From Citrifermentans bremense (GTDB taxonomy: Bacteria > Desulfobacterota > Desulfuromonadia > Geobacterales > Geobacteraceae), in NCBI RefSeq assembly GCF_014218275.1, contig NZ_AP023213.1:372001-436000 (forward strand): 64,000 bases of DNA, given 5' to 3'. The notes below the pieces were generated by a model. That model saw nothing but the letters and a program-made list of their open reading frames with translations. It had not been told where the DNA came from and made no database searches. Shown piece after piece: positions 1 to 64,000 of this stretch. The first letter of the stretch is position 1. Each line of letters begins with the position of its first letter. Both the position numbers and the translations under genes were made by a program.

Positions 1-141
1 GAAAAACAGGTCGCTTTGAGCGCCGAGGCAAAGCTAGTGCTGGCGCCGGACGCCGACATCACTGAAGACGGCTACCACAGCGGTTCCTTCGATCCGACCA
101 ACTTTTCCACCGCCTTCGGAGTCCGTTTCTTCTTCAACTGA
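1..141 (+). CDS. C-terminal end of an outer-membrane-type protein (partial)
   Basis: Frame 1 is open from the first base to a TGA at 139-141 and encodes 46 residues; the start lies outside the window. The tail alternates polar and hydrophobic residues and ends VRFFFN, which resembles the last beta strand of an outer-membrane barrel with aromatic residues near the C-terminus. That is a weak family signal and no specific porin can be named. It reads toward the MBL gene at 363, with a dispersed repeat and a strong hairpin in between. Confidence 0.5.
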   Translation, partial: EKQVALSAEAKLVLAPDADITEDGYHSGSFDPTNFSTAFGVRFFFN

Positions 142-193
142 CCTGGCGAAACGAGTCCAGAAGTTGGAACATCAGTATGTCCCACTGTGCCTT

Positions 194-236
194 CCCTAAG
201 TCCCCCTTTGCGAAGGGGGATTTAGGGGGATTTACT
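194..236 (+). repeat. Dispersed CCCCCTTTGCGAAGGGGG repeat, copy A
   Basis: A palindromic core CCCCCTTTGCGAAGGGGG is followed by ATTTAGGGGGATTTAC. Related copies lie at 20221-20273 (inverted) and 21087-21139. It looks like a REP/MITE-like intergenic element and no reading frame crosses it. Confidence 0.75.
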
Positions 237-251
237 TTTAAGAATTTCTCC

Positions 252-280
252 GGCCGGTGTCTGTCAGGCAGACACCGGCC
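252..280 (+). other. Strong hairpin downstream of the partial gene
   Basis: A perfect 12-bp stem (252-263 with 269-280, arm GGCCGGTGTCTG) closes a 5-nt loop. No T-tract follows, so it is not a textbook intrinsic terminator. It may stabilise the 3' end or terminate weakly after the gene ending at 141. Confidence 0.6.
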
Positions 281-362
281 AGGCCTTATTTAGGCCGGTT
301 GCCCTTTCCATTCCCGGTGCGATAATCACCCCTGTTGCTTTTTTTCGGTAACGGAGGCCTTT

Positions 363-1079
363 ATGAATCGCGAACAGCACGTTTGCCTGGTCTGCGGCTT
401 CAACATGATCGGGTTCCATCCCTCCCATTGCCCTTTTTGCGGCGCCTCGTCAAAGCATTTCATAACCGCGGAAGAATGCTCAGCGCGCTTCCGTGTCACC
501 TCGACTCCGGTGAACCAAAAAGTGTCGAGGCTCAATTCCCAGCCCGCCCTCGGCATCGAGCATGCCGCCTACCGGATCGAGACGGGCAACGGCGCGTGCT
601 GGATCGACTGCCCGTCCTGCTTCGATACCTCGCTCGCCAAGGCCGATACCATACTCTTCACCCATCACCACTTCCTCGGTGCTTCCAACCTCTATCGCGA
701 TCACTTCGAAGCTGAGGTGCGCATCCACCAACTCGACTCCACCCACGACATCTGCCGCCCCTTCAGTTTCGACGCCACCTTCCAGGAGAACTTCGTCCAC
801 AACGGGATAGAGGCGTTCCATATCGGGGGGCATACCCCGGGGTTCACCTGCTACATCTTCGAGGACGTCTTCTTCATCTGCGACTACGTCTTTCTCGATG
901 GCGACCGCTTGAAATACAACCCGTTCGGTCCCGCCGACCTCACCATCGCAGGGGGAAGAGTCATCGAAGAGATCATCAGCGACCGTCAGTTCTCCACCGT
1001 CTGCGGCTATAACTACGTGATCGGCTACGGCGAGTGGAAGCGCAGGTTCGACGCCGGCCCCATATTTGGGGGATATTGA
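363..1079 (+). CDS. Rubredoxin-like zinc/iron knuckle fused to a metallo-beta-lactamase fold
   Basis: This 238-residue protein starts with two CxxC knuckles (C8/C11 and C23/C26: CLVCG and CPFCG), as in the rubredoxin-like domain of rubrerythrins. An MBL-fold domain follows from about residue 55 to the end. The motif equivalent to HxHxDH reads THHHFLGASN, so the Asp and last His of the canonical site are missing. The later GHTPG histidine and an ICDYVF aspartate are kept. Known MBL proteins of this layout include oxygen-binding diiron proteins and glyoxalase II relatives; the altered site leaves metal content and substrate open. A good ribosome site (GGAGG near 352-356) precedes the ATG. The next gene follows after 40 bp, so the two may be cotranscribed. 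Confidence 0.75.
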   Translation: MNREQHVCLVCGFNMIGFHPSHCPFCGASSKHFITAEECSARFRVTSTPVNQKVSRLNSQPALGIEHAAYRIETGNGACWIDCPSCFDTSLAKADTILFTHHHFLGASNLYRDHFEAEVRIHQLDSTHDICRPFSFDATFQENFVHNGIEAFHIGGHTPGFTCYIFEDVFFICDYVFLDGDRLKYNPFGPADLTIAGGRVIEEIISDRQFSTVCGYNYVIGYGEWKRRFDAGPIFGGY

Positions 1080-1119
1080 ACCTGAAGATGGTGAACTTCC
1101 TTGCGGCAAGGAGCAACCT

Positions 1120-1863
1120 ATGGGAAACAGTGCACTCGCGGCAGGGTTTTGGGGCTTGGTGGGGGGATGTTCCCTTCTCATCGGGGCCGTCATCGGCCTT
1201 TTCGTTCCGACATCGAAAAAGGTGATCTCAGCCGTTATGGCGCTCGGCGCCGGCGTTCTCATCTCTTCCGTAGCTTTCGAGCTGATGGACGAGGCGTTTC
1301 GCAGCGGCGGTTTCGACGCCGCCTCCATCGGGCTTTCCCTTGGCGCTATCCTTTTTTACGTGGGCGACCAGATCATCGAGAAGAAAGGCGGCAAACATCG
1401 GAAACGGTCCCAAGGGCAGCAGGCAGGTGGATCCTCCACCGCGATCTTGCTGGGGGCACTCATGGATGGCATCCCCGAGTCCATTGCCATCGGCGTTAGT
1501 CTGCTCAAGGGGGGGACGGTAGGAGTCGTCATGGTCGTCGCCGTCTTCCTCAGCAACATTCCGGAGTCTTTGTCATCGGCATCGGGGATGCAGAAAGCGG
1601 GGCACTCAAGGAAATTCATCCTTCTGGTATGGACCGCCGTAGTGGCGATCTCGGCCGCCAGTTCGCTGGTGGGCTACCTGCTATTGGCCGGCGTGTCGGG
1701 GAACATCATCGGCGGGATCCAGGCATTCGCGGCAGGAGCGATCCTCACCATGCTGGCCAGCACCATGATGCCAGAGGCATTTGAAGAAGGGGGCGCCATT
1801 GTCGGGCTGATAACGACAGCAGGGTTCCTGGTCTCATTCGTGTTGAGCAAACTGCAAGGGTAA
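1120..1863 (+). CDS. ZIP-family metal transporter
   Basis: An integral membrane protein of 247 residues with about eight hydrophobic segments. Two ZIP signature helices are visible: GALMDGIPESIAIG (about residue 110) and SNIPESLSSASG (about 145), whose H/D/E-bearing faces line the metal path in ZIP carriers. A basic, Lys/Arg/Gly/Gln-rich loop (KKGGKHRKRSQG) lies between the third and fourth helices. The ATG at 1120 is chosen because AAGGAG sits just upstream at 1108-1113; an in-frame ATG at 1066 would overlap the preceding gene. The likely role is import of Zn2+ or another divalent cation across the inner membrane; the substrate cannot be read from sequence. Confidence 0.85.
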   Translation: MGNSALAAGFWGLVGGCSLLIGAVIGLFVPTSKKVISAVMALGAGVLISSVAFELMDEAFRSGGFDAASIGLSLGAILFYVGDQIIEKKGGKHRKRSQGQQAGGSSTAILLGALMDGIPESIAIGVSLLKGGTVGVVMVVAVFLSNIPESLSSASGMQKAGHSRKFILLVWTAVVAISAASSLVGYLLLAGVSGNIIGGIQAFAAGAILTMLASTMMPEAFEEGGAIVGLITTAGFLVSFVLSKLQG

Positions 1864-1899
1864 TCCCGCTAAAATATATTGTGATCCTGGGGGGACGTT

Positions 1900-2478
1900 G
1901 TGGGCATTGAAAGCAACCTCGATATCGACCAGGCCAAGTCCGTCGCCTTCATCATCACCCACACCATCAAGGAGGGTGAAGAGGAGCGGTACGAGGCTTG
2001 GCTCTCTGACATTCTCAGCCTGGTCAGCCGTGCCCCTGGCTATCTCGGAAGGGAGGTATTCCGCCCGGCCCAAGGGACGAGGACGTACACCTCAATACTG
2101 CGATTCGACACTTACCATAATCTTAACGCCTGGGCGCACTCCGATGATCGCAAATCAATGGTCAGCCGGGTCAGCGACCTCCTGACCAAAGGTGATGTCC
2201 ACGAGGTCAGGACCGGGGTCGATTTCTGGTTTACCCCCCAGTACATAAAGCCACCTAAATCTTGGAAGCAGTTTCTTCTTGTCCTCTCTGCCATTTACCC
2301 GCTGACCTTAATCATCCCCTACCTTCTGAATCCATTGTTCGGCGCGACGGGACCTTTGCAGTTCCCCTTGGTAAAGGCGCTGCTAATCGCTGCGGTCATC
2401 GTGGCGCTGATGACTTTTGTGATAATGCCGCGCTACACCCGGCTGGTGAAGCGCTGGCTGTATGAAGAAACGGATTAG
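1900..2478 (+). CDS. Antibiotic-biosynthesis-monooxygenase (ABM) domain membrane protein
   Basis: A 192-residue protein from a GTG start preceded by a GGGGGG stretch. Residues ~15-105 look like the ABM dimeric alpha/beta-barrel fold (FIITHTIKEGEEERYEAWL at the first strand and helix; GYLGREVFRP). They are followed by two hydrophobic helices (about 125-145 and 155-178) and a basic end. ABM-plus-two-TM proteins are common and usually uncharacterised; a role in handling quinone-like or other small aromatic molecules at the membrane is only inference. It is 36 bp downstream of the ZIP gene on the same strand. Confidence 0.7.
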   Translation: MGIESNLDIDQAKSVAFIITHTIKEGEEERYEAWLSDILSLVSRAPGYLGREVFRPAQGTRTYTSILRFDTYHNLNAWAHSDDRKSMVSRVSDLLTKGDVHEVRTGVDFWFTPQYIKPPKSWKQFLLVLSAIYPLTLIIPYLLNPLFGATGPLQFPLVKALLIAAVIVALMTFVIMPRYTRLVKRWLYEETD

Positions 2479-2725
2479 CGTAACTTGTACTATTGCCCCG
2501 GATCTTGGCACTTCCCAAATAGCACTCTCAAACCCTGCCTCCAGTCCTCTTCACCCCCTTCGCATCGTTTCCCTCTACGAATCCACTGTCTTGACAAATA
2601 CTAATTGATATCCCCCAACTGCGCGTGATAGTCTGATTGCCCGAAATCGGACCGCCAAGGTTTAGCCAAACTCGCTATGAAGTGAATTGTCAGCATCTAA
2701 TGATGCAAGGAAGGCGACCACAGAA

Positions 2726-4477
2726 ATGACCACAGAAGATTTGTTGCAAGACCTCAAGAAGAAAGGCGAACTTGACGAACGCCACCTTTTGGCTTCGATC
2801 CGACTGCTGCACTTACTTGCCTCAGGGAAATCCTCCGAAGAGGTCATGTCCACGCTGTTACCTTTTTTTCAAGAACTTTCAGGATGTGAAGCTGTAGCTG
2901 TCCGACTTCGTGAAGAAGAGGATTACCCCTATTTCCATACCCTGGGTTTCGCATCTGAGTTCGTGAACGCTGAGAGTCATCTGTGCGCAAAAGACTTGGC
3001 CGGCCAGATAAAAAGGGACAACATCGGCAATCCGGTTCTGGAATGCATGTGCGGCAACATCCTCTGCGGGCGCTTTGACCATGGCAAGCCTTTCTTCACC
3101 CCGAATGGCAGTTTCTGGACAAACAGTACCAGTGAGTTACTCGAAGGTACTACCGAAGAGGACCTCCAGTCACGAACCCGCAACAGATGCAGCGCGGAGG
3201 GATACGAATCAGTAGCCCTGGTTCCACTTCACCATAATGAAGAAATCATAGGACTGATACAGTTCAACGATCGACGCAAGGATCGATTTTCCAAAGGGTT
3301 TATCTCACTTGTAGAGTTGTTGGCAGACAGCGTGACCGTTGCGGTAGTTAGGCGGTGGGAGGAAGATAGCCTCAGAAAGCGCGAGGAATATTACCGCGCT
3401 ATGGTGACAGCGTTCGACGGGTTGATATACATCTGCTCGGCCGATTACCGGATCGAGTTCCTGAATGAAGCCCTGAAGCGGCGTATTGGGCACGACGCCA
3501 CCGGCGAGCCATGTTATGAAGCTCTGCATGGACTTGATGCCATCTGCCCCTGGTGTAAAAACGACCTGATTTTTGCAGGCGAGAGCCATCGTTGGGTGGT
3601 GCAAAGCCCAAAAGACAACCGCTGGTACGAAGTTTCCAATACCCCGATAAGGAAAAACAACAAGATCGTTTCCAAGCAGGCGATGATTATGGACGTGACA
3701 GAGCGGCAACAACTGCACGAGGAGATTCTGCGCAAGCAACAAGATTTGATACTGGCAAATGACCTGTTGGAAAGCCGCGTTGCCGAGCGAACCGCCAATC
3801 TGGAGGCAGCAATGAGGGAACACGAGTCATTCAGTTACTCCGTTTCCCATGACCTGCGCGCTCCCCTGCGCCACATCAACAGCTTCAGCGCCATTATGAT
3901 GGAGGAATTAGCGGACGAACTGCCGCCTACTTCGAAGGACTACCTGGAGCGGATCCGCTCAGCATCCAACAGGATGGGGGGATTGATCGACCACCTGCTT
4001 GAACTGTCCAGGGTAGGGAGGGCGGCGCTGAAACTGGAGCCGGTGGATTTGAGCGAGATGGCCGCGTCCATTTTGACCGTTCTCCAGGAGATGGAGCCGA
4101 AGCGGACGGTCAAAATATTTGTCGAAGAGGATATGCGGGTGCTGGGGGACCGGACACTGTTGCAACAGTTGCTTCAGAATCTGCTGGGAAACGCCTGGAA
4201 GTACACCTCCAAAACCGTAAATGCTCATATCGAGTTCGGCAGTTCAAAGCGAGGCGAAGGCGCAGTTTTCTATGTCAAAGATAACGGCGCAGGGTTCGAC
4301 ATGCAGTACAAGGACAACCTGTTCGTTGCCTTCCAGCGTTTGCATACCGGGGAGTTCGAAGGAGAAGGGATCGGGCTTACCACCGCTCAGCGCATAATCC
4401 AGCGTCACAGTGGTGACATCTGGGCTGAGGGAGAAGTAGGAAAGGGGGCGACCTTCTACTTCACCTTGCCGAATTAA
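2726..4477 (+). CDS. GAF-PAS sensor histidine kinase
   Basis: A soluble kinase of about 583 residues with no TM segment. Order: a GAF-like domain (~20-205), a PAS domain (~225-330), a coiled coil, HisKA with SHDLRAPLRH (phosphoacceptor His about residue 375) and a HATPase with the N box NLLGNAWKYT and GAGFD. The GAF part carries a Cys cluster (ECMCGNILCG) and the PAS has CPWC, which may bind metal, heme or Fe-S or sense redox. The reading frame is open from a TTG at 2687, but ATG 2726 has AAGGAAGG upstream. No response regulator is adjacent, so this is an orphan kinase. Composition is less GC-rich than the flanking core genes. Confidence 0.85.
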   Translation: MTTEDLLQDLKKKGELDERHLLASIRLLHLLASGKSSEEVMSTLLPFFQELSGCEAVAVRLREEEDYPYFHTLGFASEFVNAESHLCAKDLAGQIKRDNIGNPVLECMCGNILCGRFDHGKPFFTPNGSFWTNSTSELLEGTTEEDLQSRTRNRCSAEGYESVALVPLHHNEEIIGLIQFNDRRKDRFSKGFISLVELLADSVTVAVVRRWEEDSLRKREEYYRAMVTAFDGLIYICSADYRIEFLNEALKRRIGHDATGEPCYEALHGLDAICPWCKNDLIFAGESHRWVVQSPKDNRWYEVSNTPIRKNNKIVSKQAMIMDVTERQQLHEEILRKQQDLILANDLLESRVAERTANLEAAMREHESFSYSVSHDLRAPLRHINSFSAIMMEELADELPPTSKDYLERIRSASNRMGGLIDHLLELSRVGRAALKLEPVDLSEMAASILTVLQEMEPKRTVKIFVEEDMRVLGDRTLLQQLLQNLLGNAWKYTSKTVNAHIEFGSSKRGEGAVFYVKDNGAGFDMQYKDNLFVAFQRLHTGEFEGEGIGLTTAQRIIQRHSGDIWAEGEVGKGATFYFTLPN

Positions 4478-4525
4478 CCCGCATTATCCGCAGTCATCAC
4501 ACGCCTTAGCGCTCCCCAACCGAAG

Positions 4526-5455
4526 CGGTGGGCCCGTTCCATTTAAGCGGAATGTCGTTCAGCTAAGACGGAGCGCCGCCCAAGCAAGAGGGAGCGCCGA
4601 CCAAACAACTCGGAGAGCCATTTCATTCGAACGGGGCTCCGTCTTACCGAAACGGATAGCCGTTTTGCCAGGACGGAGGGCTGTTTAACCGAAGCGGAGA
4701 TACCGTTCAGCGAAGACGGAGTGCCGACCAACTTAGATGGAGCGCCGAACAACCTCAAACGGAGGGGCGGTTTAACTGAGGTGGAGCTCTCGCCGAACTT
4801 TAATGGTGGGCTGATTAACTTAAGTGGAGTTCCCGACAAACCTATATGGAGGGCCATTTAAAAAAGTTGGGAGGTCTGTTCCATTAAAATGGAGCTCCAT
4901 TCAACTAAAGCGGTGGTCCGAATAACTTAAGCGGCATGCCGTTTAAAAAGTTGGTGCTCCAACTAACTTCGAGAAAGTGCCGTATAACAAGTTGAAGCGG
5001 GGCGGGTGGACACCTCCAGGTGGTCCGTCGGGGCAAATGGGAGCTCGCTTGGGCGGTGAGGCAGCACCGGTTTTTCTGAGTGGCATGTCGATGTGCAATA
5101 TCGGAGCTCCTTTTTTGTGAAATAGAGCATCGGTTGGCGTAAGTGGAGTGCCGTTTTAGGTTACGCGGTACGCCGAAAAGTAAAACTGGAGCTCCGCTTA
5201 GTTCACTCGCCATGCCAGCCTGGTAGAAATGGAGCTCCCCTTTAGTTACACCGTAGTCCCAGCAAGTAAAAATGGAGTGCCGACTAAAATAAACGGAGCG
5301 CCACATAAGAATGCCTGTATGCCGTTTATGTAAGTTGGAACTCCAACAAAATAAAATGGTGGTCCGATATTATAAAATGACACTCCATCTAAGTTAAACG
5401 AGGCTCCGAGAAGTTTAATTGGGGTACCAAACAGATAACCCGGTACTCGTTGCCA
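4526..5455. repeat. Degenerate 21-bp tandem repeat array (~43 units)
   Basis: From about 4526 the sequence is a head-to-tail series of 20-25-bp units, mostly 21 or 22 bp. The plus-strand consensus is YGGAGNNCCG followed by NNYAACYNAAR. Clean consecutive units run 4548-4568, 4569-4589, 4590-4610, 4611-4631, 4632-4652, 4653-4673, 4674-4694, and then with mixed 21/22-bp steps to 4951. The middle part (about 4973-5150) is more eroded, and the pattern is regular again from 5150 to 5450. The most conserved positions are the GG and CC of a GG....CC core, often exactly GGAGCTCC or GGCATGCC (palindromic). No plus-strand frame is open. The minus strand reads as GxPxxL heptads, but the 22-bp units break that frame. 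It ends about 35 bp before the lipoprotein start. It is neither a CRISPR nor a simple satellite. Confidence 0.85.
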
Positions 5456-5491
5456 CACCTGTTATTTATTTAATATTTCGGAGGGACAACG

Positions 5492-6388
5492 TTGAAATTG
5501 AGATTTGTCGGTGTGGTCATGTTGGTGGCCTGTTCACTGTTTTTGTTGGCGGGTTGTGGCGGAGGAGACAGCACAGCAACACCCGTTACTGTCCTTAAGA
5601 GAGTTGGCTGGATGTTCGATAACGTCCCATCTGATATTGTCCCTTCTGGCGATAACAGTATCCTAAACGTCCGCCTCTACTATGACGAATCTATCCCACA
5701 AGACCAGATAGACGGCATCGTCATCACTTCTCCAACAGGTGCGTACTGGACCCCCAATTTATCCTTCAGCACGTCCAGTAACGGCTCCCCCTGCTTGGTT
5801 GCCACCCTGGTGTTCTCAAACCGAGAAGCGATCCCTCTTGCTGGGACATGGAGTTTCCACGTAAAGCTGAAAAACATCCCGACTTACCCATTTGAAATGT
5901 CGCTGCATGAGCCGGGGAGTACTGCCAGTGCAAGCCGCCCTTATCTCTATACCAAAGAGGACTGGTCCCCAGTTTTTCCGGGTGGATACGTAGCGGCATT
6001 GGCCCGCTACCCCTCCCAGGGGTATCAGGTGCAGTATTCGCCGGATAACGGGGGCAAAATCAGCAGCATCGGTATGTCAGCGGTGCGGACTGCATACCTT
6101 TGGTCTGAACAAAGAAAGTACAACTCGTATATATGGCTGTTTGATGCGAACAAGAACTACCTGGGGATGACCACCAACGAGTACGCAACCAGCGATCATG
6201 CCAGTACTGATCTGATAACTTCGGCAGGTGAACTGTCCATAGTTCCCGCAACCACAAACGTCTCGGTAGCTCCAGTAAATCTTGCGGACGTTAAATATCT
6301 GAGATTCGTCATGACCGATGGAGCTCAATATGCGCCAGATTATAACTATGATTACCGGTCAGTGTCGTCCCTTGTCCCGGTAAATTGA
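5492..6388 (+). CDS. Secreted lipoprotein of unknown function
   Basis: A 298-residue protein from a TTG start with GGAGGG at 5480-5485. The first 22 residues form a lipoprotein signal: Lys/Arg start, hydrophobic core and lipobox LAGC (Cys 22), followed by GGG. The mature part is rich in beta-type, Ser/Thr/Tyr-containing sequence with no motif I recognise (for example TNVSVAPVNLADVKYLRFV near the end, which resembles a jelly-roll/carbohydrate-binding-module strand pattern). It should be anchored at the periplasmic face of a membrane or exported to the surface. The 21-bp array lies immediately upstream, so its promoter must be inside or beyond the array. Confidence 0.7.
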   Translation: MKLRFVGVVMLVACSLFLLAGCGGGDSTATPVTVLKRVGWMFDNVPSDIVPSGDNSILNVRLYYDESIPQDQIDGIVITSPTGAYWTPNLSFSTSSNGSPCLVATLVFSNREAIPLAGTWSFHVKLKNIPTYPFEMSLHEPGSTASASRPYLYTKEDWSPVFPGGYVAALARYPSQGYQVQYSPDNGGKISSIGMSAVRTAYLWSEQRKYNSYIWLFDANKNYLGMTTNEYATSDHASTDLITSAGELSIVPATTNVSVAPVNLADVKYLRFVMTDGAQYAPDYNYDYRSVSSLVPVN

Positions 6389-6448
6389 GATGATTAGACC
6401 AACAGTTCATCGCTGAAGGAGGGGGCTATTAAACTTCAATCGCATGAA

Positions 6449-7027
6449 ATGAACGATTACCTGGTTTCTGACACTATCGTCGACTGGAAGGCTCCTGAAG
6501 TGCGGCAGAAAGCGCTTGATCTGACGCGATCGCTTGCCGGTGACGTCGACAAGGCCCGCTGTCTGTACGAGTGGGTAAGGGACGCTATTCCCCATTCCAA
6601 TGACGTCGGCATGGACGTCGTGACCTGCACGGCCAGCGGAGTTCTACGTCATGGCACGGGAATCTGCTTTGCCAAAAGTCATCTGCTGGCCGCGTTGTTG
6701 CGGGCGGTCGGTATCCCGGCCGGGTTCTGCTACCAGGTGTTGCGGCTCGATCCGCCGGTCAACAACGAGTTGGTATTACACGGTTTCAACTGCGTCTATT
6801 TAGCCACCCTCAACAAGTGGATAAGGCTGGATGCGCGTGGGAACACCGGCAGCATCGATGCCCAGTTCAGTGTCGAGAAAGAGCAGCTTGCCTTCGACAT
6901 GGATCCTGCGGCCGGTGAGTTCATTTACGAAACGATCTTTGCCGCACCGGTTCCCAGTGTGGTCGACAAGCTGAGGAAATACGACAGCAGAAAAGAGCTG
7001 TGGTTGGATCTGCCGAGAGCCTTTTGA
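6449..7027 (+). CDS. Transglutaminase-like cysteine protease-fold protein
   Basis: A compact 192-residue single-domain protein with the transglutaminase-like triad: Cys in GTGICFAKSHLLAALLR (about residue 74), His in LHGFNCVYL (about 111) and Asp in WIRLDARGN (about 127). Such stand-alone domains are usually proteases, peptidases or amidases, rarely true transglutaminases. There is no signal peptide, so it is probably cytoplasmic. The ATG at 6449 sits 25 bp after a very strong AAGGAGG (6416-6422). An in-frame ATT at 6428 is better spaced, so translation may start there as a rare non-canonical start. It is 60 bp downstream of the lipoprotein gene. Confidence 0.8.
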   Translation: MNDYLVSDTIVDWKAPEVRQKALDLTRSLAGDVDKARCLYEWVRDAIPHSNDVGMDVVTCTASGVLRHGTGICFAKSHLLAALLRAVGIPAGFCYQVLRLDPPVNNELVLHGFNCVYLATLNKWIRLDARGNTGSIDAQFSVEKEQLAFDMDPAAGEFIYETIFAAPVPSVVDKLRKYDSRKELWLDLPRAF

Positions 7028-7082
7028 GAAGAGAGCCTCCGATGACGTCACCAACTGCGAATTCTGGTGAAGTCATAAGAGA

Positions 7083-7454
7083 TATAAGGATATCAAGCCG
7101 TCCGAGTCCATGCAGAAAGCGATGGAGCAGCAGGCGACCGCCGAGCGGTTGAAGCGCGCAATGATTCTGGAAGCGGAAGGTAAAAAAGAAGCGATGATCC
7201 GGGAAGCCGAGGGCAAGCTCGAAGCGGCGAAGAAAGAAGCCGAAGCCCAGATCATGTTAGCCGAGGCCTCCGCCAAGGCGATCGAGGATATTGCAGTAGC
7301 AGTAGGCGACAAAGAGCTCCCCGCCCTGTTCCTACTTGGCGACCGCTATGTGAATGCCATTCAAAAGCTCTCCGCCTCGCCGAACACAAAGAACTTCGTG
7401 TTGCCAGCCGACATACTCGGCGCCGTAAAGGGGATTGCTGGAAGAAGCATGTAA
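7083..7454 (+). pseudogene. 3' fragment of an SPFH/band-7 (stomatin-like, QmcA-type) gene
   Basis: The frame encodes the characteristic C-terminal half of a band-7 protein: MQKAMEQQATAERLKRA, the Ala/Glu-rich coiled coil with AMILEAEGKKEAMIREAEG, and the LPADILGAV tail. Homologous-looking sequence begins abruptly at about 7083 (YKDIKPSES), a few codons after an in-frame TGA at 7068-7070. The N-terminal membrane anchor and the SPFH domain itself are absent. An internal ATG at 7110 could still give a ~114-residue coiled-coil peptide, but there is no ribosome site. It is most simply a 5'-truncated relic. Confidence 0.8.
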
Positions 7455-7522
7455 TTTATGGGACAAAAGCGACGGGCCTATAAAGCGGGGGGCGCCTTTC
7501 TGAACATGTGGTTGTGTGGTGG

Positions 7523-7571
7523 CGGCAGAGCCTGAATTTGCAGCTATTTCAAGTTCAAGCTCTGACCCCTG
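7523..7571. repeat. Inverted pair of the TCAGAGCTTGAATTTG repeat
   Basis: CAGAGCCTGAATTTG (plus) and CAAGTTCAAGCTCTG (minus copy) face each other across a few bases and form an imperfect palindrome. The same motif recurs at 9964-9984 and 10096-10118. Repeats of this wording are often seen next to REP-associated tyrosine transposase (RAYT) genes; no transposase is present here. Confidence 0.7.
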
Positions 7572-8058
7572 ACACTCCCAGCTGCGGATCGACGTTCCGG
7601 GAGGTGGCGTGGTCGAACTTCGCCGCCACCATGTCGCCGCACCTGATCCCCTCAGGACTGCGGTAATGGGAGTAATGCTCCTCCATGTGCGAGAGGACCG
7701 AGAGCACCGCCGCGTCGTGCGCCTCCCGGACCAGGTCCATCCCTGCGGCATAGGCGATGGAGACCGACTTGGGGGCTGAGAAGGTGCAGTCGTTGCCGGC
7801 CCGATGCGTCTCGACAAGCAAGCCGCTTTCTGGATCCCGGCTCAGCTTGGGTGCGACGATCCGGTTCCCCTCCGGGTCTTCCCCACGGCAGAGGGCGCGG
7901 AACTCCTCCTCCGCGACTGGGCCGTCGAGCCCCAGTGCCGTTGCTCCCCGGCCGTACCAGTGGCTGCTCCCTTCCTCGAGTCCGCCCAGATAATAGTCTT
8001 CCCTGGAGAAATACCCACCAGCTTGCCCGGCGGCCATCCCTGGCGAAACCGACATCAT
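7555..8058 (-). pseudogene. N-terminal fragment of a MobF (TrwC/TraI-type) conjugative relaxase
   Basis: The frame starts MMSVSPGMAAGQAGGYF, the typical first strand of MobF relaxases, with GGAGG eight bases before ATG 8058. It continues through HWYGRGATALGL, the conserved CTFSAPKSVSIAYA motif and SRNVDPQL, where intact relaxases read DPQLHTH (the His triad that binds the metal). Here the homology stops exactly at DPQL. It runs seven foreign residues into a stop formed in the inverted repeat at 7523-7571. The metal-binding histidines, helicase and C-terminal regions are missing, so this is a relic of a conjugative or integrative element. A longer open frame extends to 8133 without a better start. 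Confidence 0.85.
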
Positions 8059-8234
8059 CGCCATCACCTCCGGTGAGCGAAAGGCCGTGGTGTTTGTTCC
8101 AAAGCGCCATAATACATTAGCGTACTTTAACAAAGATCAGCAACATTCCAACGTCAGCAGCAGGAGCAATTTCTTATTGTTATTCATTAACCTAGCATGA
8201 TATGCTGCGCCCAGTCAGGGGGAGGGTACTAAGA

Positions 8235-9746
8235 TTGCGCTTGAATCCCAAGCCAAGCCAGAGGGGGGGCAAGCAACTGCTGGAAAGGTATGGGAAAGTC
8301 GGTGACATACTCGCTGAAATGGAGGAAAAATTGACATACGCACTTGTAGATAATGCTACATTGACTGCTGTCCAGAGAATCCTTGGGCAGGTTAAAACTA
8401 AATCCAGAGATTCAGTAGATACGGACATAGTCGCTCTGGAAAACTTCCTACAAGCTGTTTTGTTTTACGACCAGATTATCGCTATTGACGACTACATACC
8501 TCGACATCGGGATGCTAGGATTAAGTCTTTCAACTTCGTAAATTTTTTGAGATCTGCTGATTATAATCTGGATGCACTAGCTGCAAAGGCTAGCGAAAAA
8601 TCAGCAGAGTTACGTCCTGAAATAAGGGGCGGTGAATTTGTGAACGAAGACTTTAAAAGATTACTTGAACTCTTGCAAACGCACATTATTTGCACGTGGG
8701 ATGTAAGTTCAAGCATCTATTATCTAACGCTAAAAGGACTCGCTGAAAAAAACAGCGAAGAATTTGAAAAGTACGGAAATTTAGCCGCTGCAATTTTCAG
8801 TGAACTTGGCGATGCTGCGGATTCAGGAAAACGAACATCAGGGGATGTAGCGCTATTCGATCGTTATGGCCAGCCCATAGGTTCTGGTTACAAAATTCCA
8901 GGAGCGAAATGGGGGGACGGAAGCACTGGTGGCATGACGGGTGCGATAAAACCGTTTGTTGCTTCCCTTGTATGGTTAGCAAATAGGTCAATTTTTTATT
9001 CACTGGTGGCGAAATACCTGCAAGCAGATACCTTCCTCTACCCGATAAGGCAGGCTTACCAACAACACTACATCAGCCAAAGTTGTAACTACGGGCAGAA
9101 CTACCCTAAGCGAATTGTAGAATCATTTTCCAGTACTTTTAGCGAGGACATTATTGCAATACAGCAGGGTGGACTGGCAACAGCGAGTGCCATCGATTTG
9201 CCAATATTTGGTGCTTGGATGGCAAGGCAGACTGGAGACCCTGCTACACTAATCACTGCAACCTTAGAATTAAGGGAAAGATCCGAGTTCCAGGAAGCCA
9301 GAGAACAACTAAGAGAGGTAAGACGTTTGTTCGATGAGTCTGACATTGGTTCGGCAAATAAGGCTGTAACAAAAATAATTGTGGATTTGAAAAAAGCATC
9401 AACTGACATGAGAACAAAATATGGGATCAAAACAAAACAAGGAGTTCCGGTTACTCGACTGGTACACATTTACAATACTGTGGCAGCCCTAAAAGGTCTA
9501 CCAACGCTCCCAGATTATAACTTTTCCGTTAAGCTGCCAGACTTTTTAAAATTCGATAAGAATAGAGGCTTTAGTTCGGTATACAGGAACCTAACACACG
9601 ATTTGTCAACGACTTGGTCCCTTGGTGAGGCTCGCGACATATTGGGGTCTAGAGTCATCTTGGATAAAGAGGCGTTTGTGTATAATCCCAAAAATGAAGA
9701 TCCAATCTATCGGAAGTCCCATTCTCCTATAAAAAGCCCAATGTAA
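8235..9746 (+). CDS. Large AT-rich hypothetical protein
   Basis: About 503 residues from a TTG at 8235 preceded by GGGGGAGGG (8218-8226); the same frame is open from an ATG at 8202. I recognise no family. The sequence is mostly predicted helical and soluble with no signal peptide, and has an Arg/Glu-rich helix about residues 355-400 (TLELRERSEFQEAREQLREV). Composition differs sharply from the neighbours: 27 G/C of 60 bases in 8461-8520, against roughly 60-65% elsewhere. This suggests recent acquisition. It is followed by a small two-TM protein 5 bp downstream, and the pair sits between copies of the same repeat (7523-7571 and 9964-10118) next to a relaxase relic. An accessory or defence function is possible but unsupported. 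Confidence 0.65.
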   Translation: MRLNPKPSQRGGKQLLERYGKVGDILAEMEEKLTYALVDNATLTAVQRILGQVKTKSRDSVDTDIVALENFLQAVLFYDQIIAIDDYIPRHRDARIKSFNFVNFLRSADYNLDALAAKASEKSAELRPEIRGGEFVNEDFKRLLELLQTHIICTWDVSSSIYYLTLKGLAEKNSEEFEKYGNLAAAIFSELGDAADSGKRTSGDVALFDRYGQPIGSGYKIPGAKWGDGSTGGMTGAIKPFVASLVWLANRSIFYSLVAKYLQADTFLYPIRQAYQQHYISQSCNYGQNYPKRIVESFSSTFSEDIIAIQQGGLATASAIDLPIFGAWMARQTGDPATLITATLELRERSEFQEAREQLREVRRLFDESDIGSANKAVTKIIVDLKKASTDMRTKYGIKTKQGVPVTRLVHIYNTVAALKGLPTLPDYNFSVKLPDFLKFDKNRGFSSVYRNLTHDLSTTWSLGEARDILGSRVILDKEAFVYNPKNEDPIYRKSHSPIKSPM

Positions 9747-9751
9747 AATTT

Positions 9752-9979
9752 GTGGTAAACAACAGACAAAAAAGGAAGGAACAATTGCAAACGAGTCTAA
9801 AAATATGGCAAATCTTAGTTGGCATTGGAACATTAGCATCAATAGCAGCATGGCTATCTGATATCTTTAAAAGAAGCCACACGTGGAAGGAGCTTCTTTA
9901 CCCCTCACTTGCAATTTTGTTCGCCGCAACCTCAGGTTATCTGGCGTTTCAAAAAAAAGAGGGCGGGGTCAGAGCTTGA
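9752..9979 (+). CDS. Small two-TM membrane protein
   Basis: 75 residues from a GTG start 5 bp after the preceding stop, suggesting translational coupling. A basic N-terminus (NNRQKRKEQLQ) is followed by two hydrophobic helices (about 18-36 and 50-66) and a short Lys-rich end. Its last codons run into the GGGGTCAGAGCTTGAATTTG repeat that starts at 9964, so the native C-terminus may have been replaced by the repeat. Function unknown; it probably works with the 503-residue protein. Confidence 0.55.
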   Translation: MVNNRQKRKEQLQTSLKIWQILVGIGTLASIAAWLSDIFKRSHTWKELLYPSLAILFAATSGYLAFQKKEGGVRA

Positions 9980-9984
9980 ATTTG
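9964..9984 (+). repeat. GGGGTCAGAGCTTGAATTTG repeat, copy 2
   Basis: An exact copy of the motif, preceded by GGGC and ending in TTTGA. It overlaps the 3' end of the small membrane-protein gene. Confidence 0.8.
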
Positions 9985-10095
9985 AGGGGTGAGGGGACAG
10001 TGGGTAAGTTGTGTAACTCTTCGTCTCACCTAAGACGCTGTACCTATAAAGCAGAACGGGGTCGCGTCTGTAAACTTTACTTTCCTAGGGAGGGG

Positions 10096-10165
10096 GCGGG
10101 GTCAGAGCTTGAATTTGCCGACACCGCGGTTTGTAAGTGAATTCCGGGGACACAATACTGATTAA
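10096..10165 (+). repeat. GGGGTCAGAGCTTGAATTTG repeat, copy 3, with AATTCCGGGGACAC motif
   Basis: A third copy of the motif lies at 10096-10118. After about 20 bases it is followed by AATTCCGGGGACACAATACT (about 10140-10159), a second sequence commonly found beside RAYT transposases. Together they look like the edge of a decayed mobile element. The remaining bases 9985-10095 contain no gene I can support. Confidence 0.65.
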
Positions 10166-10227
10166 GAGCATGACATATGAGGTGACCGCTCCCTGTATGG
10201 CAACCCCGACCAGAAATTCGCACGCTG

Positions 10228-10253
10228 AGTGCCAGGTCTGAAAACCTGGCACT
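10228..10253 (+). other. Perfect 10-bp hairpin upstream of a terminator
   Basis: The arms AGTGCCAGGT and ACCTGGCACT enclose a 6-nt loop. It lies 21 bases before the terminator at 10275-10309 with no coding frame in front. The two hairpins in series could be the 3' part of a small RNA or leftovers of an element. Confidence 0.5.
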
Positions 10254-10274
10254 GCAAATTCCGGTTAAATAATC

Positions 10275-10309
10275 GAGCCCCCTGTCGTTGTATGAGAGGG
10301 GGCTCTTTT
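10275..10309 (+). terminator. Intrinsic terminator
   Basis: GAGCCCCCT (10275-10283) pairs with AGGGGGCTC (10297-10305) across a 13-nt loop and is followed by TTTT on the plus strand. No coding gene ends close upstream, which raises the possibility of a small transcript (see the hairpin at 10228-10253). Confidence 0.7.
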
Positions 10310-10346
10310 GCGCCTGCTGTGAAGCGAAGTAAAGGAGAGGTTCGAG

Positions 10347-10685
10347 TTAACGGGGCATGTCTTTGATAATCGGCGGGATGCCTACTCCCACGGAGTCGAT
10401 CTTCCGTGTGCCTGAAGCTGCCGTTCCCAGGCAGCCTGTGATTTCGCCGTTACGGATCACCCAAACTCCTTGTTGGGGCACTTCGACCTGGCACACCATG
10501 CCGATGGCTACGCTGCAATCGGATGTGCTGAAATTGACCGTGTGGTCAATTTGTCTGTTGTATGAGCAGTCGCATGCGCAGTGGAAGGTTTGCTGCTTAG
10601 GCAGAGCCAAGCCAGGACTGGCTGCACCGCAAATAAAGCCAAGACCCAAGCCGCCGATCACCAATGATTTAGATAGTCGCCGCAT
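10347..10685 (-). CDS. Small Cys-rich exported protein
   Basis: 112 residues with a signal peptide of about 27 residues (RRLSKSLVIGGLGLGFICG, cleavage near GLALP). The mature chain of about 85 residues has several cysteines (HCACDCSYN, TSDCSVAIGMVC, GCLGT) that could form disulfides in the periplasm. The ATG is preceded by AAAGGAGGAG, an excellent ribosome site. No family recognised. It stands alone between the terminator at 10275 and the katG promoter region. Confidence 0.65.
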   Translation of the reverse strand: MRRLSKSLVIGGLGLGFICGAASPGLALPKQQTFHCACDCSYNRQIDHTVNFSTSDCSVAIGMVCQVEVPQQGVWVIRNGEITGCLGTAASGTRKIDSVGVGIPPIIKDMPR

Positions 10686-10938
10686 CGCTTCTCCTCCTTT
10701 AGGTAGGTTTCTCGTTCAACGGGAGATGATACTTCAAAATTAGCGCCAATCAATGTTGTGTCTGAGGGAGGGGGGAAGGGAACCGGGGCGAAGGGGAATG
10801 CCCCTTGAAACTGAGCGCGTTGCCAATCCGCCTGTCTTTGACATTCAGAACTCAACATTTCCAGGCAGGACCATGGCATGCATTGGGTTGGCAACACCAA
10901 GTTGACAACCCCTTGATGCTATGTAACCTCTTTATTTA

Positions 10939-10955
10939 CTGATTCTCAGAATCAG
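10939..10955. promoter_or_regulatory. Palindromic operator candidate upstream of katG
   Basis: CTGATTCTCAGAATCAG is a perfect 8-1-8 inverted repeat, 74 bp before the katG start. Its 7-1-7 geometry matches boxes bound by Fur/PerR-family peroxide or metal regulators, though the bases only partly fit the PerR consensus. A TTGACA lies at 10902-10907 but I cannot pair it with a convincing -10. The rest of 10686-11028 shows no gene. Confidence 0.5.
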
Positions 10956-10977
10956 CCGCAGAGCGTGCCTCTTATAA

Positions 10978-13230
<2,253 letters not shown>

Positions 13231-13254
13231 TGATCGGATGCGGATAAAGCCCGC

Positions 13255-13298
13255 TAAAAAAGCAGAGGTCCCTGTCATGCACGACAGGGACCTCTGCT
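13255..13298 (-). terminator. Bidirectional hairpin between katG and the sigma-54 regulator
   Basis: A 16-bp perfect stem, arm AGCAGAGGTCCCTGTC (13261-13276 with 13283-13298), has a 6-nt loop. On the minus strand it is followed by a T-run (plus-strand A-run 13255-13260), so it is a strong terminator for the leftward gene ending at 13326. For katG it lacks a T-tract but can still stop or protect the transcript. Confidence 0.85.
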
Positions 13299-13325
13299 GG
13301 GCCTGTTGCAATCCTTCCCAAAACC

Positions 13326-16103
13326 TCAGATCTTCACCGTCTTGTAAAGGAAGTTCTTGAACCGGAAGAAGCGCTTTCTTTCTTCTTCGTCCTCCTGGGG
13401 ATCGCCGGTGATGGCTTTTAAATACTTGGCGATCTCGGGCATGTTCTTGCCGGCGGCAACCCGACTCTTCTCGATTATCAGCCGCACCACGTCGCGGGAA
13501 ATCTGGCTCTGCGAGTAGGGCTGGTACACTGCCTCCCAGAAATCGCTCCCACCTTCTATCTCGGCTAATATCCCCCCGGCGACTTCTTCGGAAAGCCTTT
13601 CGGCCGCGGGCGCCATCTGCTCGCGCATCCCGTCCCTTATGGCTTTCTTTATGTCCTCGCCGGTGACCATCTTGCCGGTCCTGAAGAAGAGGGCGCGCAA
13701 CAGTATGCTGCGCAGCTCGCGGATGTTCCCCTTGTAGTTGTGACTTACCAAGGCGTCTTTCGCGTCCTGGGAGAGGCTCGGCTCGTCGTCGCGCACCTCT
13801 TCTTCGCGGCTTCTGTAGGTGCGGTAGAGCTTTCCAAGGAAGTGGGTGGAGAGGTCGGGGATGTCCTCGCGCCGCTCGTTAAGCGACGGCACCACGACGG
13901 AGAGCTCGGTCAGGCGGTGGAAGAGGTCCTCGCGGAAGTTCCCCAAGGCGATCTCTTTGCTCAGGTCCTTGTTGGTCGCGGCAACGAGCAGGACGCGGCT
14001 GATCCGCTCGCGGTTCTCGCCCAGGCGCACGAACCCGCCGTTGTCGAGGAAGCGCAGCAGCTGGACCTGGGTCTTGGGGTCGGCGTCGCCAATCTCGTCC
14101 AGGAAGACGATGCCTCCGGCGGCTTCCTCGATGATCCCTTTGCGGTCGCTGTAGGCGCCGGTGAAGGCACCCTTGATGTGGCCGAAGAGCTCGGAGTAGG
14201 TGAGGTCCCCGCTGTAGGCGGCGATGTTGGTCTTCTTCACCGGGAGCTCGCCGTCCGGGTTTATCTGCTGCCGGTACAGCTCGTTGAGCTTGTTGTAGAG
14301 GTTGTTGAAGAAGAATTCCTTCCCCGCGCCGGTCGGCCCCAGCACCAGGATGGAGGGGAGGCCTATGGTCGCCTCCTGCAATATGTTCTTGCTCCACAAC
14401 CCGATCCGGTTGGATAAGGGCTGCGCCACGGTGTTGATGAAGGCGACGATCTCCTGCGCCTTGCGGCTGTTGCCGATGATGTTTCCCAGGCGGTAGGAGG
14501 AGACTTTCGGGTCCTTGTAGGAGATGTCGCTTTGCAGCTTGTTCACCTCGGACTGCAGCCTTTCGATGCGCTGAATGTCCGAGATGTGGCGCGAGGTGAG
14601 CCGGTCGATGATCTGCAGGATCCGCTTGTGCTCTTCGGTGAAGTACCCCTCTTGCAGCGAATTTAGGCAGATGACGGCGATCACCTCGTCATCGCTGATG
14701 ACCGGGACCGCCATCTCGCTTTGGATCAACTCGTTCATCGGGCGGTGGAACCCCTCGTGCTGGCTTTGGTCCGCCACCTGCTCGATGATCTTCGGTTCCT
14801 TGTTCCAGGCGACGTAGCCGGTGAGGCTGCGCTCCTCGGCGGGAAGGTCGGCGCCGCCGATCTTGAAGGGGGGGATCTTCTTCTTGAGCCATTCCTTGTT
14901 CTTAGCCCCGACGATGGTCCCTTCCTCGGTTTCCACCACCAGCCACTTCACCCCCTCGCGCTCCTGCACGATGGCGATGCTCCCGGTGTCGGCGCCGATG
15001 AGTTCGGTCGCCTTGGAGAGTACCTTGGTGAGGAAGCCGTGCAGCCCCTCGTTGGGCTCCTGGAGCAGGTCGGAGATCTCGGAAAGGACCTTGATTTCGA
15101 GGTGCTCGCCCCCGACCTCGTTGATGACCCGCTCCACCATCTCGGCGTGGGTCTGCAAAAGGCCCATCTCGAATTCGGTGTAGCTGGTGGCCTCGCGGGT
15201 GAAGTAGTTCATCAGGCAGATGATGCGCCGCGTCTCCGGCTCGACCCGCGGCACCATGTACAGGGTGCGCAGCCCCATCTCTTCAATCAGTGCGCGGCGC
15301 TGGATGGACTGGTCAAAAAGGTCGGGGAAGAACATGGGCTTCAGAAGGCTCGGGTCCGTGACCACGCCGTCTTCGTTGACGTAGCGCGAAACGAGCGAAG
15401 TGCCGTGCTTCAGGTCGATGTTGCCCACGTTGTCATAGCGGTATTTCAGGTCCGGGTCCTGGGCGTGGCTCGCCAGCACCTCCATCCCCCCCTTGTTGGG
15501 GACGAGCACCGAGGCGAGCGTCAGCCCGTCGATGAGGTTCACGGCGGAGCGCACCATGAAGCCGGCGGCCTCGCGTCTCTTGTAGAGTTCGACCCGCCGG
15601 GCCAGCAGAAGCTGCTGGTGGTATTTCCTGGCATGGTCCACTCTCTCTCCCGCCCTCGCCAGGAACGGGACCAGCGTGTCGATCTTCTCCTGGGAGAGCG
15701 CGCCGCCGTCCAGGCAGGCGACGCCGATCGATTTGCCTTGGCTGGTAATGGGGAGCATGGTCGTCCCGTCGATCTGGAAACGGCGCGAGAATTCCTGGTC
15801 CAAGGGGAGTCCGGTTTCGGCGGGGTTCTGGTACTGGGCCACCTCTTGGGTCACGAAGGTGCGGGAGACCGCGGCTTCGGCGGAGATGATGGGGAAGGTT
15901 TCCTGTCTGATCTCGGTGGCAAAGCTGCCGCAGGAAAAGGCGCAGGAAAGGGCGCCCTTGGTGAGATCCTCAAGGTATATGCGCACGCGTTCCTGCCCGG
16001 AGACGAGCCTAGACCCTTCGCCGACCAGGTGCAGCATTTCGTCCAGGTTTTCCTTTCCGAAAGAGGCGATGCGGTCGCCTAACTTTTTCAGTTGTTGTTC
16101 CAT
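13326..16103 (-). CDS. GAF-domain sigma-54-dependent transcriptional activator
   Basis: About 925 residues. Several GAF-like regions occupy roughly residues 10-540. An AAA+ sigma-54 activator domain follows: Walker A GPTGAGKE (~588), the sigma-54 contact loop GAFTGA (~648), Walker B IVFLDEIGD and the sensor FREDLFHRLTEL. The C-terminal ~95 residues (AKYLKAITGDPQ and RFFRFKNF) replace a typical Fis HTH, so DNA binding is uncertain. The frame is open to a TTG at 16130, but ATG 16103 follows GAGGAA and is preferred. It is too large for a plain NtrC type; the GAF repeats suggest a signal-sensing regulator. It sits 265 bp downstream of the 614-residue conserved gene and may act with it. Confidence 0.88.
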   Translation of the reverse strand: MEQQLKKLGDRIASFGKENLDEMLHLVGEGSRLVSGQERVRIYLEDLTKGALSCAFSCGSFATEIRQETFPIISAEAAVSRTFVTQEVAQYQNPAETGLPLDQEFSRRFQIDGTTMLPITSQGKSIGVACLDGGALSQEKIDTLVPFLARAGERVDHARKYHQQLLLARRVELYKRREAAGFMVRSAVNLIDGLTLASVLVPNKGGMEVLASHAQDPDLKYRYDNVGNIDLKHGTSLVSRYVNEDGVVTDPSLLKPMFFPDLFDQSIQRRALIEEMGLRTLYMVPRVEPETRRIICLMNYFTREATSYTEFEMGLLQTHAEMVERVINEVGGEHLEIKVLSEISDLLQEPNEGLHGFLTKVLSKATELIGADTGSIAIVQEREGVKWLVVETEEGTIVGAKNKEWLKKKIPPFKIGGADLPAEERSLTGYVAWNKEPKIIEQVADQSQHEGFHRPMNELIQSEMAVPVISDDEVIAVICLNSLQEGYFTEEHKRILQIIDRLTSRHISDIQRIERLQSEVNKLQSDISYKDPKVSSYRLGNIIGNSRKAQEIVAFINTVAQPLSNRIGLWSKNILQEATIGLPSILVLGPTGAGKEFFFNNLYNKLNELYRQQINPDGELPVKKTNIAAYSGDLTYSELFGHIKGAFTGAYSDRKGIIEEAAGGIVFLDEIGDADPKTQVQLLRFLDNGGFVRLGENRERISRVLLVAATNKDLSKEIALGNFREDLFHRLTELSVVVPSLNERREDIPDLSTHFLGKLYRTYRSREEEVRDDEPSLSQDAKDALVSHNYKGNIRELRSILLRALFFRTGKMVTGEDIKKAIRDGMREQMAPAAERLSEEVAGGILAEIEGGSDFWEAVYQPYSQSQISRDVVRLIIEKSRVAAGKNMPEIAKYLKAITGDPQEDEEERKRFFRFKNFLYKTVKI

Positions 16104-16204
16104 GACGGCTATCTGTTCCTCTGAGTACAAAATTTACACACCAGAAACACATTAGAGGAAAACGGAGGCGGTGTCAACATCAGGGGGAGAGCCAGAATTA
16201 CGTC

Positions 16205-16315
16205 TCTTTCCCCCTCCCTGTCCCTCTCCCAAAGGGAGAGGGGACGCTGGGACGAGGTTTCTTGTCTCCCCTCGCCCGGAGGGAGAGGGGCGGGGGTGAG
16301 GGCGGTTGCGAGGGA
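16205..16315. repeat. CCCTCTCCC-type palindromic repeats
   Basis: A hairpin of TCCCTCTCCC and GGGAGAGGGGA is followed by CTCCCCTCGCCC-GGAGGGAGAGGGG and GGGGGTGAGGGCGG. The second part resembles the element inside recB at 25728-25772. It occupies the gap upstream of the sigma-54 gene; the remaining bases up to 16368 hold no gene. Confidence 0.7.
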
Positions 16316-16368
16316 GTAAGAAGAGTGGTGGCAGGAGCGGGTAGGGGGGGAACCCCCTTGTGCCGGTT

Positions 16369-18213
16369 CTAGTTGAACCCTTTGCGGATCTGGTACAGGT
16401 CCTCGAGGTTCAGGCCGTTCAGTTCGAAGAATTCGCGCTCCAGTTCCTCGACGTAAAAACGGTCGAGGCCGGAGTTCTCCAGGAAATCCTCGCGCAGCAG
16501 GCAGTTGTTCTCGTTGATGATCTGGGGGAGCAGGTTGTGGATGTAGACCGCTTCCTTCTTGATGGTGAGGATCGCCTCCTGGAACAGGTGGGCGGGGATG
16601 TCGCCCGAAAGGATCTTCTTGTGGTTGAGCTCCTCGGCGAGTTCCTTCTTGAGCGCGTCCTGGTCGCCCTTGGTGGCGTACTTGGAGTAGAAATTGCGGA
16701 TACGGTCCTTCACGTGCTCCAGGAGGGTCAGGTAGAGGCGCTCGTCGTTGTCGATGCGCACCAGCTGCTCCAAAAGCGCGGTGGTGGTCAGGCGGTTCTC
16801 CTCGATCAGCTTCAGCCCGGCCGCAAGCGTCGTCACCTTTTTGCGGCCGTAGATCCCCAGGTACTTGTCCTCGAAGATGCCGGAGATAAAGAGCTTGGTG
16901 AAGAGGTCCGGGGCCAGCATGTCGAAGGCGCTCTTGTTCCCCAGGAGACTCCTGATCATCTCCTCGGATATCCTGACGTTTTCCATGAAGGCGAGCTGGT
17001 TGATCGCGGACGAGGTGGCATCGTAGCGGTCGAAGTAGGTGATGATGTAGGAGTACCCTTCGAGGATCGAGATGTCGGCGCCGTCGCGGATCTTCTCGTC
17101 GCAGGCCTTGCTCGCGTCCAAGAGCATCTCCTCGAAGGCGTGGTCGCGGTTTTCCGCAGCCTGCTTCTTCGCGAAGAGGAGCTTCAGCATGTCCTCGGGT
17201 TCGATGGTGCTCTCGATGTGCCGTTCGGAAAGGAACATCCCCTCCAGGATCTGCCTTGTTTCGGAGATGTAGTTGCTCTCTTCCAGGTCGACGAGCTTCT
17301 TGTCCTTCTTCAGCATCTCGTCGAGCGTGTAGAAGAGCGCTCCGGGGATCTTGTTGCGCACCGAGAGGGTCTTCAGGCGGGTGAGCCTCGCGTTTTCGAG
17401 CTTGTTGATCTCCCCCTTGCGGTTGCAGGCGATCAGGATCTTCCGGTACTCGTCGACGATGCGGCGGTTGTCGGGGTGCTTGTACATGACGTCGATCCGG
17501 ATCCGCTCCTGCTGGTAGCGGTCGATGCCGTAGCGCTCGGCCAAGGCGGCGAGCGTCTGGAAGTCCGAATCGGTGATCTTCTTGTTGTTGAAGTAAAGGG
17601 TCTTGAAGCGGTCGCTGTATTCGCGGTGCTTTACGTTGATGAGCTTGAAGAGGAAAAGGTGTGCGCCCGGGTCGTCGACGATGTTGAGGATCTCGTCGAT
17701 GATGAGGTTGTCCTGCTCCTCTCCCACGGCGTCGGAGCGCTTGAGCGCCTTGCCCAGCACCTTGACGATGCGCTCCTGCTGCTCGTGCATGGCGCCGTTG
17801 AAGGCCGAACCGGTCAGGGCGAAGAAATAGTTGAAGATGGCGTTGCCGTCGAAGAAGATCTTGTCGTAGCTGTGGTACCCTTCGGTGCGGTCGCTGAATT
17901 TGAGGGTGCCGGTCCGGTGGTCGTAATGGGTGCCGTAGATGATGAGCCGGTTCGAGACCTCCTCCTTGGCGAGGTCGGCGATGGGCTGGTCGACGCCGAA
18001 CATGTACTCGCAGAAGGAGCCGCCGTTGCCGCGGTGGGTGATCCCTTTGCGGCCGATGACGAACTCGTTGCCGGGTGAGAAGAAACGGATCTCGTCGGGG
18101 TCGGTGGGGTCGGTGTTGAAGAAGTAACGGTTGTACGCCTCGGTTCCAGCCGTGATGGCGTAGAACTCGATCTGTTCGTTCGCGTAGCCGTGCAGTCGAA
18201 TGTCTTTGAACAT
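16369..18213 (-). CDS. Conserved ~614-residue protein, probable TIGR04442-type family
   Basis: A soluble protein of 614 residues, rich in charged helices, with no TM segment, signal peptide or catalytic motif I recognise. The N-terminal ~150 residues are more beta-like (GNEFVIGRKGITHRGNGGSF, IIYGTHYDHRTGTLKFSD); the rest is helical (for example DEILNIVDDPGAHLFLFK). The size and pairing with a sigma-54 activator recall an uncharacterised Geobacter family catalogued as TIGR04442; that name is from memory and unconfirmed. It starts at ATG 18213, 34 bp after the PhnP-like gene, so those two are probably one operon. Confidence 0.6.
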   Translation of the reverse strand: MFKDIRLHGYANEQIEFYAITAGTEAYNRYFFNTDPTDPDEIRFFSPGNEFVIGRKGITHRGNGGSFCEYMFGVDQPIADLAKEEVSNRLIIYGTHYDHRTGTLKFSDRTEGYHSYDKIFFDGNAIFNYFFALTGSAFNGAMHEQQERIVKVLGKALKRSDAVGEEQDNLIIDEILNIVDDPGAHLFLFKLINVKHREYSDRFKTLYFNNKKITDSDFQTLAALAERYGIDRYQQERIRIDVMYKHPDNRRIVDEYRKILIACNRKGEINKLENARLTRLKTLSVRNKIPGALFYTLDEMLKKDKKLVDLEESNYISETRQILEGMFLSERHIESTIEPEDMLKLLFAKKQAAENRDHAFEEMLLDASKACDEKIRDGADISILEGYSYIITYFDRYDATSSAINQLAFMENVRISEEMIRSLLGNKSAFDMLAPDLFTKLFISGIFEDKYLGIYGRKKVTTLAAGLKLIEENRLTTTALLEQLVRIDNDERLYLTLLEHVKDRIRNFYSKYATKGDQDALKKELAEELNHKKILSGDIPAHLFQEAILTIKKEAVYIHNLLPQIINENNCLLREDFLENSGLDRFYVEELEREFFELNGLNLEDLYQIRKGFN

Positions 18214-18247
18214 CGGTTCCGTCCGTTTCTGTAAAACTTCTATCTCT

Positions 18248-19003
18248 TCAGAGTTCCACCGTCATGCCGTCGTAGGCGAATTCGACTCCGGCGGGTAGTT
18301 GGCAGCCGTCGCTGTGGCGCACTTCGTGGGTCAAGTGCGTGAAGAGCGTGCGGCGCGGCCGCAGTTTTTGCGCCACCTGCAGCGCCCTCTCGATGTTGAA
18401 ATGGTTCGGGTGCGGGGAAAAACGCAGGGCGTCGATGATGAGAAGTTCGAGCCCTTCCAGAAGAGCCAGGGATTGCTCCGGGATCTCGCTGCAGTCGGTC
18501 AGGTAGGCAGCGTCGTCGAAGCGGTAGCCTGTGGCGTTAAAGGAGCCGTGCTTGATCGGCACCGGCACCACCCGGCATCCGAACAGCTCGAAAGGGTCTT
18601 CGATGGGGAAAGGTTCCAGAAGCGGCGAGTACCCTTCGGAAGTGAGCCCCTCGAAGATGTAGGCGAACTTGTCGCTTATTGACTGTATGGTTTCCGGGCT
18701 GCCGTAGCAGGGGATGATCCGGCGGTGGATGAAATAGAAACCGCGGAGGTCGTCGATGCCGTGTATGTGGTCGGCATGGGTATGGGTGAGGAGGACCGCA
18801 TCGACATGCGGGATCCCCTCACGCAGCGCCTGTGTCCTGAGATCGGTCGAGGTGTCGACCAGTATGCGCTGCCCGCAGGACTCGACCAGGATCGAGGCAC
18901 GTGTTCTTTTGTCGCGCGGGTCAGTTGATCCGCAGACCTGGCAGTGGCAGCCGACCATGGGAACACCCGTCGAGGTGCCAGAGCCGAGGATGGTAATCTT
19001 CAT
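18248..19003 (-). CDS. PhnP-like metallo-beta-lactamase-fold hydrolase
   Basis: 251 residues beginning MKITILGSGTSTGVP, the signature opening of PhnP/RNase Z-like MBL hydrolases. The metal motif THTHADHIHGIDDLRG has all HxHxDH ligands; further ligands are in ITDCSE-type LTDCSEIP, DALR and FTHLTHE. A zinc-knuckle-like GCHCQVCGSTDPRDKRTR segment near residues 18-35 is typical of the family. PhnP hydrolyses ribose cyclic phosphodiesters; no phn genes are nearby, so the substrate is open. ATG 19003 is chosen over an upstream in-frame codon (to 19057) because the motif starts there. Confidence 0.85.
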   Translation of the reverse strand: MKITILGSGTSTGVPMVGCHCQVCGSTDPRDKRTRASILVESCGQRILVDTSTDLRTQALREGIPHVDAVLLTHTHADHIHGIDDLRGFYFIHRRIIPCYGSPETIQSISDKFAYIFEGLTSEGYSPLLEPFPIEDPFELFGCRVVPVPIKHGSFNATGYRFDDAAYLTDCSEIPEQSLALLEGLELLIIDALRFSPHPNHFNIERALQVAQKLRPRRTLFTHLTHEVRHSDGCQLPAGVEFAYDGMTVEL

Positions 19004-19160
19004 GTGTCGCCCCTCGGAATGCTGGGTAAGGTAGCATGGAATGCGCCAGTGAAGCAAGGGGTTTATCCCTTGCCTTGCGCGGGTTTTGCGGCTATTATCT
19101 CACCCTGGCCGGGCTCCATGTCCGGCCGTTTTTAAGCAATAAATTTTAGCAGAGGTTCAC

Positions 19161-20180
19161 ATGCGCGTCGGCATCATCTCCCCAAACTACTACGCCGAGG
19201 AAACCGGTAACGCCGTGACGGTGAGGCGCGTCGAGCGGCACCTGAAAGAGCTTGGCTGCGAGGTGAAGGTTTTCGCGACGGATCGCATGGCCGGGGAGAA
19301 GCTGCAGGGGGCGGTGGCTGAATTCGCGCCGGATATCCTGCACGCCTTCCACGCTTACCACGGCGGCAGGATGGCCTGCGTGCTGTCCAAGGTGCTGGGG
19401 ATTCCCTACCTGGTGACCTTCACCGGTACCGACATCTACAACGCGCTCTGCGACCAGCGCAACCTGGAGCTCCACGGAGCCCTCAGGGGGGCAAGCCGGC
19501 TGGTGGCGTTCCATGGCTGCGTCCGTCACCGGCTGGCTAAGCACATGCCGAGCCTGGAGGAGCGGACCGCCATAATACCCCAGGGGGTCGATCTCCCCGT
19601 CGACTGCACCACGCTTCCCCCGGCCGAGGAAGGAAGCTTCACCTTTTTGCTGCCGGCAGGCCTGCGCCCGGTGAAGAACGTACTGTTCCCGCTGGAGCCT
19701 TTGGCTGCGCTTTACGCCGCCCATCCCCAGGTGCGCCTGCTTCTAGCGGGCCCGGTGCTCGACAAGGACTACGCAGCACAGGTGATGGAGGCACTGGAAC
19801 GCTACCCCTTCGCGAGGTACCTTGGAGTGGTGGGGCACGACCTCATGGGGGATCTGTACCGCCGAATCGACGTGGTGCTGAACAGTTCCCTCAGCGAGGG
19901 GGGTATGGCCAACACGGTCCTAGAGGCGATGGCCTATGCCAAACCGCTTCTGGTCGCGGACATCGAGGGAAACCGCTCTGTGGTCAAGGAACACGTCACC
20001 GGCCTCTTGTATCGCGATTCTGGAGAGTTCGTGGCCAAGGCCGGCGAGCTTTTGGCAGATGCCAGGTTGCGGGAAAAGCTGGGCAAAAATGGCAAAGCCC
20101 AGGTCCGCGAACACTACTCCCCCGACAAGGAAGCCGTCTCCTACCTCAACCTCTACCGCGAGATACTGCAAGCGAAGTAA
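19161..20180 (+). CDS. GT4-type glycosyltransferase
   Basis: 339 residues with a GT-B fold. The N-terminal MRVGIISPNYYAEETGNAV contains the Gly-rich loop, and TFTGTDIYNAL is typical of GT4 acceptor domains. The C-terminal donor site is seen in NSSLSEGGMANTVLEAMAYAKPLL, where an Asn/Glu cluster replaces the classical EPFG motif. The likely role is sugar transfer from a nucleotide sugar onto a lipid or polysaccharide. It is transcribed divergently from the MBL hydrolase with a ~157-bp gap, and the GGTTCACATG context gives an RBS-weak start. Confidence 0.85.
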   Translation: MRVGIISPNYYAEETGNAVTVRRVERHLKELGCEVKVFATDRMAGEKLQGAVAEFAPDILHAFHAYHGGRMACVLSKVLGIPYLVTFTGTDIYNALCDQRNLELHGALRGASRLVAFHGCVRHRLAKHMPSLEERTAIIPQGVDLPVDCTTLPPAEEGSFTFLLPAGLRPVKNVLFPLEPLAALYAAHPQVRLLLAGPVLDKDYAAQVMEALERYPFARYLGVVGHDLMGDLYRRIDVVLNSSLSEGGMANTVLEAMAYAKPLLVADIEGNRSVVKEHVTGLLYRDSGEFVAKAGELLADARLREKLGKNGKAQVREHYSPDKEAVSYLNLYREILQAK

Positions 20181-20220
20181 GGCTCTGTCACTTCTTCCCT
20201 CCCCGTCACCTTTTGACTTA

Positions 20221-20273
20221 GCTGGTTCACCAGAGACAAATCCCCCCTGTCCCCCCTTCGCAAAGGGGGGAAC
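20221..20273 (-). repeat. 53-bp inverted repeat, left arm (copy B)
   Basis: Read on the minus strand it matches 21087-21139 with only a few mismatches, including the core CCCCCCTTTGCGAAGGGGGG and the tail ATTTGTCTCTGG. With copy C it frames the CHRD gene. The rest of 20181-20489 contains no other feature. Confidence 0.85.
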
Positions 20274-20489
20274 GTGATAGCACGCTTGGTTTTTCAAAGA
20301 ACACGACCTTCTTCCTCCCTGCGCAAAAGTCAAAACGCATAGCCTCTAATGCTGCTTCAGGGGCAGCCAGGGCAGGCAATTGCCGAGTTTGCCTAGCAAA
20401 ATCGGACGCTGCAAAAATATAGTGCTTTTTGAATGTAAGGGGTATAATCGGTGGCAGTGGTACTATGAAAGCTGCAAAGGAGGTAGGAG

Positions 20490-20954
20490 ATGAAAAGGGT
20501 AAGGCTGTTACTGTTGGTAGTGCTGGCCGCATTCTTTGCCGTATCTACCGGCTATGCCGCTGAGCACAGCTTCAAAGCAAAATTGACCCCGAAAGAGGAA
20601 GTCGCCAAGCCTGACGCAAAATCCTCAGGCAAGGCCGAGTTCAAACTCAGCAAAGACGGCAAGGAACTGACATATAAACTACACGTTAAGAACGTCGTAG
20701 ACGCAAGCGCCGCGCATATCCACGTAGGCAAAAAGGGTGAGAATGGTCCCCCGATCGTGGGACTTTTCAGCGGCGGCAAAAAAGGGAAATTTAGTGGCGT
20801 TCTTTCCGAGGGTAAGGTTAGCGGCAACGACCTTATGGGCGACTACAAAGGGAAATTCGACGAACTGGTCAAGCTCTTAAGGTCCGGCGATACCTACGTT
20901 AACGTCCACACCGACAAGTATCCGGACGGCGAGATCCGCGGACAGATCAAATAA
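20490..20954 (+). CDS. Exported CHRD-domain protein
   Basis: 154 residues with a 23-residue signal peptide (KRVRLLLLVVLAAFFAVS, cleavage at YAA). The rest is one CHRD domain: FKAKLTPKEEVAKPDAKSSG, AAHIHVGKKGENGPPIV and the closing YPDGEIRGQIK. CHRD domains occur in chordin and in bacterial secreted proteins of unknown role, so a structural or binding role in the envelope is inferred. AAGGAGG precedes the ATG. It is monocistronic, with its own terminator at 20980, and is bracketed by inverted repeats. Confidence 0.88.
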   Translation: MKRVRLLLLVVLAAFFAVSTGYAAEHSFKAKLTPKEEVAKPDAKSSGKAEFKLSKDGKELTYKLHVKNVVDASAAHIHVGKKGENGPPIVGLFSGGKKGKFSGVLSEGKVSGNDLMGDYKGKFDELVKLLRSGDTYVNVHTDKYPDGEIRGQIK

Positions 20955-20979
20955 AGCAGCAAGTAACTGCTCACATATG

Positions 20980-21024
20980 ACCGCCGGCGTCGGTTCAAAG
21001 GACCGGTCGCCGGCGGTTTTTTTT
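20980..21024 (+). terminator. Intrinsic terminator after the CHRD gene
   Basis: ACCGCCGGCG (20980-20989) pairs with CGCCGGCGGT (21008-21017) and is followed by a run of T. A classical rho-independent terminator. Confidence 0.9.
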
Positions 21025-21086
21025 AAAGTAATCTTCCATTCCGGAAGCCGGGGGGCGTGTTCACTCCAAGGACCAGGCGACCTTGG

Positions 21087-21139
21087 GTTCCCCCCTTTGC
21101 GAAGGGGGGACAGGGGGGATTTGCCTCTGACGAACCAAT
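21087..21139 (+). repeat. 53-bp inverted repeat, right arm (copy C)
   Basis: The near-identical inverted partner of 20221-20273. The core is GTTCCCCCCTTTGCGAAGGG and continues through ACAGGGGGGATTTGCCTCTG. Confidence 0.85.
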
Positions 21140-21153
21140 CTCGCGGAAGACCC

Positions 21154-22473
21154 TCAAGCCTCGTCAATCAAGATCACTTCGCTCTCCGGATCGGTGGCAA
21201 CGCCCAGTTCCCCTCCCAGCAATCCCTTCGCCTCATGCTCCGGCAACTGCTCGATCCCCTGCATCTTTCGCTGTATCCGGCGGGTGCGGGTAGCAGCAGT
21301 GTCGATGCTGGAGGATGCCTCGTCGAGCTTCTTCCTGGTTTTTTCCAGCAGGGTCCCGAAGGTCATGAACTCGGTCTTGATGGCGCCCAAGAGCCGCCAG
21401 ACGTCGCTGCTGCGCTTCTCGATGGTGAGGGTCTTGAAGCCCAAGCTGAGCGAGGAGAGGAGGGCGGCGATGGTTGTGGGGCCTGCGACGATGACCTTGT
21501 GCTCGCGCAGGATGGCGTCGAAAAGACCGGGACGGCTGAGCACCTGGGCGTAGCTCGCCTCGTTGGCCAGGAACATGACGGCGAAGTCGGTGGTGTCGGG
21601 AGGGGAGAGGTACTTCTCGCAGATGAGCTTTGCCATGGCTGCGACGGTCTTGTCGAACTGCCTGGTCGCCTCCTGTACCGCCGCCTGGTTCCCCTGCTCC
21701 TGGGCCTCGACCAGCCGCAGGTAATCCTCCTGGGGGAACTTGGCGTCGACCGGGAGCCAGAGCGGCTTGTCGCCCTTGCCGGGGAGGCGGATGGCGAACT
21801 CGACCCGCGCGTCGCTCCCCGGCTTGGTGGCGACGTTGGCGCCGTACTGGTCCGGGGTGAGTATCTGCTCCAAAAGGTTGTGCAGTTGCACTTCGCCCAA
21901 GGTTCCGCGTGTCTTGATGTTGGAGAGGACCTTCTTCAGGTCGCCGACCCCGGAGGCAAGGGACTGCATCTCTCCCAGCCCCTTGTGGACCTGCTCCAGT
22001 TGCCCGCTAACCTGCTTGAATGATTCGCCCAGCCGCTTCTCCAGGGTCTCGTGCAGCTTTTCGTCAACCGTGGCGCGCATCTGCTCCAGCTTCTTCGAGT
22101 TGTCGTCCTGCAGCCATTTGAGGCGCAGTTCCACCGTTTCGCGCAGCTTGTCCAGGCGCTGCTCGTTGCTCGCGGTGAGGCTTCCGAGCTGCTGGGTGAA
22201 CCCTTCCAGCTGCCCCTTTTGCAGCGAGGCGATATCCACCATCCGTTTTTGCACCGCCTCCCCGAACTGCCTGAGGTTACCGCCGAGCTCCTCGCGGTTT
22301 CGCCCAAGCTCCGCCTGCAGGGTGCGCTCCAGCCGCTCCAGCCCCTTCTCCAGTTGGTCGAAGCGCGTTTCCGCAACGTGCAGCCGCTTGAGATGCAGGT
22401 AGCAAAGGAACGCGATCACGAAGGTGGCGGCGCAAAGAAGCAGGATGATCAATTGAAAGAGGTCAGGTGTCAT
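21154..22473 (-). CDS. rmuC: DNA recombination protein RmuC
   Basis: About 439 residues. An N-terminal membrane anchor (IILLLCAATFVIAFLCYLHL) is followed by a long coiled coil (about 40-190: QLEKGLERLERTLQAELGRN and similar) and the conserved RmuC nuclease-like domain (GTLGEVQLHNLLEQIL, DAKFPQEDYLRLVEA, FAVMFLANEASYAQVL, IAALLSSLSLGF). RmuC limits inversions at short inverted repeats in E. coli. ATG 22473 is preferred; the frame is open to TTG 22485. It shares orientation with the alpha/beta hydrolase and recBCD, so it may belong to a repair-associated cluster. Confidence 0.93.
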   Translation of the reverse strand: MTPDLFQLIILLLCAATFVIAFLCYLHLKRLHVAETRFDQLEKGLERLERTLQAELGRNREELGGNLRQFGEAVQKRMVDIASLQKGQLEGFTQQLGSLTASNEQRLDKLRETVELRLKWLQDDNSKKLEQMRATVDEKLHETLEKRLGESFKQVSGQLEQVHKGLGEMQSLASGVGDLKKVLSNIKTRGTLGEVQLHNLLEQILTPDQYGANVATKPGSDARVEFAIRLPGKGDKPLWLPVDAKFPQEDYLRLVEAQEQGNQAAVQEATRQFDKTVAAMAKLICEKYLSPPDTTDFAVMFLANEASYAQVLSRPGLFDAILREHKVIVAGPTTIAALLSSLSLGFKTLTIEKRSSDVWRLLGAIKTEFMTFGTLLEKTRKKLDEASSSIDTAATRTRRIQRKMQGIEQLPEHEAKGLLGGELGVATDPESEVILIDEA

Positions 22474-22509
22474 GTCTAATCCCAATGTGGCAGTGCTTCA
22501 TTCGAGATC

Positions 22510-23301
22510 CTAACCAGCAATCGAATTGATGAACTCTATCAGCGTCTTGTTGAAGATTTCCGGCTGTTCCATGTTCACCATGTGCCCCGCCTTCTCGATG
22601 ATCCTGCTCCGGCAGCTGGGAAGCGCATCGATGAGCACCCGGGCGACTTCGAGCGGCGCGGCCCTATCCTCAGCTCCGGCGATGACCAGGGAGGGCTTTC
22701 GGAAAGAGGCGAGAAGGGGGGTGTACTCCTTCCGGTCCCTCATGGCGAGCAGTCCCCCCGCGAGTCCATGGGGACAGGTGCCGCGCATCCAGGCGGTGAC
22801 CTGGGCGATAAGTTCCGGCCGGGAGACGGAGGTAGCGTCGGCGAAAAGGAGCTCGGCGAAGATCTTGGTGATCGGGTTTGCCCCCAGTCTTTCGGCCTGG
22901 GCTGCCATTTCGCTTCTGCGCAGGCGCGTCGCCTCGTCATCGGCGTTGCTCCTGGTGGCGATGAAGGCGGCGGCGCGGACCCGGTCAGGATGGCGCTCCA
23001 GGAGGTTCATGAGGATATATCCCCCCATGGACATACCGCCCACGACCGCCTGTTCGATATCGAGGGCGTCGAGCAGCGATACGAGATCGTCGGCGAAGCG
23101 GTCCATGCTGTAGCCGGTAGCGGGAGCGTCGCTGGCGCCGAAGCCGCGCAGGTCGGGGGCGATGACGCGGTAGCCGGCGTCGGCCAGCGGTTTTAGTTGC
23201 GGCTGCCACATCTGGCGGTTGAGCGGGAAGCCGTGGATGAGCAAGACGGCCGGGCCGCTGCCGAGGTCGTCGAAGGCAAGGTTTATGTCGTTTATTTGCA
23301 T
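22510..23301 (-). CDS. Alpha/beta hydrolase
   Basis: 263 residues. The oxyanion region LLIHGFPLNRQMW, the nucleophile elbow GGMSMGG (Ser), the acid Asp in AGAEDRAAPLE and the catalytic His in EKAGHMVNMEQPE complete the triad. The overall sequence resembles 3-oxoadipate enol-lactonase/BioH-type esterases, but substrate specificity cannot be read. ATG 23301 has AAAGGA upstream; the open frame to 23349 runs into the TIR element at 23314 and is ignored. Confidence 0.88.
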   Translation of the reverse strand: MQINDINLAFDDLGSGPAVLLIHGFPLNRQMWQPQLKPLADAGYRVIAPDLRGFGASDAPATGYSMDRFADDLVSLLDALDIEQAVVGGMSMGGYILMNLLERHPDRVRAAAFIATRSNADDEATRLRRSEMAAQAERLGANPITKIFAELLFADATSVSRPELIAQVTAWMRGTCPHGLAGGLLAMRDRKEYTPLLASFRKPSLVIAGAEDRAAPLEVARVLIDALPSCRSRIIEKAGHMVNMEQPEIFNKTLIEFINSIAG

Positions 23302-23313
23302 GGAAATCCTTTT

Positions 23314-23866
23314 AGAACCAATTGACGGTTGACGATTGACAATTGACAACGATAACCCAGTCTAAAGTTGACTTGACTGGATATGGTTACTTTTTGTTGT
23401 GCTCCTTGGTCGTTTTAATTATTGAAGTAAGCAGTTTCAATAGGCATTTGGTATCTGAGGCTATCGAGTGATAATTCTTCTCATCGAGATAATTGGACTG
23501 GTGAAGGAGTTCAAGCCAGTACTCCGTTTCGTTGGCTTCTTTTAGAGCTATTGCCATTTTGTGAATGAAGTCGGCTCTACTTTCAGCCTGTTCAGCTTCG
23601 CGCACTAATGCACCAACCGCGGTGCCAGATCTCAGCAACTGCTTGCCGATCACGAATTCCTTTCGCTCGCAGAGAAACTGGTACAGCTTGATGATTCTTA
23701 GCGCGAAAGCAAAAGATTTTTCTTTGACCGCATTGGTTTCCATCCGAAAGGTTGTAATCGCCAATTAATAATTGTCAATCGTCAATTGCCGTTCGACGCT
23801 TTGATCGTCAATCGTCCATTGCCTTACAACGCTTTAGTTGTCAATTGTCCATTGTCAATTGGTTCT
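23314..23866. mobile_element. TIR-bounded non-autonomous element with a four-helix-bundle gene
   Basis: The 553-bp segment begins AGAACCAATTGAC (23314-23326) and ends with the exact reverse complement GTCAATTGGTTCT (23854-23866). Between the termini are further imperfect GTCAATTGTC/GACAATTGAC repeats (23327-23350 and 23762-23853). The only gene inside is the four-helix-bundle ORF. No transposase is present. The right terminus supplies the recD stop codon. A related terminus occurs at 43911-43923. Confidence 0.75.
23387..23743 (-). CDS. Four-helix-bundle protein (S23/IVS type)
   Basis: 118 residues, all helical: KEKSFAFALRIIKLYQFL, GKQLLRSGTAVGALVREAEQ and DFIHKMAIALKEANETEYWLE. The GTAVGALVREAE and ALKEANETEYWL motifs are diagnostic of the S23/four-helix-bundle family, first named from 23S rRNA intervening sequences. 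It is not a known enzyme. The frame is open to a TTG at 23764 in the repeat, but ATG 23743 is more plausible; no good ribosome site is visible. It is AT-rich relative to its neighbours and lies wholly inside the TIR-bounded element. Confidence 0.85.
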   Translation of the reverse strand: METNAVKEKSFAFALRIIKLYQFLCERKEFVIGKQLLRSGTAVGALVREAEQAESRADFIHKMAIALKEANETEYWLELLHQSNYLDEKNYHSIASDTKCLLKLLTSIIKTTKEHNKK

Positions 23867-25654
23867 CCACAGCCTCTCTCTCAGGCCCGACCGTCTGACG
23901 ACCCTACGCTGCACAGTATCGAGAAAGATATCGTCGCTGCTGAGGATTTCCACGGACTGCTTAGCCCGCGTGATGGCGGTGTAGAGCAACTCACGGGTCA
24001 GAACTGGTGCGTCGCGGTCGGGCATGACCAGAAGCACGCGATCGAACTCCGAGCCCTGGCTCTTGTGCACGGTCATGGCGAAGGCGCACTCGTACTCCGG
24101 GAGCCTGAGCGGCGAGACCTTCCTCATGCCTCCGGTGCCGGAGGGGAAGAAGGCGCGCAGCTCTCCTCCCGATTCGTTATCGGGCAGTATCAGCCCCACG
24201 TCGCCGTTGAAGAGCCCCAGGTTGTAGTCGTTTTTGGTGATCATCACCGGTTCGCCTGCGTACCAGCGGCCGCGGGGGGTGATCATGCCGGCCTGGGCCA
24301 ACCGCTGGCGAACCAATATGTTTATCGCCTCGACCCCGAAGGGGCCGCTGCGCATGGCGCTGAGGATCCGGAACCGGCTGAACTGCGCGAAGGCCGCTTC
24401 CGGGCTCTCCTCGCGCAAGTACCCTCCGTATCCTTCGGTGATCCTTTTGGCCAGTGCCTCGGCGAGAGCTGCCGCCGCCGGAAGCGGCGCCAGCGAGACC
24501 CCGGCCAGCGCCGGATCCAGGCAGGCGGAAAAGGCCCCGGGTGCATCCCCTGCGTTCACCAGCGAACCGACCTTGCCGATCCCCCCGGCGGAGGAGAAGC
24601 GGTAGCTCTTCTGCAGCAGCACGACCGCGTCTCCGAGCGGCGCGATGCCGGATTGCGAGGGAACCGCGTCGCCGGCGACCTCGGCTGCCAATTCGGCGAA
24701 GGCGGGGGAGAAGCCGTGTACGCCGCCGGTGTCGCAGATATCACCCAGGACCGCGCCCGCTTCCACGGAGGCCAGCTGGTCCCGGTCGCCCAAAAGGATC
24801 AGGCGGGTGTCCTGCCGCAGGGCGCAGACCAGCTTTGCCATGAGGGGGAGCGAGACCATGGAGGCTTCGTCGACGATGACCACGTCGTAGGGGAGCGGGT
24901 TGTCGGCGTTGTGGCGGAAGCCGCTGGACCCCTTCAGGTAGCCGAGCAGGCGGTGCAGGGTGAAGACGTCTTCGGGGATCAGTCCACGTACACCCTCTTC
25001 CGCAGCCTGGACCCCGGCGCTGATCGATTCCTTGAGCCTCGCGGCCGCCTTGCCGGTGGGGGCTGCCAACGCGATCCTGAGGCCGGTGCCGTTCGCGGCT
25101 TTCTCCGCCTGCTCCAGGAGGAGCGAGAGCACCTTCACCACGGTCGAGGTCTTGCCGGTTCCCGGCCCTCCGGAGATGACGCAAAAGCGCCTGGTGACGG
25201 CGGCGAGCGCCGCTACCCGCTGCCAGTCCGTTTCTCCAGGGGTGGGCGGGAAGAGCCGCGCGAGTCCCTTTTGCAGCAGCGCCCGGTCGAATGGCACGGT
25301 TTCGCCACGCTTCATGATCGCCTGGGCGAGCTCCTCCTCGTAGCGCCAATAGCGCTGCAGGTAAAGGCGATCGGCGTGGTCCAGGATGAGCGGCTTGAAC
25401 TCCCCGGGAGCGCCAACCACCGGGGAGGCGGCGAGTCTTTCGCGCCAGGCGGAGGCCGATTCGATGCGGTAACCAGCGGCGCGCGCGTCTTCCAGGGCGC
25501 CCGCGAGATCGAGGCAGACGTCCCCAGCGGTCACACCGCGGCTCAAGAGCGCCGCCGCAGCTTCGAGGTGCGGGTCGCGGCTTGCCGCCTGCCGGCAGAT
25601 GAAGGAGGCGAACTGCCGGTCTATGTCGTTGAATTGGAATGTTTCAGCGGCCAT
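23855..25654 (-). CDS. recD: RecD, exodeoxyribonuclease V alpha subunit
   Basis: 599 residues, normal for RecD. Superfamily 1B 5'-3' helicase motifs: Walker A SGGPGTGKTSTVVKVL (about 168), Walker B VVIVDEASMVSLPL (about 265), GDRDQLASVEAGAVLGD and the late motif AMTVHKSQGSEFDRVLLVMP (about 535). The N-terminal ~110 residues are the RecB-contact domain. ATG 25654 has AGGAAA upstream and lies 17 bp after recB, completing recC-recB-recD. The stop codon and last residues (RTN) are encoded by the terminal inverted repeat of the adjacent element, so the original C-terminus may have been shortened. Confidence 0.95.
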   Translation of the reverse strand: MAAETFQFNDIDRQFASFICRQAASRDPHLEAAAALLSRGVTAGDVCLDLAGALEDARAAGYRIESASAWRERLAASPVVGAPGEFKPLILDHADRLYLQRYWRYEEELAQAIMKRGETVPFDRALLQKGLARLFPPTPGETDWQRVAALAAVTRRFCVISGGPGTGKTSTVVKVLSLLLEQAEKAANGTGLRIALAAPTGKAAARLKESISAGVQAAEEGVRGLIPEDVFTLHRLLGYLKGSSGFRHNADNPLPYDVVIVDEASMVSLPLMAKLVCALRQDTRLILLGDRDQLASVEAGAVLGDICDTGGVHGFSPAFAELAAEVAGDAVPSQSGIAPLGDAVVLLQKSYRFSSAGGIGKVGSLVNAGDAPGAFSACLDPALAGVSLAPLPAAAALAEALAKRITEGYGGYLREESPEAAFAQFSRFRILSAMRSGPFGVEAINILVRQRLAQAGMITPRGRWYAGEPVMITKNDYNLGLFNGDVGLILPDNESGGELRAFFPSGTGGMRKVSPLRLPEYECAFAMTVHKSQGSEFDRVLLVMPDRDAPVLTRELLYTAITRAKQSVEILSSDDIFLDTVQRRVVRRSGLRERLWRTN

Positions 25655-25671
25655 TTGGTTTCCTGGTGACT

Positions 25672-28600
25672 TTAATCGAACAGATCGAGGCTGAGCTGAC
25701 CTTCGATCTCAGCTTTTTTCGACTTCTTCCCGACTCCCCCTCGCCCAGCGGGAGAGGGCTGGGGTGAGGGGCTTGGTTCACCTTTACCGGACGGGCGGGC
25801 GCTCTCCGGTAGCAGCACCTCGGCAAGGTGGGCGATGAGCTCTTTCGGAGGGCGGTCTGCGTAGACCCCGTTCCCCGTGCCGTCGACGCCGCGCAGGAAG
25901 AGGTAGAAGACGCCGCCGAAGTGCCGGTCGTAATCGTAATCCGGGATCCTCAGCCTCAGGTAGTTGTCGAGCGCCACCGTGTAAAGGAGGTACTGCAGGG
26001 GATAGAAGTTCTCTGCCATCTCCTTTTTCAACGCCTCCTGGCCATAGCTGCCGGGGGTGTTCCCCAGGTGGTTGGACTTCCAGTCCACGATGTAGTAGCG
26101 CCCGCCGTGCTCGAAGACGAGGTCGATGAATCCAAGGAGCATCCCCTGCACCGGCGCGAAAGAGAGGCGGCCGAAGAGATCCGCCAGCTCGACCGGGAGC
26201 CGGAGACCTTGCGCTGCGCCAGTTCCCGCCATGAAGCGGGAGGCGGCATCCTTCAGGCGCTCGGAGGTAACGAGCGAAAGGGGGAAGAAGAATTCCATCT
26301 CGGTGAGGCGCCGCTCCAGCCCCACCTGCGCCAGCTTGATCTCCCAATCCCCCAGCGGCGCCTGCAGGACGTTATGCACCATCTGGCCAACGGCACCGCT
26401 CCATTCAGCGGAAAAGCCATGTTTGTCCAGCTGCTCCTCGACCAGGGGTAAGAGCTGCTCTTTGGCCCTTGTGAAATCGAGGTCCTCGAAGATCTTGTGC
26501 AGGAAGATGCCGGCCTTGGCCCCCTTGGGAAAGGCGAAGATCCCGGTCGGCTCGACCTCGTGCGCAGCGCGCTCCTCTACCGGACTCCCCTCGTCACGGT
26601 CGGGAAGCTCGGCTGTGTGCTGCTTGCGACTGGAGAGCGAGGTGAAGCTCGCCACGCGCCAGTCACGGGGGATGGCCCCGTTAAAAGGAAGCGGCGCCAG
26701 ATCCGGCTTCTTCTTGTCGTGCGCCCGGTACGGGGACAGGTCGGCCGCAGGGAGGTCCAGGACTTCGATCTTCCCGGGCGAGGATGCCGCCAGCGTTTCC
26801 AGCCGTTCACGGATGCCTGCATCGCTGAGCGTCACCTGTCCCTTGACCGGGCTCTCACCCGGATGAAGCAGGTAGTGGAGCGCGCTCTCCCCTGCGTCCT
26901 TGAAGGCGCCCCAGACGAGGTAGGTCCGGTGCTTGCCTCGCGTCAAGGCGACGTAGAGAAGCCGCAGGCTCTCGGCAAGCGCCTCCCGCGCGGCCTGCGC
27001 CTTGTGCTCTGCCATCTGCTCTGAACCCATGTCCAAGACCACCCGCCCATCCTCGTCGTGGAAGAGCGCCCCCTCGTCTTTTCCGGCGTACTCGGCCCAG
27101 CAGAAAGGGAGGAACACGATGGGGTATTCGAGCCCCTTGCTCTTGTGGATGGTGACCAGCTGCACCGCGGCCTCGTCGGTCTCCAGGCGGATCTCGTACT
27201 CTTCCTTCTTGGGCTCTTCGGTGATGCGGCAGGCGAGCCAGGCGATGACCGCCTCCATCCCCAGGCGTTCCTCGACCTGCGCCTGGTGGATGGTCTCGAT
27301 GGCGTGCAGGAGGTTGGTGAGCCGCCGCTCTCCCATCGGTTCAGCGAGAAGCCGCTTCCTGACCTCGCGCTTTTCCATGAACTGCAGGGCCATGGACATG
27401 CAGCTGCCGCTGCTCCAGGTGTCGTGGTAGTCCCGGAACTCCTCCAGGATTTCCTCCCACCCCTTCTCGTCGTTCATGAGCTCTGCCAGTTCCGTCCCGC
27501 TCACCCCCACGAGGTCGGTGGCAAGGGCCCCGCGCAGAAGCGACTCATGTCCCGGTTGCGCCACCGCGGAAAGGAGCCGCAGCAGTTCCGCCGCCTCGTC
27601 CGACTCGAAGAGGTTCCCCGCGCTGCAAAGAACACTCGGGATCCCCCTGCGGGTGAGCGCCCGCTGCATCAGCTTCGCCTGCCGGTTCGCCCGCACCAGG
27701 ACTGCGACGTCCTTGGGTTGGACCGGGCGCTGCACCCACTTGTCGCCCCCATCCGGGTCCTTGTCGAGCTCCTCGATGGTCAGCTTCCCGGCCGCGCCGT
27801 CACGCAGAAGCCGCGAGATTTCCGCCGCCACCGCTTCAGGCAGGTCGTCCCAGGCGTCTCCCTTGTTGATCGGCTTACCGGCGTCCTTGCGCGGGGCGAG
27901 CCAGAGCTTCAGCGGCGCCTTCCTCTGCCCTTCCTCGACGAGCCTGCTCTTCTCCTTCGGGGCAGCCTCCACCGGGTTGAAGCCTATCTGCGGGTAGAGG
28001 AAGGGGAGCTCGCGCGACGCGAAGAGGGTGTTGACGGCGTCGATCAACCCCGCCTCGGAACGGAAGTTCTGCAGCAGGGTGTGGCGCTCTTCGGTTGCCT
28101 CGGCTGCCCCCATGTAGGCGAAGATGTCGGCGCCGCGGAAGCTGTAGATCGCCTGCTTGGGGTCGCCGATGAGGAAGAAGGGGGCCTCGTGTCCCACCGG
28201 GTAGATGGCGTCGAAGATGGCGAACTGTAGCGGGTCGGTGTCCTGGAATTCGTCGATGAGCGCCGCCTGGTAGCGCTCGCGGATCAGCCGCGGCAGAGAC
28301 GAAACCGGGCGAAGGAGCGCCGCGTGCAGGTCGAGGAGGAGGTCGTCGAAGGAGCGCAGGTTCTTGAGCCGCTTTCGCCTCGGAAGCTCGGCGCGCAGGT
28401 AGTCGAAGAAACCGCGCTTGAGCCCCTGGAGCCAGTCTTCAATCTCGGTGGCGTCGGCGGGCGGGTCGGGGATCACGGTGGCGTTGGGGTCGCCGCTGAC
28501 CCTCTGCACAAGCTTCAGCAGCGATTCGGGGGTTACCTTGGCGGCGTCGGCCGCGGCGACCCTTTCCGCCGGCTGGCCGTAGCAGTTGATGCGCCAGTAG

Positions 28601-29061
28601 TCCTGCGCGATCTCCATCAGGATCTTCCCCTGGTCGGTCACAAGCTCGGTGTCGCACAAGGAGCCGCTCTCGAAGGGGTTGTCCTGCAGCATCCTCTGGC
28701 AAAAGCCGTGGATGGTGAAGATGGCCGCCTCGTCGAAGCTCCGTATCGCGCTGGAGAGAAGCCGACGCGCCTCGGAGTGGTCCGGCCTCGACTCGATCAG
28801 CCCCTGGATCAGGAAGTCGTCGGCAGCACCGGTGAGGAAGCCGTCCTCCGCCTCCTTCAACTTGTTCCTGATCCGCTCCTTGAGCTCTTTGGTCGCGGCC
28901 TCGGTGAAGGTGACCACCAGGATGCGCGAGACGTCGAGTTTCTCTTCGAGCACCAGGCGCAGGTAGACCCCGGCGATGGTGAAGGTCTTGCCGGTGCCGG
29001 CGCTCGCCTCGATCAGGTTGCGCCCGGCAAGCGGGGTATGGATGAGGTCGAACCGTTTCAT
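25672..29061 (-). CDS. recB: RecB, exodeoxyribonuclease V beta subunit
   Basis: 1129 residues. SF1A helicase with Walker A EASAGTGKTFTIAGVYLR (residues ~17-35), Walker B LIDEFQDTDPLQFAIFDAIY (~268), and motifs V/VI near LVTIHKSKGLEYPIVFLPF and LLYVALTRGKHRTYLVWG. The RecB-type nuclease is in the C-terminal third (YYIVDWKSNHLG, catalytic Asp and Lys). RecBCD resects double-strand breaks and loads RecA. The start overlaps the recC stop (ATGA). The last ~40 residues contain an in-frame repeat-derived insert (PSPSPQPSPAGRGG) before the end QLSLDLFD. Confidence 0.96.
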   Translation of the reverse strand: MKRFDLIHTPLAGRNLIEASAGTGKTFTIAGVYLRLVLEEKLDVSRILVVTFTEAATKELKERIRNKLKEAEDGFLTGAADDFLIQGLIESRPDHSEARRLLSSAIRSFDEAAIFTIHGFCQRMLQDNPFESGSLCDTELVTDQGKILMEIAQDYWRINCYGQPAERVAAADAAKVTPESLLKLVQRVSGDPNATVIPDPPADATEIEDWLQGLKRGFFDYLRAELPRRKRLKNLRSFDDLLLDLHAALLRPVSSLPRLIRERYQAALIDEFQDTDPLQFAIFDAIYPVGHEAPFFLIGDPKQAIYSFRGADIFAYMGAAEATEERHTLLQNFRSEAGLIDAVNTLFASRELPFLYPQIGFNPVEAAPKEKSRLVEEGQRKAPLKLWLAPRKDAGKPINKGDAWDDLPEAVAAEISRLLRDGAAGKLTIEELDKDPDGGDKWVQRPVQPKDVAVLVRANRQAKLMQRALTRRGIPSVLCSAGNLFESDEAAELLRLLSAVAQPGHESLLRGALATDLVGVSGTELAELMNDEKGWEEILEEFRDYHDTWSSGSCMSMALQFMEKREVRKRLLAEPMGERRLTNLLHAIETIHQAQVEERLGMEAVIAWLACRITEEPKKEEYEIRLETDEAAVQLVTIHKSKGLEYPIVFLPFCWAEYAGKDEGALFHDEDGRVVLDMGSEQMAEHKAQAAREALAESLRLLYVALTRGKHRTYLVWGAFKDAGESALHYLLHPGESPVKGQVTLSDAGIRERLETLAASSPGKIEVLDLPAADLSPYRAHDKKKPDLAPLPFNGAIPRDWRVASFTSLSSRKQHTAELPDRDEGSPVEERAAHEVEPTGIFAFPKGAKAGIFLHKIFEDLDFTRAKEQLLPLVEEQLDKHGFSAEWSGAVGQMVHNVLQAPLGDWEIKLAQVGLERRLTEMEFFFPLSLVTSERLKDAASRFMAGTGAAQGLRLPVELADLFGRLSFAPVQGMLLGFIDLVFEHGGRYYIVDWKSNHLGNTPGSYGQEALKKEMAENFYPLQYLLYTVALDNYLRLRIPDYDYDRHFGGVFYLFLRGVDGTGNGVYADRPPKELIAHLAEVLLPESARPSGKGEPSPSPQPSPAGRGGVGKKSKKAEIEGQLSLDLFD
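25728..25772. repeat. CCCTCGCCCAGCGGGAGAGGG repeat inside the recB 3' end
   Basis: A palindromic CTCGCCC-AGCGGGAGAGGG followed by CTGGGGTGAGGGG sits within the recB reading frame and encodes EPSPSPQPSPAGRGG. The same element type is intergenic at 16205-16315. Confidence 0.8.
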
Positions 29062-32000
29062 TTGCCTTTACCCTTGCCGGTCTGGCTATCCAGGAGCGGC
29101 TCCCAGACCTGGAGCGCCAGGGCTGCGAATTCCTCGTCCAGCGGTGCGTCGTCGCGGAAGCAGCGGCGGCAGTGCTCGTCCTTCCCCTCGCCCTCGTAGA
29201 ACTCGCTGCCGTGCCATTTGCCGAGCGCGTCGCTGAGCGCCTTCGCCGCCTTCTTCGGGTCGCGCGACTTCTTGGCGTACTCCAGGGAGCTCTCCGGGAA
29301 GAACTTGAGCGGAGAGGTCATCCCCTTTTGGTACAGCTCCAGGAGCCGGTTAAGGTGCGTGACGCAATCCCCGATGGGGGGGAGGTGGATGGTGCTGTCG
29401 GAGGCGACGAAGCTGCTTTCCAGCGGGTACCCTTCGGCCTTGGCGCAGTTGAGCGCCAGGTGCTCGACCCAAAACCGCAGCTGGTCCTTCGCCTTCAGCT
29501 TGGTGTAGCGGTAGCGCACCATGCGGTCGGAGCGGAGGTTCTCGATGCGTCCGATGATCCTCCCGCCGGGAAGCTTCAGGTCGATGTCCAGGGGAGGGAG
29601 CGTCTCTCCGCAGGAGACCTCGACCACCTTGGCGGCGAATTCCTGCGCCGGCTCTCCCAGCTTGCGGAAGAGGGCTGAGCCGCAGACGCCGGGGGGGAGG
29701 TCGCCGCGCGCGCAGGCGACGGCGTAAGGGACGTCCAGCTCCTCGCCGCGCAAAAGCGCCGTGACCATCTCCTGTTCCAGCTGGTATTTGGAGAGGCTAC
29801 CCAGCGCGAACGGTTCCGATTCCTCCAGCGGCTCCACACCCTGCTCTATGCGGATGCCGAGCCGGCGCCTCAGGAGTTCCTTGGCCGGGTTGCACAGGAA
29901 ATCGACCAGCGCCTTGAGGGTGACCGTACCCTCTTCCTCCCAGGGGGGAAGGGGCGCATCCAGAAACGGCTGCGGGGGAGAGGGGGGGGAGAGCTTCGCC
30001 TTCGCCCCCTCGCAGTTTTGCTGGGAGTAGCTGAATAAGGCGGAGCCGCGGGTGAAGTACCTGGGGCTGAACGGCTGCAGCGGGTGGCACAAGACCGCAG
30101 GCACAGGATTTCCCTCCGGCGTCACGAAACAGCGCTCCAGGTAGTCCAGCAGCTCGCTCACCAGCACGCTCGGGGGAAGTTCGGCGTTGTCCTTGATGCT
30201 TTGACCCACGTAGCTTATGTGCAGCCTCTTGCGGGCGGAGAGGAGGGCCTCCAGGAACAGGTAACGGTCCTCGTCGCGCGGCGAGGAGTCCCCGGAGCGG
30301 GGCTCCCTGGTCATCAGGTCGAACCCCTGGGGCGGGTTGCGGCGCGGGAATTCCCCCTCGTTCATACCCAAAAGGGCGACCACCGGGAACGGGATGCTTC
30401 GCATCGGGAGCATGGCGCAGAAGGTGACGCTGCCGGTGAGAAAGCCCAGGTCCCGTTTCGAGGCCCCCAGCTGCTGCTCCACCCAGTAGCGCACCACCTC
30501 GATGCCGATCTCTTCCTCGAAACCGGCATGCGCCGGGGAGTTCCCGAGCTTTTTCGCCATCTCGATCAGGAACAGGAACTCGCGCTCGCCGTCCGCGTCC
30601 GGGAGGATGAAGTCGTCCAGGATCTGGCGCAGCGCCGGCACCCACTCGGACGGCACCCGCGGGCGGGAGAGGTCCCGGGTCTGGGCGAAGAGCTTTTCGC
30701 AGAAGGTGAGGAAGCGCCCGAAGGGAAGGGCCACGCCCCCCTCCATGTCGTCGTAGGGGAGGATGCCGTCGTAGAACGAGCGCCCGTCGCCGTTCATGGC
30801 GTAGCCCAAAAGCAGGCGGTCGAGCCCCGCTGCCCACGAGTTCTCGCCGAAGGGGGGGACGCCGTGCTCGGTGCGTTGCGCTGCGTCGAGGCCCCACCTG
30901 ATGTTGGCCCCCCGAAGCCAGTCCCGCACCGTTTCCAGGTCGTCTCCGGAGAGGCCGAAGCGGCGCGCCACCGGGGGGGACTCCAGGATATCCAAAACCG
31001 TCGCTACGCCGTAGCGGCCGCCGCAGAGCGCGAGGATGGCGACAAGCGCCCGGGCCGCCTCCCCTTCGTTTTTGAGGCTTCGGTCCGCGATGGAATAGGG
31101 GATGCGGCGGCTCTCATCCTCGGGGTTGTCGAAAACCGCGGAGATGTAAGGGGCGTAAGCCTCGACATTGGGGGTCATCACCAGCACGTCGCGGGGGGAC
31201 AACGATGGATCGGCGTCGAACAGGGAGAGGAGCGTGTCGTAGAGGACCTCCACCTCGCGCATGGGGGAGTGGCAGGAGTGCACCTTGAGGGAGAGGTCGC
31301 AGGCCTGCACCTGGCGCGGCCCTGCCTCCGCTCCCCGCAACTCGACGATGTCCGCCTGGACCTCGTGCAGCAGCACCCCCTGCGGGAGCTCGTAGAAGCT
31401 GTCCTCTCGCTCGTGGTCGCCGCAGTCGTCGATGATCGCCTTGAAGAAGTCCCGGCCGAGCTTACCCCAGGAGGCAAGGAGCGGGTTACCGGTCTCGTAC
31501 CACTGCTCTTCCCCCTGCCCGTGTTTCTCCAGCCGGGCCAGTTCCCGCTCGGAAACGATCTCGCCCCAGTACTGGCGGCATGGGTTCAGGAGGAACAGGT
31601 TAACCTCGGCGTTCTGGGCCAGCTTGGCAAGGACCTCGAGGTGGAATGGGGGCAGCGACGGGATGCCGATCACCGAGACGCGTCGACGCCAGGCACTGCC
31701 GCTTTGGTGCGTGCCGAGGAAGTCGTGCAGCAGCCGGGCGCGGTGCTTCTGTCCGGCTCCGTCGTTGAGCGCCCGCCAGAGCTGCGCCTGCCAATGGTCC
31801 TCCTCCCCCTTTTCCCAGCGGAGCAACTCCTTGGGACGGTAGATGGTGTACCGGTCGAAGGTGTCGGCTATGCGCCGGGCGAGCTGCATCCGCTTGAGGC
31901 CGTCCCGGTCGTCCGCAAGGTACGCCGCGACCTCCTCGAAGCCGGCTGTTTGCGCAGACTGCAGCAGGGCGAGGATCCTCCAGGTCATCACTTCGGGAGT

Positions 32001-32270
32001 AAAGAGTGGGGCGTCGGCGGGGCTCTCCGGGAGCGCCTGGGCGAAGACCTCTTCCACGAACCTGTTGGGAAAGAGGAAGTCCCCGTTGGCCCAGACCCCG
32101 ATCCGTCCGGCCAGCTCCATGGAGAGCCAGCGCTGCATCCCCTTGTTCTGCACCACGATCAGCTCTTTGTCGAAGGGGGTGCCGGGGGCGGGACGGGGGG
32201 CGCGGACCACCTTTTCCAGTTCGTCCACCAGTCGTTCCATGCGGTTGCTGGTATGTATCTTCAGCGGCAT
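29058..32270 (-). CDS. recC: RecC, exodeoxyribonuclease V gamma subunit
   Basis: 1070 residues, in line with RecC. The N-terminus (NRMERLVDELEKVV, IVVQNKGMQRWLSMELAGRIG) matches the typical RecC opening with the QxxGMQRWL signature. Later motifs are ISVIGIPSLPPFHLEVL-type VIGIPSLPPFHLEVL, FCAMLPMRSIPFPVVALLGM (about 620) and GFDLMTREPRSGDSSPRDEDR. RecC recognises Chi and has an inactive helicase core. ATG 32270 has GGAG upstream. It overlaps recB by 4 bp, so recCBD are translationally coupled. Confidence 0.96.
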   Translation of the reverse strand: MPLKIHTSNRMERLVDELEKVVRAPRPAPGTPFDKELIVVQNKGMQRWLSMELAGRIGVWANGDFLFPNRFVEEVFAQALPESPADAPLFTPEVMTWRILALLQSAQTAGFEEVAAYLADDRDGLKRMQLARRIADTFDRYTIYRPKELLRWEKGEEDHWQAQLWRALNDGAGQKHRARLLHDFLGTHQSGSAWRRRVSVIGIPSLPPFHLEVLAKLAQNAEVNLFLLNPCRQYWGEIVSERELARLEKHGQGEEQWYETGNPLLASWGKLGRDFFKAIIDDCGDHEREDSFYELPQGVLLHEVQADIVELRGAEAGPRQVQACDLSLKVHSCHSPMREVEVLYDTLLSLFDADPSLSPRDVLVMTPNVEAYAPYISAVFDNPEDESRRIPYSIADRSLKNEGEAARALVAILALCGGRYGVATVLDILESPPVARRFGLSGDDLETVRDWLRGANIRWGLDAAQRTEHGVPPFGENSWAAGLDRLLLGYAMNGDGRSFYDGILPYDDMEGGVALPFGRFLTFCEKLFAQTRDLSRPRVPSEWVPALRQILDDFILPDADGEREFLFLIEMAKKLGNSPAHAGFEEEIGIEVVRYWVEQQLGASKRDLGFLTGSVTFCAMLPMRSIPFPVVALLGMNEGEFPRRNPPQGFDLMTREPRSGDSSPRDEDRYLFLEALLSARKRLHISYVGQSIKDNAELPPSVLVSELLDYLERCFVTPEGNPVPAVLCHPLQPFSPRYFTRGSALFSYSQQNCEGAKAKLSPPSPPQPFLDAPLPPWEEEGTVTLKALVDFLCNPAKELLRRRLGIRIEQGVEPLEESEPFALGSLSKYQLEQEMVTALLRGEELDVPYAVACARGDLPPGVCGSALFRKLGEPAQEFAAKVVEVSCGETLPPLDIDLKLPGGRIIGRIENLRSDRMVRYRYTKLKAKDQLRFWVEHLALNCAKAEGYPLESSFVASDSTIHLPPIGDCVTHLNRLLELYQKGMTSPLKFFPESSLEYAKKSRDPKKAAKALSDALGKWHGSEFYEGEGKDEHCRRCFRDDAPLDEEFAALALQVWEPLLDSQTGKGKGK

Positions 32271-32558
32271 TTCCCACTCCCAAATCTCTGCGGATCGCGC
32301 CCCTTCACGGTTCCGGGGGCTGCAAAGGAAGACGGAAAGATATCACATCGTCGGTTCGCTGTCTCTAAAAACGGGACCGGCTACTTTTGAAAAATGAGGG
32401 AGCCTGTCGCCTTTTCTGAACCAGCTTGCGTTGTCATTTTGTTTGGCTATATTTTGTCTTTGTGTTTGCTAATTAAGGGATCGCTAACCGACGTCCGTTA
32501 CAGAAAGTTCGGTCGGGGAGATGCCTCCATGTCTGGCCAACCGGTAAAGGAGAATCGC

Positions 32559-33491
32559 ATGAAGCTGATCACCGAAGAGATGCTGGCGCGAGCGTACTAC
32601 CGGGTCAAACCGTTGATGTCGCGCAGGCTGCAGATTATCGTGCGCAGCATGGTGGCCAGGCGCAAAAGGGCGCTCTACGGCGCCACCTGGCCCATCGACC
32701 CCGATGCCGGCGGCACCCCGGCCGGCTTTTCCGGCTGGCCGGGCGGGAACCGCTTCTCCGTGGTCCTTACCCACGACGTCGACACGGCGCGCGGCGTCGA
32801 GCGCTGCGAGCAACTGATGGCGCTGGAGCAGGAGATGGGGTTTCGCTCCTCGTTCAACTTCGTGGCCCACGACTACAACGTCCCCCCGGAGCTGCGCAGG
32901 AAACTGGTGGAACAGGGGTTCGAGGTGGGCGTGCACGGCCTGGAGCACAACCGGAAGCTCTACGAGTCGCCGGCCACCTTTGCCAAGCATGCAGCCTTGA
33001 TCAACGGCTACCTGAAGGAGTGGGGCGCGGTCGGTTTCCGCTCGCCTTGCGTCTATCACAACTTCGAATGGCTGCACCAGCTCGACATAGCCTATGAGGC
33101 GTCCGCGTTCGACACCGATCCCTTCGAGCCGCAGTCCGACGGCTTGAGGACCATCTTCCCGGTGCACCAGACCGCGGTCCCGGGGCGGGAGTACGTGGTG
33201 CTTCCCTATACCCTGCCGCAGGATTTCACCATGTTCATCCTGTTCCGGGAAAAGGGGATCGACATCTGGAAGGAGAAGCTGCGCTGGATCGCCGAGCATG
33301 GCGGGATGGCACTCTTGATCACCCACCCCGATTACATGAGCTTCAACGGCTGCCGGCAGTTCGACGAGTATCCCTGCGAGCTCTACCGCGAGCTTTTGGA
33401 GCACATCCGGACCGAGTACCAAGGCGAGTACTGCCATTTTCTCCCCTATGAAATCGCATCTTTTTGGACCGAGCGCGTCGCCTTCCGGTAA
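32559..33491 (+). CDS. NodB-like polysaccharide-deacetylase-fold protein
   Basis: 310 residues. Motif 1 VVLTHDVDTARG supplies the Asp-x-Asp metal/base pair, and motif 2 FEVGVHGLEHNRKLY supplies His ligands (HxxxH). Later parts GFRSPCVYHNFEWL and ALLITHPDYMSF fit the NodB barrel. Members act on N-acetylated polysaccharides or are variants of unknown substrate. ATG 32559 has AAAGGAG at 32546-32552; an in-frame ATG at 32394 is far upstream and unsupported. The 288-bp gap after recC (32271-32558) shows no other gene. It is 75 bp upstream of the EEP gene and probably cotranscribed. Confidence 0.8.
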   Translation: MKLITEEMLARAYYRVKPLMSRRLQIIVRSMVARRKRALYGATWPIDPDAGGTPAGFSGWPGGNRFSVVLTHDVDTARGVERCEQLMALEQEMGFRSSFNFVAHDYNVPPELRRKLVEQGFEVGVHGLEHNRKLYESPATFAKHAALINGYLKEWGAVGFRSPCVYHNFEWLHQLDIAYEASAFDTDPFEPQSDGLRTIFPVHQTAVPGREYVVLPYTLPQDFTMFILFREKGIDIWKEKLRWIAEHGGMALLITHPDYMSFNGCRQFDEYPCELYRELLEHIRTEYQGEYCHFLPYEIASFWTERVAFR

Positions 33492-33566
33492 CCCCGGAGG
33501 CGGCGCTTTTGAGCCGACGCCGGCGTTCGGCAGGGGCGGCCTCTTTCTCCCCCCTGGAGGCGGCGC

Positions 33567-34598
33567 ATGAAGCCGGTTCTGTGGCTGAACCTCATCTATG
33601 CGGCCGTCATCGCCGCGATCTCCCTCTCCTATCGGACAGGCGCCGACCGTTTCTGGCTCGGCGCCTTGAACCTGTACCTCCCCCAGGTGATGTGGGCTGT
33701 GCCCGGCATCATCCTCGTGGCGGCTACCTGGAAGACGGAGCGGACCTGGGTTTGGCTCCCGCTTTGCTTACTTTTGTGGGTGATCGGTCCCGTGATGGGG
33801 TACAACATCCCGCCGAACCGGGGGCAGGGTGAAGCATCGGGCGTTCCCATAAGGGTGATGACCTGGAACATCAAGTACGGAAAGCACGATCTCATGCCGC
33901 TGGTGGAGGAGATGGAGCGGAGCCGGCCGGACATCGTGCTCTTCCAGGACGCGGTGCGCGCCGGGGGGGGGCCTTTGGCCGGGTATTTCAGGGATTGGCA
34001 CCTGCGCAGCCAGGGGCAGTACCTGGTCGCCAGCAGGTACCCGCTCACGGCGGCAGAGGTTCACGAGCTACCCTATTCGGGGCGCGGGAAGGAGTACTTC
34101 CTGCGCTGCAAGGTGCGCGTGGGCTCCTCGGAGGTATCTGTCTACGACGTCCATTTCAAGACCCCCCGCCGCAGCCTCAACGCGTTCCGTAAAGCCAAGC
34201 ACGGCCCCTGGTACCTCCCCAAGGCCATCCAGAGGTTCGAGGACAACGTGTCGCTTCGGCTAGCCCAGGCCATGACCGTCGCGGGATACCTTGCGCGCGA
34301 GACGGGGCCGGTGCTGGTGGCGGGGGATATGAACTCCCCGGATCCTTCCCTTGTCTGCCGCACGCTCCGGGAGGCCGGACTCACCGATGCCTTCGCCGCG
34401 GCCGGGACGGGCTACGGCTACACCTACGGCCATTTCCTGCTGAGAAACAGGATCCCCTGGCTGCGCCTTTCCTGGATGCGCATCGACCACATCATGACCA
34501 ACTCCTGGCTTACCGCTTCCCGCTGCTGGGTCGGGACCGGCAGGGCCTCGGACCACCGACCGGTAGTCGCCGATTTTTTCCTGAAGGATTCCCCCTAA
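33567..34598 (+). CDS. Membrane-anchored endonuclease/exonuclease/phosphatase (EEP) family protein
   Basis: 343 residues. Three hydrophobic segments (about 4-22, 35-55 and 62-82) anchor an EEP domain. Catalytic motifs: MTWNIKYG (Asn), the metal ligand position in PDIVLFQDAV (Gln-Asp instead of Gln-Glu), VAGDMNSPD (Asp-x-Asn) and IDHIMT/RASDHRPVVADF (Asp-His). Such proteins can be nucleases, phosphodiesterases or lipid phosphatases; topology suggests the domain is at the membrane surface. A GGAGGCGGC ribosome site precedes the ATG. Confidence 0.85.
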   Translation: MKPVLWLNLIYAAVIAAISLSYRTGADRFWLGALNLYLPQVMWAVPGIILVAATWKTERTWVWLPLCLLLWVIGPVMGYNIPPNRGQGEASGVPIRVMTWNIKYGKHDLMPLVEEMERSRPDIVLFQDAVRAGGGPLAGYFRDWHLRSQGQYLVASRYPLTAAEVHELPYSGRGKEYFLRCKVRVGSSEVSVYDVHFKTPRRSLNAFRKAKHGPWYLPKAIQRFEDNVSLRLAQAMTVAGYLARETGPVLVAGDMNSPDPSLVCRTLREAGLTDAFAAAGTGYGYTYGHFLLRNRIPWLRLSWMRIDHIMTNSWLTASRCWVGTGRASDHRPVVADFFLKDSP

Positions 34599-34711
34599 TT
34601 GCCGCTGTGATCCCCCAGTTGTAATTGCACTTTTCCACCGAGCGTGCTAGTTATGGTCGGTCATAACCAAGCGACGGGCCCCCTATGGGCGCCCGGACTG
34701 GAGTCTGTAGC

Positions 34712-35941
34712 ATGCTCATCCTCACCCTCAACTGCCGGACCTTCTCCCTGCAGTACCAACTCTTCGACTGGGGACGAAACCTGACCCTGGCCAGCGGAAA
34801 CGTGGAGCGGGTCGTCATCGGGGACACCTTCCTCACCCACAAGGTCCCCGGCAAGGCGCCCCGGCACCTGGACCGCGACTGCGCCGACCATACGCAAGCG
34901 CTGCAATTCGTGCTGGACACGCTGACCGACGCGAAGGACGGGGTGCTGCCGGAAGCGGCGAGCATCAGCGCCATCGGGCACCGCGTGGTGCATGGGGGAG
35001 AGAGGTTCACCAAGTCAGTCCTCATCGACGACGACGTGGTCGCGGCCATCAAGGAAACCGCGAACCTCGCCCCGCTGCACAACACCCCGAACCTGGCCGG
35101 CATCCGCGCCGCAAAGGACCTGCTCCCCAACCTGCCGCAGGTTGCCATCTTCGACACCGCCTTCCACCAGACCATGCCGGAAAAGGCTTACATCTACCCC
35201 CTTCCCTACGACTGGTACAAGCAGCACGGCATCAGGCGCTACGGTTTCCACGGCCAGTCCCACTTGCATGCCGCCAGAAGGGGAGCCGCCTTGGCCGGCG
35301 TCCCACTGGAGCGCTGCAACCTAGTGACGGTGCACACCGGCAACGGCGTGTCGCTCTGCGCGCTGAAAAACGGGGTCTCGGTCGACACCAGCATGGGCCT
35401 CACCCCGCTGGAAGGGGTGATGATGGGGACCCGCTGCGGGGACATAGACGCGGGTATCATACCGTTCATGATGAACGAGGCCGGGATATCGGCGGCGGAA
35501 ATGGATCTCTTCCTGAACCAGAAGAGCGGGCTGGCGGGGATCGTCGGGCGCCGGGTGAGCCGCAGGACGGTGGTGGACGAGGCGGTGGTGGGGGACCCCC
35601 GCTGCCAGCTGGCGCTCGACATGGAGTCCTACCGCCTGCGCAAGTACATAGGCGCCTACATAGCCGTGATCGGTAGGCCCGACGCCATCGTCTTCACCTA
35701 CGGCGAGGGGTGGGAGGACTGGCCGGTCCGGGGGATGGCGCTCAAGGGGATGGAGCAGTTCGGGATCGAGGTGGACCTGAAGCGGGACGAGGAGGCCCTG
35801 CGGGGCGAGCGGGAGATGCTGATCAGCGCCGACAGCTCGAAGATCAAGGTGTTCGCCCTTCCCAGCGGCGAGGAGATGATGCTCAACGAGGACGTGGCCG
35901 CCATCATGGGGTGGCCGGCGCGCGAGGCTGGTGCCGCCTAG
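34712..35941 (+). CDS. Divergent acetate-kinase (AckA) paralogue
   Basis: 409 residues, AckA length. Family motifs: [16 protein letters not shown] (N-terminal strand), [37 protein letters not shown] (usually GFHGTSHRYV), [15 protein letters not shown] (usually HLGNGAS), [24 protein letters not shown], and the C-terminal position of FTGGIGEN reads FTYGEGWED. The ASKHA fold is intact, but the nucleotide-binding Gly-Ile-Gly-Glu-Asn motif is changed, so kinase activity or nucleotide use is uncertain. No pta gene is adjacent. ATG 34712 has GGAG upstream (frame open to 34685). It overlaps the convergent metX stop by 4 bp. Confidence 0.85.
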
Positions 35942-37041
35942 ATCTCGACCCGGTCCAGGAACGACTCGACCAGCGGGGTGAAGGTCTGGTGCTCCAAAAG
36001 GAAGGCGTCGTGTCCGTAGGCCGAGGTGATCAGGTGGTACTCCACCGGTTTCTTGAGCTTTTTAAGTGACTCGACCATCTCCTCGGTCTGGGCCGGCGGG
36101 TAGAGCCAGTCCGAGGTGAAGGCGAAGAACTGTATGGGCGCTTTTACCGGCGCGAACGCCTCCTCCAGCGACTCGCACCCGGATGCCACGTCGTAGAGGT
36201 CGAGTGCTTTGGCGAGGTAGAGGAAGGAGTTGGCGTCGAAGCGGTCCACGAAGTTGTAGCCGTTGTAGGTTAGGTAGCGCTCCACCTCGAACTGTCCGAA
36301 GAAGTCGAACTGGCCGTCGCGGGCGGAGAAGCGGCGGTCGAACTTGGCCGTCATCGACTCGTCCGAGAGGAAGGTGATGTGCCCGATGCCGCGGGCCAGG
36401 GCGAGCCCGTCCTTGGGATTCTTCCGGTATTCCCCTTTTTTCCAGTTAGGGTCGTTGAAGATGGCCCAGCGCGCCACCGCGTTCAACGAGATTGCCTGCG
36501 CCGAGGGGCGCGGCGTCGTGGCGAGCACCACGGCCGAGGCGACGCGCTCGGGAAACTGCGTGGTCCACTCCAGGGCCTGCATCCCCCCCATGCTCCCCCC
36601 CAGCACGCAGAAAAGCTTCTCTATTCCCAACCGGTCCATGAGCAAGGCCTGGGCCTTAACCATGTCGCGCACCGTGATCACCGGGAAGGCGAGGTTGTAG
36701 CGTTTGCCGGTCTTCGGGTTGATGGAGGTGGGGCCGGTGGAGCCGAAACAGGAGCCGATCACGTTGGAGCAGATCACGAAATAGCGGTCGGTGTCCAAAA
36801 GGCAGCCGGGCCCGACGATGTCGTCCCACCACCCCGCCCGCTTCTCGTCCTCGCTGTAGCGCCCGGCCAGATGCGCGCTACCGGTCCAGGCGTGGGTCAC
36901 GAGGATCGCGTTGGAGCGCGACGCGTTCAGGGTGCCGTAGGTCTCGTAGGCTATGTCAATCGGACCCAGGATACGCCCGCTTTCCAGGCGCAGCTCGGTA
37001 TCGAAGGTGGCGATCTGTTCTGTCACTATGCCGTAGGACAT
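35938..37041 (-). CDS. metX: Homoserine O-acetyltransferase MetX
   Basis: 367 residues, the usual size. Alpha/beta-hydrolase fold acyltransferase: [14 protein letters not shown], nucleophile elbow [12 protein letters not shown] (Ser), SDWLYPP with the acid Asp, and [11 protein letters not shown] (His). It makes O-acetyl-L-homoserine from homoserine and acetyl-CoA for methionine synthesis. The family overlaps with succinyl-transferases; specificity is not certain. A SAM-I riboswitch and terminator precede it, so it should be shut off when SAM is high. Confidence 0.95.
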
Positions 37042-37080
37042 GTTTCTCTCTTCATTGGTGCCCGCGCGCTGCGGGTATTA

Positions 37081-37117
37081 AAAAAGCCCCGTCTCGGTAT
37101 GAGAGAAGGGGCTTTTG
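37081..37117 (-). terminator. Riboswitch-controlled terminator upstream of metX
   Basis: On the minus strand AAAAGCCCC pairs with GGGGCTTTTT and a T-run follows. The loop contains TCTCTCAT, which can pair with the ATGAGA 3' strand of the riboswitch P1 to form an antiterminator. Confidence 0.88.
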
Positions 37118-37141
37118 TGGTGATGGAGCTAAAGCGCGCCT

Positions 37142-37246
37142 TTCTCATCTTCGCCTTTCGGCAGGATTTAGCACCTGTCGCCCATTTCTGGGCCGGTTGC
37201 TGTGGCTTCGCAGGGCCTTTCCCTCCACCACTCTAGATAAGCAGGT
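37142..37246 (-). promoter_or_regulatory. SAM-I (S-box) riboswitch
   Basis: Reading the minus strand: P1 5' side CTTATCTAGAGTGGTGGAGG, the invariant GGGAAAGGCCCTGCGAAGCC, CAGCAACCGGC, GGTGCTAAATCC, and 3' side GATGAGAAAGG. These match the S-box core (AGAG..GGUGGAGGG..GGCAACC..GGUGC.AAUUCC..GAUGAG). It precedes metX by about 100 bases with a terminator between, the normal layout for transcriptional attenuation by S-adenosylmethionine. Confidence 0.95.
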
Positions 37247-37318
37247 CTTTTATATGAAATTGTCGCTGCAGGATAAGGGAGCCGTTTACTTTTGTCAACG
37301 GCAAACTTATCCCTTGGT

Positions 37319-37489
37319 TTACAGGTCGTTGCGGTATTTCACCAGCAGGTAAAAGCAGATGACCCCTGCCACAAGCATCAGCGCGTCGCGCCCCCAGGGT
37401 ATCGGTTTGCCGAGCCCGGAGTAGATCAGGGGATCGAGAAAGGCGCTGGTGATGAGCGTCACCGCGGCCAGGGAGAGCAGCTTTTTCAT
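37319..37489 (-). CDS. Small membrane protein overlapping the beta-HAD stop codon
   Basis: 56 residues: a short N-terminal hydrophobic helix (KKLLSLAAVTLITSAFLD) and a second one (DALMLVAGVICFYLLVKY). The ATG overlaps the stop of the dehydrogenase gene (ATGA), so it is translationally coupled to it. No family recognised. The coding sequence is intact with high GC, and it is the last gene before the metX riboswitch. Confidence 0.7.
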   Translation of the reverse strand: MKKLLSLAAVTLITSAFLDPLIYSGLGKPIPWGRDALMLVAGVICFYLLVKYRNDL

Positions 37490-38349
37490 GAAGCGATCGC
37501 CTTGAAGACGGCGCTGAAGTCGTTATCCGACAGCCCCTGGGCCCGCGCCATCTTGAAGCTCTCGTTGGCGGCGGAGGCGGAAAAGAGCGGCTGCCCCAGC
37601 TGGTCCCCTAGCGCCACGGCGAGGCGCATGTCTTTTTGCATGTGCTTGAGCGGGAACGCGGTGGCAAAGTTTCCCTGTCCGATCTGCGCCCCCTTCAGCT
37701 TGAACATCGGGTTCGCCATGGCGCCGGCGTCGATGACGTCGAGGAGGTCGCTCCCCTCGAGCCCCGCCTTGTCCGCAAGGGCCAGCCCCTCGCAGAAGAT
37801 GGTCATCATACCTCCCATGACCATGTTGACGATCAGCTTCATCTGCGCGCCGCGCCCGAGCTCGCCCAAATAAAGGCTTTTCTTCCCCATCTTTTCGAAG
37901 AGCGGGAGCGCCTGGTCGAAGAGTTCACGGTCGCCGGCGGCGAGGATTATCAGGGTGCCGTCCTCGGCCGGCTTCTTGCTCCCCGAAACGGGAGCTTCAA
38001 GGAACCTCCCCCCCTTGCCGGTGACGGCCGCGCCGATATCCTTGGCCGTCGCGGCGTCCACCGTGGACATGTCAACGTACCCCCTGCCGGCGCCGATCCC
38101 TTCCAGGGCGCCTTGAGGTCCGAAGCAGACCGCATGCGCCGCCGCGGGGTCGGCCAGCATGGCGATGGTGACGCTGCAGGAGGCGGTGACCTCGGCGGGG
38201 GTGGCGGCGACCGTTGCCCCGAGCGCCGCGAGCTCCGCGCACTTCTCCTGCGACCGGTTCCAGACCGTCACCTTGAACCCGGCCTTGAGCAGGTTCTTGG
38301 CCATCGCGCTTCCCATGATCCCCAATCCTAAAAATCCGTATTGTTCCAT
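37486..38349 (-). CDS. Beta-hydroxyacid dehydrogenase (glyoxylate/succinic semialdehyde reductase type)
   Basis: 287 residues. Rossmann motif FLGLGIMGSAMAKNL, NADP-selective Arg after WNRS, the substrate-binding signature DMSTVDAATAKDI, and the second motif FLEAPVSGSKKPAEDGTL with the catalytic Lys in GRGAQMKLIVNMVMG. It resembles the Geobacter GSU1372-type enzymes that reduce glyoxylate and succinic semialdehyde; those assignments are established for close relatives but not tested here. Probably cytoplasmic. Upstream neighbour pabBC is 34 bp away on the same strand. Confidence 0.9.
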   Translation of the reverse strand: MEQYGFLGLGIMGSAMAKNLLKAGFKVTVWNRSQEKCAELAALGATVAATPAEVTASCSVTIAMLADPAAAHAVCFGPQGALEGIGAGRGYVDMSTVDAATAKDIGAAVTGKGGRFLEAPVSGSKKPAEDGTLIILAAGDRELFDQALPLFEKMGKKSLYLGELGRGAQMKLIVNMVMGGMMTIFCEGLALADKAGLEGSDLLDVIDAGAMANPMFKLKGAQIGQGNFATAFPLKHMQKDMRLAVALGDQLGQPLFSASAANESFKMARAQGLSDNDFSAVFKAIAS

Positions 38350-38383
38350 GTTCCTCTCCTTGGATAAATAGATTTATCGCCTG

Positions 38384-40105
38384 CTATTTCTTCGATGCCA
38401 GCGCCACCCGGCGCCACTTTCGCACCGAGTTTATCAGAAAGAGCGCCTCCGCACCCTCCAGGTCAGCCCGGGTCAGCACCCGCTCCTCGATCTTGCCCTG
38501 TGCGATCAGCTCCTCCCTGAAGGTCCCAGGCAAGAGCCCGCTCGCCATAGGAGGCGTCAGGTAGCGACCTTCGATGCGCGCCACGAGGTTGCTGTTGGCC
38601 CCTTCGGTGACTTCGCCCCGCTCGTTCTCGAAGATCACCTCGTCCAGTTCCGGCTGTGCCGCCAACTCGTCACGATAGCGGTCCCGCAGGGTGGTCTTGT
38701 GGTAGAGCAACGTGTCATCCGAGTCGACACGGGCGCTGGCGAAGCCTACGTTCGCTTCGGCCGCGACGGCCTCTATCGGCGCCGCCTCGCAGGCGATGCG
38801 CCCGTCACTAGAAAGGAGCAGGCGCACCTTGTAGCTCCCCCCGGCGGCGAGCCCCGCGGCGGTTTCTTCCAAGGCCCGACGGGCCGCGTCCGGTTGCAGC
38901 GCGAAGGAGAAGTGCGCGGCGGAGCGCGCCAGCCTTTCCAGGTGCCGCTCCAGCAGAAAGTACTCGCCGTCGTAAAGAAGCGATTCGATCAGCTGGAATT
39001 CCGGGACGAGCTCGCGGGCAAAACGCGCCTTGGAGAGGCTCTCGCGGTATTCCTCCCCGGCGCAGGAATCGTAGGTGATGCCGCTGCCGACCCCGATCTC
39101 CCCCTCGCCGCTCGCGAGGTCCAGGACGGCGGTGCGGATGGCGACGCTGAACTTGGCCTCGCCTCCCGGGGAGAGATAGCCGATGCAACCGGTGTATAGG
39201 CCGCGCGGCTCCTCCTCCAGTTGCGCGATGATCTCCATGCTCCTTTTCTTGGGTGCGCCGGTCACGGAGCCGCAGGGGAAAAGGGCTCGGAGGAGTTCCA
39301 GCGTCCCCACCCCTTCCCGCAGCCTCCCCTCGATGGTGGAGGTCATCTGGTGCACGGTGGGGTGGCTCTCCACGTCGAAGAGGGAGGCGACCCGCACCGA
39401 GCCGGTTTCCGACACCATCCCCAGGTCGTTTCGCAGCAGGTCAACGATCATCAGGTTTTCGGCCAGTTCCTTGGGGCTTTCCTTCAGCCCCCTCATCCGG
39501 ACTCGGTCCTCGTCCGGCCACCTCCCCCTTGGGGCGGTCCCCTTCATCGGGCGGGTGGTGATAACGCCGTCGGACAGGGAGAAGAAAAGCTCGGGGGAGG
39601 CGGAGAGGATGCGGAAATTCCCGGTCTCGATGTAGCAGCCGTAAGGGGTCGGCTGGCTGCGGCTAAGCTCTGAAAAGAAGGAGCGGGGGCACCCTCGGAA
39701 GGAGAAGCGCTGGCGCAGGGTGAAGTTGACCTGGTAGCAGTCCCCGGCGGCAATCAGCTCCCTGATGGTCCGCACCCCCCGGTCGAACGCCTCCGCGTCC
39801 AGCGTTTGGCGCCAGTCGCCGCAGTGGAAAGGGCTTGACTGGGACGGAAGGGGGGTCCGGGAGCGGTTTCGGTAGAGCCCGAACCAAAGTAGCGGCAGCT
39901 TCCCCGGCGCACGGGTGGCGAGGTCGCCGTTAAGGGCGCCGGCGGCCTCGTAACTGATAAATCCCGCCGCGTGCAGACCCGAGGCGACCTGCCGTTCCAG
40001 GGACATAAGCGCCGGGACGACCTCTTCCGGCGTGGCGGCGCAGACCTCGCCCGCGGGCGCGCAGAAACTCCATCCATGCAGGTACGCGGGGGAAGCCGCG
40101 GTCAA
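38384..40105 (-). CDS. pabBC: PabB-PabC fusion: aminodeoxychorismate synthase component I / ADC lyase
   Basis: About 573 residues. The N-terminal ~340 residues are a chorismate-binding synthase: FRILSASPELFFSL, TRPMKGTAPRG, DLLRNDLGMVSETGSV, HQMTSTIEGRL, PCGSVTGAPKKRSMEII and GVGSGITYDS. The C-terminal ~230 residues are a class IV aminotransferase-fold lyase, with the PLP Lys in LLYHKTTLRDRY and NSNLVARIEGRYLTPP. Together they convert chorismate to p-aminobenzoate for folate, with a glutaminase (PabA) elsewhere. The frame is open to ATG 40174, which would overlap the preceding gene by 73 bp; TTG 40105 overlaps that gene's TGA and is preferred. Confidence 0.9.
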   Translation of the reverse strand: MTAASPAYLHGWSFCAPAGEVCAATPEEVVPALMSLERQVASGLHAAGFISYEAAGALNGDLATRAPGKLPLLWFGLYRNRSRTPLPSQSSPFHCGDWRQTLDAEAFDRGVRTIRELIAAGDCYQVNFTLRQRFSFRGCPRSFFSELSRSQPTPYGCYIETGNFRILSASPELFFSLSDGVITTRPMKGTAPRGRWPDEDRVRMRGLKESPKELAENLMIVDLLRNDLGMVSETGSVRVASLFDVESHPTVHQMTSTIEGRLREGVGTLELLRALFPCGSVTGAPKKRSMEIIAQLEEEPRGLYTGCIGYLSPGGEAKFSVAIRTAVLDLASGEGEIGVGSGITYDSCAGEEYRESLSKARFARELVPEFQLIESLLYDGEYFLLERHLERLARSAAHFSFALQPDAARRALEETAAGLAAGGSYKVRLLLSSDGRIACEAAPIEAVAAEANVGFASARVDSDDTLLYHKTTLRDRYRDELAAQPELDEVIFENERGEVTEGANSNLVARIEGRYLTPPMASGLLPGTFREELIAQGKIEERVLTRADLEGAEALFLINSVRKWRRVALASKK

Positions 40106-40971
40106 GGCGATCCGACCGGGCAGAGCCCGGCGATGGGGCAGGCGAGGCACTTTGACTGGTCCTTGCCGTCGCATCCCTCGGAGATGCCCAGGTGGCAGAT
40201 GGAGAAGTCGTATTTCACCGGGTCCGCCGGGTCGAGCTTACGCAGTGCGGCGGTGATCTCGCGCGCCATGCGCCAGTCCGCCTGCTTGCGGGAGGTGAAG
40301 CCGAGGAGCCTGCAGATGCGCTGGATGTGGGCGTCGACGGGGATAACCAGCTGGTCCGGCGTGATCCCCTTCCAGATCCCGAGGTCGATGCCGTCGGCCG
40401 GCCGCACCATCCATCTCAGGTACATGCAGAGCCTCTTGCAGGCGCTCCCCGAGGCGGGGGAGGGGAAGAAGAAGGGGAAATAGGAGTCGCCGGGGGGTGA
40501 GGCGGCGCCGAAGACGGGCGTCAGGTCGAGTGACTTCACAGCCTCGCTGTACCCGGTGAGGGTCTCGGTCAGGTCCTCGCGCCCCTGCCCGTGGAACCTG
40601 AGCATCCACCCCTCGACGGAGCCCTCCTGCTCCAGCATGGTGCGGCAGGCGAAAAGGAGCGCGCAGAGGTCGCGGGCGTCGTTGAAGCGGTGCTTGAACC
40701 CGGCGAATAGGCGAAAGCCTTGCTCCGGCTCGAACCGCTCCACGAAAAGTCGCGGGGAGTCCCCAATCCGGTCGAATATCCAGGCGAGGTTCTTCTTGAT
40801 GATCTTCACGTTGCCGTAGGCGAAGGAGGAGGCGATGAGGCCGACGATCTCCAGGTCCCTGGGGTCCTGGTAGCGGTGGCAAAACGAGAGCGGGTCGTTG
40901 GCGAGGTGCTCCTGAGAGCGGGCGGCGTAAAGTGATTCAAGGATGTTTTTCAGGTCCAGCCGATTTCTCAT
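40102..40971 (-). CDS. TIGR02757/DUF2400 family, HhH-GPD-like Fe-S protein
   Basis: 289 residues. N-terminal helices: LYAARSQEHLANDPLSFC, DPRDLEIVGLIASSFAYGNV. A helix-hairpin-helix-like region (LVIPVDAHIQRICRLLGFTSRK) is followed by KYDFSICHLGISEGC and a C-terminal cysteine cluster C-x7-C-x2-C-x5-C (CDGKDQSKCLACPIAGLC). This resembles the [4Fe-4S] loop of endonuclease III glycosylases. A nucleic-acid role is inferred; no activity is established that I know of. ATG 40971 has GGTGGGAG upstream (frame open to TTG 41001). Confidence 0.85.
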   Translation of the reverse strand: MRNRLDLKNILESLYAARSQEHLANDPLSFCHRYQDPRDLEIVGLIASSFAYGNVKIIKKNLAWIFDRIGDSPRLFVERFEPEQGFRLFAGFKHRFNDARDLCALLFACRTMLEQEGSVEGWMLRFHGQGREDLTETLTGYSEAVKSLDLTPVFGAASPPGDSYFPFFFPSPASGSACKRLCMYLRWMVRPADGIDLGIWKGITPDQLVIPVDAHIQRICRLLGFTSRKQADWRMAREITAALRKLDPADPVKYDFSICHLGISEGCDGKDQSKCLACPIAGLCPVGSP

Positions 40972-41066
40972 TAGCGCAGCGCTCCCACCTTTTATGGACA
41001 ATCCCTTTGAGCCTGCTAGATTATCATAGTGGCAAATCAGCTTAAAGGAAAAAGGGGGCGCAACAC

Positions 41067-41438
41067 ATGAAACTAGCAGAGCTCTTTCCGGAGGGGGGGC
41101 GAGGGGTGATCGCCACCGCCGACGCAGCAGGCGTGGTGAACCAGGCGGTCTTCGCCATACCGCACGTGGTGGATGAACAGACGCTGGCCTGGGGCTTCAG
41201 CGATGGGCGCAGCATCGCCAACCTGAGAGAGAACCCGCACGCGAGCTACCTTTACCTGGCGCCGTCCAGGGGTTACAGCGGCTGGAGGTTGAGCTTGACC
41301 ATGAAGGAGGAGTTGGGCGAGGGGGATATGCTGGAGAAGATCAAGTCGCGTACGGCCCAGGTGGCGAGCCCGGAAGCTAGCTCTGCCGTGACCCGGGTCG
41401 CTTATTTCAAGGTGGACGAGGTGCGCCCTCTTATCTGA
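41067..41438 (+). CDS. Pyridoxamine-phosphate-oxidase-fold FMN-binding protein
   Basis: 123 residues, one split-barrel domain: RGVIATADAAGVVNQAVFAIP and TLAWGFSDGRSIANLRENPHASYLY-like strands (TLAWGFSDGRSIANLRENP). Small PNPOx-like proteins bind flavins or other cofactors; no substrate can be assigned. AAAGG upstream. Its stop codon directly abuts the dtd stop on the other strand. Confidence 0.75.
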   Translation: MKLAELFPEGGRGVIATADAAGVVNQAVFAIPHVVDEQTLAWGFSDGRSIANLRENPHASYLYLAPSRGYSGWRLSLTMKEELGEGDMLEKIKSRTAQVASPEASSAVTRVAYFKVDEVRPLI

Positions 41439-41888
41439 CTAGCGCTTGGGCGGGGTCTCCAGGATGAAGGTCACCGGGCCGTCGTTCACCAGGGAGACCG
41501 CCATGTCGGCCTGGAAGATCCCGCTTTGCACAGGCACTCCCCGCTCCCAGACCTGTCCCATGAAGTAGTTGTAGAGGCGGTTCGCCTCCTCGGGGGCCGC
41601 GGCGGTGTCGAAGGAGGGGCGGCGCCCCTTGGAGCAGTTGCCGGCGAGGGTGAACTGGGAAACCGCCAGCATCTCCCCCTTCACCTCGGAAAGTGCCAGG
41701 TTCATCTTCCCCTCGCTGTCCGCGAAGATCCGCAGGTTGACGATCTTTTCCGCCATCCACTCCGCCTGGGCGCAGTCGTCGCCGATCTCCACGCCCAAAA
41801 GCACCAGGATCCCTTCGCCGATCTCGCCGACGACTTTCCCCTCAACCGTGACCTTCGCCTCTTTCACCCTCTGGATTACCGCCTTCAC
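41439..41888 (-). CDS. dtd: D-aminoacyl-tRNA deacylase Dtd
   Basis: 149 residues, normal size. Signatures are [20 protein letters not shown], the catalytic [17 protein letters not shown] (usually SQFTL.....KG.RP) and the [11 protein letters not shown] end carrying the Gly-cisPro-like motif NDGPVTF. It removes D-amino acids from mischarged tRNA in the cytoplasm. It overlaps the macrodomain gene by 4 bp. Confidence 0.95.
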
Positions 41889-42418
41889 GAAAAGACCTCC
41901 TGTAGCAGCTCTCGATAAATCTCTTCCGCCTCGGGCGAGAAGGGGACGAATACCACCTTTTCCAGTTCCGGGTAGCGCTCAAGCGCCGCCTTCACCTCCT
42001 CCAGCGCGATCCTGCAGGCGGGGCGCATCGGGTAGCCGTAGACCCCGGTGCTGATGGCCGGGAAGGCCAGGCTGGAAAGCCCGTTTTCATGGGCCAGGCG
42101 GCAGGCGTTGCGGTAGCAGGAGCGGAGCAGTTCGGGCTCGCCGCGGCTGCCGCCGTGCCAGACCGGCCCCACCGTGTGTATCACGTGGCGCGCGGGCAGC
42201 CGGTATCCTGCCGTGATCTTGGCTTCGCCGGTGGCGCACCCGGACAAGGTCCGGCATTCCGCCAGGAGTTCCGGACCTGCCGCGCGGTGGATGGCGCCGT
42301 CGACGCCCCCTCCGCCCAAAAGGGTGCTGTTTGCCGCGTTGACGATAGCGTCGACGGAAAGCTTCGCTATGTCGCCGCGGACGATCTCCACCCTCTCGCT
42401 CAGCTTGTTGGCGCTCAT
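41885..42418 (-). CDS. Macrodomain protein (O-acetyl-ADP-ribose deacetylase type)
   Basis: 177 residues, a single macrodomain. [24 protein letters not shown] is the ADP-ribose phosphate loop with the catalytic Asp; [16 protein letters not shown] and [12 protein letters not shown] complete the YmdB-like signature. Probably deacetylates O-acetyl-ADP-ribose or removes ADP-ribose from proteins. In an operon with nfo upstream and dtd downstream. Confidence 0.92.
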
Positions 42419-42436
42419 GAAGGACCTCCGGCCCGA

Positions 42437-43288
42437 TCACCCTTCGACCAGGCTCCTCAACAGTTTAAGGTTCACCGCGTCCATCTCGTCGGCGTCCCCC
42501 TTGGGGGTCTCGATTAACTTCGGGACCAGCTTGAACTGCGGGTCGTTCAGTATGAAGCGGAACGGCTCCAGCCCGAGCGCCCCCGCCCCGATGTGCTCGT
42601 GGCGGTCCACCTTGCAGCCGAGCCCCTTCTTCGAGTCGTTCAGGTGGAAGGCCATCAGCCTGTCGATCCCGAGCGCGGCGTCGAACTCGTCGAAGGTCTT
42701 GCGGTAGCCGCCCCGGTCGGCGATCGGGTACCCCGAGGCGAAAGCATGGCAGGTGTCGAAGCAGACGCCGAAGCGGGAGGGATAGGAACTCCCCTCGATG
42801 ATCGCCTTCAGGTGATCGAAGCGGTAGCCCAGGTTCGTCCCCTGGCCGGCGGTGTTCTCCAGGAGCACCTTGCCGGTGTATTCGGGGACCTCGGCGAGGA
42901 GCTGGTCGAAGGCCTCGCAGATGCGCCGGATGCCGGTCTCCTCTCCGTCGCCGTTGTGCGAGCCGGGATGCATGACGATCTTCTTGATCCCGAGCGCGGC
43001 GCAGCGCTGCATCTCCTCCCTGAAGGCGATGAGGCTCTTGTCCTTTACCTCGCCGGGAGCAGCCGCCAGGTTGATCAGGTAGATGTCGTGGCTCACCACG
43101 TGGGAAATCCCCGAGGCGTCGAGCTTGTCCCGGAACAGCTTCGCGTCGGCCGGGGAGACCGCCTTTCCCTTCCACTGGTTCGAGTTCTGGGTGAAGATCT
43201 GGATCACGCCGCAGCCGGAGCTGACTCCGCGGTCCACGGCGTTATGGATGCCTCCGGCGATGGAGACGTGTGCGCCCAGCAGGTCCAT
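42437..43288 (-). CDS. nfo: Deoxyribonuclease IV (endonuclease IV)
   Basis: 283 residues, normal for the AP endonuclease. TIM barrel with metal ligands in LGAHVSIAGGIHNAV, VMHPGSHNGDGEETG, LLENTAGQGTNLGY, GVCFDTCHAFASGY, AFHLNDSKKGLGCKVDRHEHIG. The trinuclear zinc site is intact. It cuts abasic sites in base-excision repair. Confidence 0.96.
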   Translation of the reverse strand: MDLLGAHVSIAGGIHNAVDRGVSSGCGVIQIFTQNSNQWKGKAVSPADAKLFRDKLDASGISHVVSHDIYLINLAAAPGEVKDKSLIAFREEMQRCAALGIKKIVMHPGSHNGDGEETGIRRICEAFDQLLAEVPEYTGKVLLENTAGQGTNLGYRFDHLKAIIEGSSYPSRFGVCFDTCHAFASGYPIADRGGYRKTFDEFDAALGIDRLMAFHLNDSKKGLGCKVDRHEHIGAGALGLEPFRFILNDPQFKLVPKLIETPKGDADEMDAVNLKLLRSLVEG

Positions 43289-43340
43289 GGTTTTCCTTTT
43301 TGGCAGGTCCCCTTCGATGGGGAGGGGAGGGTGATGATGG

Positions 43341-43763
43341 CTAGCCCAGGATGAGCTTCAACTGCGCCTTGATCAGCTCGGCCCGCTTCCGGTACTGCTC
43401 GGGTTTGAGCACCACTTCCTGGTGCGGCTCGCTCCACTGGGGGCGGGGCCAAAGCGGGTCCTTCGCGCGGCGCGGCACGATGTGCCAGTGCATGTGCGGC
43501 GCCATGTTCCCCAGCAGCTCGTAATTGATCTTGTCGGGGGTGAAGACGCTGTGCAGCGCCTGGGCCACGGCGGTCACCTCGGCCATCACCCCGTTTCTGA
43601 CCGGCTCGCTCAGGTGGAAGAGCTCGGTCACGTGGTTTCTTGGATAGACGAAGCAGTAACCGGGAAAGAACTGATCCCGGTTCAAGGAGACCAGGGTGTG
43701 CTTGAGCTCGACCACCCTCTGGTCCGGATCGTCCTGCCACTTGCTGCAGATAGGACAGTTCAT
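43341..43763 (-). CDS. HIT family hydrolase
   Basis: 140 residues, one HIT domain. CPICSK at the start and the histidine triad HMHWHIVPRR near residue 105. The start MNCPICSKW (43763) is preferred; the open frame up to 43901 only translates the repeat at 43779-43923. Substrate probably nucleotide conjugates. Confidence 0.9.
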   Translation of the reverse strand: MNCPICSKWQDDPDQRVVELKHTLVSLNRDQFFPGYCFVYPRNHVTELFHLSEPVRNGVMAEVTAVAQALHSVFTPDKINYELLGNMAPHMHWHIVPRRAKDPLWPRPQWSEPHQEVVLKPEQYRKRAELIKAQLKLILG

Positions 43764-43778
43764 AAAACCTCTTTTAAC

Positions 43779-43923
43779 GTCAATTAATAATTGACAATTG
43801 ACAATTGACAATGGACAACGGAAAACCGGATTGACAATGCGGAGAGCGCACGTACCAGTGAAGCGGGCTTCAGTGAGGTGTGTTGCATTGTCAATCGTCA
43901 ATTATCAATCGTCAATTGGTTCT
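43779..43923. repeat. GTCAATTGAC-type repeat cluster with the GTCAATTGGTTCT terminus
   Basis: About 145 bp of imperfect GACAATTGAC/GTCAATCGTC repeats on both strands. The right end is GTCAATTGGTTCT, identical to the right terminus of the element at 23314-23866; the left end begins GTCAATTAATAATTG like the internal repeat at 23761. No gene inside. Confidence 0.8.
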
Positions 43924-43930
43924 ATAAGTT

Positions 43931-44767
43931 TTATACGTCGATTTCCCCAGTGAAGACCTCGACTGCAGGGCCGGTCATGTAGATGTTGCCGTCCTCGCCC
44001 CACTCCATCTCCAGGTCGCCGCCGGTCAAGTGGTTCAGGATGCGCTTCTCGGTGAGCCCGTTCAGGACGCAGGCGGCGGTGACGGCGCTGGAGCCGGTGC
44101 CGCAGGCAAGCGTTTCGCCGGCGCCGCGCTCCCAGGTGCGCTGTCGCACCTCGGTGCGGGATACGATCTGGACGAATTCCACGTTGGTGCGGCGCGGGAA
44201 CAGCTCGTGATTCTCGATCAGGGGGCCGTACTTCTCCACCTGGAACGCGTCAACGTCGTCCACGAAGATGACACAGTGCGGGTTCCCCATCGAGGCGCAG
44301 GTGATGTTGAAGGTGGAGTGGAGTACGTTGAGCGGCACGTTGACCACCCGCTCGTCCGGCTCTCCCAGCATGGGGATCTCCTTCCTGGTCAGCCTCGGCG
44401 GCCCCATGTTCACCCGCACCTTTTCGACCTTGCCGTCGGCTCCGGTGAAAAGCTGCAGTGTCAGGATTCCGGCGCCGGTTTCCGCCGTGATCTCCTTTTT
44501 CGCAACGATCCCGTGGTCGTAGGCGTATTTCGCCACGCAGCGGATACCGTTGCCGCACATCTCGCTTTCGGAGCCGTCCGAATTGAACATCCGCATCCTT
44601 ACGTCGGCCACCTCGCTCGGCATGATCAGGATCAGCCCGTCGGACCCGATGCCGAAGTTGCGGTTGGAGACTTTTATCGCCACGGCGGCAGGGTCGTGCA
44701 CCACCTCTTCAAAACAGTTGACATACACGTAGTCGTTGCCTGCACCCTGCATCTTTGTGAATTTCAT
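43931..44767 (-). CDS. dapF: Diaminopimelate epimerase
   Basis: 278 residues. GAGNDYVYVNCF, catalytic Cys in SEMCGNGIRC, and the second Cys in ETLACGTGSSAV. Converts LL-DAP to meso-DAP for lysine and peptidoglycan. The start MKFTKMQGAGNDY (44767) is preferred; the frame extends open to 44860 without support. Confidence 0.96.
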   Translation of the reverse strand: MKFTKMQGAGNDYVYVNCFEEVVHDPAAVAIKVSNRNFGIGSDGLILIMPSEVADVRMRMFNSDGSESEMCGNGIRCVAKYAYDHGIVAKKEITAETGAGILTLQLFTGADGKVEKVRVNMGPPRLTRKEIPMLGEPDERVVNVPLNVLHSTFNITCASMGNPHCVIFVDDVDAFQVEKYGPLIENHELFPRRTNVEFVQIVSRTEVRQRTWERGAGETLACGTGSSAVTAACVLNGLTEKRILNHLTGGDLEMEWGEDGNIYMTGPAVEVFTGEIDV

Positions 44768-44900
44768 AAGGAATGACCCCCGGAAAAAGTATTGTTCTCT
44801 AATAGCAAAATCGGCAGAGTCCAACAAGAAAAAACCGGAGTCGCTTGACCCGCGGTGCATCTTTTAAGTAAGATCGTGGAAAATTTGACACGGAGGCTTC

Positions 44901-45110
44901 ATGGAGCTGAAAAACAGGATCTGGATGAACGGGAATCTCGAATGGTACGCCTACATCGGCGACGCCGAGGTGTTCCTCGGTAGCCGCGAGGTTCCCATAC
45001 CGCTGGAGGAAGGGGACAAGTGGACCAACGCCTACGGCGACGTTTTCGAGGTGGTCGACTCGGCCATCGTCCACATGGAAAGGGTCGAACCGCCCCAGAG
45101 ATACTGGTAA
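44901..45110 (+). CDS. Conserved small hypothetical protein
   Basis: 69 residues, soluble, mixed alpha/beta, Trp- and Glu-rich (IWMNGNLEWYAYIG, LEEGDKWTNAYGDVFEVV). GGAGG sits nine bases before the ATG. I know no function. It is monocistronic with a ~110-bp gap before the Rrf2 gene. Confidence 0.65.
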   Translation: MELKNRIWMNGNLEWYAYIGDAEVFLGSREVPIPLEEGDKWTNAYGDVFEVVDSAIVHMERVEPPQRYW

Positions 45111-45162
45111 CCAAGCCACTTTGCCCAGGTAGACAATTACAGGGCCCTCCCTGTTTATATTC

Positions 45163-45191
45163 TTGACATGGAAAATGTGGTACTGTATCTT
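45163..45191 (+). promoter_or_regulatory. Sigma-70-type promoter for the Rrf2 gene
   Basis: TTGACA (45163-45168), a 17-bp spacer, and TATCTT (45186-45191). 33 bp before the Rrf2 start. As Rrf2 regulators are often autoregulated, the spacer or flanks may be the operator. Confidence 0.65.
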
Positions 45192-45223
45192 CAGTTAGCC
45201 TTTAAAACAGGGGAGATACTATC

Positions 45224-45682
45224 ATGAGATTATCCACCAAGAGCCGCTACGGACTGCGGGCTCTTTTCGACATCGCCTACAACGCCGGGAGCCAGCCGGC
45301 GCAGATCCAGGACATATCGCGCCGGCAGGACATCTCGCCGCGCTACCTGGAGCAGATCTTCCAGGGGCTTAAGAAGCACGGGATTTTGAAGAGCAAGCGC
45401 GGACCTCAGGGGGGCTACTGCCTCGCCAAGAGCCCGGAGGAGATCACGGTGCGCGCCGTCGTCGAGGCGACCGAAGGGGATACCCTCATCGTCGACTGTT
45501 CCGGCCGCAAGAAGGGTGAGTGCAGCTTCGACGGCAGTTGCGTCACCCAGACCGTCTGGGAAGAGTCCAACAACAGGCTGAACGAGTTCTTCGAGTCCAT
45601 TACCCTGAAGACCTTGTGCGACCGCGGCGAGTCGCTCGGCATCAAGCGGGAGCAGGACCACCGCTTCATGTACTTCATCTAG
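45224..45682 (+). CDS. Rrf2-family transcriptional regulator
   Basis: 152 residues. The N-terminal winged helix is typical (RLSTKSRYGLRALFDIA, DISPRYLEQIFQGLKKHGIL, KSKRGPQGGYCLAK). Three cysteines in the middle (VDCSGRKKGECSFDGSC, spacing C-x7-C-x5-C) can bind an Fe-S cluster as in IscR. Likely senses Fe-S or redox status. larE lies 73 bp downstream, so it may regulate it or be read through. Confidence 0.93.
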   Translation: MRLSTKSRYGLRALFDIAYNAGSQPAQIQDISRRQDISPRYLEQIFQGLKKHGILKSKRGPQGGYCLAKSPEEITVRAVVEATEGDTLIVDCSGRKKGECSFDGSCVTQTVWEESNNRLNEFFESITLKTLCDRGESLGIKREQDHRFMYFI

Positions 45683-45755
45683 GGGCGGGGTGGAAAGGGG
45701 GGTGGCGCCAGGAGATTTCCTGACGGCTCCTCTGGCCCCGCCCGAACACTACCTT

Positions 45756-46562
45756 ATGCAAACTCCCCAGGACAAGTACTTGAAGCTGCAGGAGATCCTG
45801 CGTGACATGGGATCCCTGCTGGTCGCCTTCTCCGGCGGCGTCGACTCTACCTTCCTTCTCAAGGCCGCCTTTGACACCCTGGGCGGCGAAAGGGTGCTGG
45901 CGGTCACCGCCACCTCCCCCACCTATCCCGAATCGGAGCTTGCCGAGGCCACGCGGCTGGCTGCCCTGATAGGGGCCCGCCAGGAGCTCGTGGTCTCCAA
46001 CGAGCTGGAGATCCCCGGTTTCAGCCACAACCCCAAGGACCGCTGCTATCACTGCAAAAGCGAGTTGTTCCGGATCTGCACCGAAAAGGCGCGGGAGCAC
46101 TCCCTTTCCTTCGTCGCCGACGGGAGCAACACCGACGACCTGGGCGATTACCGCCCCGGCCGCACCGCCGCCTGCGAGCTGAAGGTGCGCTCGCCGCTTC
46201 TGGAGGCGGGGCTTTCTAAAAGTGACATCCGGGAGCTGAGCCGCGGGCTCGGGCTCCCCACCTGGGCCAAGCAGGCCTATGCCTGCCTGGCCAGCCGCTT
46301 CCCCTACGGGACCGAGATCACGGAGCAGAGGCTGAACCAGGTGGAGCGCTGCGAGGAGTTCTTGAAGGGGGAGGGGTTCACCGTGTACCGGGTGAGGTTT
46401 CATCTGGAAAGCGCGCGCATCGAACTGAGCGAGGCGGAGCTGCCGCGTATGCTGGAGCCCTCGCTGAGAGCGAGGACCCTGGAGTTTTTCCGCGCCGCCG
46501 GCTTCACCTATGTATCGCTGGACCTGCAGGGGTATCGCGCCGGAAGCATGAACGAGGGGTAG
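45756..46562 (+). CDS. larE: ATP-dependent sacrificial sulfur transferase LarE
   Basis: 268 residues. PP-loop LLVAFSGGVDSTFLLKAA, CYHCKSELF and ADGSNTDDLGDYRPG, with the sacrificial Cys in AYACLASRFPYG. LarE adds sulfur to the nickel-pincer cofactor precursor; larB and larC are not in the window. ATG 45756 is chosen by homology to usual N-termini; the frame is open from 45690. Confidence 0.9.
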   Translation: MQTPQDKYLKLQEILRDMGSLLVAFSGGVDSTFLLKAAFDTLGGERVLAVTATSPTYPESELAEATRLAALIGARQELVVSNELEIPGFSHNPKDRCYHCKSELFRICTEKAREHSLSFVADGSNTDDLGDYRPGRTAACELKVRSPLLEAGLSKSDIRELSRGLGLPTWAKQAYACLASRFPYGTEITEQRLNQVERCEEFLKGEGFTVYRVRFHLESARIELSEAELPRMLEPSLRARTLEFFRAAGFTYVSLDLQGYRAGSMNEG

Positions 46563-46578
46563 GGCGAGAGCCGGCGCC

Positions 46579-47013
46579 CTATTTCACCTCGACTGTGACC
46601 GGTTTGGCGCGCAGCTTGGGGATCACGATGGTGAGGACGCCGTAGTCGCAACTGGCGCTGATCCGGTCGGTGTCGAGATCGCCCGGCAACGCAAAGCTTC
46701 TCTGGAAGGGGCCGAAGTAGCGCTCGATCCTGTGGAAGTTCTCCTTCCTGATCTCCTCGGAGTGCCTGCGCTCCCCCTTCACGGTGAGGGTCTGCTCCTC
46801 CACCTTGATCTCGATGTCCTTTTGCTCCATGTCCGGAACTTCAACCTTGACGGTGACCGCCGCGGCGTCTTCATAGACGTCGGCGGGGGGATGCCAGACA
46901 CCTTCCCTTATCTCTTCGCCGATCTCCCTGGTCCACGCCATGTCCAAAAGCCGGTTCATCTTGTCCTGCATGCTTCTGAGTTCGCTCAACGGGTTGTACC
47001 TGACGATCGCCAT
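46579..47013 (-). CDS. Hsp20/alpha-crystallin small heat-shock protein
   Basis: 144 residues. The N-terminus MAIVRYNPLSELRSMQDKMNR is typical; the alpha-crystallin domain has VTVKVEVPDMEQKDIEIKV and RSFALPGDLDTDRI, ending GVLTIVIPKLRAKP with the IxI-like IVI. An ATP-independent holdase. ATG 47013 is preferred over 47046. Confidence 0.94.
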   Translation of the reverse strand: MAIVRYNPLSELRSMQDKMNRLLDMAWTREIGEEIREGVWHPPADVYEDAAAVTVKVEVPDMEQKDIEIKVEEQTLTVKGERRHSEEIRKENFHRIERYFGPFQRSFALPGDLDTDRISASCDYGVLTIVIPKLRAKPVTVEVK

Positions 47014-47120
47014 CGCTCTCCTCCGTCCGGCGCCTGGGCGCCCCAAAATGCAGATATCAAATTAAGGGGAGGGGGCCGTCTCCTCAAGCCCCCTCCCCGT
47101 TGTTCCTATCCTGCCGTCTT

Positions 47121-47294
47121 TTAGACTCTCTTTCCTTTGGGAATTGTGTGTTTCAGTTTCTTGGAGCCGTCATAGAGGTGTTGCTTTGTCAGTTCCCGCT
47201 GTGCCTTGAGGTCTTTTTTGTCGTAATCCACTGCCAGGTTGATTTCCATCTCCTGTGCCAATTCGTCGATGGTTCTCTCTTCGTCTCGTGCCAT
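47121..47294 (-). CDS. Small charged hypothetical protein
   Basis: 57 residues, acid- and Lys-rich, no signal peptide: ARDEERTIDELAQEMEINLA, AQRELTKQHLYDGSKKLKH. GGGAG precedes ATG 47294. No family recognised. The upstream frame to 47429 is not supported. Confidence 0.6.
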   Translation of the reverse strand: MARDEERTIDELAQEMEINLAVDYDKKDLKAQRELTKQHLYDGSKKLKHTIPKGKRV

Positions 47295-47479
47295 GCTGGC
47301 TCCCCTTGATCCTGGTTGTTGTGAGTCGACTACCAAAATGCGCTGAACCTGCTGCACCCCCTTTTTAGTTTTCCAAATCATAGCAGTTTGGCACTTTTTT
47401 GCAACAGAACATTTCGCCTTGAACCACAAGGGTTTATCGGATAATATGGGCGGGAATTTGCCCCAACGAAGGAGCCTTT

Positions 47480-47653
47480 ATGGTGCAGTACAAGGTGGTC
47501 GAACTGAGTCACGTCTCCGAGGAAACGATCGAGGAGGCGTTGAACGAATGGACCCGCAAGGGGTGGAAATTTGACGCCCTGCAGTTCGCCATGCGCGACG
47601 CAAGCCGCCGCCCCGCCATGGCCTTTGTAGTATTCACACGCGAGGAGCCCTAG
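47480..47653 (+). CDS. Small DUF4177-like protein coupled to polA
   Basis: 57 residues: VQYKVVELSHVSEETIEEAL and NEWTRKGWKFDALQ, a pattern like DUF4177 (a strand-helix-strand with WxxxGW). GAAGGAG at 47468-47474 gives a clear start. Its stop codon overlaps the polA GTG start by one base, so the two are probably cotranslated. Confidence 0.75.
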   Translation: MVQYKVVELSHVSEETIEEALNEWTRKGWKFDALQFAMRDASRRPAMAFVVFTREEP

Positions 47654-50331
47654 TGACAACTGAAACAGAGACGCTGTACCTTCTGGACGGCTCTTCCTAC
47701 ATATACCGCGCCTATTTCGCCATCAGGCACCTCTCCTCCCCCAACGGTTTTCCCACCAACGCGCTCTACGGCTTCACCCAGATGCTCCTCAAGGTGATGA
47801 AGGACCGGGCTCCGGCCCACGTCGCCGTCATCTTCGACGCCGGCAAGATCACCTTCAGAAACGAGCTCTTCCCCGCCTACAAGGCAACCCGGAGCGCAAT
47901 GCCTGAGGACCTGGCCCAACAGATCGAGCCGATCAAGCAGATGGTGCGCGCCTTCAACATCCCGGCGCTGGAGCTGCCCGGGTACGAGGCGGACGACATC
48001 ATCGGCACAATCGCCAAGAAGTGCGAGGCCCAGGGGATGTCCTGCGTCGTCGTCACCGGCGACAAGGATCTGATGCAGATCGTATCCGACCGGGTCACCC
48101 TGCTCGACACCATGAAAGAGAAGAGCTCCGGTATCGCCGACGTGTACGAGAAGTTCGGCGTGGCGCCGGAACGGGTGGTGGACGTGCTGGCCCTTTGGGG
48201 GGACGCCTCTGACAATATCCCCGGGGTCCCCGGCATCGGCGAGGTGACGGCGAAGAAACTGTTGCAGGAGTTCGGCTCCCTCGACGAGCTCCTGGCCCGC
48301 GCCGGCGAGGTGAAGGGGAAAAACGGCGAAAGGCTGGTGGAGTTCGCCGACCAGGCGCGCCTTTGCCGCACCCTTGCCACCATCGACTGCAACGTCCCCA
48401 TCGAGTACAGCATCGACGACTTCGCTGTCACCCCCCCCGACAACCGCCGTCTTGCGTCCCTCTTCCGCGAGTACGGCTTCGCCACCCTCTTGAAGGACCT
48501 GACCAGCTCTCCCACCCTCTCCTGCGACCGCTACTCGCTGGTCCTGGCCGAGGCGGAGCTGCGCCAGGTGGTATCCGAGCTGGAAAAGGCCCCTGCCTTC
48601 GCCATCGACCTGGAGACCACGAGCCTGAACCCGAGGGAGGCGCGCGTCGTGGGATACGCGGTGAGCTGCCGCCCGCACGAGGCGTGGTACATCCCGGTCG
48701 GGCACCGCTACCTGGGGGCGCCGGAGCAGCTTCCCGAGGCACTGGTGCTGGAGCTGCTCGGGCCGCTCTTGAAGGACCCCGCGCGCCGCAAGATCGGCCA
48801 GAACCTGAAGTACGACTACCAGGTGCTCCGGATAGCGGGGATCGAGCTGACGGGGATCTGGTGCGACACCATGCTTGCCGCCTACCTGGTGAACCCGGCG
48901 CGCAACAGCCAGGGGCTGGACGCCCTGGCGCTGGAGTACCTGGACCACCGCATGATCTCTTACTCCGAGGTGGCGGGAAGCGGCAAGTGCGAGCTGAACT
49001 TCTCCGAGGTTGATCTGGACCGCGCCGGTCCCTACTCCTGCGAGGACGCCGACGCCACTTACCTCCTGCACGAGATACTGCTCCCCAAGGTGCGGGAGCA
49101 GGGGATGGAGGAGCTTCTCTTCGACCTGGAGATGCCGCTGATGCGGATCCTGGCCGACATGGAGCTCCACGGGGTGAAGCTGGACGTGGAACTCATGAAG
49201 GAGCTCTCCACAGGGTTCGGCAGACAGCTGATCGAGCTGGAAGCGCAGATCCACGAGCACTGTGGCGGCCCCTTCAACATCAACTCGCCCAAGCAGCTCG
49301 GGGAGATGCTCTTCGAGCGCATGGGGCTCGCGGTCGGGAAGAAGACCAAGGGGAAGACCGGCTGGTCCACCAACGTGGAGGAACTGGAGCGGCTGGCCGA
49401 GGAACACGAGGTGGCGAGGCTACTTTTGCAGTACCGAAGCATCTCGAAGCTGAAATCGACCTACACCGACGCGCTCCCGAAGCTCGTCGATCCCGCCACC
49501 GGCCGCGTGCACACCTCCTACAATCAGGCCGTGACCAGCACCGGCAGGCTCTCCTCGAGCGACCCGAACCTGCAGAACATACCTATCCGGGGCGAGGAGG
49601 GACGCGGCATCAGGCGCGCCTTCATCGCGGAGCCGGGGAGCTTGATGCTCTCGGCCGACTACTCCCAGATCGAGCTCAGGGTGCTGGCGCACCTCTCCGG
49701 CGACCGCGTCCTTTGCGATGCCTTCGCCGCTGGCGAGGACATCCATCGCCGCACCGCTTCCGAGGTCTTCGGCATGTTCCCGGAGCTCGTGACCTCCGAG
49801 ATGAGGCGCCAGGCCAAGGTGATCAACTTCGGCGTCATCTACGGGCAGGGGGCCTTCAGCCTCGCCAAGGAGCTGGGGGTGACCCCGAAGCAGGCAAAGG
49901 CGTTCATCGACAGCTACTTCGAGCGTCACAGCGGCGCGCGGAGCTTTCTCGACAGCTGCATCAGGGAGGCGGAGGTCTGCGGCTTCGTCACCACGATCAT
50001 GGGGAGAAGGCTCTGCATCCCCGAGATCGCCAGCAAAAACGGCAACGTGCGCGCCTTCGCCCAGAGGAACGCAGTGAACTACCCGATCCAGGGCTCCGCC
50101 GCCGACATCATCAAGGCCGCCATGCTGAGGGTGAGCCGACGCATGCAGCAGGAGCGGGTGGCGAGCCGGCTGATCATGCAGGTGCACGACGAACTGGTTT
50201 TCGAGGTCCCCGAGGGGGAGCGCGGTCTCATGGAGGAGCTGGTGCGTACCGAGATGGAGGCAGCACTGCCGCTGTCGGTGCCTCTCAAGGTCGACCTCAA
50301 TTTCGGGCTCAACTGGAGCGAGGCGCACTAG
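47653..50331 (+). CDS. polA: DNA polymerase I
   Basis: 892 residues from a GTG. Domains: 5' nuclease (1-265; LLDGSSYIYRAYFAI, TGDKDLMQIVSDRVTLLDT), 3'-5' exonuclease (~300-480; AFAIDLETTSLNP keeps the D-x-E, and ANYDA-like CEDADATYLLHE), and family A polymerase (~540-892; ADYSQIELRVLAHLSGD, RRQAKVINFGVIYGQG, IMQVHDELVFEVP). The exonuclease motifs look intact, unlike in some polA lineages. It fills gaps in repair and removes Okazaki primers. Confidence 0.97.
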   Translation: MTTETETLYLLDGSSYIYRAYFAIRHLSSPNGFPTNALYGFTQMLLKVMKDRAPAHVAVIFDAGKITFRNELFPAYKATRSAMPEDLAQQIEPIKQMVRAFNIPALELPGYEADDIIGTIAKKCEAQGMSCVVVTGDKDLMQIVSDRVTLLDTMKEKSSGIADVYEKFGVAPERVVDVLALWGDASDNIPGVPGIGEVTAKKLLQEFGSLDELLARAGEVKGKNGERLVEFADQARLCRTLATIDCNVPIEYSIDDFAVTPPDNRRLASLFREYGFATLLKDLTSSPTLSCDRYSLVLAEAELRQVVSELEKAPAFAIDLETTSLNPREARVVGYAVSCRPHEAWYIPVGHRYLGAPEQLPEALVLELLGPLLKDPARRKIGQNLKYDYQVLRIAGIELTGIWCDTMLAAYLVNPARNSQGLDALALEYLDHRMISYSEVAGSGKCELNFSEVDLDRAGPYSCEDADATYLLHEILLPKVREQGMEELLFDLEMPLMRILADMELHGVKLDVELMKELSTGFGRQLIELEAQIHEHCGGPFNINSPKQLGEMLFERMGLAVGKKTKGKTGWSTNVEELERLAEEHEVARLLLQYRSISKLKSTYTDALPKLVDPATGRVHTSYNQAVTSTGRLSSSDPNLQNIPIRGEEGRGIRRAFIAEPGSLMLSADYSQIELRVLAHLSGDRVLCDAFAAGEDIHRRTASEVFGMFPELVTSEMRRQAKVINFGVIYGQGAFSLAKELGVTPKQAKAFIDSYFERHSGARSFLDSCIREAEVCGFVTTIMGRRLCIPEIASKNGNVRAFAQRNAVNYPIQGSAADIIKAAMLRVSRRMQQERVASRLIMQVHDELVFEVPEGERGLMEELVRTEMEAALPLSVPLKVDLNFGLNWSEAH

Positions 50332-50398
50332 ATCTTTGTTGGCCAGCTGTTGGACTGGTCGGGTTTCCGATGAACAAAGCGGGTCCGGAGAGGCGATA

Positions 50399-51388
50399 AT
50401 GACCGAGCAATTGGAGCAGTACGCAGCGCATTTCCAGGAAGGTGGACGGGTCAGGGTAGGGGTGCCGCTCCAGGGGGGGGGAGCCTTCGCCGAATGGGGG
50501 GTGGTGGCGTCGCTGGACCACGACCTTTTGCAGCTCTACCTCTCCAGGGACCAGCTTCCCGAGCAGGCGCGCCTGGAACTGGGGCGGACCCTCGACCTGG
50601 CGCTCAAGGGAAAGGAGGGAACGCTCGGCTGCCGCGGCGTGCTCGTCGCCGACGACAAGCTGGACCACCGGCTGCTGCTGCGGCTGGTGGAGGACGTCGG
50701 CCCCTTCGAGCCCAGGGAGTACTTCCGCCAGGACGTCTACGTTCCCCTGATCTGCCGGCGCACCATAAGCCAGTTCCCCGAGGAGGTGCGGCTGCGCTGG
50801 GAGGAGTCGCGCAGGGAGATCGAGTTCGCCGCTCAGGAGCCGGAGCCGGGGGAGCTGGAGGAAGTGACGGACAGCAGGGAGGAGATCAGGGCCAGGCTGG
50901 AAAAGCGCATGGTGGCGCACCCCGTGGCGGCGAACCTTAGCGGCGGCGGGGTCCGGCTCAACATCGCCGAGCGCTTCAAAGAGGGGGAGTTGGTGGAGTT
51001 GAGCTTCTATCTGCCGCACCCTTCGAAGATCATCGAGGTCATCGGAGAGGTGGTCCAGGTGAAGGCGCTCCCCGACGGGGTGCGCTTCAGCACGGCGCTT
51101 CGGTACCGCTTCATCGACGAGGCCGACCGCGACCGGCTTATCGGCTACATCTCGGCCGAGCAACTGCACCAGATGTCACAGCACGGACCGCGTGGGGTGC
51201 TTTCTCCGCTGGAGCGCCCCTCCATTTTGCGCCGCCGCCTGCAGATAGCCATCGCCCTCACGCTTCTGGCGGGGTTTCTGGGGTGCCAGGCGCGGGCCAT
51301 TCTGGTGGCGAAAGAGCGGGGCGAGAAGTGGGAGATTCAGCGCGTCTTCGACCAGGGGATCTTTGAGTTCCTCAGGCGGCAGAGGTGA
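50399..51388 (+). CDS. YcgR-like/PilZ-domain protein with C-terminal TM segment
   Basis: 329 residues. The N-terminal ~110 residues resemble a YcgR-N/PilZN-type split barrel (GRVRVGVPLQ-like RVRVGVPLQGGGAF). A PilZ domain at about 165-275 keeps ANLSGGGVRLNI (D/N-x-S-x-x-G) for c-di-GMP. A hydrophobic helix (RRRLQIAIALTLLAGFLGCQ) near the C-terminus suggests membrane attachment. ATG 50399 has GGAGAGG upstream; the frame extends back to 50336. It converges with and overlaps the HDOD gene by 17 bp. Confidence 0.85.
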   Translation: MTEQLEQYAAHFQEGGRVRVGVPLQGGGAFAEWGVVASLDHDLLQLYLSRDQLPEQARLELGRTLDLALKGKEGTLGCRGVLVADDKLDHRLLLRLVEDVGPFEPREYFRQDVYVPLICRRTISQFPEEVRLRWEESRREIEFAAQEPEPGELEEVTDSREEIRARLEKRMVAHPVAANLSGGGVRLNIAERFKEGELVELSFYLPHPSKIIEVIGEVVQVKALPDGVRFSTALRYRFIDEADRDRLIGYISAEQLHQMSQHGPRGVLSPLERPSILRRRLQIAIALTLLAGFLGCQARAILVAKERGEKWEIQRVFDQGIFEFLRRQR

Positions 51389-52223
51389 CCATCTCCATGG
51401 CGTCCTCGATGGTGATCTCAAGTTCGGCCAGCATGATCTCCTTGATCCCCATCCCCTGGGCCTCGAAGGTCGCGGCCAGCATCAGGTTCGGCTCCGGCGG
51501 CGAGCCTAGCCCGAGCTTGCGGCAGGCGTGGTCCACCAGGCGCACCAGGGCGAGGAGCACGTCGCTTGTGTCGCTTTGCTCTTTGTGGTGGTCCCTGACG
51601 ATGGTGCAGTAGATTTCCGGCAGGTTCCACTTCTGCATCAGCTGGTATCCCGACTCGGCGTGCATCGCCGTCATGATCTCGTTGGTCAACTCCCGTGACA
51701 CCTTCTTCTGCCCGCCGTCGGCAAGCATGATCCCCTCCAGCACCCTTAGAATCAGCAGGCAGCCGATGTCGTGCAGCAGTCCGGCGATGAAACCCTCCTG
51801 GGCGAGCTGCTTGTAGCCGCTTTTCTCGCACAGCCACCTGGTCCCGATGGCGCAGCCGATGGCGTGCTTCCACAAAAGCTGCGAGTGGCTCTTCAATTCA
51901 GGGATGGTGAAGCTGTTGTAGCTGCTTTGCTGCGAGGCGAGCATGGCCACGCTGGCGATCTCCCGCGCCCCAAGTCTGACCACCGCATCGGTGATGGTGG
52001 TGACCTTGGCGAGTCCGCTGAAGAAGGCGGAGTTGGCGAGCCTCAGGATCTGGCTGGTGAGGGCCTGGTCCTTGATGATCAGCGCCACCACCTGGTCGAT
52101 GCTGAAGTCCTTGGCCGCCAGGATCCCCTGCAGCTTGATGGCTATGGGGTGGAACACCGGCAGGTTGAGCGATTCCGATTCAAGCTGCTCCTTCACTACC
52201 TCGACGAAGGGTCTGCTGTGCAT
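51372..52223 (-). CDS. HDOD-domain signalling protein
   Basis: 283 residues. HDOD core: IIKDQALTSQILRLANSAFF, VTTITDAVVRLGAREIASVAMLA, and the HD-like GLLHDIGCLLI. HDOD proteins regulate chemotaxis or c-di-GMP pathways by protein contact, mostly without catalysis. ATG 52223 is 1 bp after the GspE-like stop, so they form one operon. Confidence 0.9.
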   Translation of the reverse strand: MHSRPFVEVVKEQLESESLNLPVFHPIAIKLQGILAAKDFSIDQVVALIIKDQALTSQILRLANSAFFSGLAKVTTITDAVVRLGAREIASVAMLASQQSSYNSFTIPELKSHSQLLWKHAIGCAIGTRWLCEKSGYKQLAQEGFIAGLLHDIGCLLILRVLEGIMLADGGQKKVSRELTNEIMTAMHAESGYQLMQKWNLPEIYCTIVRDHHKEQSDTSDVLLALVRLVDHACRKLGLGSPPEPNLMLAATFEAQGMGIKEIMLAELEITIEDAMEMVTSAA

Positions 52224-52224
52224 G

Positions 52225-54213
52225 TCAATCCCCCAAAAGGCGCCTGATCTCGGCAATCGGGCGCGGTTTGCCGATCCTGGGAAGAAGCCGCACCGTGTCG
52301 TGCAGCGACACGAGGCCCGAGGCGGCCTTGGCTAAACCCGACTCCAGGAGCGTGACCATCCCGGTGCTCTCCGTGGAGATCTTCCTGATCTCGTAGGAGG
52401 TCTTCTTGCTGAGGATGGCGTCCTTCACCAGTTCGTTCAGTATCAGCATCTCGAACACCCCCACCCTGCCGCGGTAACCGCTGTACCGGCACTTGGCGCA
52501 CCCCCGGCCGATCCTGAACTCCGCCCCCCTGAGGTCGGCGTTGCTGTATCCGATCCTCCGGAGCTCGGTCGGGGTGGGGAGGTAGCCCTCGCTGCATTCA
52601 GGGCAGATGCGGCGCAAAAGCCGCTGCGCCAGGACGCAGACCACGGTCGAGGCGATGAGAAACGCCTCGATGTTCATGTTCATCAGGCGCAAAAGCCCCC
52701 CGACGCTGTCCTCGGTGTGAAAGGTGGTGAGCACCTTGTGGCCGGTGAGCGCCGCCTGGATTGCGGTCTCGGCCGAGAAGCTGTCGCGGATCTCCCCGAG
52801 GACGATCACGTCCGGGTCCTGGCGCACGATGTGCCTCAGGGTCTCCTCGAAGGTCACCCCGATCTTCTGGTTGATGGAGCACTGGGCGATCCCCTCTATC
52901 ACGTACTCGACCGGCTCTTCGGCGGTGACGATGGAGGTGTTCAGGTCGTTTAGGTGGTGCACGCAGCTGTACAGCGTGGAAGTCTTGCCGCTGCCGGTCG
53001 GCCCGGTGATGATCAGGACGCCGCTTGGGGTGTCCAGTGCGTCGTCCATGAAGCGCTCCAGCATGCGCCCGGGCATGCCGATCTCCTTGAGGTCGAGGAG
53101 CTCCCCCTTCATGCTCAAGAGGCGGAGCACGATTTTCTCCCCGTGGATGGTGATGTAGAAGGAGACCCTCATGTCCAGGGTGCTGCCACTTTTGGCGCTT
53201 TCATAGCAGATCCTGCCGTCCTGGTGCCTTCTTCTCTCCGCTATGTCCGCCTCGGCCATCACCTTGATCCTGCTGCTGACGGGAAGCGCCAGCTCCTTGG
53301 CGAAGTCCTTGTACAGGACCAGCATCCCGTCCCGCCTGAAGCGTACCCTGAGCGCGCTGCGCATCGGTTCGATATGTATGTCGCTGGCCCCCTCCTTCAG
53401 GGCCTCCTCGAAGATGGAGTTCACGATCCCCGTCACAGTGTGCTCGTCGGTCGCCGTGCCGTCCCCCTGCACCATCCCCCGCTTCAAAAGGCTAAGCGCG
53501 TCCCGGATCGCCTTCATGGTGCAGATGGCGAAGGACGTGGTGCTCTGGCCGAAGAGCTTCTCCGCCGTCTTTCTCCCCTCCAGGTTCAAGGGGTCCGCGA
53601 TCGCCACGAGGACCTTGCCTCCCTCCTCCTTGACCGGAACGAAGCTGTGCTGCGACAGCCAGTGCTGGGGAACCCGGGCCAAAAGCGCACGGTCGATGCT
53701 GGCCGCGTCCAGGTCGATGAAGGGAAACCCCAGCTGGAAGGCGAGCACCTCGGCCAGGGTGTACTCCTCGATGAAGCGCTGTTCCACCAGGATCTCGCCC
53801 AGCATCTTCGAGTTTTCCCCGTCCCGCTGTATCCCGAGGGCCGCCTGCAGTTCTGTCGGCTTCAGGTAGCCAAGCTCCACCAGCAGGGCGCCAAGCTTCA
53901 CCGATACCATGTTGCTGCGCAGCGTCTCCCTGAGCTGCTCGCGGGTGAAGAAGCCGAGCTCCAGCAGCACGCCGACCAGGGTTCTTGGGGAGAGGAGCTT
54001 CGCCTTCACCCGCTGCGCGTAGCTCAGCTGGGCGTCGGCCAGGTAACCCGACTTCATCAACAGTGCGGCGATCTCAAGGCCTGAGTCTTCCACCCCTTCC
54101 TTGCGGTCCGCCTCCTTCTGGTAGTTGCCGTGACTCTCCATGCACCATCCCCCGCGCCTTTGCTGACCGCCCTCTTTAGATTGGATTCCTTCGCGGACAC
54201 TCTTCATTGACAT
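52225..54213 (-). CDS. GspE/PilB-type ATPase with N-terminal MshEN domain
   Basis: 662 residues. The N-terminal ~200 residues contain MshEN-like c-di-GMP-binding motifs (SVKLGALLVELGYLKPTELQ and a preceding LLSPRTLVGVLLELGFFTRE). The ATPase follows: Asp box VNSIFEEALKEGASDIHIEP, Walker A ITGPTGSGKTSTLYS (~403), Walker B DPDVIVLGEIRD and the His box LTGHKVLTTFHTED. A zinc site is formed by CPEC and CAKC. No gsp or pil genes are adjacent, so its partner is unknown. The start could also be ATG 54141, which has GGGGGA upstream. Confidence 0.92.
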   Translation of the reverse strand: MSMKSVREGIQSKEGGQQRRGGWCMESHGNYQKEADRKEGVEDSGLEIAALLMKSGYLADAQLSYAQRVKAKLLSPRTLVGVLLELGFFTREQLRETLRSNMVSVKLGALLVELGYLKPTELQAALGIQRDGENSKMLGEILVEQRFIEEYTLAEVLAFQLGFPFIDLDAASIDRALLARVPQHWLSQHSFVPVKEEGGKVLVAIADPLNLEGRKTAEKLFGQSTTSFAICTMKAIRDALSLLKRGMVQGDGTATDEHTVTGIVNSIFEEALKEGASDIHIEPMRSALRVRFRRDGMLVLYKDFAKELALPVSSRIKVMAEADIAERRRHQDGRICYESAKSGSTLDMRVSFYITIHGEKIVLRLLSMKGELLDLKEIGMPGRMLERFMDDALDTPSGVLIITGPTGSGKTSTLYSCVHHLNDLNTSIVTAEEPVEYVIEGIAQCSINQKIGVTFEETLRHIVRQDPDVIVLGEIRDSFSAETAIQAALTGHKVLTTFHTEDSVGGLLRLMNMNIEAFLIASTVVCVLAQRLLRRICPECSEGYLPTPTELRRIGYSNADLRGAEFRIGRGCAKCRYSGYRGRVGVFEMLILNELVKDAILSKKTSYEIRKISTESTGMVTLLESGLAKAASGLVSLHDTVRLLPRIGKPRPIAEIRRLLGD

Positions 54214-54512
54214 GGGTCCCGAATCCTTGGTAGTATACCATGCCGATTGGAGTGGGCTAATTTAACTCCTCTGAAGAAGTTGCCGCTGGTCCGATGTGGA
54301 TTCCCACTTAGATATCAGAATGTTATCCGCCAGGAATGGCGCGGCCGCCGTCGCGAAATAAAGACGCGCCTGCCCCATTTCCCTCTTCTTCGTAGGTAAG
54401 GGGGCCAGATTAGCGACCCATCGACGTGAGACTCATTAGAAACAGGCGGCAAAACCGCTGCCGAACCGGAACCGGCCGATCACCCGGCCGACCAGATAGA
54501 GAGGGGCGCAGC

Positions 54513-55211
54513 ATGAAGAAGAAGGAAAAGCCGAAACAAAAGGAAAAGGAGTTCAGTGCCTCCCCCTTCAAGGCCTTGAAAAGCGCGGCACTCGAGTTGC
54601 GCCCGGAGGCAAAGCCCCAGGCGCCGGAGCCCGAAAAACAGCAGAAACCGGTCTCCGACCTGACAGACGAGCTCCTCTTCCTCGACGCGGTGGCCGGCGT
54701 GCGCCCCCTGCGCCCCGCCGCCGTTCCCACGGCCAAGGCCAAGGCTCACAGCGCCGCAAAGGCCGAGCGCGAGGAGGAAGAGCAGCGTGCCTTTCTGCAG
54801 GCCCTGGAGCAGCTCAAGCTCGACGTCCGTTTTCAGGACGAGCTGGCGGAGCAGGAGCCCGCGCAGCGTCAGAATCCTGTGAACCGGCTGCGGCAGATCA
54901 GACGCGGCGGGATCAGGATCGATCTGCAGCTTGACCTGCACGGCCTCACCCGTGACGAGGCCCTGGAGAACCTGGATCGCTTCGTCAAGGGTGCGTACAA
55001 CCGTGGGCAAAAGGGGGTGCTGGTGATCACCGGCAAGGGGAACAACTCCGCAGGCGAGCCGGTGCTCAAATCCGCGGTGGCCGGCTGGCTCAGGGAGAAG
55101 GGGAAGGGGATGGTTTCCGAGTTCATCCAGGCCCCCGGCGACATGGGTGGAAGCGGAGCGGTCGTGGTCTTTCTCAAGGAAAAGAAGGCGCCGGAACCGG
55201 AGGCGCAGTAG
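54513..55211 (+). CDS. Smr-domain protein
   Basis: 232 residues. An N-terminal ~110-residue Lys/Glu/Ala-rich low-complexity part (KKKEKPKQKEKEF) precedes a Smr domain: QLDLHGLTRDEALENLDRFV and GVLVITGKGNNSAGEP. Smr proteins nick branched DNA or act in ribosome rescue. ATG 54513 follows GAGGGG; the frame is open from 54426. Confidence 0.88.
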   Translation: MKKKEKPKQKEKEFSASPFKALKSAALELRPEAKPQAPEPEKQQKPVSDLTDELLFLDAVAGVRPLRPAAVPTAKAKAHSAAKAEREEEEQRAFLQALEQLKLDVRFQDELAEQEPAQRQNPVNRLRQIRRGGIRIDLQLDLHGLTRDEALENLDRFVKGAYNRGQKGVLVITGKGNNSAGEPVLKSAVAGWLREKGKGMVSEFIQAPGDMGGSGAVVVFLKEKKAPEPEAQ

Positions 55212-55245
55212 CGCCCTCCCTTTTCCCGCAGCAAAAGGAGCGGCA

Positions 55246-56160
55246 ATGCCGGCAATCGAGCAGTACCGCATAGGGGTTGATCTGGGAGGGACCAAGACGG
55301 AGGTCGTACTGCTCGATCCGCAGGACGTGGTGGTCTTGAGGAAGAGGAGGGAGACCCCGCTCTTGCAGGGCTATCACGCCATGCTGGAGTGCGTGGCGGA
55401 CCTGGTGCGTGAGGGGGCCTCCCGGGTGCCGGCGGGCGGGCGCTGTACGGTGGGCATCGGCATCCCCGGCTCCGTCGATGCGGTCAGCGGCCTTGTGCGC
55501 AACGCCAACTCGGTCTGTCTCATAGGACGCCCTTTGCAGACCGATCTGGAGCGTCTTCTGAACAGGAGGATCGAGGTGAGAAACGACGCCGACTGCTTCA
55601 CCCTGGCGGAATGCCGCAAGGGGGCCGGGGCCGGTTACGGGCTCGTCTTCGGAGTCATCATGGGGACCGGTTGCGGCGGGGGTATCAGCATCGACGGTGT
55701 GGTGCGCGAGGGGCCGCACCGGATCTGCGGGGAATGGGGGCATTTCTCCCTGGACCCCTCGGGCGCACCGTGCTACTGCGGCAACCGGGGGTGCATCGAG
55801 ACCAAGATCAGCGGATCGGGGGTGGAGGCCTCTTTCGCCGCCCGCTACGGCGAGAGCCTCAGCATGGAGGAGATCGTGGCCGGGGCTAGGCTCGGAGAGC
55901 CGCGTTGCGCTACCGCCTTCAACGCCTTTCTCGACGACTTCGGGCGCAGCCTGGGCGGCATCATCTCCATCCTCGACCCCGACGCGGTGGTGCTTGGCGG
56001 TGGGCTCTCCAACATAGACGAGCTCTACCTGGCAGGTGTCGAGCGAGTGCGGCATTACGCCTTCCACAACGACCTGCGCACCCCGGTGCTGAAGCACATG
56101 CTGGGGGACTCGGCCGGGGTCTTCGGCGCAGCATGGATCGGCGCCGTGGCTCCCTGCTGA
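55246..56160 (+). CDS. ROK-family sugar kinase
   Basis: 304 residues. ATP-binding IGVDLGGTKTEVVLLDP, catalytic IEVRNDADCFTLAE, GVIMGTGCGGGI, and the ROK zinc motif CYCGNRGCIETKISGSG. Phosphorylates glucose or an amino sugar; which is not readable. AAAAGGAG before ATG 55246; starts 34 bp after the Smr gene, probably an operon. Confidence 0.92.
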   Translation: MPAIEQYRIGVDLGGTKTEVVLLDPQDVVVLRKRRETPLLQGYHAMLECVADLVREGASRVPAGGRCTVGIGIPGSVDAVSGLVRNANSVCLIGRPLQTDLERLLNRRIEVRNDADCFTLAECRKGAGAGYGLVFGVIMGTGCGGGISIDGVVREGPHRICGEWGHFSLDPSGAPCYCGNRGCIETKISGSGVEASFAARYGESLSMEEIVAGARLGEPRCATAFNAFLDDFGRSLGGIISILDPDAVVLGGGLSNIDELYLAGVERVRHYAFHNDLRTPVLKHMLGDSAGVFGAAWIGAVAPC

Positions 56161-56307
56161 AGCGACGCTTGCTGTAGATTAGTTTGAGTTAACAACTGCT
56201 GCTGCTATAGTTTGATCTTTGTGGCCGGCCCCGGCCCCCGGCAACTGCGGCAACTCCCCCGAAAGCCGGGCCCACCAAGCCACCAGCTCTCACACAGGCG
56301 GTGCCTC

Positions 56308-56727
56308 ATGGAAACGGAAAAAGGGAAAAGGGTAAAGATCAGGTACAAGTGCAAACTGGAGGACGGCCGGGTCTACCTTGTGGGTGAACGGAACACCCTG
56401 GAGTTTCTCGTCGGTTCAGGGCGAGTCCCCAAGACGCTGGAGGCGGGGCTTTTAGGGATGCAGCAGGGGGACCATCGCGTGGTACGGGTCCCCGCCGCCG
56501 AAGCGGAGCTCTTCCCTTTCCCCAAGGGGTCACACTTTGCCTTCAGCACCGGCACGGCCCCCGGCATAGCCTACGATTTCGGCCCCGGGGCGGGAGGGGA
56601 CGTCTCCCTCTCCATCCCCGGAAACCGCGATTATCGCGAGCCGCTTCCTTCCGGCGCCGACGTCCTGTTCGAGGTGGAGATGCTTTCGGTGCAGGACGAA
56701 GTCACATCTTTTCCCTCACGCTCCTGA
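56308..56727 (+). CDS. FKBP-type peptidyl-prolyl isomerase
   Basis: 139 residues, SlyD-like: KRVKIRYKCKLEDGRVY, the insert-bearing GLLGMQQGDHRVVRVPAAEA and the end ADVLFEVEMLSV. The insert-in-flap loop is short. Possibly also a metal-binding chaperone, though few His residues are present. It converges with and overlaps the next gene by 26 bp. Confidence 0.85.
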   Translation: METEKGKRVKIRYKCKLEDGRVYLVGERNTLEFLVGSGRVPKTLEAGLLGMQQGDHRVVRVPAAEAELFPFPKGSHFAFSTGTAPGIAYDFGPGAGGDVSLSIPGNRDYREPLPSGADVLFEVEMLSVQDEVTSFPSRS

Positions 56728-56998
56728 TCTTGTCCTCCATGCTCTGGTCGCGGTCGGTCCGGGTGCCGAGCTTGATGGTAGTGGTGATGCGGGGAGCCCC
56801 CATGCCGTGCACCACCTCGTGGCAGCGCTTGACGGCGGCAAACACCTCGTCCCATTCCCCCTCGATGTTGGTCCCGTAGCTGTGCAATGCAACCTTGAGC
56901 CCCGCCTCGACAAGTACCTTCTCGCATGCGGCAACGTAACTCGACACCGAGACGCCGACGCCAAGAGGAACCACGCAAAGATCTACCAGTACTTTCAT
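56702..56998 (-). CDS. MTH1187/DUF77-type thiamine-binding family protein
   Basis: 98 residues, ferredoxin-like fold: VLVDLCVVPLGVGVSVSSYV, LHSYGTNIEGEWDEVFAAVK and MGAPRITTTIKLGTRTD. Relatives bind thiamine-like ligands; role unclear. ATG 56998 with GGGAGAAAAGAG upstream. Confidence 0.88.
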   Translation of the reverse strand: MKVLVDLCVVPLGVGVSVSSYVAACEKVLVEAGLKVALHSYGTNIEGEWDEVFAAVKRCHEVVHGMGAPRITTTIKLGTRTDRDQSMEDKIRSVREKM

Positions 56999-57210
56999 CT
57001 CTTTTCTCCCGTCACAAAAGTTGGCGGTATCAACTCGAGCGACAATCATAGACCAAAGGCTGTATCAAAATAAAGTTAAACGTCTGTTGCAGTCATCCGC
57101 AGAAGCGTCCCTCATCCTGTTCTTGCCCCGTCCCTCATAGTTGACATCGAGTTCCCGGCACCTAAACTAGACCGTGGCAGAAGCGGGATATTTGAGTCAG
57201 TGGGGGGAAA

Positions 57211-58143
57211 ATGAGCAGTTCCGACAGCAAGAAAGCCATGGTCCTGGTGACAGGGGCTACGGGGTTCATCGGCAAAAGGCTGGTAGCCGCCCTTGCCGCA
57301 CAGGGGATACCGGTGCGCTGCCTGGTGCGCAACCCCCAGTCGACGCTTCCCCCCTGCGCAGAGGTGGTCCAAGGGGATCTGCTGCAGGTAGAGACCCTGG
57401 ACCGAGCGCTGGAGGGAATCGAGACGGCGTACTACCTGGTACACGCCATGTCCGGCGACCGCGCCGGGTTCGAGCGCCGCGACCGGGAAGCAGCGGAGAA
57501 TTTTGTCGCCGCCGCTACAAGACAGGGGCTCAGGCGGGTCATCTATCTCGGGGGGCTGGGCGAGGAGAAGGACGACCTTTCCGAGCACCTCGCCAGCCGG
57601 CTGGAGGTTGCGCGCATCCTCCAGCGGGGCCCTTTTAATACCACCTACCTGCGCGCGGCCGTCATCATCGGTGCCGGGGGAGCCTCCTTCGAGATGATCC
57701 GGGCCCTGGTCGAGAGGCTACCGGTCATGATAACGCCGCGCTGGGTCTCCACTCGCTGCCAGTTCATAGCCGTGCGGGACGTCATCGCCTACCTCGTAGG
57801 TTGCCTGCTGCACGAACAGACGGCTGGGAAGACCTACGACATCGGAGGACCTGAAATCCTTTCCTACCGCGAGATGATGGAGCGCTTCGCCAGGATAGAG
57901 CAGAAGTTCATCAAGATCCTGCCGGTCCCCTTTCTCACCCCCAAACTCTCTTCCTACTGGGTCTGGCTGGTCACCCCGATAAAACCGTCGATTTCGAGCC
58001 CCCTGATCGAGGGGCTCGGCAACGAGGTCGTCTGCCACGACGACGAGATTCGTAAGGTCATTCCCCTTAGACTGACGGGATACGACGACGCTGTGAGAGA
58101 GGCGCTTGAGGAGGCTGGCGCCCTCCCCGCAGAGCCCAACTGA
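57211..58143 (+). CDS. NAD(P)H-binding (NmrA/SDR-like) protein
   Basis: 310 residues. Rossmann motif VLVTGATGFIGKRLVAAL, GDLLQVETLDRALEG, YYLVHAMSG and VIYLGGLGEE; the Tyr-x3-Lys of classical SDRs is not evident. Similar atypical SDRs act on quinones or as redox sensors. Substrate unknown. It is monocistronic. Confidence 0.85.
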   Translation: MSSSDSKKAMVLVTGATGFIGKRLVAALAAQGIPVRCLVRNPQSTLPPCAEVVQGDLLQVETLDRALEGIETAYYLVHAMSGDRAGFERRDREAAENFVAAATRQGLRRVIYLGGLGEEKDDLSEHLASRLEVARILQRGPFNTTYLRAAVIIGAGGASFEMIRALVERLPVMITPRWVSTRCQFIAVRDVIAYLVGCLLHEQTAGKTYDIGGPEILSYREMMERFARIEQKFIKILPVPFLTPKLSSYWVWLVTPIKPSISSPLIEGLGNEVVCHDDEIRKVIPLRLTGYDDAVREALEEAGALPAEPN

Positions 58144-58309
58144 GATACCCCGTCGCAACTCCCTTCGCGCCGGAATAAAATTAGCGGCAAAAAGCTCAAG
58201 GTTAATTAGCTGCGTCCGAAAAGACCAAGAGTGCCCGGGAACCCCGTTCCCGGCGGATCAAAGTCTTGTGCCGCCGCAAATGTAGTCGAGCAGGTGGCGA
58301 GGGAGCAGC

Positions 58310-58708
58310 ATGAAGTGTCTAATCGTCGAGGATAACGATTTCTCCCGCGAAACCCTGAGTCTCTTTCTGGCGCCTCACGCCGAGATGGAACTGGCGACTG
58401 ACGGGCAGGAGGGAGTGGAACTTTTCGAAACCGCACTTGCCGGCGGCCAGGGGTTCGACCTGGTGCTGCTTGATGTGGTCATGCCCAAGCTGGACGGGCA
58501 GCAGGCCTTGAGACGGATGCGCCAGGCGGAAAGGGAGAAGGGGGTTTCGGCGCAGCAGAAAGCCGTCATCATCATGACCACGGCGCTTACCTCGGCAGAA
58601 CAGATGGAGCAGGCGCTTTGGGACGGCGACTGCACCGACTATCTGGTAAAGCCGATAGTGCGGGCCGATCTGCTGGCACTGCTGCGCAGGTACCGTTTGA
58701 TCAACTGA
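58310..58708 (+). CDS. Single-domain response regulator
   Basis: 132 residues. CLIVEDNDFSRETL, phospho-Asp in LVLLDVVMPKLDG, Thr in VIIMTTALTSAE and Lys in TDYLVKPIV. No output domain; a CheY-like relay. It starts a probable operon with the PilZ and cytidylate-kinase-like genes. Confidence 0.93.
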   Translation: MKCLIVEDNDFSRETLSLFLAPHAEMELATDGQEGVELFETALAGGQGFDLVLLDVVMPKLDGQQALRRMRQAEREKGVSAQQKAVIIMTTALTSAEQMEQALWDGDCTDYLVKPIVRADLLALLRRYRLIN

Positions 58709-58739
58709 TGGCGCGCCTGGGCGTGGCAAGGACATGGGC

Positions 58740-59456
58740 ATGGAACCTTATTATTACCGGGAAGACATCAGGAAATCGCTCAAGGATGACAGCGCCGAGA
58801 TAGCTGCAGGGTTCAGGGAGATCGTCAAGGGGGGGCTGCGGGTGCAGCTCAAGCTGGTTAACTACTTCAAAGGACTCCCTATCAGCTACCCCGCCACCCC
58901 GGTCGACTTTACCGGCACTGTCCTGGAACTGGACGTCCATCCCCAGCAGGCGGTGGCATTGGAGCAAACGGGATGCACCTTCGTAAAGTGCAGCTATTTC
59001 GACCGCCCCATGCTCGCCGACGTGAAAGACGCCGACGTGCGCCGGATGATGGCGTCGCTTGCCAACTTCCGTTTCGTGGAGATCCTGGCGGAACAGCGCG
59101 TGTCGCTGCGGCTCAAACTGGAGCCGCCTTGCGACGCCCAGATTATAGGTGACGCAGAACCCATTGACGGCAAGGTTCTCGACATCTCCCTCGGGGGGGT
59201 ATCCATCAGGGCCTCCCGCCCTTCGTACCTGCGGGAGGGGAAGGGGGCACTGCTAAAGGTCATGGTGCCGAACCTGCTGCAAAGCGGAGAGACCCCGCTG
59301 GAGCTGAGGTCGAAGGTGGTCGCCGTTGCCCACGAGGAGCAGGGCGAGGTGTGCCGTTTTTCCATCGAGTCGGACCCGCATGTGGAGGGGGTGATCTCGC
59401 GCTTTATCTTTCAGCGGCAGGTGGACCTGATCAGGGAGCTGAAGGAGCAAAGCTGA
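58740..59456 (+). CDS. PilZ-domain c-di-GMP effector
   Basis: 238 residues. N-terminal YcgR-like half (~1-115), then a PilZ domain with RVSLRLKLE and DISLGGVSIRAS; the leading RxxxR is partly replaced. ATG 58740 has AAGGA 7 bp upstream and is preferred over ATG 58734. 31 bp after the response regulator. Confidence 0.88.
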   Translation: MEPYYYREDIRKSLKDDSAEIAAGFREIVKGGLRVQLKLVNYFKGLPISYPATPVDFTGTVLELDVHPQQAVALEQTGCTFVKCSYFDRPMLADVKDADVRRMMASLANFRFVEILAEQRVSLRLKLEPPCDAQIIGDAEPIDGKVLDISLGGVSIRASRPSYLREGKGALLKVMVPNLLQSGETPLELRSKVVAVAHEEQGEVCRFSIESDPHVEGVISRFIFQRQVDLIRELKEQS

Positions 59457-59499
59457 AGCGCCGGCGGGAGCCCGGCCGTGGCGGCAAAGGAGTGGACCC

Positions 59500-60204
59500 G
59501 TGCCCGACAACCTCTTCATCCCATCGGTCGACCTGAGGATCGGATCGCTCGAGGAATACAACCGCAGGCAGAAGGATAAGGCGTCTTTGCGGCACGCCAA
59601 GGCGAAGCCCCGTCCTTGTATCACCATCTCGCGCGAGTTCGGTTGCACCGGGTACCCGACGGCGGAGTTGCTCCGCGAATTGCTGATGCAAAGGACCGGC
59701 GACGAGTGGGTGCTGATCGACAAGGCCGTGCTCGAAGAGGTGGCGCAAAGGCACAACCTTTCACAAGAGATCCTGCAGACGCTGGGGGCCGAGAACCGCA
59801 TCCTGGACGAGATCCTCGCCACGTTCTCGCCGCGCTGGAAAAGCAGCTACGACTACTTTCTCCCCCTTTCGCGCCACGTGGTGGCCTTAGCGGAGCAGGG
59901 TAACGTCATCATCCTGGAGCTTGGCGGCGCCATCATCACCAGGCACATCGAGAATTCCTATCACTTCAGGCTCTTCGGGTCACCCGCCTTCAAGGCCGCC
60001 ACGCTCGCCAGCCGGCTCGGGCTGGAAATCGAGCCGGCGGAAAAGCTGATGCACAAGCAGCAGAAAGCCCGCGACCACTTCACCCGTGACTTCCTGAACC
60101 AGGACGACCACGATCCCGCCCTCTACGATCTCCTTTTCAACAACGACCGCTGCCCCGCCGACCGGATCGCCCACACCATAGCCGACTTCGTCCTGGTGAG
60201 GTGA
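59500..60204 (+). CDS. Cytidylate-kinase-like protein
   Basis: 234 residues from a GTG with AAAGGAG at 59487-59493. The P-loop region reads ITISREFGCTGYPTAELL, typical of the Geobacter cytidylate-kinase-like family rather than true Cmk (GPSGSGKGT). Motifs VIILELGGAIITRH and FRLFGSPAFKAATLASRL follow the fold. Kinase activity uncertain. Confidence 0.85.
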   Translation: MPDNLFIPSVDLRIGSLEEYNRRQKDKASLRHAKAKPRPCITISREFGCTGYPTAELLRELLMQRTGDEWVLIDKAVLEEVAQRHNLSQEILQTLGAENRILDEILATFSPRWKSSYDYFLPLSRHVVALAEQGNVIILELGGAIITRHIENSYHFRLFGSPAFKAATLASRLGLEIEPAEKLMHKQQKARDHFTRDFLNQDDHDPALYDLLFNNDRCPADRIAHTIADFVLVR

Positions 60205-60271
60205 TCGCTACGCCGCAAAAGCGTGGCCGGAGCGCCAGCCCCCAGCCCGGATGCCCCCTTCGTTGCTGCCG

Positions 60272-60886
60272 CTATCTCAAGGTCGGCACAGGGGGGATCC
60301 TCTTCATGGCGTCAGCGGCACATTCAGGACAGTAGCCGTGGCTGAAAAGGGCCCCCGAGTGGAGTGTGATGTAGCTCTCCAACTGGTTCCAGTACCCCTG
60401 GTCGTCACGAATCTTTTTGCAGGTCATGCAGATGGGGAGCAGACCTGAGAGCTCCTTCACCTTGGACAGCGCCTCCTGCAGCTCCTGATTCTTCCTGGCC
60501 AGCGCCTCTTTTTGCGACTGCAGTTCGAGATGCACGGCGACACGGTGGCTCAGGATGGCCGGTTTAAGCGGCTTCGAGAGGTAGTCTACAGCGCCGGCTG
60601 CAAATCCCCGTGACTCGTCCACCTCATCGCTTAGCGCAGTGATGAAAATCACCGGGATGTCACGGTACCTTGAGTCCCCCTTCAGGATACGGCAAAGCTC
60701 CAAGCCGTCCATCTCGGGCATCATGACGTCGAGCAGTATCAGGTCTGGACGACTTTCCGCCAGGGCCAGCAGCGCCTCCTTCCCGCTGTTGGCGCCGATG
60801 ACCTCGTACTCCTTGCGCAAGATCTTGTAGATGATGATTAGATTTTCCGGGGTGTCGTCGACAACCAACAGTTTTTTCTTAACCAA
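60272..60886 (-). CDS. Response regulator with C-terminal CxxC extension
   Basis: 204 residues from TTG 60886 with GAGGA upstream. REC: LLVVDDTPENLIIIYKIL, LILLDVMMPEMDG, VIFITALSD and DYLSKPLK. A coiled coil leads to a C-terminal ~55-residue module GLLPICMTCKKIRDDQGYW and HGYCPECAADA, seen in several deltaproteobacterial regulators; it may bind zinc. 39 bp downstream of the hybrid kinase. Confidence 0.9.
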   Translation of the reverse strand: MVKKKLLVVDDTPENLIIIYKILRKEYEVIGANSGKEALLALAESRPDLILLDVMMPEMDGLELCRILKGDSRYRDIPVIFITALSDEVDESRGFAAGAVDYLSKPLKPAILSHRVAVHLELQSQKEALARKNQELQEALSKVKELSGLLPICMTCKKIRDDQGYWNQLESYITLHSGALFSHGYCPECAADAMKRIPPVPTLR

Positions 60887-60925
60887 GTTGTCCTCATTTC
60901 CCTGTGAGCAGGCACAGAAACTGTG

Positions 60926-62863
60926 TCAGGTGTGGATATCGTATTCGAGAAGGATTTCTTCCACTGTCTTCAAAGCGCCAGGGCAATCGAACTGTCGTAT
61001 CTGCAGGTTCAGCTGTTCAAGAAAAGCTGAGCCCGGAATCAGCTCGGACAGGTCGTTCACCTTGTCTAAAACCTCCAGCTTCCTTTGCCGTAACAGCGTG
61101 CTGACTGCAGTGAGTATATCGGCAAGCTGCTGCCTGTCCACTGTGCCTGGCTGGTTTGCCGCGCATGTCGGCATTGCGGAGGCAGTGGCAGGCCCCCCCG
61201 GCGGCAGCGGCTCGGGGAGCCGGAGGCAGCGCCTCATCTCCCGCAACAGCGTGGGCATCTCCACCGGTTTGGGGACGTACCCGTCGTAACCGAGTTTAAG
61301 TAGCATCTCCTCATGGTTCTTCAGGGCATGCGCCGTGAGAGCGATTACCACGGTGCGCTTTCCCAGAGGAGCTTCGGCTTCCCTGATGAGGCGGGTAGCT
61401 TCCGTGCCGCCGATGCCCGGCATCTCCACATCCATCAGGATGAGGTCGTAGTTTCCGGTTTTCCACTTTGCGAGCGCTTCACCGCCATCCGCCGCGCTGT
61501 CCAATCTATGCCCCAGCCTCCCAAGGAGCTTCGCCATGACGTTGCGGTTCATCTCCTGGTCGTCAGCCAACAGGATGTTCAGCTTCGCCTCGTCCCAGGT
61601 GACCTTGTCGTTCTTGGGCGAGGGGTGCTGCCCGCATTCTTCGGCCCTTAGTGCGAAGGGAATCTCCATGTGGAAGGTGCTGCCTGCGTTCTTGCTGCTC
61701 TCCGCCCAGATCCGCCCCCCCATGAGCCGGACCAGCTTCGCACTTATGGAAAGCCCGAGGCCGGTGCCGCCGTACCTCCTTGTGGTGGAGGTGTCCTCTT
61801 GGGCGAAGGGGGCGAAGATGCGCTCCAAAGATTCAGGCGCTATGCCGACGCCGGTGTCGCTCACGCTGAATCTTAACTGGGCCATATCTTCTTGCTTTAC
61901 CGTCAGGGTGACCGATAAGGCGACGCTCCCGCATGCGGTGAACTTGATGGCGTTGCCGACGATGTTGAGGAGCACCTGCTTTAGTCTCAGCCGGTCGCCT
62001 ACCAGCGTGTCAGGGACCTCTTCCGGGACACAGAGCTTCAACTGAAGCCCTTTTTCGTGGGCCGTCGCCGTCTGCGTCCTGACGATCTCGTTGATGCTGT
62101 TCCTGAGGCTGAAGGTTCTGGACTCCAGTTCGACCTTTCCCGCCTCCACCTTCGAGAGGTCGAGTATGTCGTTGATGATGGCAAGAAGCCCCTCGGACGA
62201 GGTGAGTATCCCATCCAGGTACTCCTTCTGTTCGGCGGAAAGCTCCGTGTAGGCAAGAAGCTGCGCCATGCCGACGATGCTGTTCATCGGGGTCCTGATC
62301 TCGTGGCTCATGTTGGCCAGGAACTCCGTCTTGGCCCGGTTGGCGGCCTCGGCCGCCTCTCTTGCGAAAACCAGTTCCATCTCGGAGAGCTTTCGGTCGG
62401 TGATGTCGAAGCAGTAGCCGATATAGCCGGCAAAGCTGCCGTCGAGCCCATTGAAGGGACGCCCGATGTCCAGTATCCAGCGGTAGATGCCGTCGTGGCG
62501 CCTCAGCCGGTACTCCATCTCAAAGGGGGCCCGCTGGCGGAAGGCGCCCACCCATATGGCGACGCAGCGTTCCAGGTCGTCGGGATGGACACCTTGCGCC
62601 CAGCCGTCTCCGTATTCCTCTTCCATGGTGCGGCCGGTGAATGAAAGCCAGGTGTTGTTGAACCAGTCGCACCTGGCCTGCGTGTCGGCGCGCCAGATCA
62701 GTGCGGGTGCCTCGGCGAGGATGTTCAAGTAGTGATCCCGCGCCTCTGCCAGTTGCCCTTCGGCCCGCAGGCGCTCCTGTATCTCCTGTTTCAACTCGCG
62801 GGTTCGCTCCTCGACCATATGCTCCAGAAAGGCGAAGCTGTGGGTGCCACTGGTCTTGTCCAT
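60926..62863 (-). CDS. PAS hybrid sensor histidine kinase
   Basis: 645 residues. Coiled coil, PAS (~35-160; ILAEAPALIWRADTQ, FDITDRKLSEMELVF), HisKA NMSHEIRTPMNSIV (~185), HATPase (~290-410; RLKQVLLNIVGNAIKF, GTGLGLSISAKLV), REC (~430-550; ILLADDQEMNRNVM, LILMDVEMPGIGG) and a helical C-terminal ~70 residues in the Hpt position without an obvious phosphoacceptor His. No TM helix. ATG 62863 follows GGAGA. Paired with the downstream REC protein. Confidence 0.93.
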   Translation of the reverse strand: MDKTSGTHSFAFLEHMVEERTRELKQEIQERLRAEGQLAEARDHYLNILAEAPALIWRADTQARCDWFNNTWLSFTGRTMEEEYGDGWAQGVHPDDLERCVAIWVGAFRQRAPFEMEYRLRRHDGIYRWILDIGRPFNGLDGSFAGYIGYCFDITDRKLSEMELVFAREAAEAANRAKTEFLANMSHEIRTPMNSIVGMAQLLAYTELSAEQKEYLDGILTSSEGLLAIINDILDLSKVEAGKVELESRTFSLRNSINEIVRTQTATAHEKGLQLKLCVPEEVPDTLVGDRLRLKQVLLNIVGNAIKFTACGSVALSVTLTVKQEDMAQLRFSVSDTGVGIAPESLERIFAPFAQEDTSTTRRYGGTGLGLSISAKLVRLMGGRIWAESSKNAGSTFHMEIPFALRAEECGQHPSPKNDKVTWDEAKLNILLADDQEMNRNVMAKLLGRLGHRLDSAADGGEALAKWKTGNYDLILMDVEMPGIGGTEATRLIREAEAPLGKRTVVIALTAHALKNHEEMLLKLGYDGYVPKPVEMPTLLREMRRCLRLPEPLPPGGPATASAMPTCAANQPGTVDRQQLADILTAVSTLLRQRKLEVLDKVNDLSELIPGSAFLEQLNLQIRQFDCPGALKTVEEILLEYDIHT

Positions 62864-63093
62864 TCTCGCAGCTCTCCTGGGAAGGCGCACGCTGTCGGCG
62901 TGGAAAAATATCTGGGTGGTGCAGACGTTAGGTAGCGCGGCATTATAAGCAAATCATCATAAAGGCTCTAGAAATTTATGAGGAGCGCGGACTCATTAGT
63001 CCTTGGCTTTCAGCCGCATGCCGAGACGATTTTACTGAAAAAGCGAAGGCGAGGTTGTCGGCACTCGTCAGCACCAGATCTACCCCCGTGAAC

Positions 63094-63129
63094 AAAAAAA
63101 GCCTCTCGCCTTGGCAAGGCTGGAGGCTT
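63094..63129 (-). terminator. Intrinsic terminator
   Basis: On the minus strand AAGCCTC pairs with GAGGCTT, with an inner GCCTT/AAGGC stem, followed by a T-run. It serves the gene ending at 63187. The rest of 62864-63186 has no gene. Confidence 0.85.
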
Positions 63130-63186
63130 ATGTAGCGCGGTGGGGGTAAGGTAAGACTGGCCCGCGCGCGGGCAGCTCTTCCGCGG

Positions 63187-63696
63187 TCACTGGTCCCACC
63201 GGTAAGAAGGGGGAGGCGAGACAGGTTCGACGTGGGCTCCGATCCGCTCCAGTTCCTTCAGCACAGCCCCCTTCATGGTCTCCACCTGCAGGTTGACCTC
63301 TGCGCTCAGCTCGGAACCCAGCGCGAGAGATTTGGGCTGCACTCCGACAAGGACCAGTTCCGGAAGGGTGCGCCCCATCAATTGAGCTGCACCCAGCAGG
63401 TCCTTCAGCCCCAGTTGGTGTGGTGAAAGCTTGGTGTCCAGAGCTGAGGGAAGTTCCTCCCCGACCAGCCTGACGCAGAACCCCGGCTGCTTTCCGGTTT
63501 CGACTGCGTCAACCATGATGACATGGCTTTTTCCTTCCAGAAGCGGCAGTAGCGCTAGACCAAGAGTTCCACCGTCGACGACATCGACTCCAGCCGGAAA
63601 TCGGTACTCCCGCTGCAGTTCCTGGACCACCTTTGCGCCCACACCGTCATCACTCATAATGGTGTTGCCGATGCCGAGGACAAGAACCCTCGGCAT
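63187..63696 (-). CDS. Hydrogenase maturation protease (HyaD/HybD type)
   Basis: 169 residues. VLVLGIGNTIMSDDGVG (Asp ligand), VVDGGTLGLALLPLLEG and MVDAVETGKQPG (second Asp), HQLGLKDLLG with the His ligand. It removes the C-terminal peptide of a [NiFe]-hydrogenase large subunit after nickel insertion. The subunits must lie further right. ATG 63717 is an alternative start. Confidence 0.92.
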   Translation of the reverse strand: MPRVLVLGIGNTIMSDDGVGAKVVQELQREYRFPAGVDVVDGGTLGLALLPLLEGKSHVIMVDAVETGKQPGFCVRLVGEELPSALDTKLSPHQLGLKDLLGAAQLMGRTLPELVLVGVQPKSLALGSELSAEVNLQVETMKGAVLKELERIGAHVEPVSPPPSYRWDQ

Positions 63697-63759
63697 GCAT
63701 TTCCCGCGTTGAGCCATCTTAACCCCCGTTGATTTTACCTTCATTAGCCGTGTCATCCG

Positions 63760-64000
63760 TGTCGGCCGAGTCTAGTCCTGAGGCCTGCCCATCGTTCTCA
63801 GGCAGGCGGCGTCCATTCCGTACCGCGTCTTACTCGCGGGCAGAACAATAGTAGTAAAAAAATGTTTTATCGTAAAGAGGGGTATAAAGCAAGGACTTCA
63901 TTTGCACTTTAAATTCGACAAGTTTTCGATAAAACATGGCATCAGAATTATAAAAGATATCCGCGTTTGTGCCATTTTGATGCCCAGGCCGGCTGCCACC
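63760..64000. other. Intergenic region, no gene supported
   Basis: AT-rich from about 63840. A GCCTGCC/GGCAGGC hairpin lies at 63783-63807. A 35-codon minus-strand frame without a start ends just before the protease gene; it could be the relic of an upstream gene's 3' end. Confidence 0.4.

Follow-up and report, generated by a model that had tools for sequence, protein, structure and literature searches.

Known Repeat Systems and the Array

Several multicopy families, among them intergenic "direct repeats of 6 to 42 nucleotides", were reported in Geobacter bemidjiensis in 2010, and the sections of that report used here leave their meaning open (PMC2996986). The tandem array considered here lies in the window, by which we mean the whole 64,000-nucleotide stretch of DNA that was analysed, and belongs to a set of elements, family A, that is itself a multicopy intergenic repeat of this clade. 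It has in common with the intergenic repeats of G. bemidjiensis and G. metallireducens the bacterial group, the intergenic position, the multiple copies and an open function, but the sections used of these two reports contain no 21-bp family, dyad, core conservation or family swap; their supplementary tables may already list family A (PMC2996986, PMC2700814).

According to the excerpt used of PMC5016525, the iteron centromeres of plasmid par systems lie near their par genes, and ParR, ParG, omega and TubR bind as dimers to tandem iterons, building wrapped or filamentous complexes. The present array likewise has tandem units at a fixed spacing (20-22 bp), but it comprises up to 44 degenerate units, its family occupies several chromosomal loci, and no par gene was found among the neighbours scanned. 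Because no partition operon (an adjacent NTPase with a centromere-binding protein) was seen among the 15 neighbour proteins scanned, 0/15 matching a partition family, we do not file the array as a Par-type centromere, and the likeness would be functional and structural only. ParM (StbA, PF06406) was matched in 0/6 genomes, and equally in 0/14 controls.

REP and BIME elements are intergenic and palindromic, the REP units being short hairpins that often occur in pairs. The array is alike in position and palindromy but forms one tandem array without hairpin covariation. CRISPR and VNTR loci share its head-to-tail arrangement, whereas here spacers are absent and the units are strongly diverged. 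Curved A-tract DNA, as described in the excerpt used of PMC3940949, has helix-phased A/T-rich segments in common with the array. Family A, however, is almost without a 10.5-bp component (W/S power in the window array is at most 0.3 at 10-11 bp against 11.3 at 21.3 bp) and its best-conserved part is GC-rich; a 10-11 bp W/S component is present in families C and D, described below. Curvature predicted by a wedge model lies above the dinucleotide-shuffle mean in 10/10 arrays, with z of at least 2 in six, which is what any helix-phased repeat would tend to show. Among the titles and abstract openings that our literature searches listed, none concerns a 21-bp two-turn array of such a kind.

The Window Array and Its Unit

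The array extends over 4505..5440, with no strand assigned, between a sensor kinase gene (2687..4477, + strand; GAF, HisKA and HATPase_c domains and a weak PAS) and a lipoprotein-like gene (5492..6388, + strand; a lipobox-like LLAGC by our own reading, and no Pfam match). The autocorrelation of 4526-5455 is strongest at lag 21 (43% identity, z = 12.6), followed in order by lags 42, 43, 85, 63 and 84, against a top z of 4.4 over 100 lags in 500 dinucleotide shuffles, and the 21-bp period thus withstands shuffling. A unit model seeded with the consensus of the first-pass annotation places 41 units of 20-22 bp at 4505-5440 with a score of 353; the same model gives 98-132 in 20 base shuffles and never more than 196 on either strand of ten other 1-kb windows. 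Without any given consensus, a cyclic model resolves 44 cycles of mean period 21.27 bp and scores 357 (six shuffles, 35.8 +/- 5.6). By all three approaches, the tandem array of about 43 units of 21/22 bp that had been proposed from the letters alone is real, with 41-44 head-to-tail units depending on the model, mostly of 21-22 bp. Relative to the extent first given, 4526..5455, the array begins about 20 bp earlier, 28 bp past the kinase stop. Tandem Repeats Finder reports only three short pieces within it (2.6, 1.9 and 2.3 copies).

The unit reads approximately YGGAGnKCCR + WYYAAnTWAR, a GC-rich half alternating with an AT-rich half, and is palindromic. The unit profile correlates with its own reverse complement at r = 0.82-0.84 in four arrays of family A, for which permutation sets the 95% level at 0.54-0.60; the window array itself has 0.82 against 0.54. 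Since the profile equals its own reverse complement, the GC-rich half of each period holds one dyad and symmetry places another in the AT-rich half. The core that had been singled out in 20 consecutive units at 4548-4972 is borne out by our own count (GG in 20/20, GGA in 15/20, CC at the expected place in 13/20). Counted directly in the window array, the start distance from GG to CC is 6 in 25 cases, 7 in six and 5 in three, and that from CC to GG is 15 in 24 cases and 16 in 14. In model-placed indels from four arrays, however, the core is not depleted (14/40 against 13.3 expected). The proposal of selection on spacing falls short of proof: the window array and its ortholog differ by nine 1-bp gaps per 280 substitutions, and the GG-to-CC distance looks rigid by direct count and not by model placement.

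Two blocks and a distinctive middle make up the array. The left block (4505..4993, + strand, 23 units) scores 210 on the + strand and 149, for 4537-4982, on the - strand; the array scores on both strands because its units are palindromic. The right block (5060..5440, + strand, 18 units) partly alternates as a 43-bp double unit. Units near 5000-5100 fit the unit model poorly, yet they contain a central stretch (5039..5073, + strand) that is recognisable in all seven family-A arrays. Its pattern in several of these is GAGCTCGC.TGGGC.GT.A.G.AGCACCGGTTT, and in the C. bemidjiensis array and one C. bremense array (C2b) the stretch reads as ordinary units with no gap.

Distribution and Turnover of Family A

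The genome that holds the window (G000) is a single 4,458,493-bp contig of the Citrifermentans (Geobacter bemidjiensis) group. Family A consists of seven discrete elements of 0.6-0.9 kb: three loci in this genome, three in a C. bremense genome (G006) and one in C. bemidjiensis (G014). The two further loci of G000 lie at about 1,812,079-1,812,969 on C1 and at about 107,600-108,250. With the window array as DNA query, 3/39 genomes match, its own included, and 36/39 are without a match. At an E-value cut of 0.01 the C. bemidjiensis array as query matches 4/19 genomes of the genus, the match in G018 spanning just 23 bp, and the second G000 array matches 3/19. A 30-letter motif of the central stretch was found only in C. 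bremense among 84,980 species genomes, a search that may omit records close to that of the window itself. Neither the 72,556 plasmid records nor the 50,697 phage records searched gave a blastn match, and the central motif had none in viral contigs; on these searches a plasmid or phage origin was rejected. In 836 kb of G000, runs scoring at least 15 are confined to the two long arrays of the sample, with one five-unit run, at 14.4, falling slightly short of that threshold. Scattered single operators above background were likewise absent from these 836 kb.

At the kinase locus, the C. bremense ortholog of the kinase gene adjoins the array and the C. bemidjiensis ortholog adjoins a different one; in both relatives other ORFs take the place of the lipoprotein-like gene. 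The window array and the C15 array of C. bremense occupy the same site, as placed by the kinase orthologs. A more distant kinase homologue (71%, G002) has no array beside the gene by either scan. One neighbouring gene is common to the C. bemidjiensis array, C2b and the second G000 array; across the listed ORFs and the 15 scanned neighbour proteins, no recurring neighbour gene emerged. These proteins matched a kinase, a transglutaminase-like protein, a sigma-54 regulator, anthranilate synthase, a nucleotidyltransferase, a PEP-CTERM protein, an MFS transporter, an aquaporin, a pyrophosphatase and glycogen synthase, the rest having no match or a weak match only.

C. bremense has an array at its trpE locus that neither C. 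bemidjiensis nor G000 carries at the corresponding site. Several gaps between aligned arrays correspond to one or more units, or to units plus one base (21, 22, 43 and 169 bp), and C2b includes several near-identical 21-bp units. Taken together, the missing trpE-site array, the unit-sized gaps and the near-identical units indicate, on sequence comparison, that arrays are gained or lost and that they grow or shrink by whole units. The divergence of the units had been read as speaking against recent slippage; this is half right, failing for whole-unit growth and shrinkage, as the near-identical units of C2b and the gaps of 21, 43 and 169 bp attest.

Other Unit Families

By the first-pass annotation, an orthologous locus with this period but other units would support its reading, and this is the situation at the kinase locus of C. 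bemidjiensis, where the array is built of another unit, like CTATTTCCAAACGGGTTTATG, with z 9.6 at period 21. This family-B array lies at L059:4346-4701 (equivalent to about 9345-9700 of L120). Just before it, at about 4280-4345 of L059, we noted by eye an apparent family-A remnant of one to three units. At L059:4750-4789 there is a short REP-like element with many near matches in the genus, often as inverted pairs about 100 bp apart.

A sampled census for any period of 14-30 covered 836 kb of G000, 400 kb of C. bemidjiensis (G014) and 200 kb each of G007 and G019. It returned 33 signals in G000, 11 in G014 and two in each of the others; a block-shuffled G000 control gave one signal and none of at least four windows. 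Most signals fall in a long open frame by our cut (27/33, 9/11, and 4/4 for G007 and G019 together). That cut, set at 0.75, leaves six signals in G000 and two in G014 (L120 and L135). Three of the six, each covering one or two scan windows, are weak: 43771 of the window (period 14), L076 (period 15) and L118 (period 21). The others are the window array, L064 and L106. L073, L126 and L138 exceed the cut (0.76, 0.83 and 0.86); we retained them as non-coding on inspection by eye, since stops occur in every frame of the stretch shown and their mean period does not correspond to whole codons. The longer arrays judged non-coding, with a period of about 20-21, are, in G000, the window array and L106 (family A), L073 (B) and L064 (C), and, in G014, L120 and L135 (B), L126 (C) and L138 (D). 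No such non-coding arrays were found in the 200-kb samples of G007 and G019. Period-21 signals at 19891-20130 of the window and in L103 were set aside, as on inspection they lie in open frames.

Mean periods are 21.2-21.3 bp in family A and 20.4-20.8 bp in the other three families. For dyad symmetry, 7/10 arrays exceed the permuted 95% level and three (B_G000, B_G014 and D_G014) are just under it. Both L073 and L135 (family B) lie behind a proton pyrophosphatase gene and the gene before it, and the next gene after L135 in G014 is glycogen synthase, on the other strand. Family B matches 4/141 genomes of the order (G000, G006, G014 and G017) and family C 3/141 (G000, G006 and G014); an earlier family-B query matched 15/19 genus genomes, mostly via a short REP-like stretch at the query end. 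Between G014 and G006, the better-conserved phases of family B diverge less (Spearman -0.48, p 0.03), and in G006 this family has near-identical units within an older array. The family-C arrays (CRAATRTGWCATWTT) at L064:5890-6150 and L126:285-485 lie near an orthologous gene in two species. The family-D array at L138:9126-9395 has long A-tracts every 20.5 bp or so and the largest predicted curvature of the ten arrays. Overall, this looks like a lineage-specific class of arrays.

Short tandem repeats of 7, 14 and 33 bp (e.g., CAATTGA and ATTATCAATCGTCA) occur at 23319-23861 and 43781-43917 of the window; the heptamers recall those reported for G. metallireducens, with a different unit. At L118:13440-13760 a small reading frame behind another gene has an apparent 14-residue repeat and might encode a repeat-containing peptide precursor.

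Conservation of the Core

To compare rates within the unit, we aligned three orthologous pairs of family-A arrays (the window array with C15, C2b with the C. bemidjiensis array, and the second G000 array with the C. bemidjiensis array), taking the phase from one member only and using all units of the called runs. The GG/CC core differs in 69/404 cells against 502/1717 at other positions (p = 4e-7) and, for G/C sites only, in 43/359 against 238/692 (p = 5e-16); these p-values are guides only, as the unit profile was trained on six of these arrays, the pairs have species and one array in common, and strict independence of sites does not apply. Core divergence is thus about half that of the remaining positions. 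Among 21 rotations of the core pattern the true phase has the lowest relative rate, 0.56, the next being 0.68. An earlier form of this comparison, which used only units that had been called in both members of a pair, yielded 31/318 against 348/1340. Natural selection seems, from these sequence comparisons, to keep the GG/CC core, and the suggestion of selection on the core made in the first-pass annotation gains support from this slower divergence between orthologous arrays.

Possible Nature of the Arrays

We tentatively favour, as plausible rather than probable, the view that the array works at the level of DNA and offers dyad sites, spaced by about two turns, to a dimeric protein that would bind them cooperatively and give a one-faced filament or a wrapped complex. 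Each unit would present one dyad site, GGnnnnCC inside YGGAGCTCCR, and successive dyads, about two turns apart, would face roughly the same side of the helix. A putative dimeric DNA-binding protein would, we infer, most likely bind these sites cooperatively, and once bound may form a one-faced filament or wrapped complex, by analogy with centromere-binding proteins on iteron arrays. A filament of several hundred bp between operons could serve as a patch with an architectural or insulating role, or could titrate the protein. Periodicity, palindromy, the slower divergence of the core, the discrete elements at several loci, array turnover and the different unit families of similar period are shown; binding by a protein, its dimeric state, cooperativity and the role in the cell are inferred. 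The prevailing GG-to-CC and CC-to-GG distances, the lack of clear RNA covariation and of a coding signal, and the confinement of high-scoring runs to long arrays in the 836-kb sample also speak for this reading. Several points stand against it: no protein is known to bind the array, the neighbours listed and scanned include no recurring gene, model-placed indels are not depleted in the core, dyad symmetry is just under the permuted level in 3/10 arrays, a conserved core would suit an RNA as well, and the mean period differs between families, which leaves exact helical phasing along a whole array conjectural.

A satellite-like or selfish array, whose unit would duplicate and pass from locus to locus at no benefit to the host, keeping its core for the sake of spreading, is in our judgement unlikely, even though several features of turnover would suit it. 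Near-identical units sit inside older arrays (C2b and family B of C. bremense), arrays are present or absent at orthologous sites such as the trpE locus, another family occupies the kinase locus of C. bemidjiensis, and by DNA family A goes undetected outside close relatives (the match in G018 spanning 23 bp). However, core conservation persists between orthologs at about 30% divergence, where purely decaying repeats should have lost the core, and 0/15 of the neighbour proteins scanned is a transposase.

Transcription of the array into a long tandem-repeat ncRNA, whose units would bind an RNA-binding protein or pair promiscuously, we consider improbable. Core conservation would fit an RNA as well, GGA is present in many units, and some units are individually conserved between paralogous arrays. 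In the array orientation the + strand also has the more stable fold of the two strands in each of the four family-A arrays folded (-351 against -311 kcal/mol for the window array, and a difference of only 7 kcal/mol for the third G000 array, supplied in reverse orientation), an advantage not separable from base composition. Against this, the pairs that a unit hairpin would need (1-10, 2-9 and 3-8) do not covary (z -0.3, -0.1 and -0.3), nor does position 10 with position 1 of the next unit (z -2.6). Mutual information does appear at 4-7 and at the adjacent 5-6 (z 3.2 and 9.8), as is general for adjacent positions, and a few other cross-unit pairs among the 441 tested reach z 3 to 4.5. A single-unit or adjacent-unit hairpin is accordingly rejected, as its required pairs do not covary. 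Unit order has no effect on folding in four of the seven family-A arrays, on either strand (z -0.5 to 1.4). Among the five B, C and D arrays folded, one family-B array on the + strand folds better than all 40 of its unit-order shuffles (z = -3.5), the other values ranging from -1.9 to 1.2, and we rejected a fold set by unit order, with this array positive on one strand. In the central 296 columns of the seven family-A arrays, RNAalifold gives a covariation term of +3.28 on the + strand (61 pairs), which is unfavourable, and of -0.56 on the - strand (36 pairs), which lends very little support; single pairs changed on both sides number 9/61 and 7/36, and the compensatory base changes of a structured ncRNA were not found. 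No Rfam family matches at gathering score in five loci, 4300-5700 of the window giving matches only far below gathering scores, and promoter-like and terminator-like signals number two each, against 1.4 and 1.7 in shuffles. A CsrA sponge acting through GGA was also dropped, as A stands at position 4 in only 104/185 distinct units and CC is kept too. The RNA shape put forward in the first-pass annotation as an alternative to selection on spacing is not supported, since the needed dyad and adjacent-unit pairs do not covary, the four family-A arrays folded show no effect of unit order, and RNAalifold lends no net covariation support on the + strand and very little on the - strand.

Finally, a decayed gene for a protein of seven-residue repeats, suggested by stretches reading NGxPxxL on both strands (which we take for a by-product of the palindromic core) and by a 104-codon frame open on the - strand at 4543-4857, is scarcely credible and was rejected: stops occur in 6/6 frames of 7/7 family-A arrays (5 to 22 per frame), 0/12 gaps between the window array and C15 are multiples of 3, nine being of 1 bp (per 280 substitutions), against 1/2 and 3/9 in the other two pairs, the third-position pattern is inconsistent over six array pairs, families B, C and D have non-codon mean periods, two ORFs tested have no Pfam match, and no intact homologue, the case that would have overturned the first-pass reading, appeared in 141 genomes of the order, searched for family A with the longest minus-strand ORF product only, whose 104 residues match 2/141 (G000 itself, and G006 weakly).

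Returning to dyad sites for a cooperatively binding dimer, we put forward a broader version that is possible, though doubtful: the C. bemidjiensis/bremense lineage may carry "two-turn arrays" of unrelated, mostly palindromic families, interchangeable at one site and selected for a same-face dyad ladder, each family with its own cooperative binder, that would serve as modular patches such as insulators, anchors or centromere-like sites. If the dyad-site reading is right, these would be, to our knowledge, among the longest bacterial iteron platforms, chromosomal and exchangeable between families. They would then allow a direct test of whether bacteria build local nucleoprotein structures from helix-phased ladders of sites, and the unexplained, abundant intergenic repeats of subsurface Geobacter would become testable, given a motif, a core that is conserved, and closely related species that differ naturally in whether an array is present.
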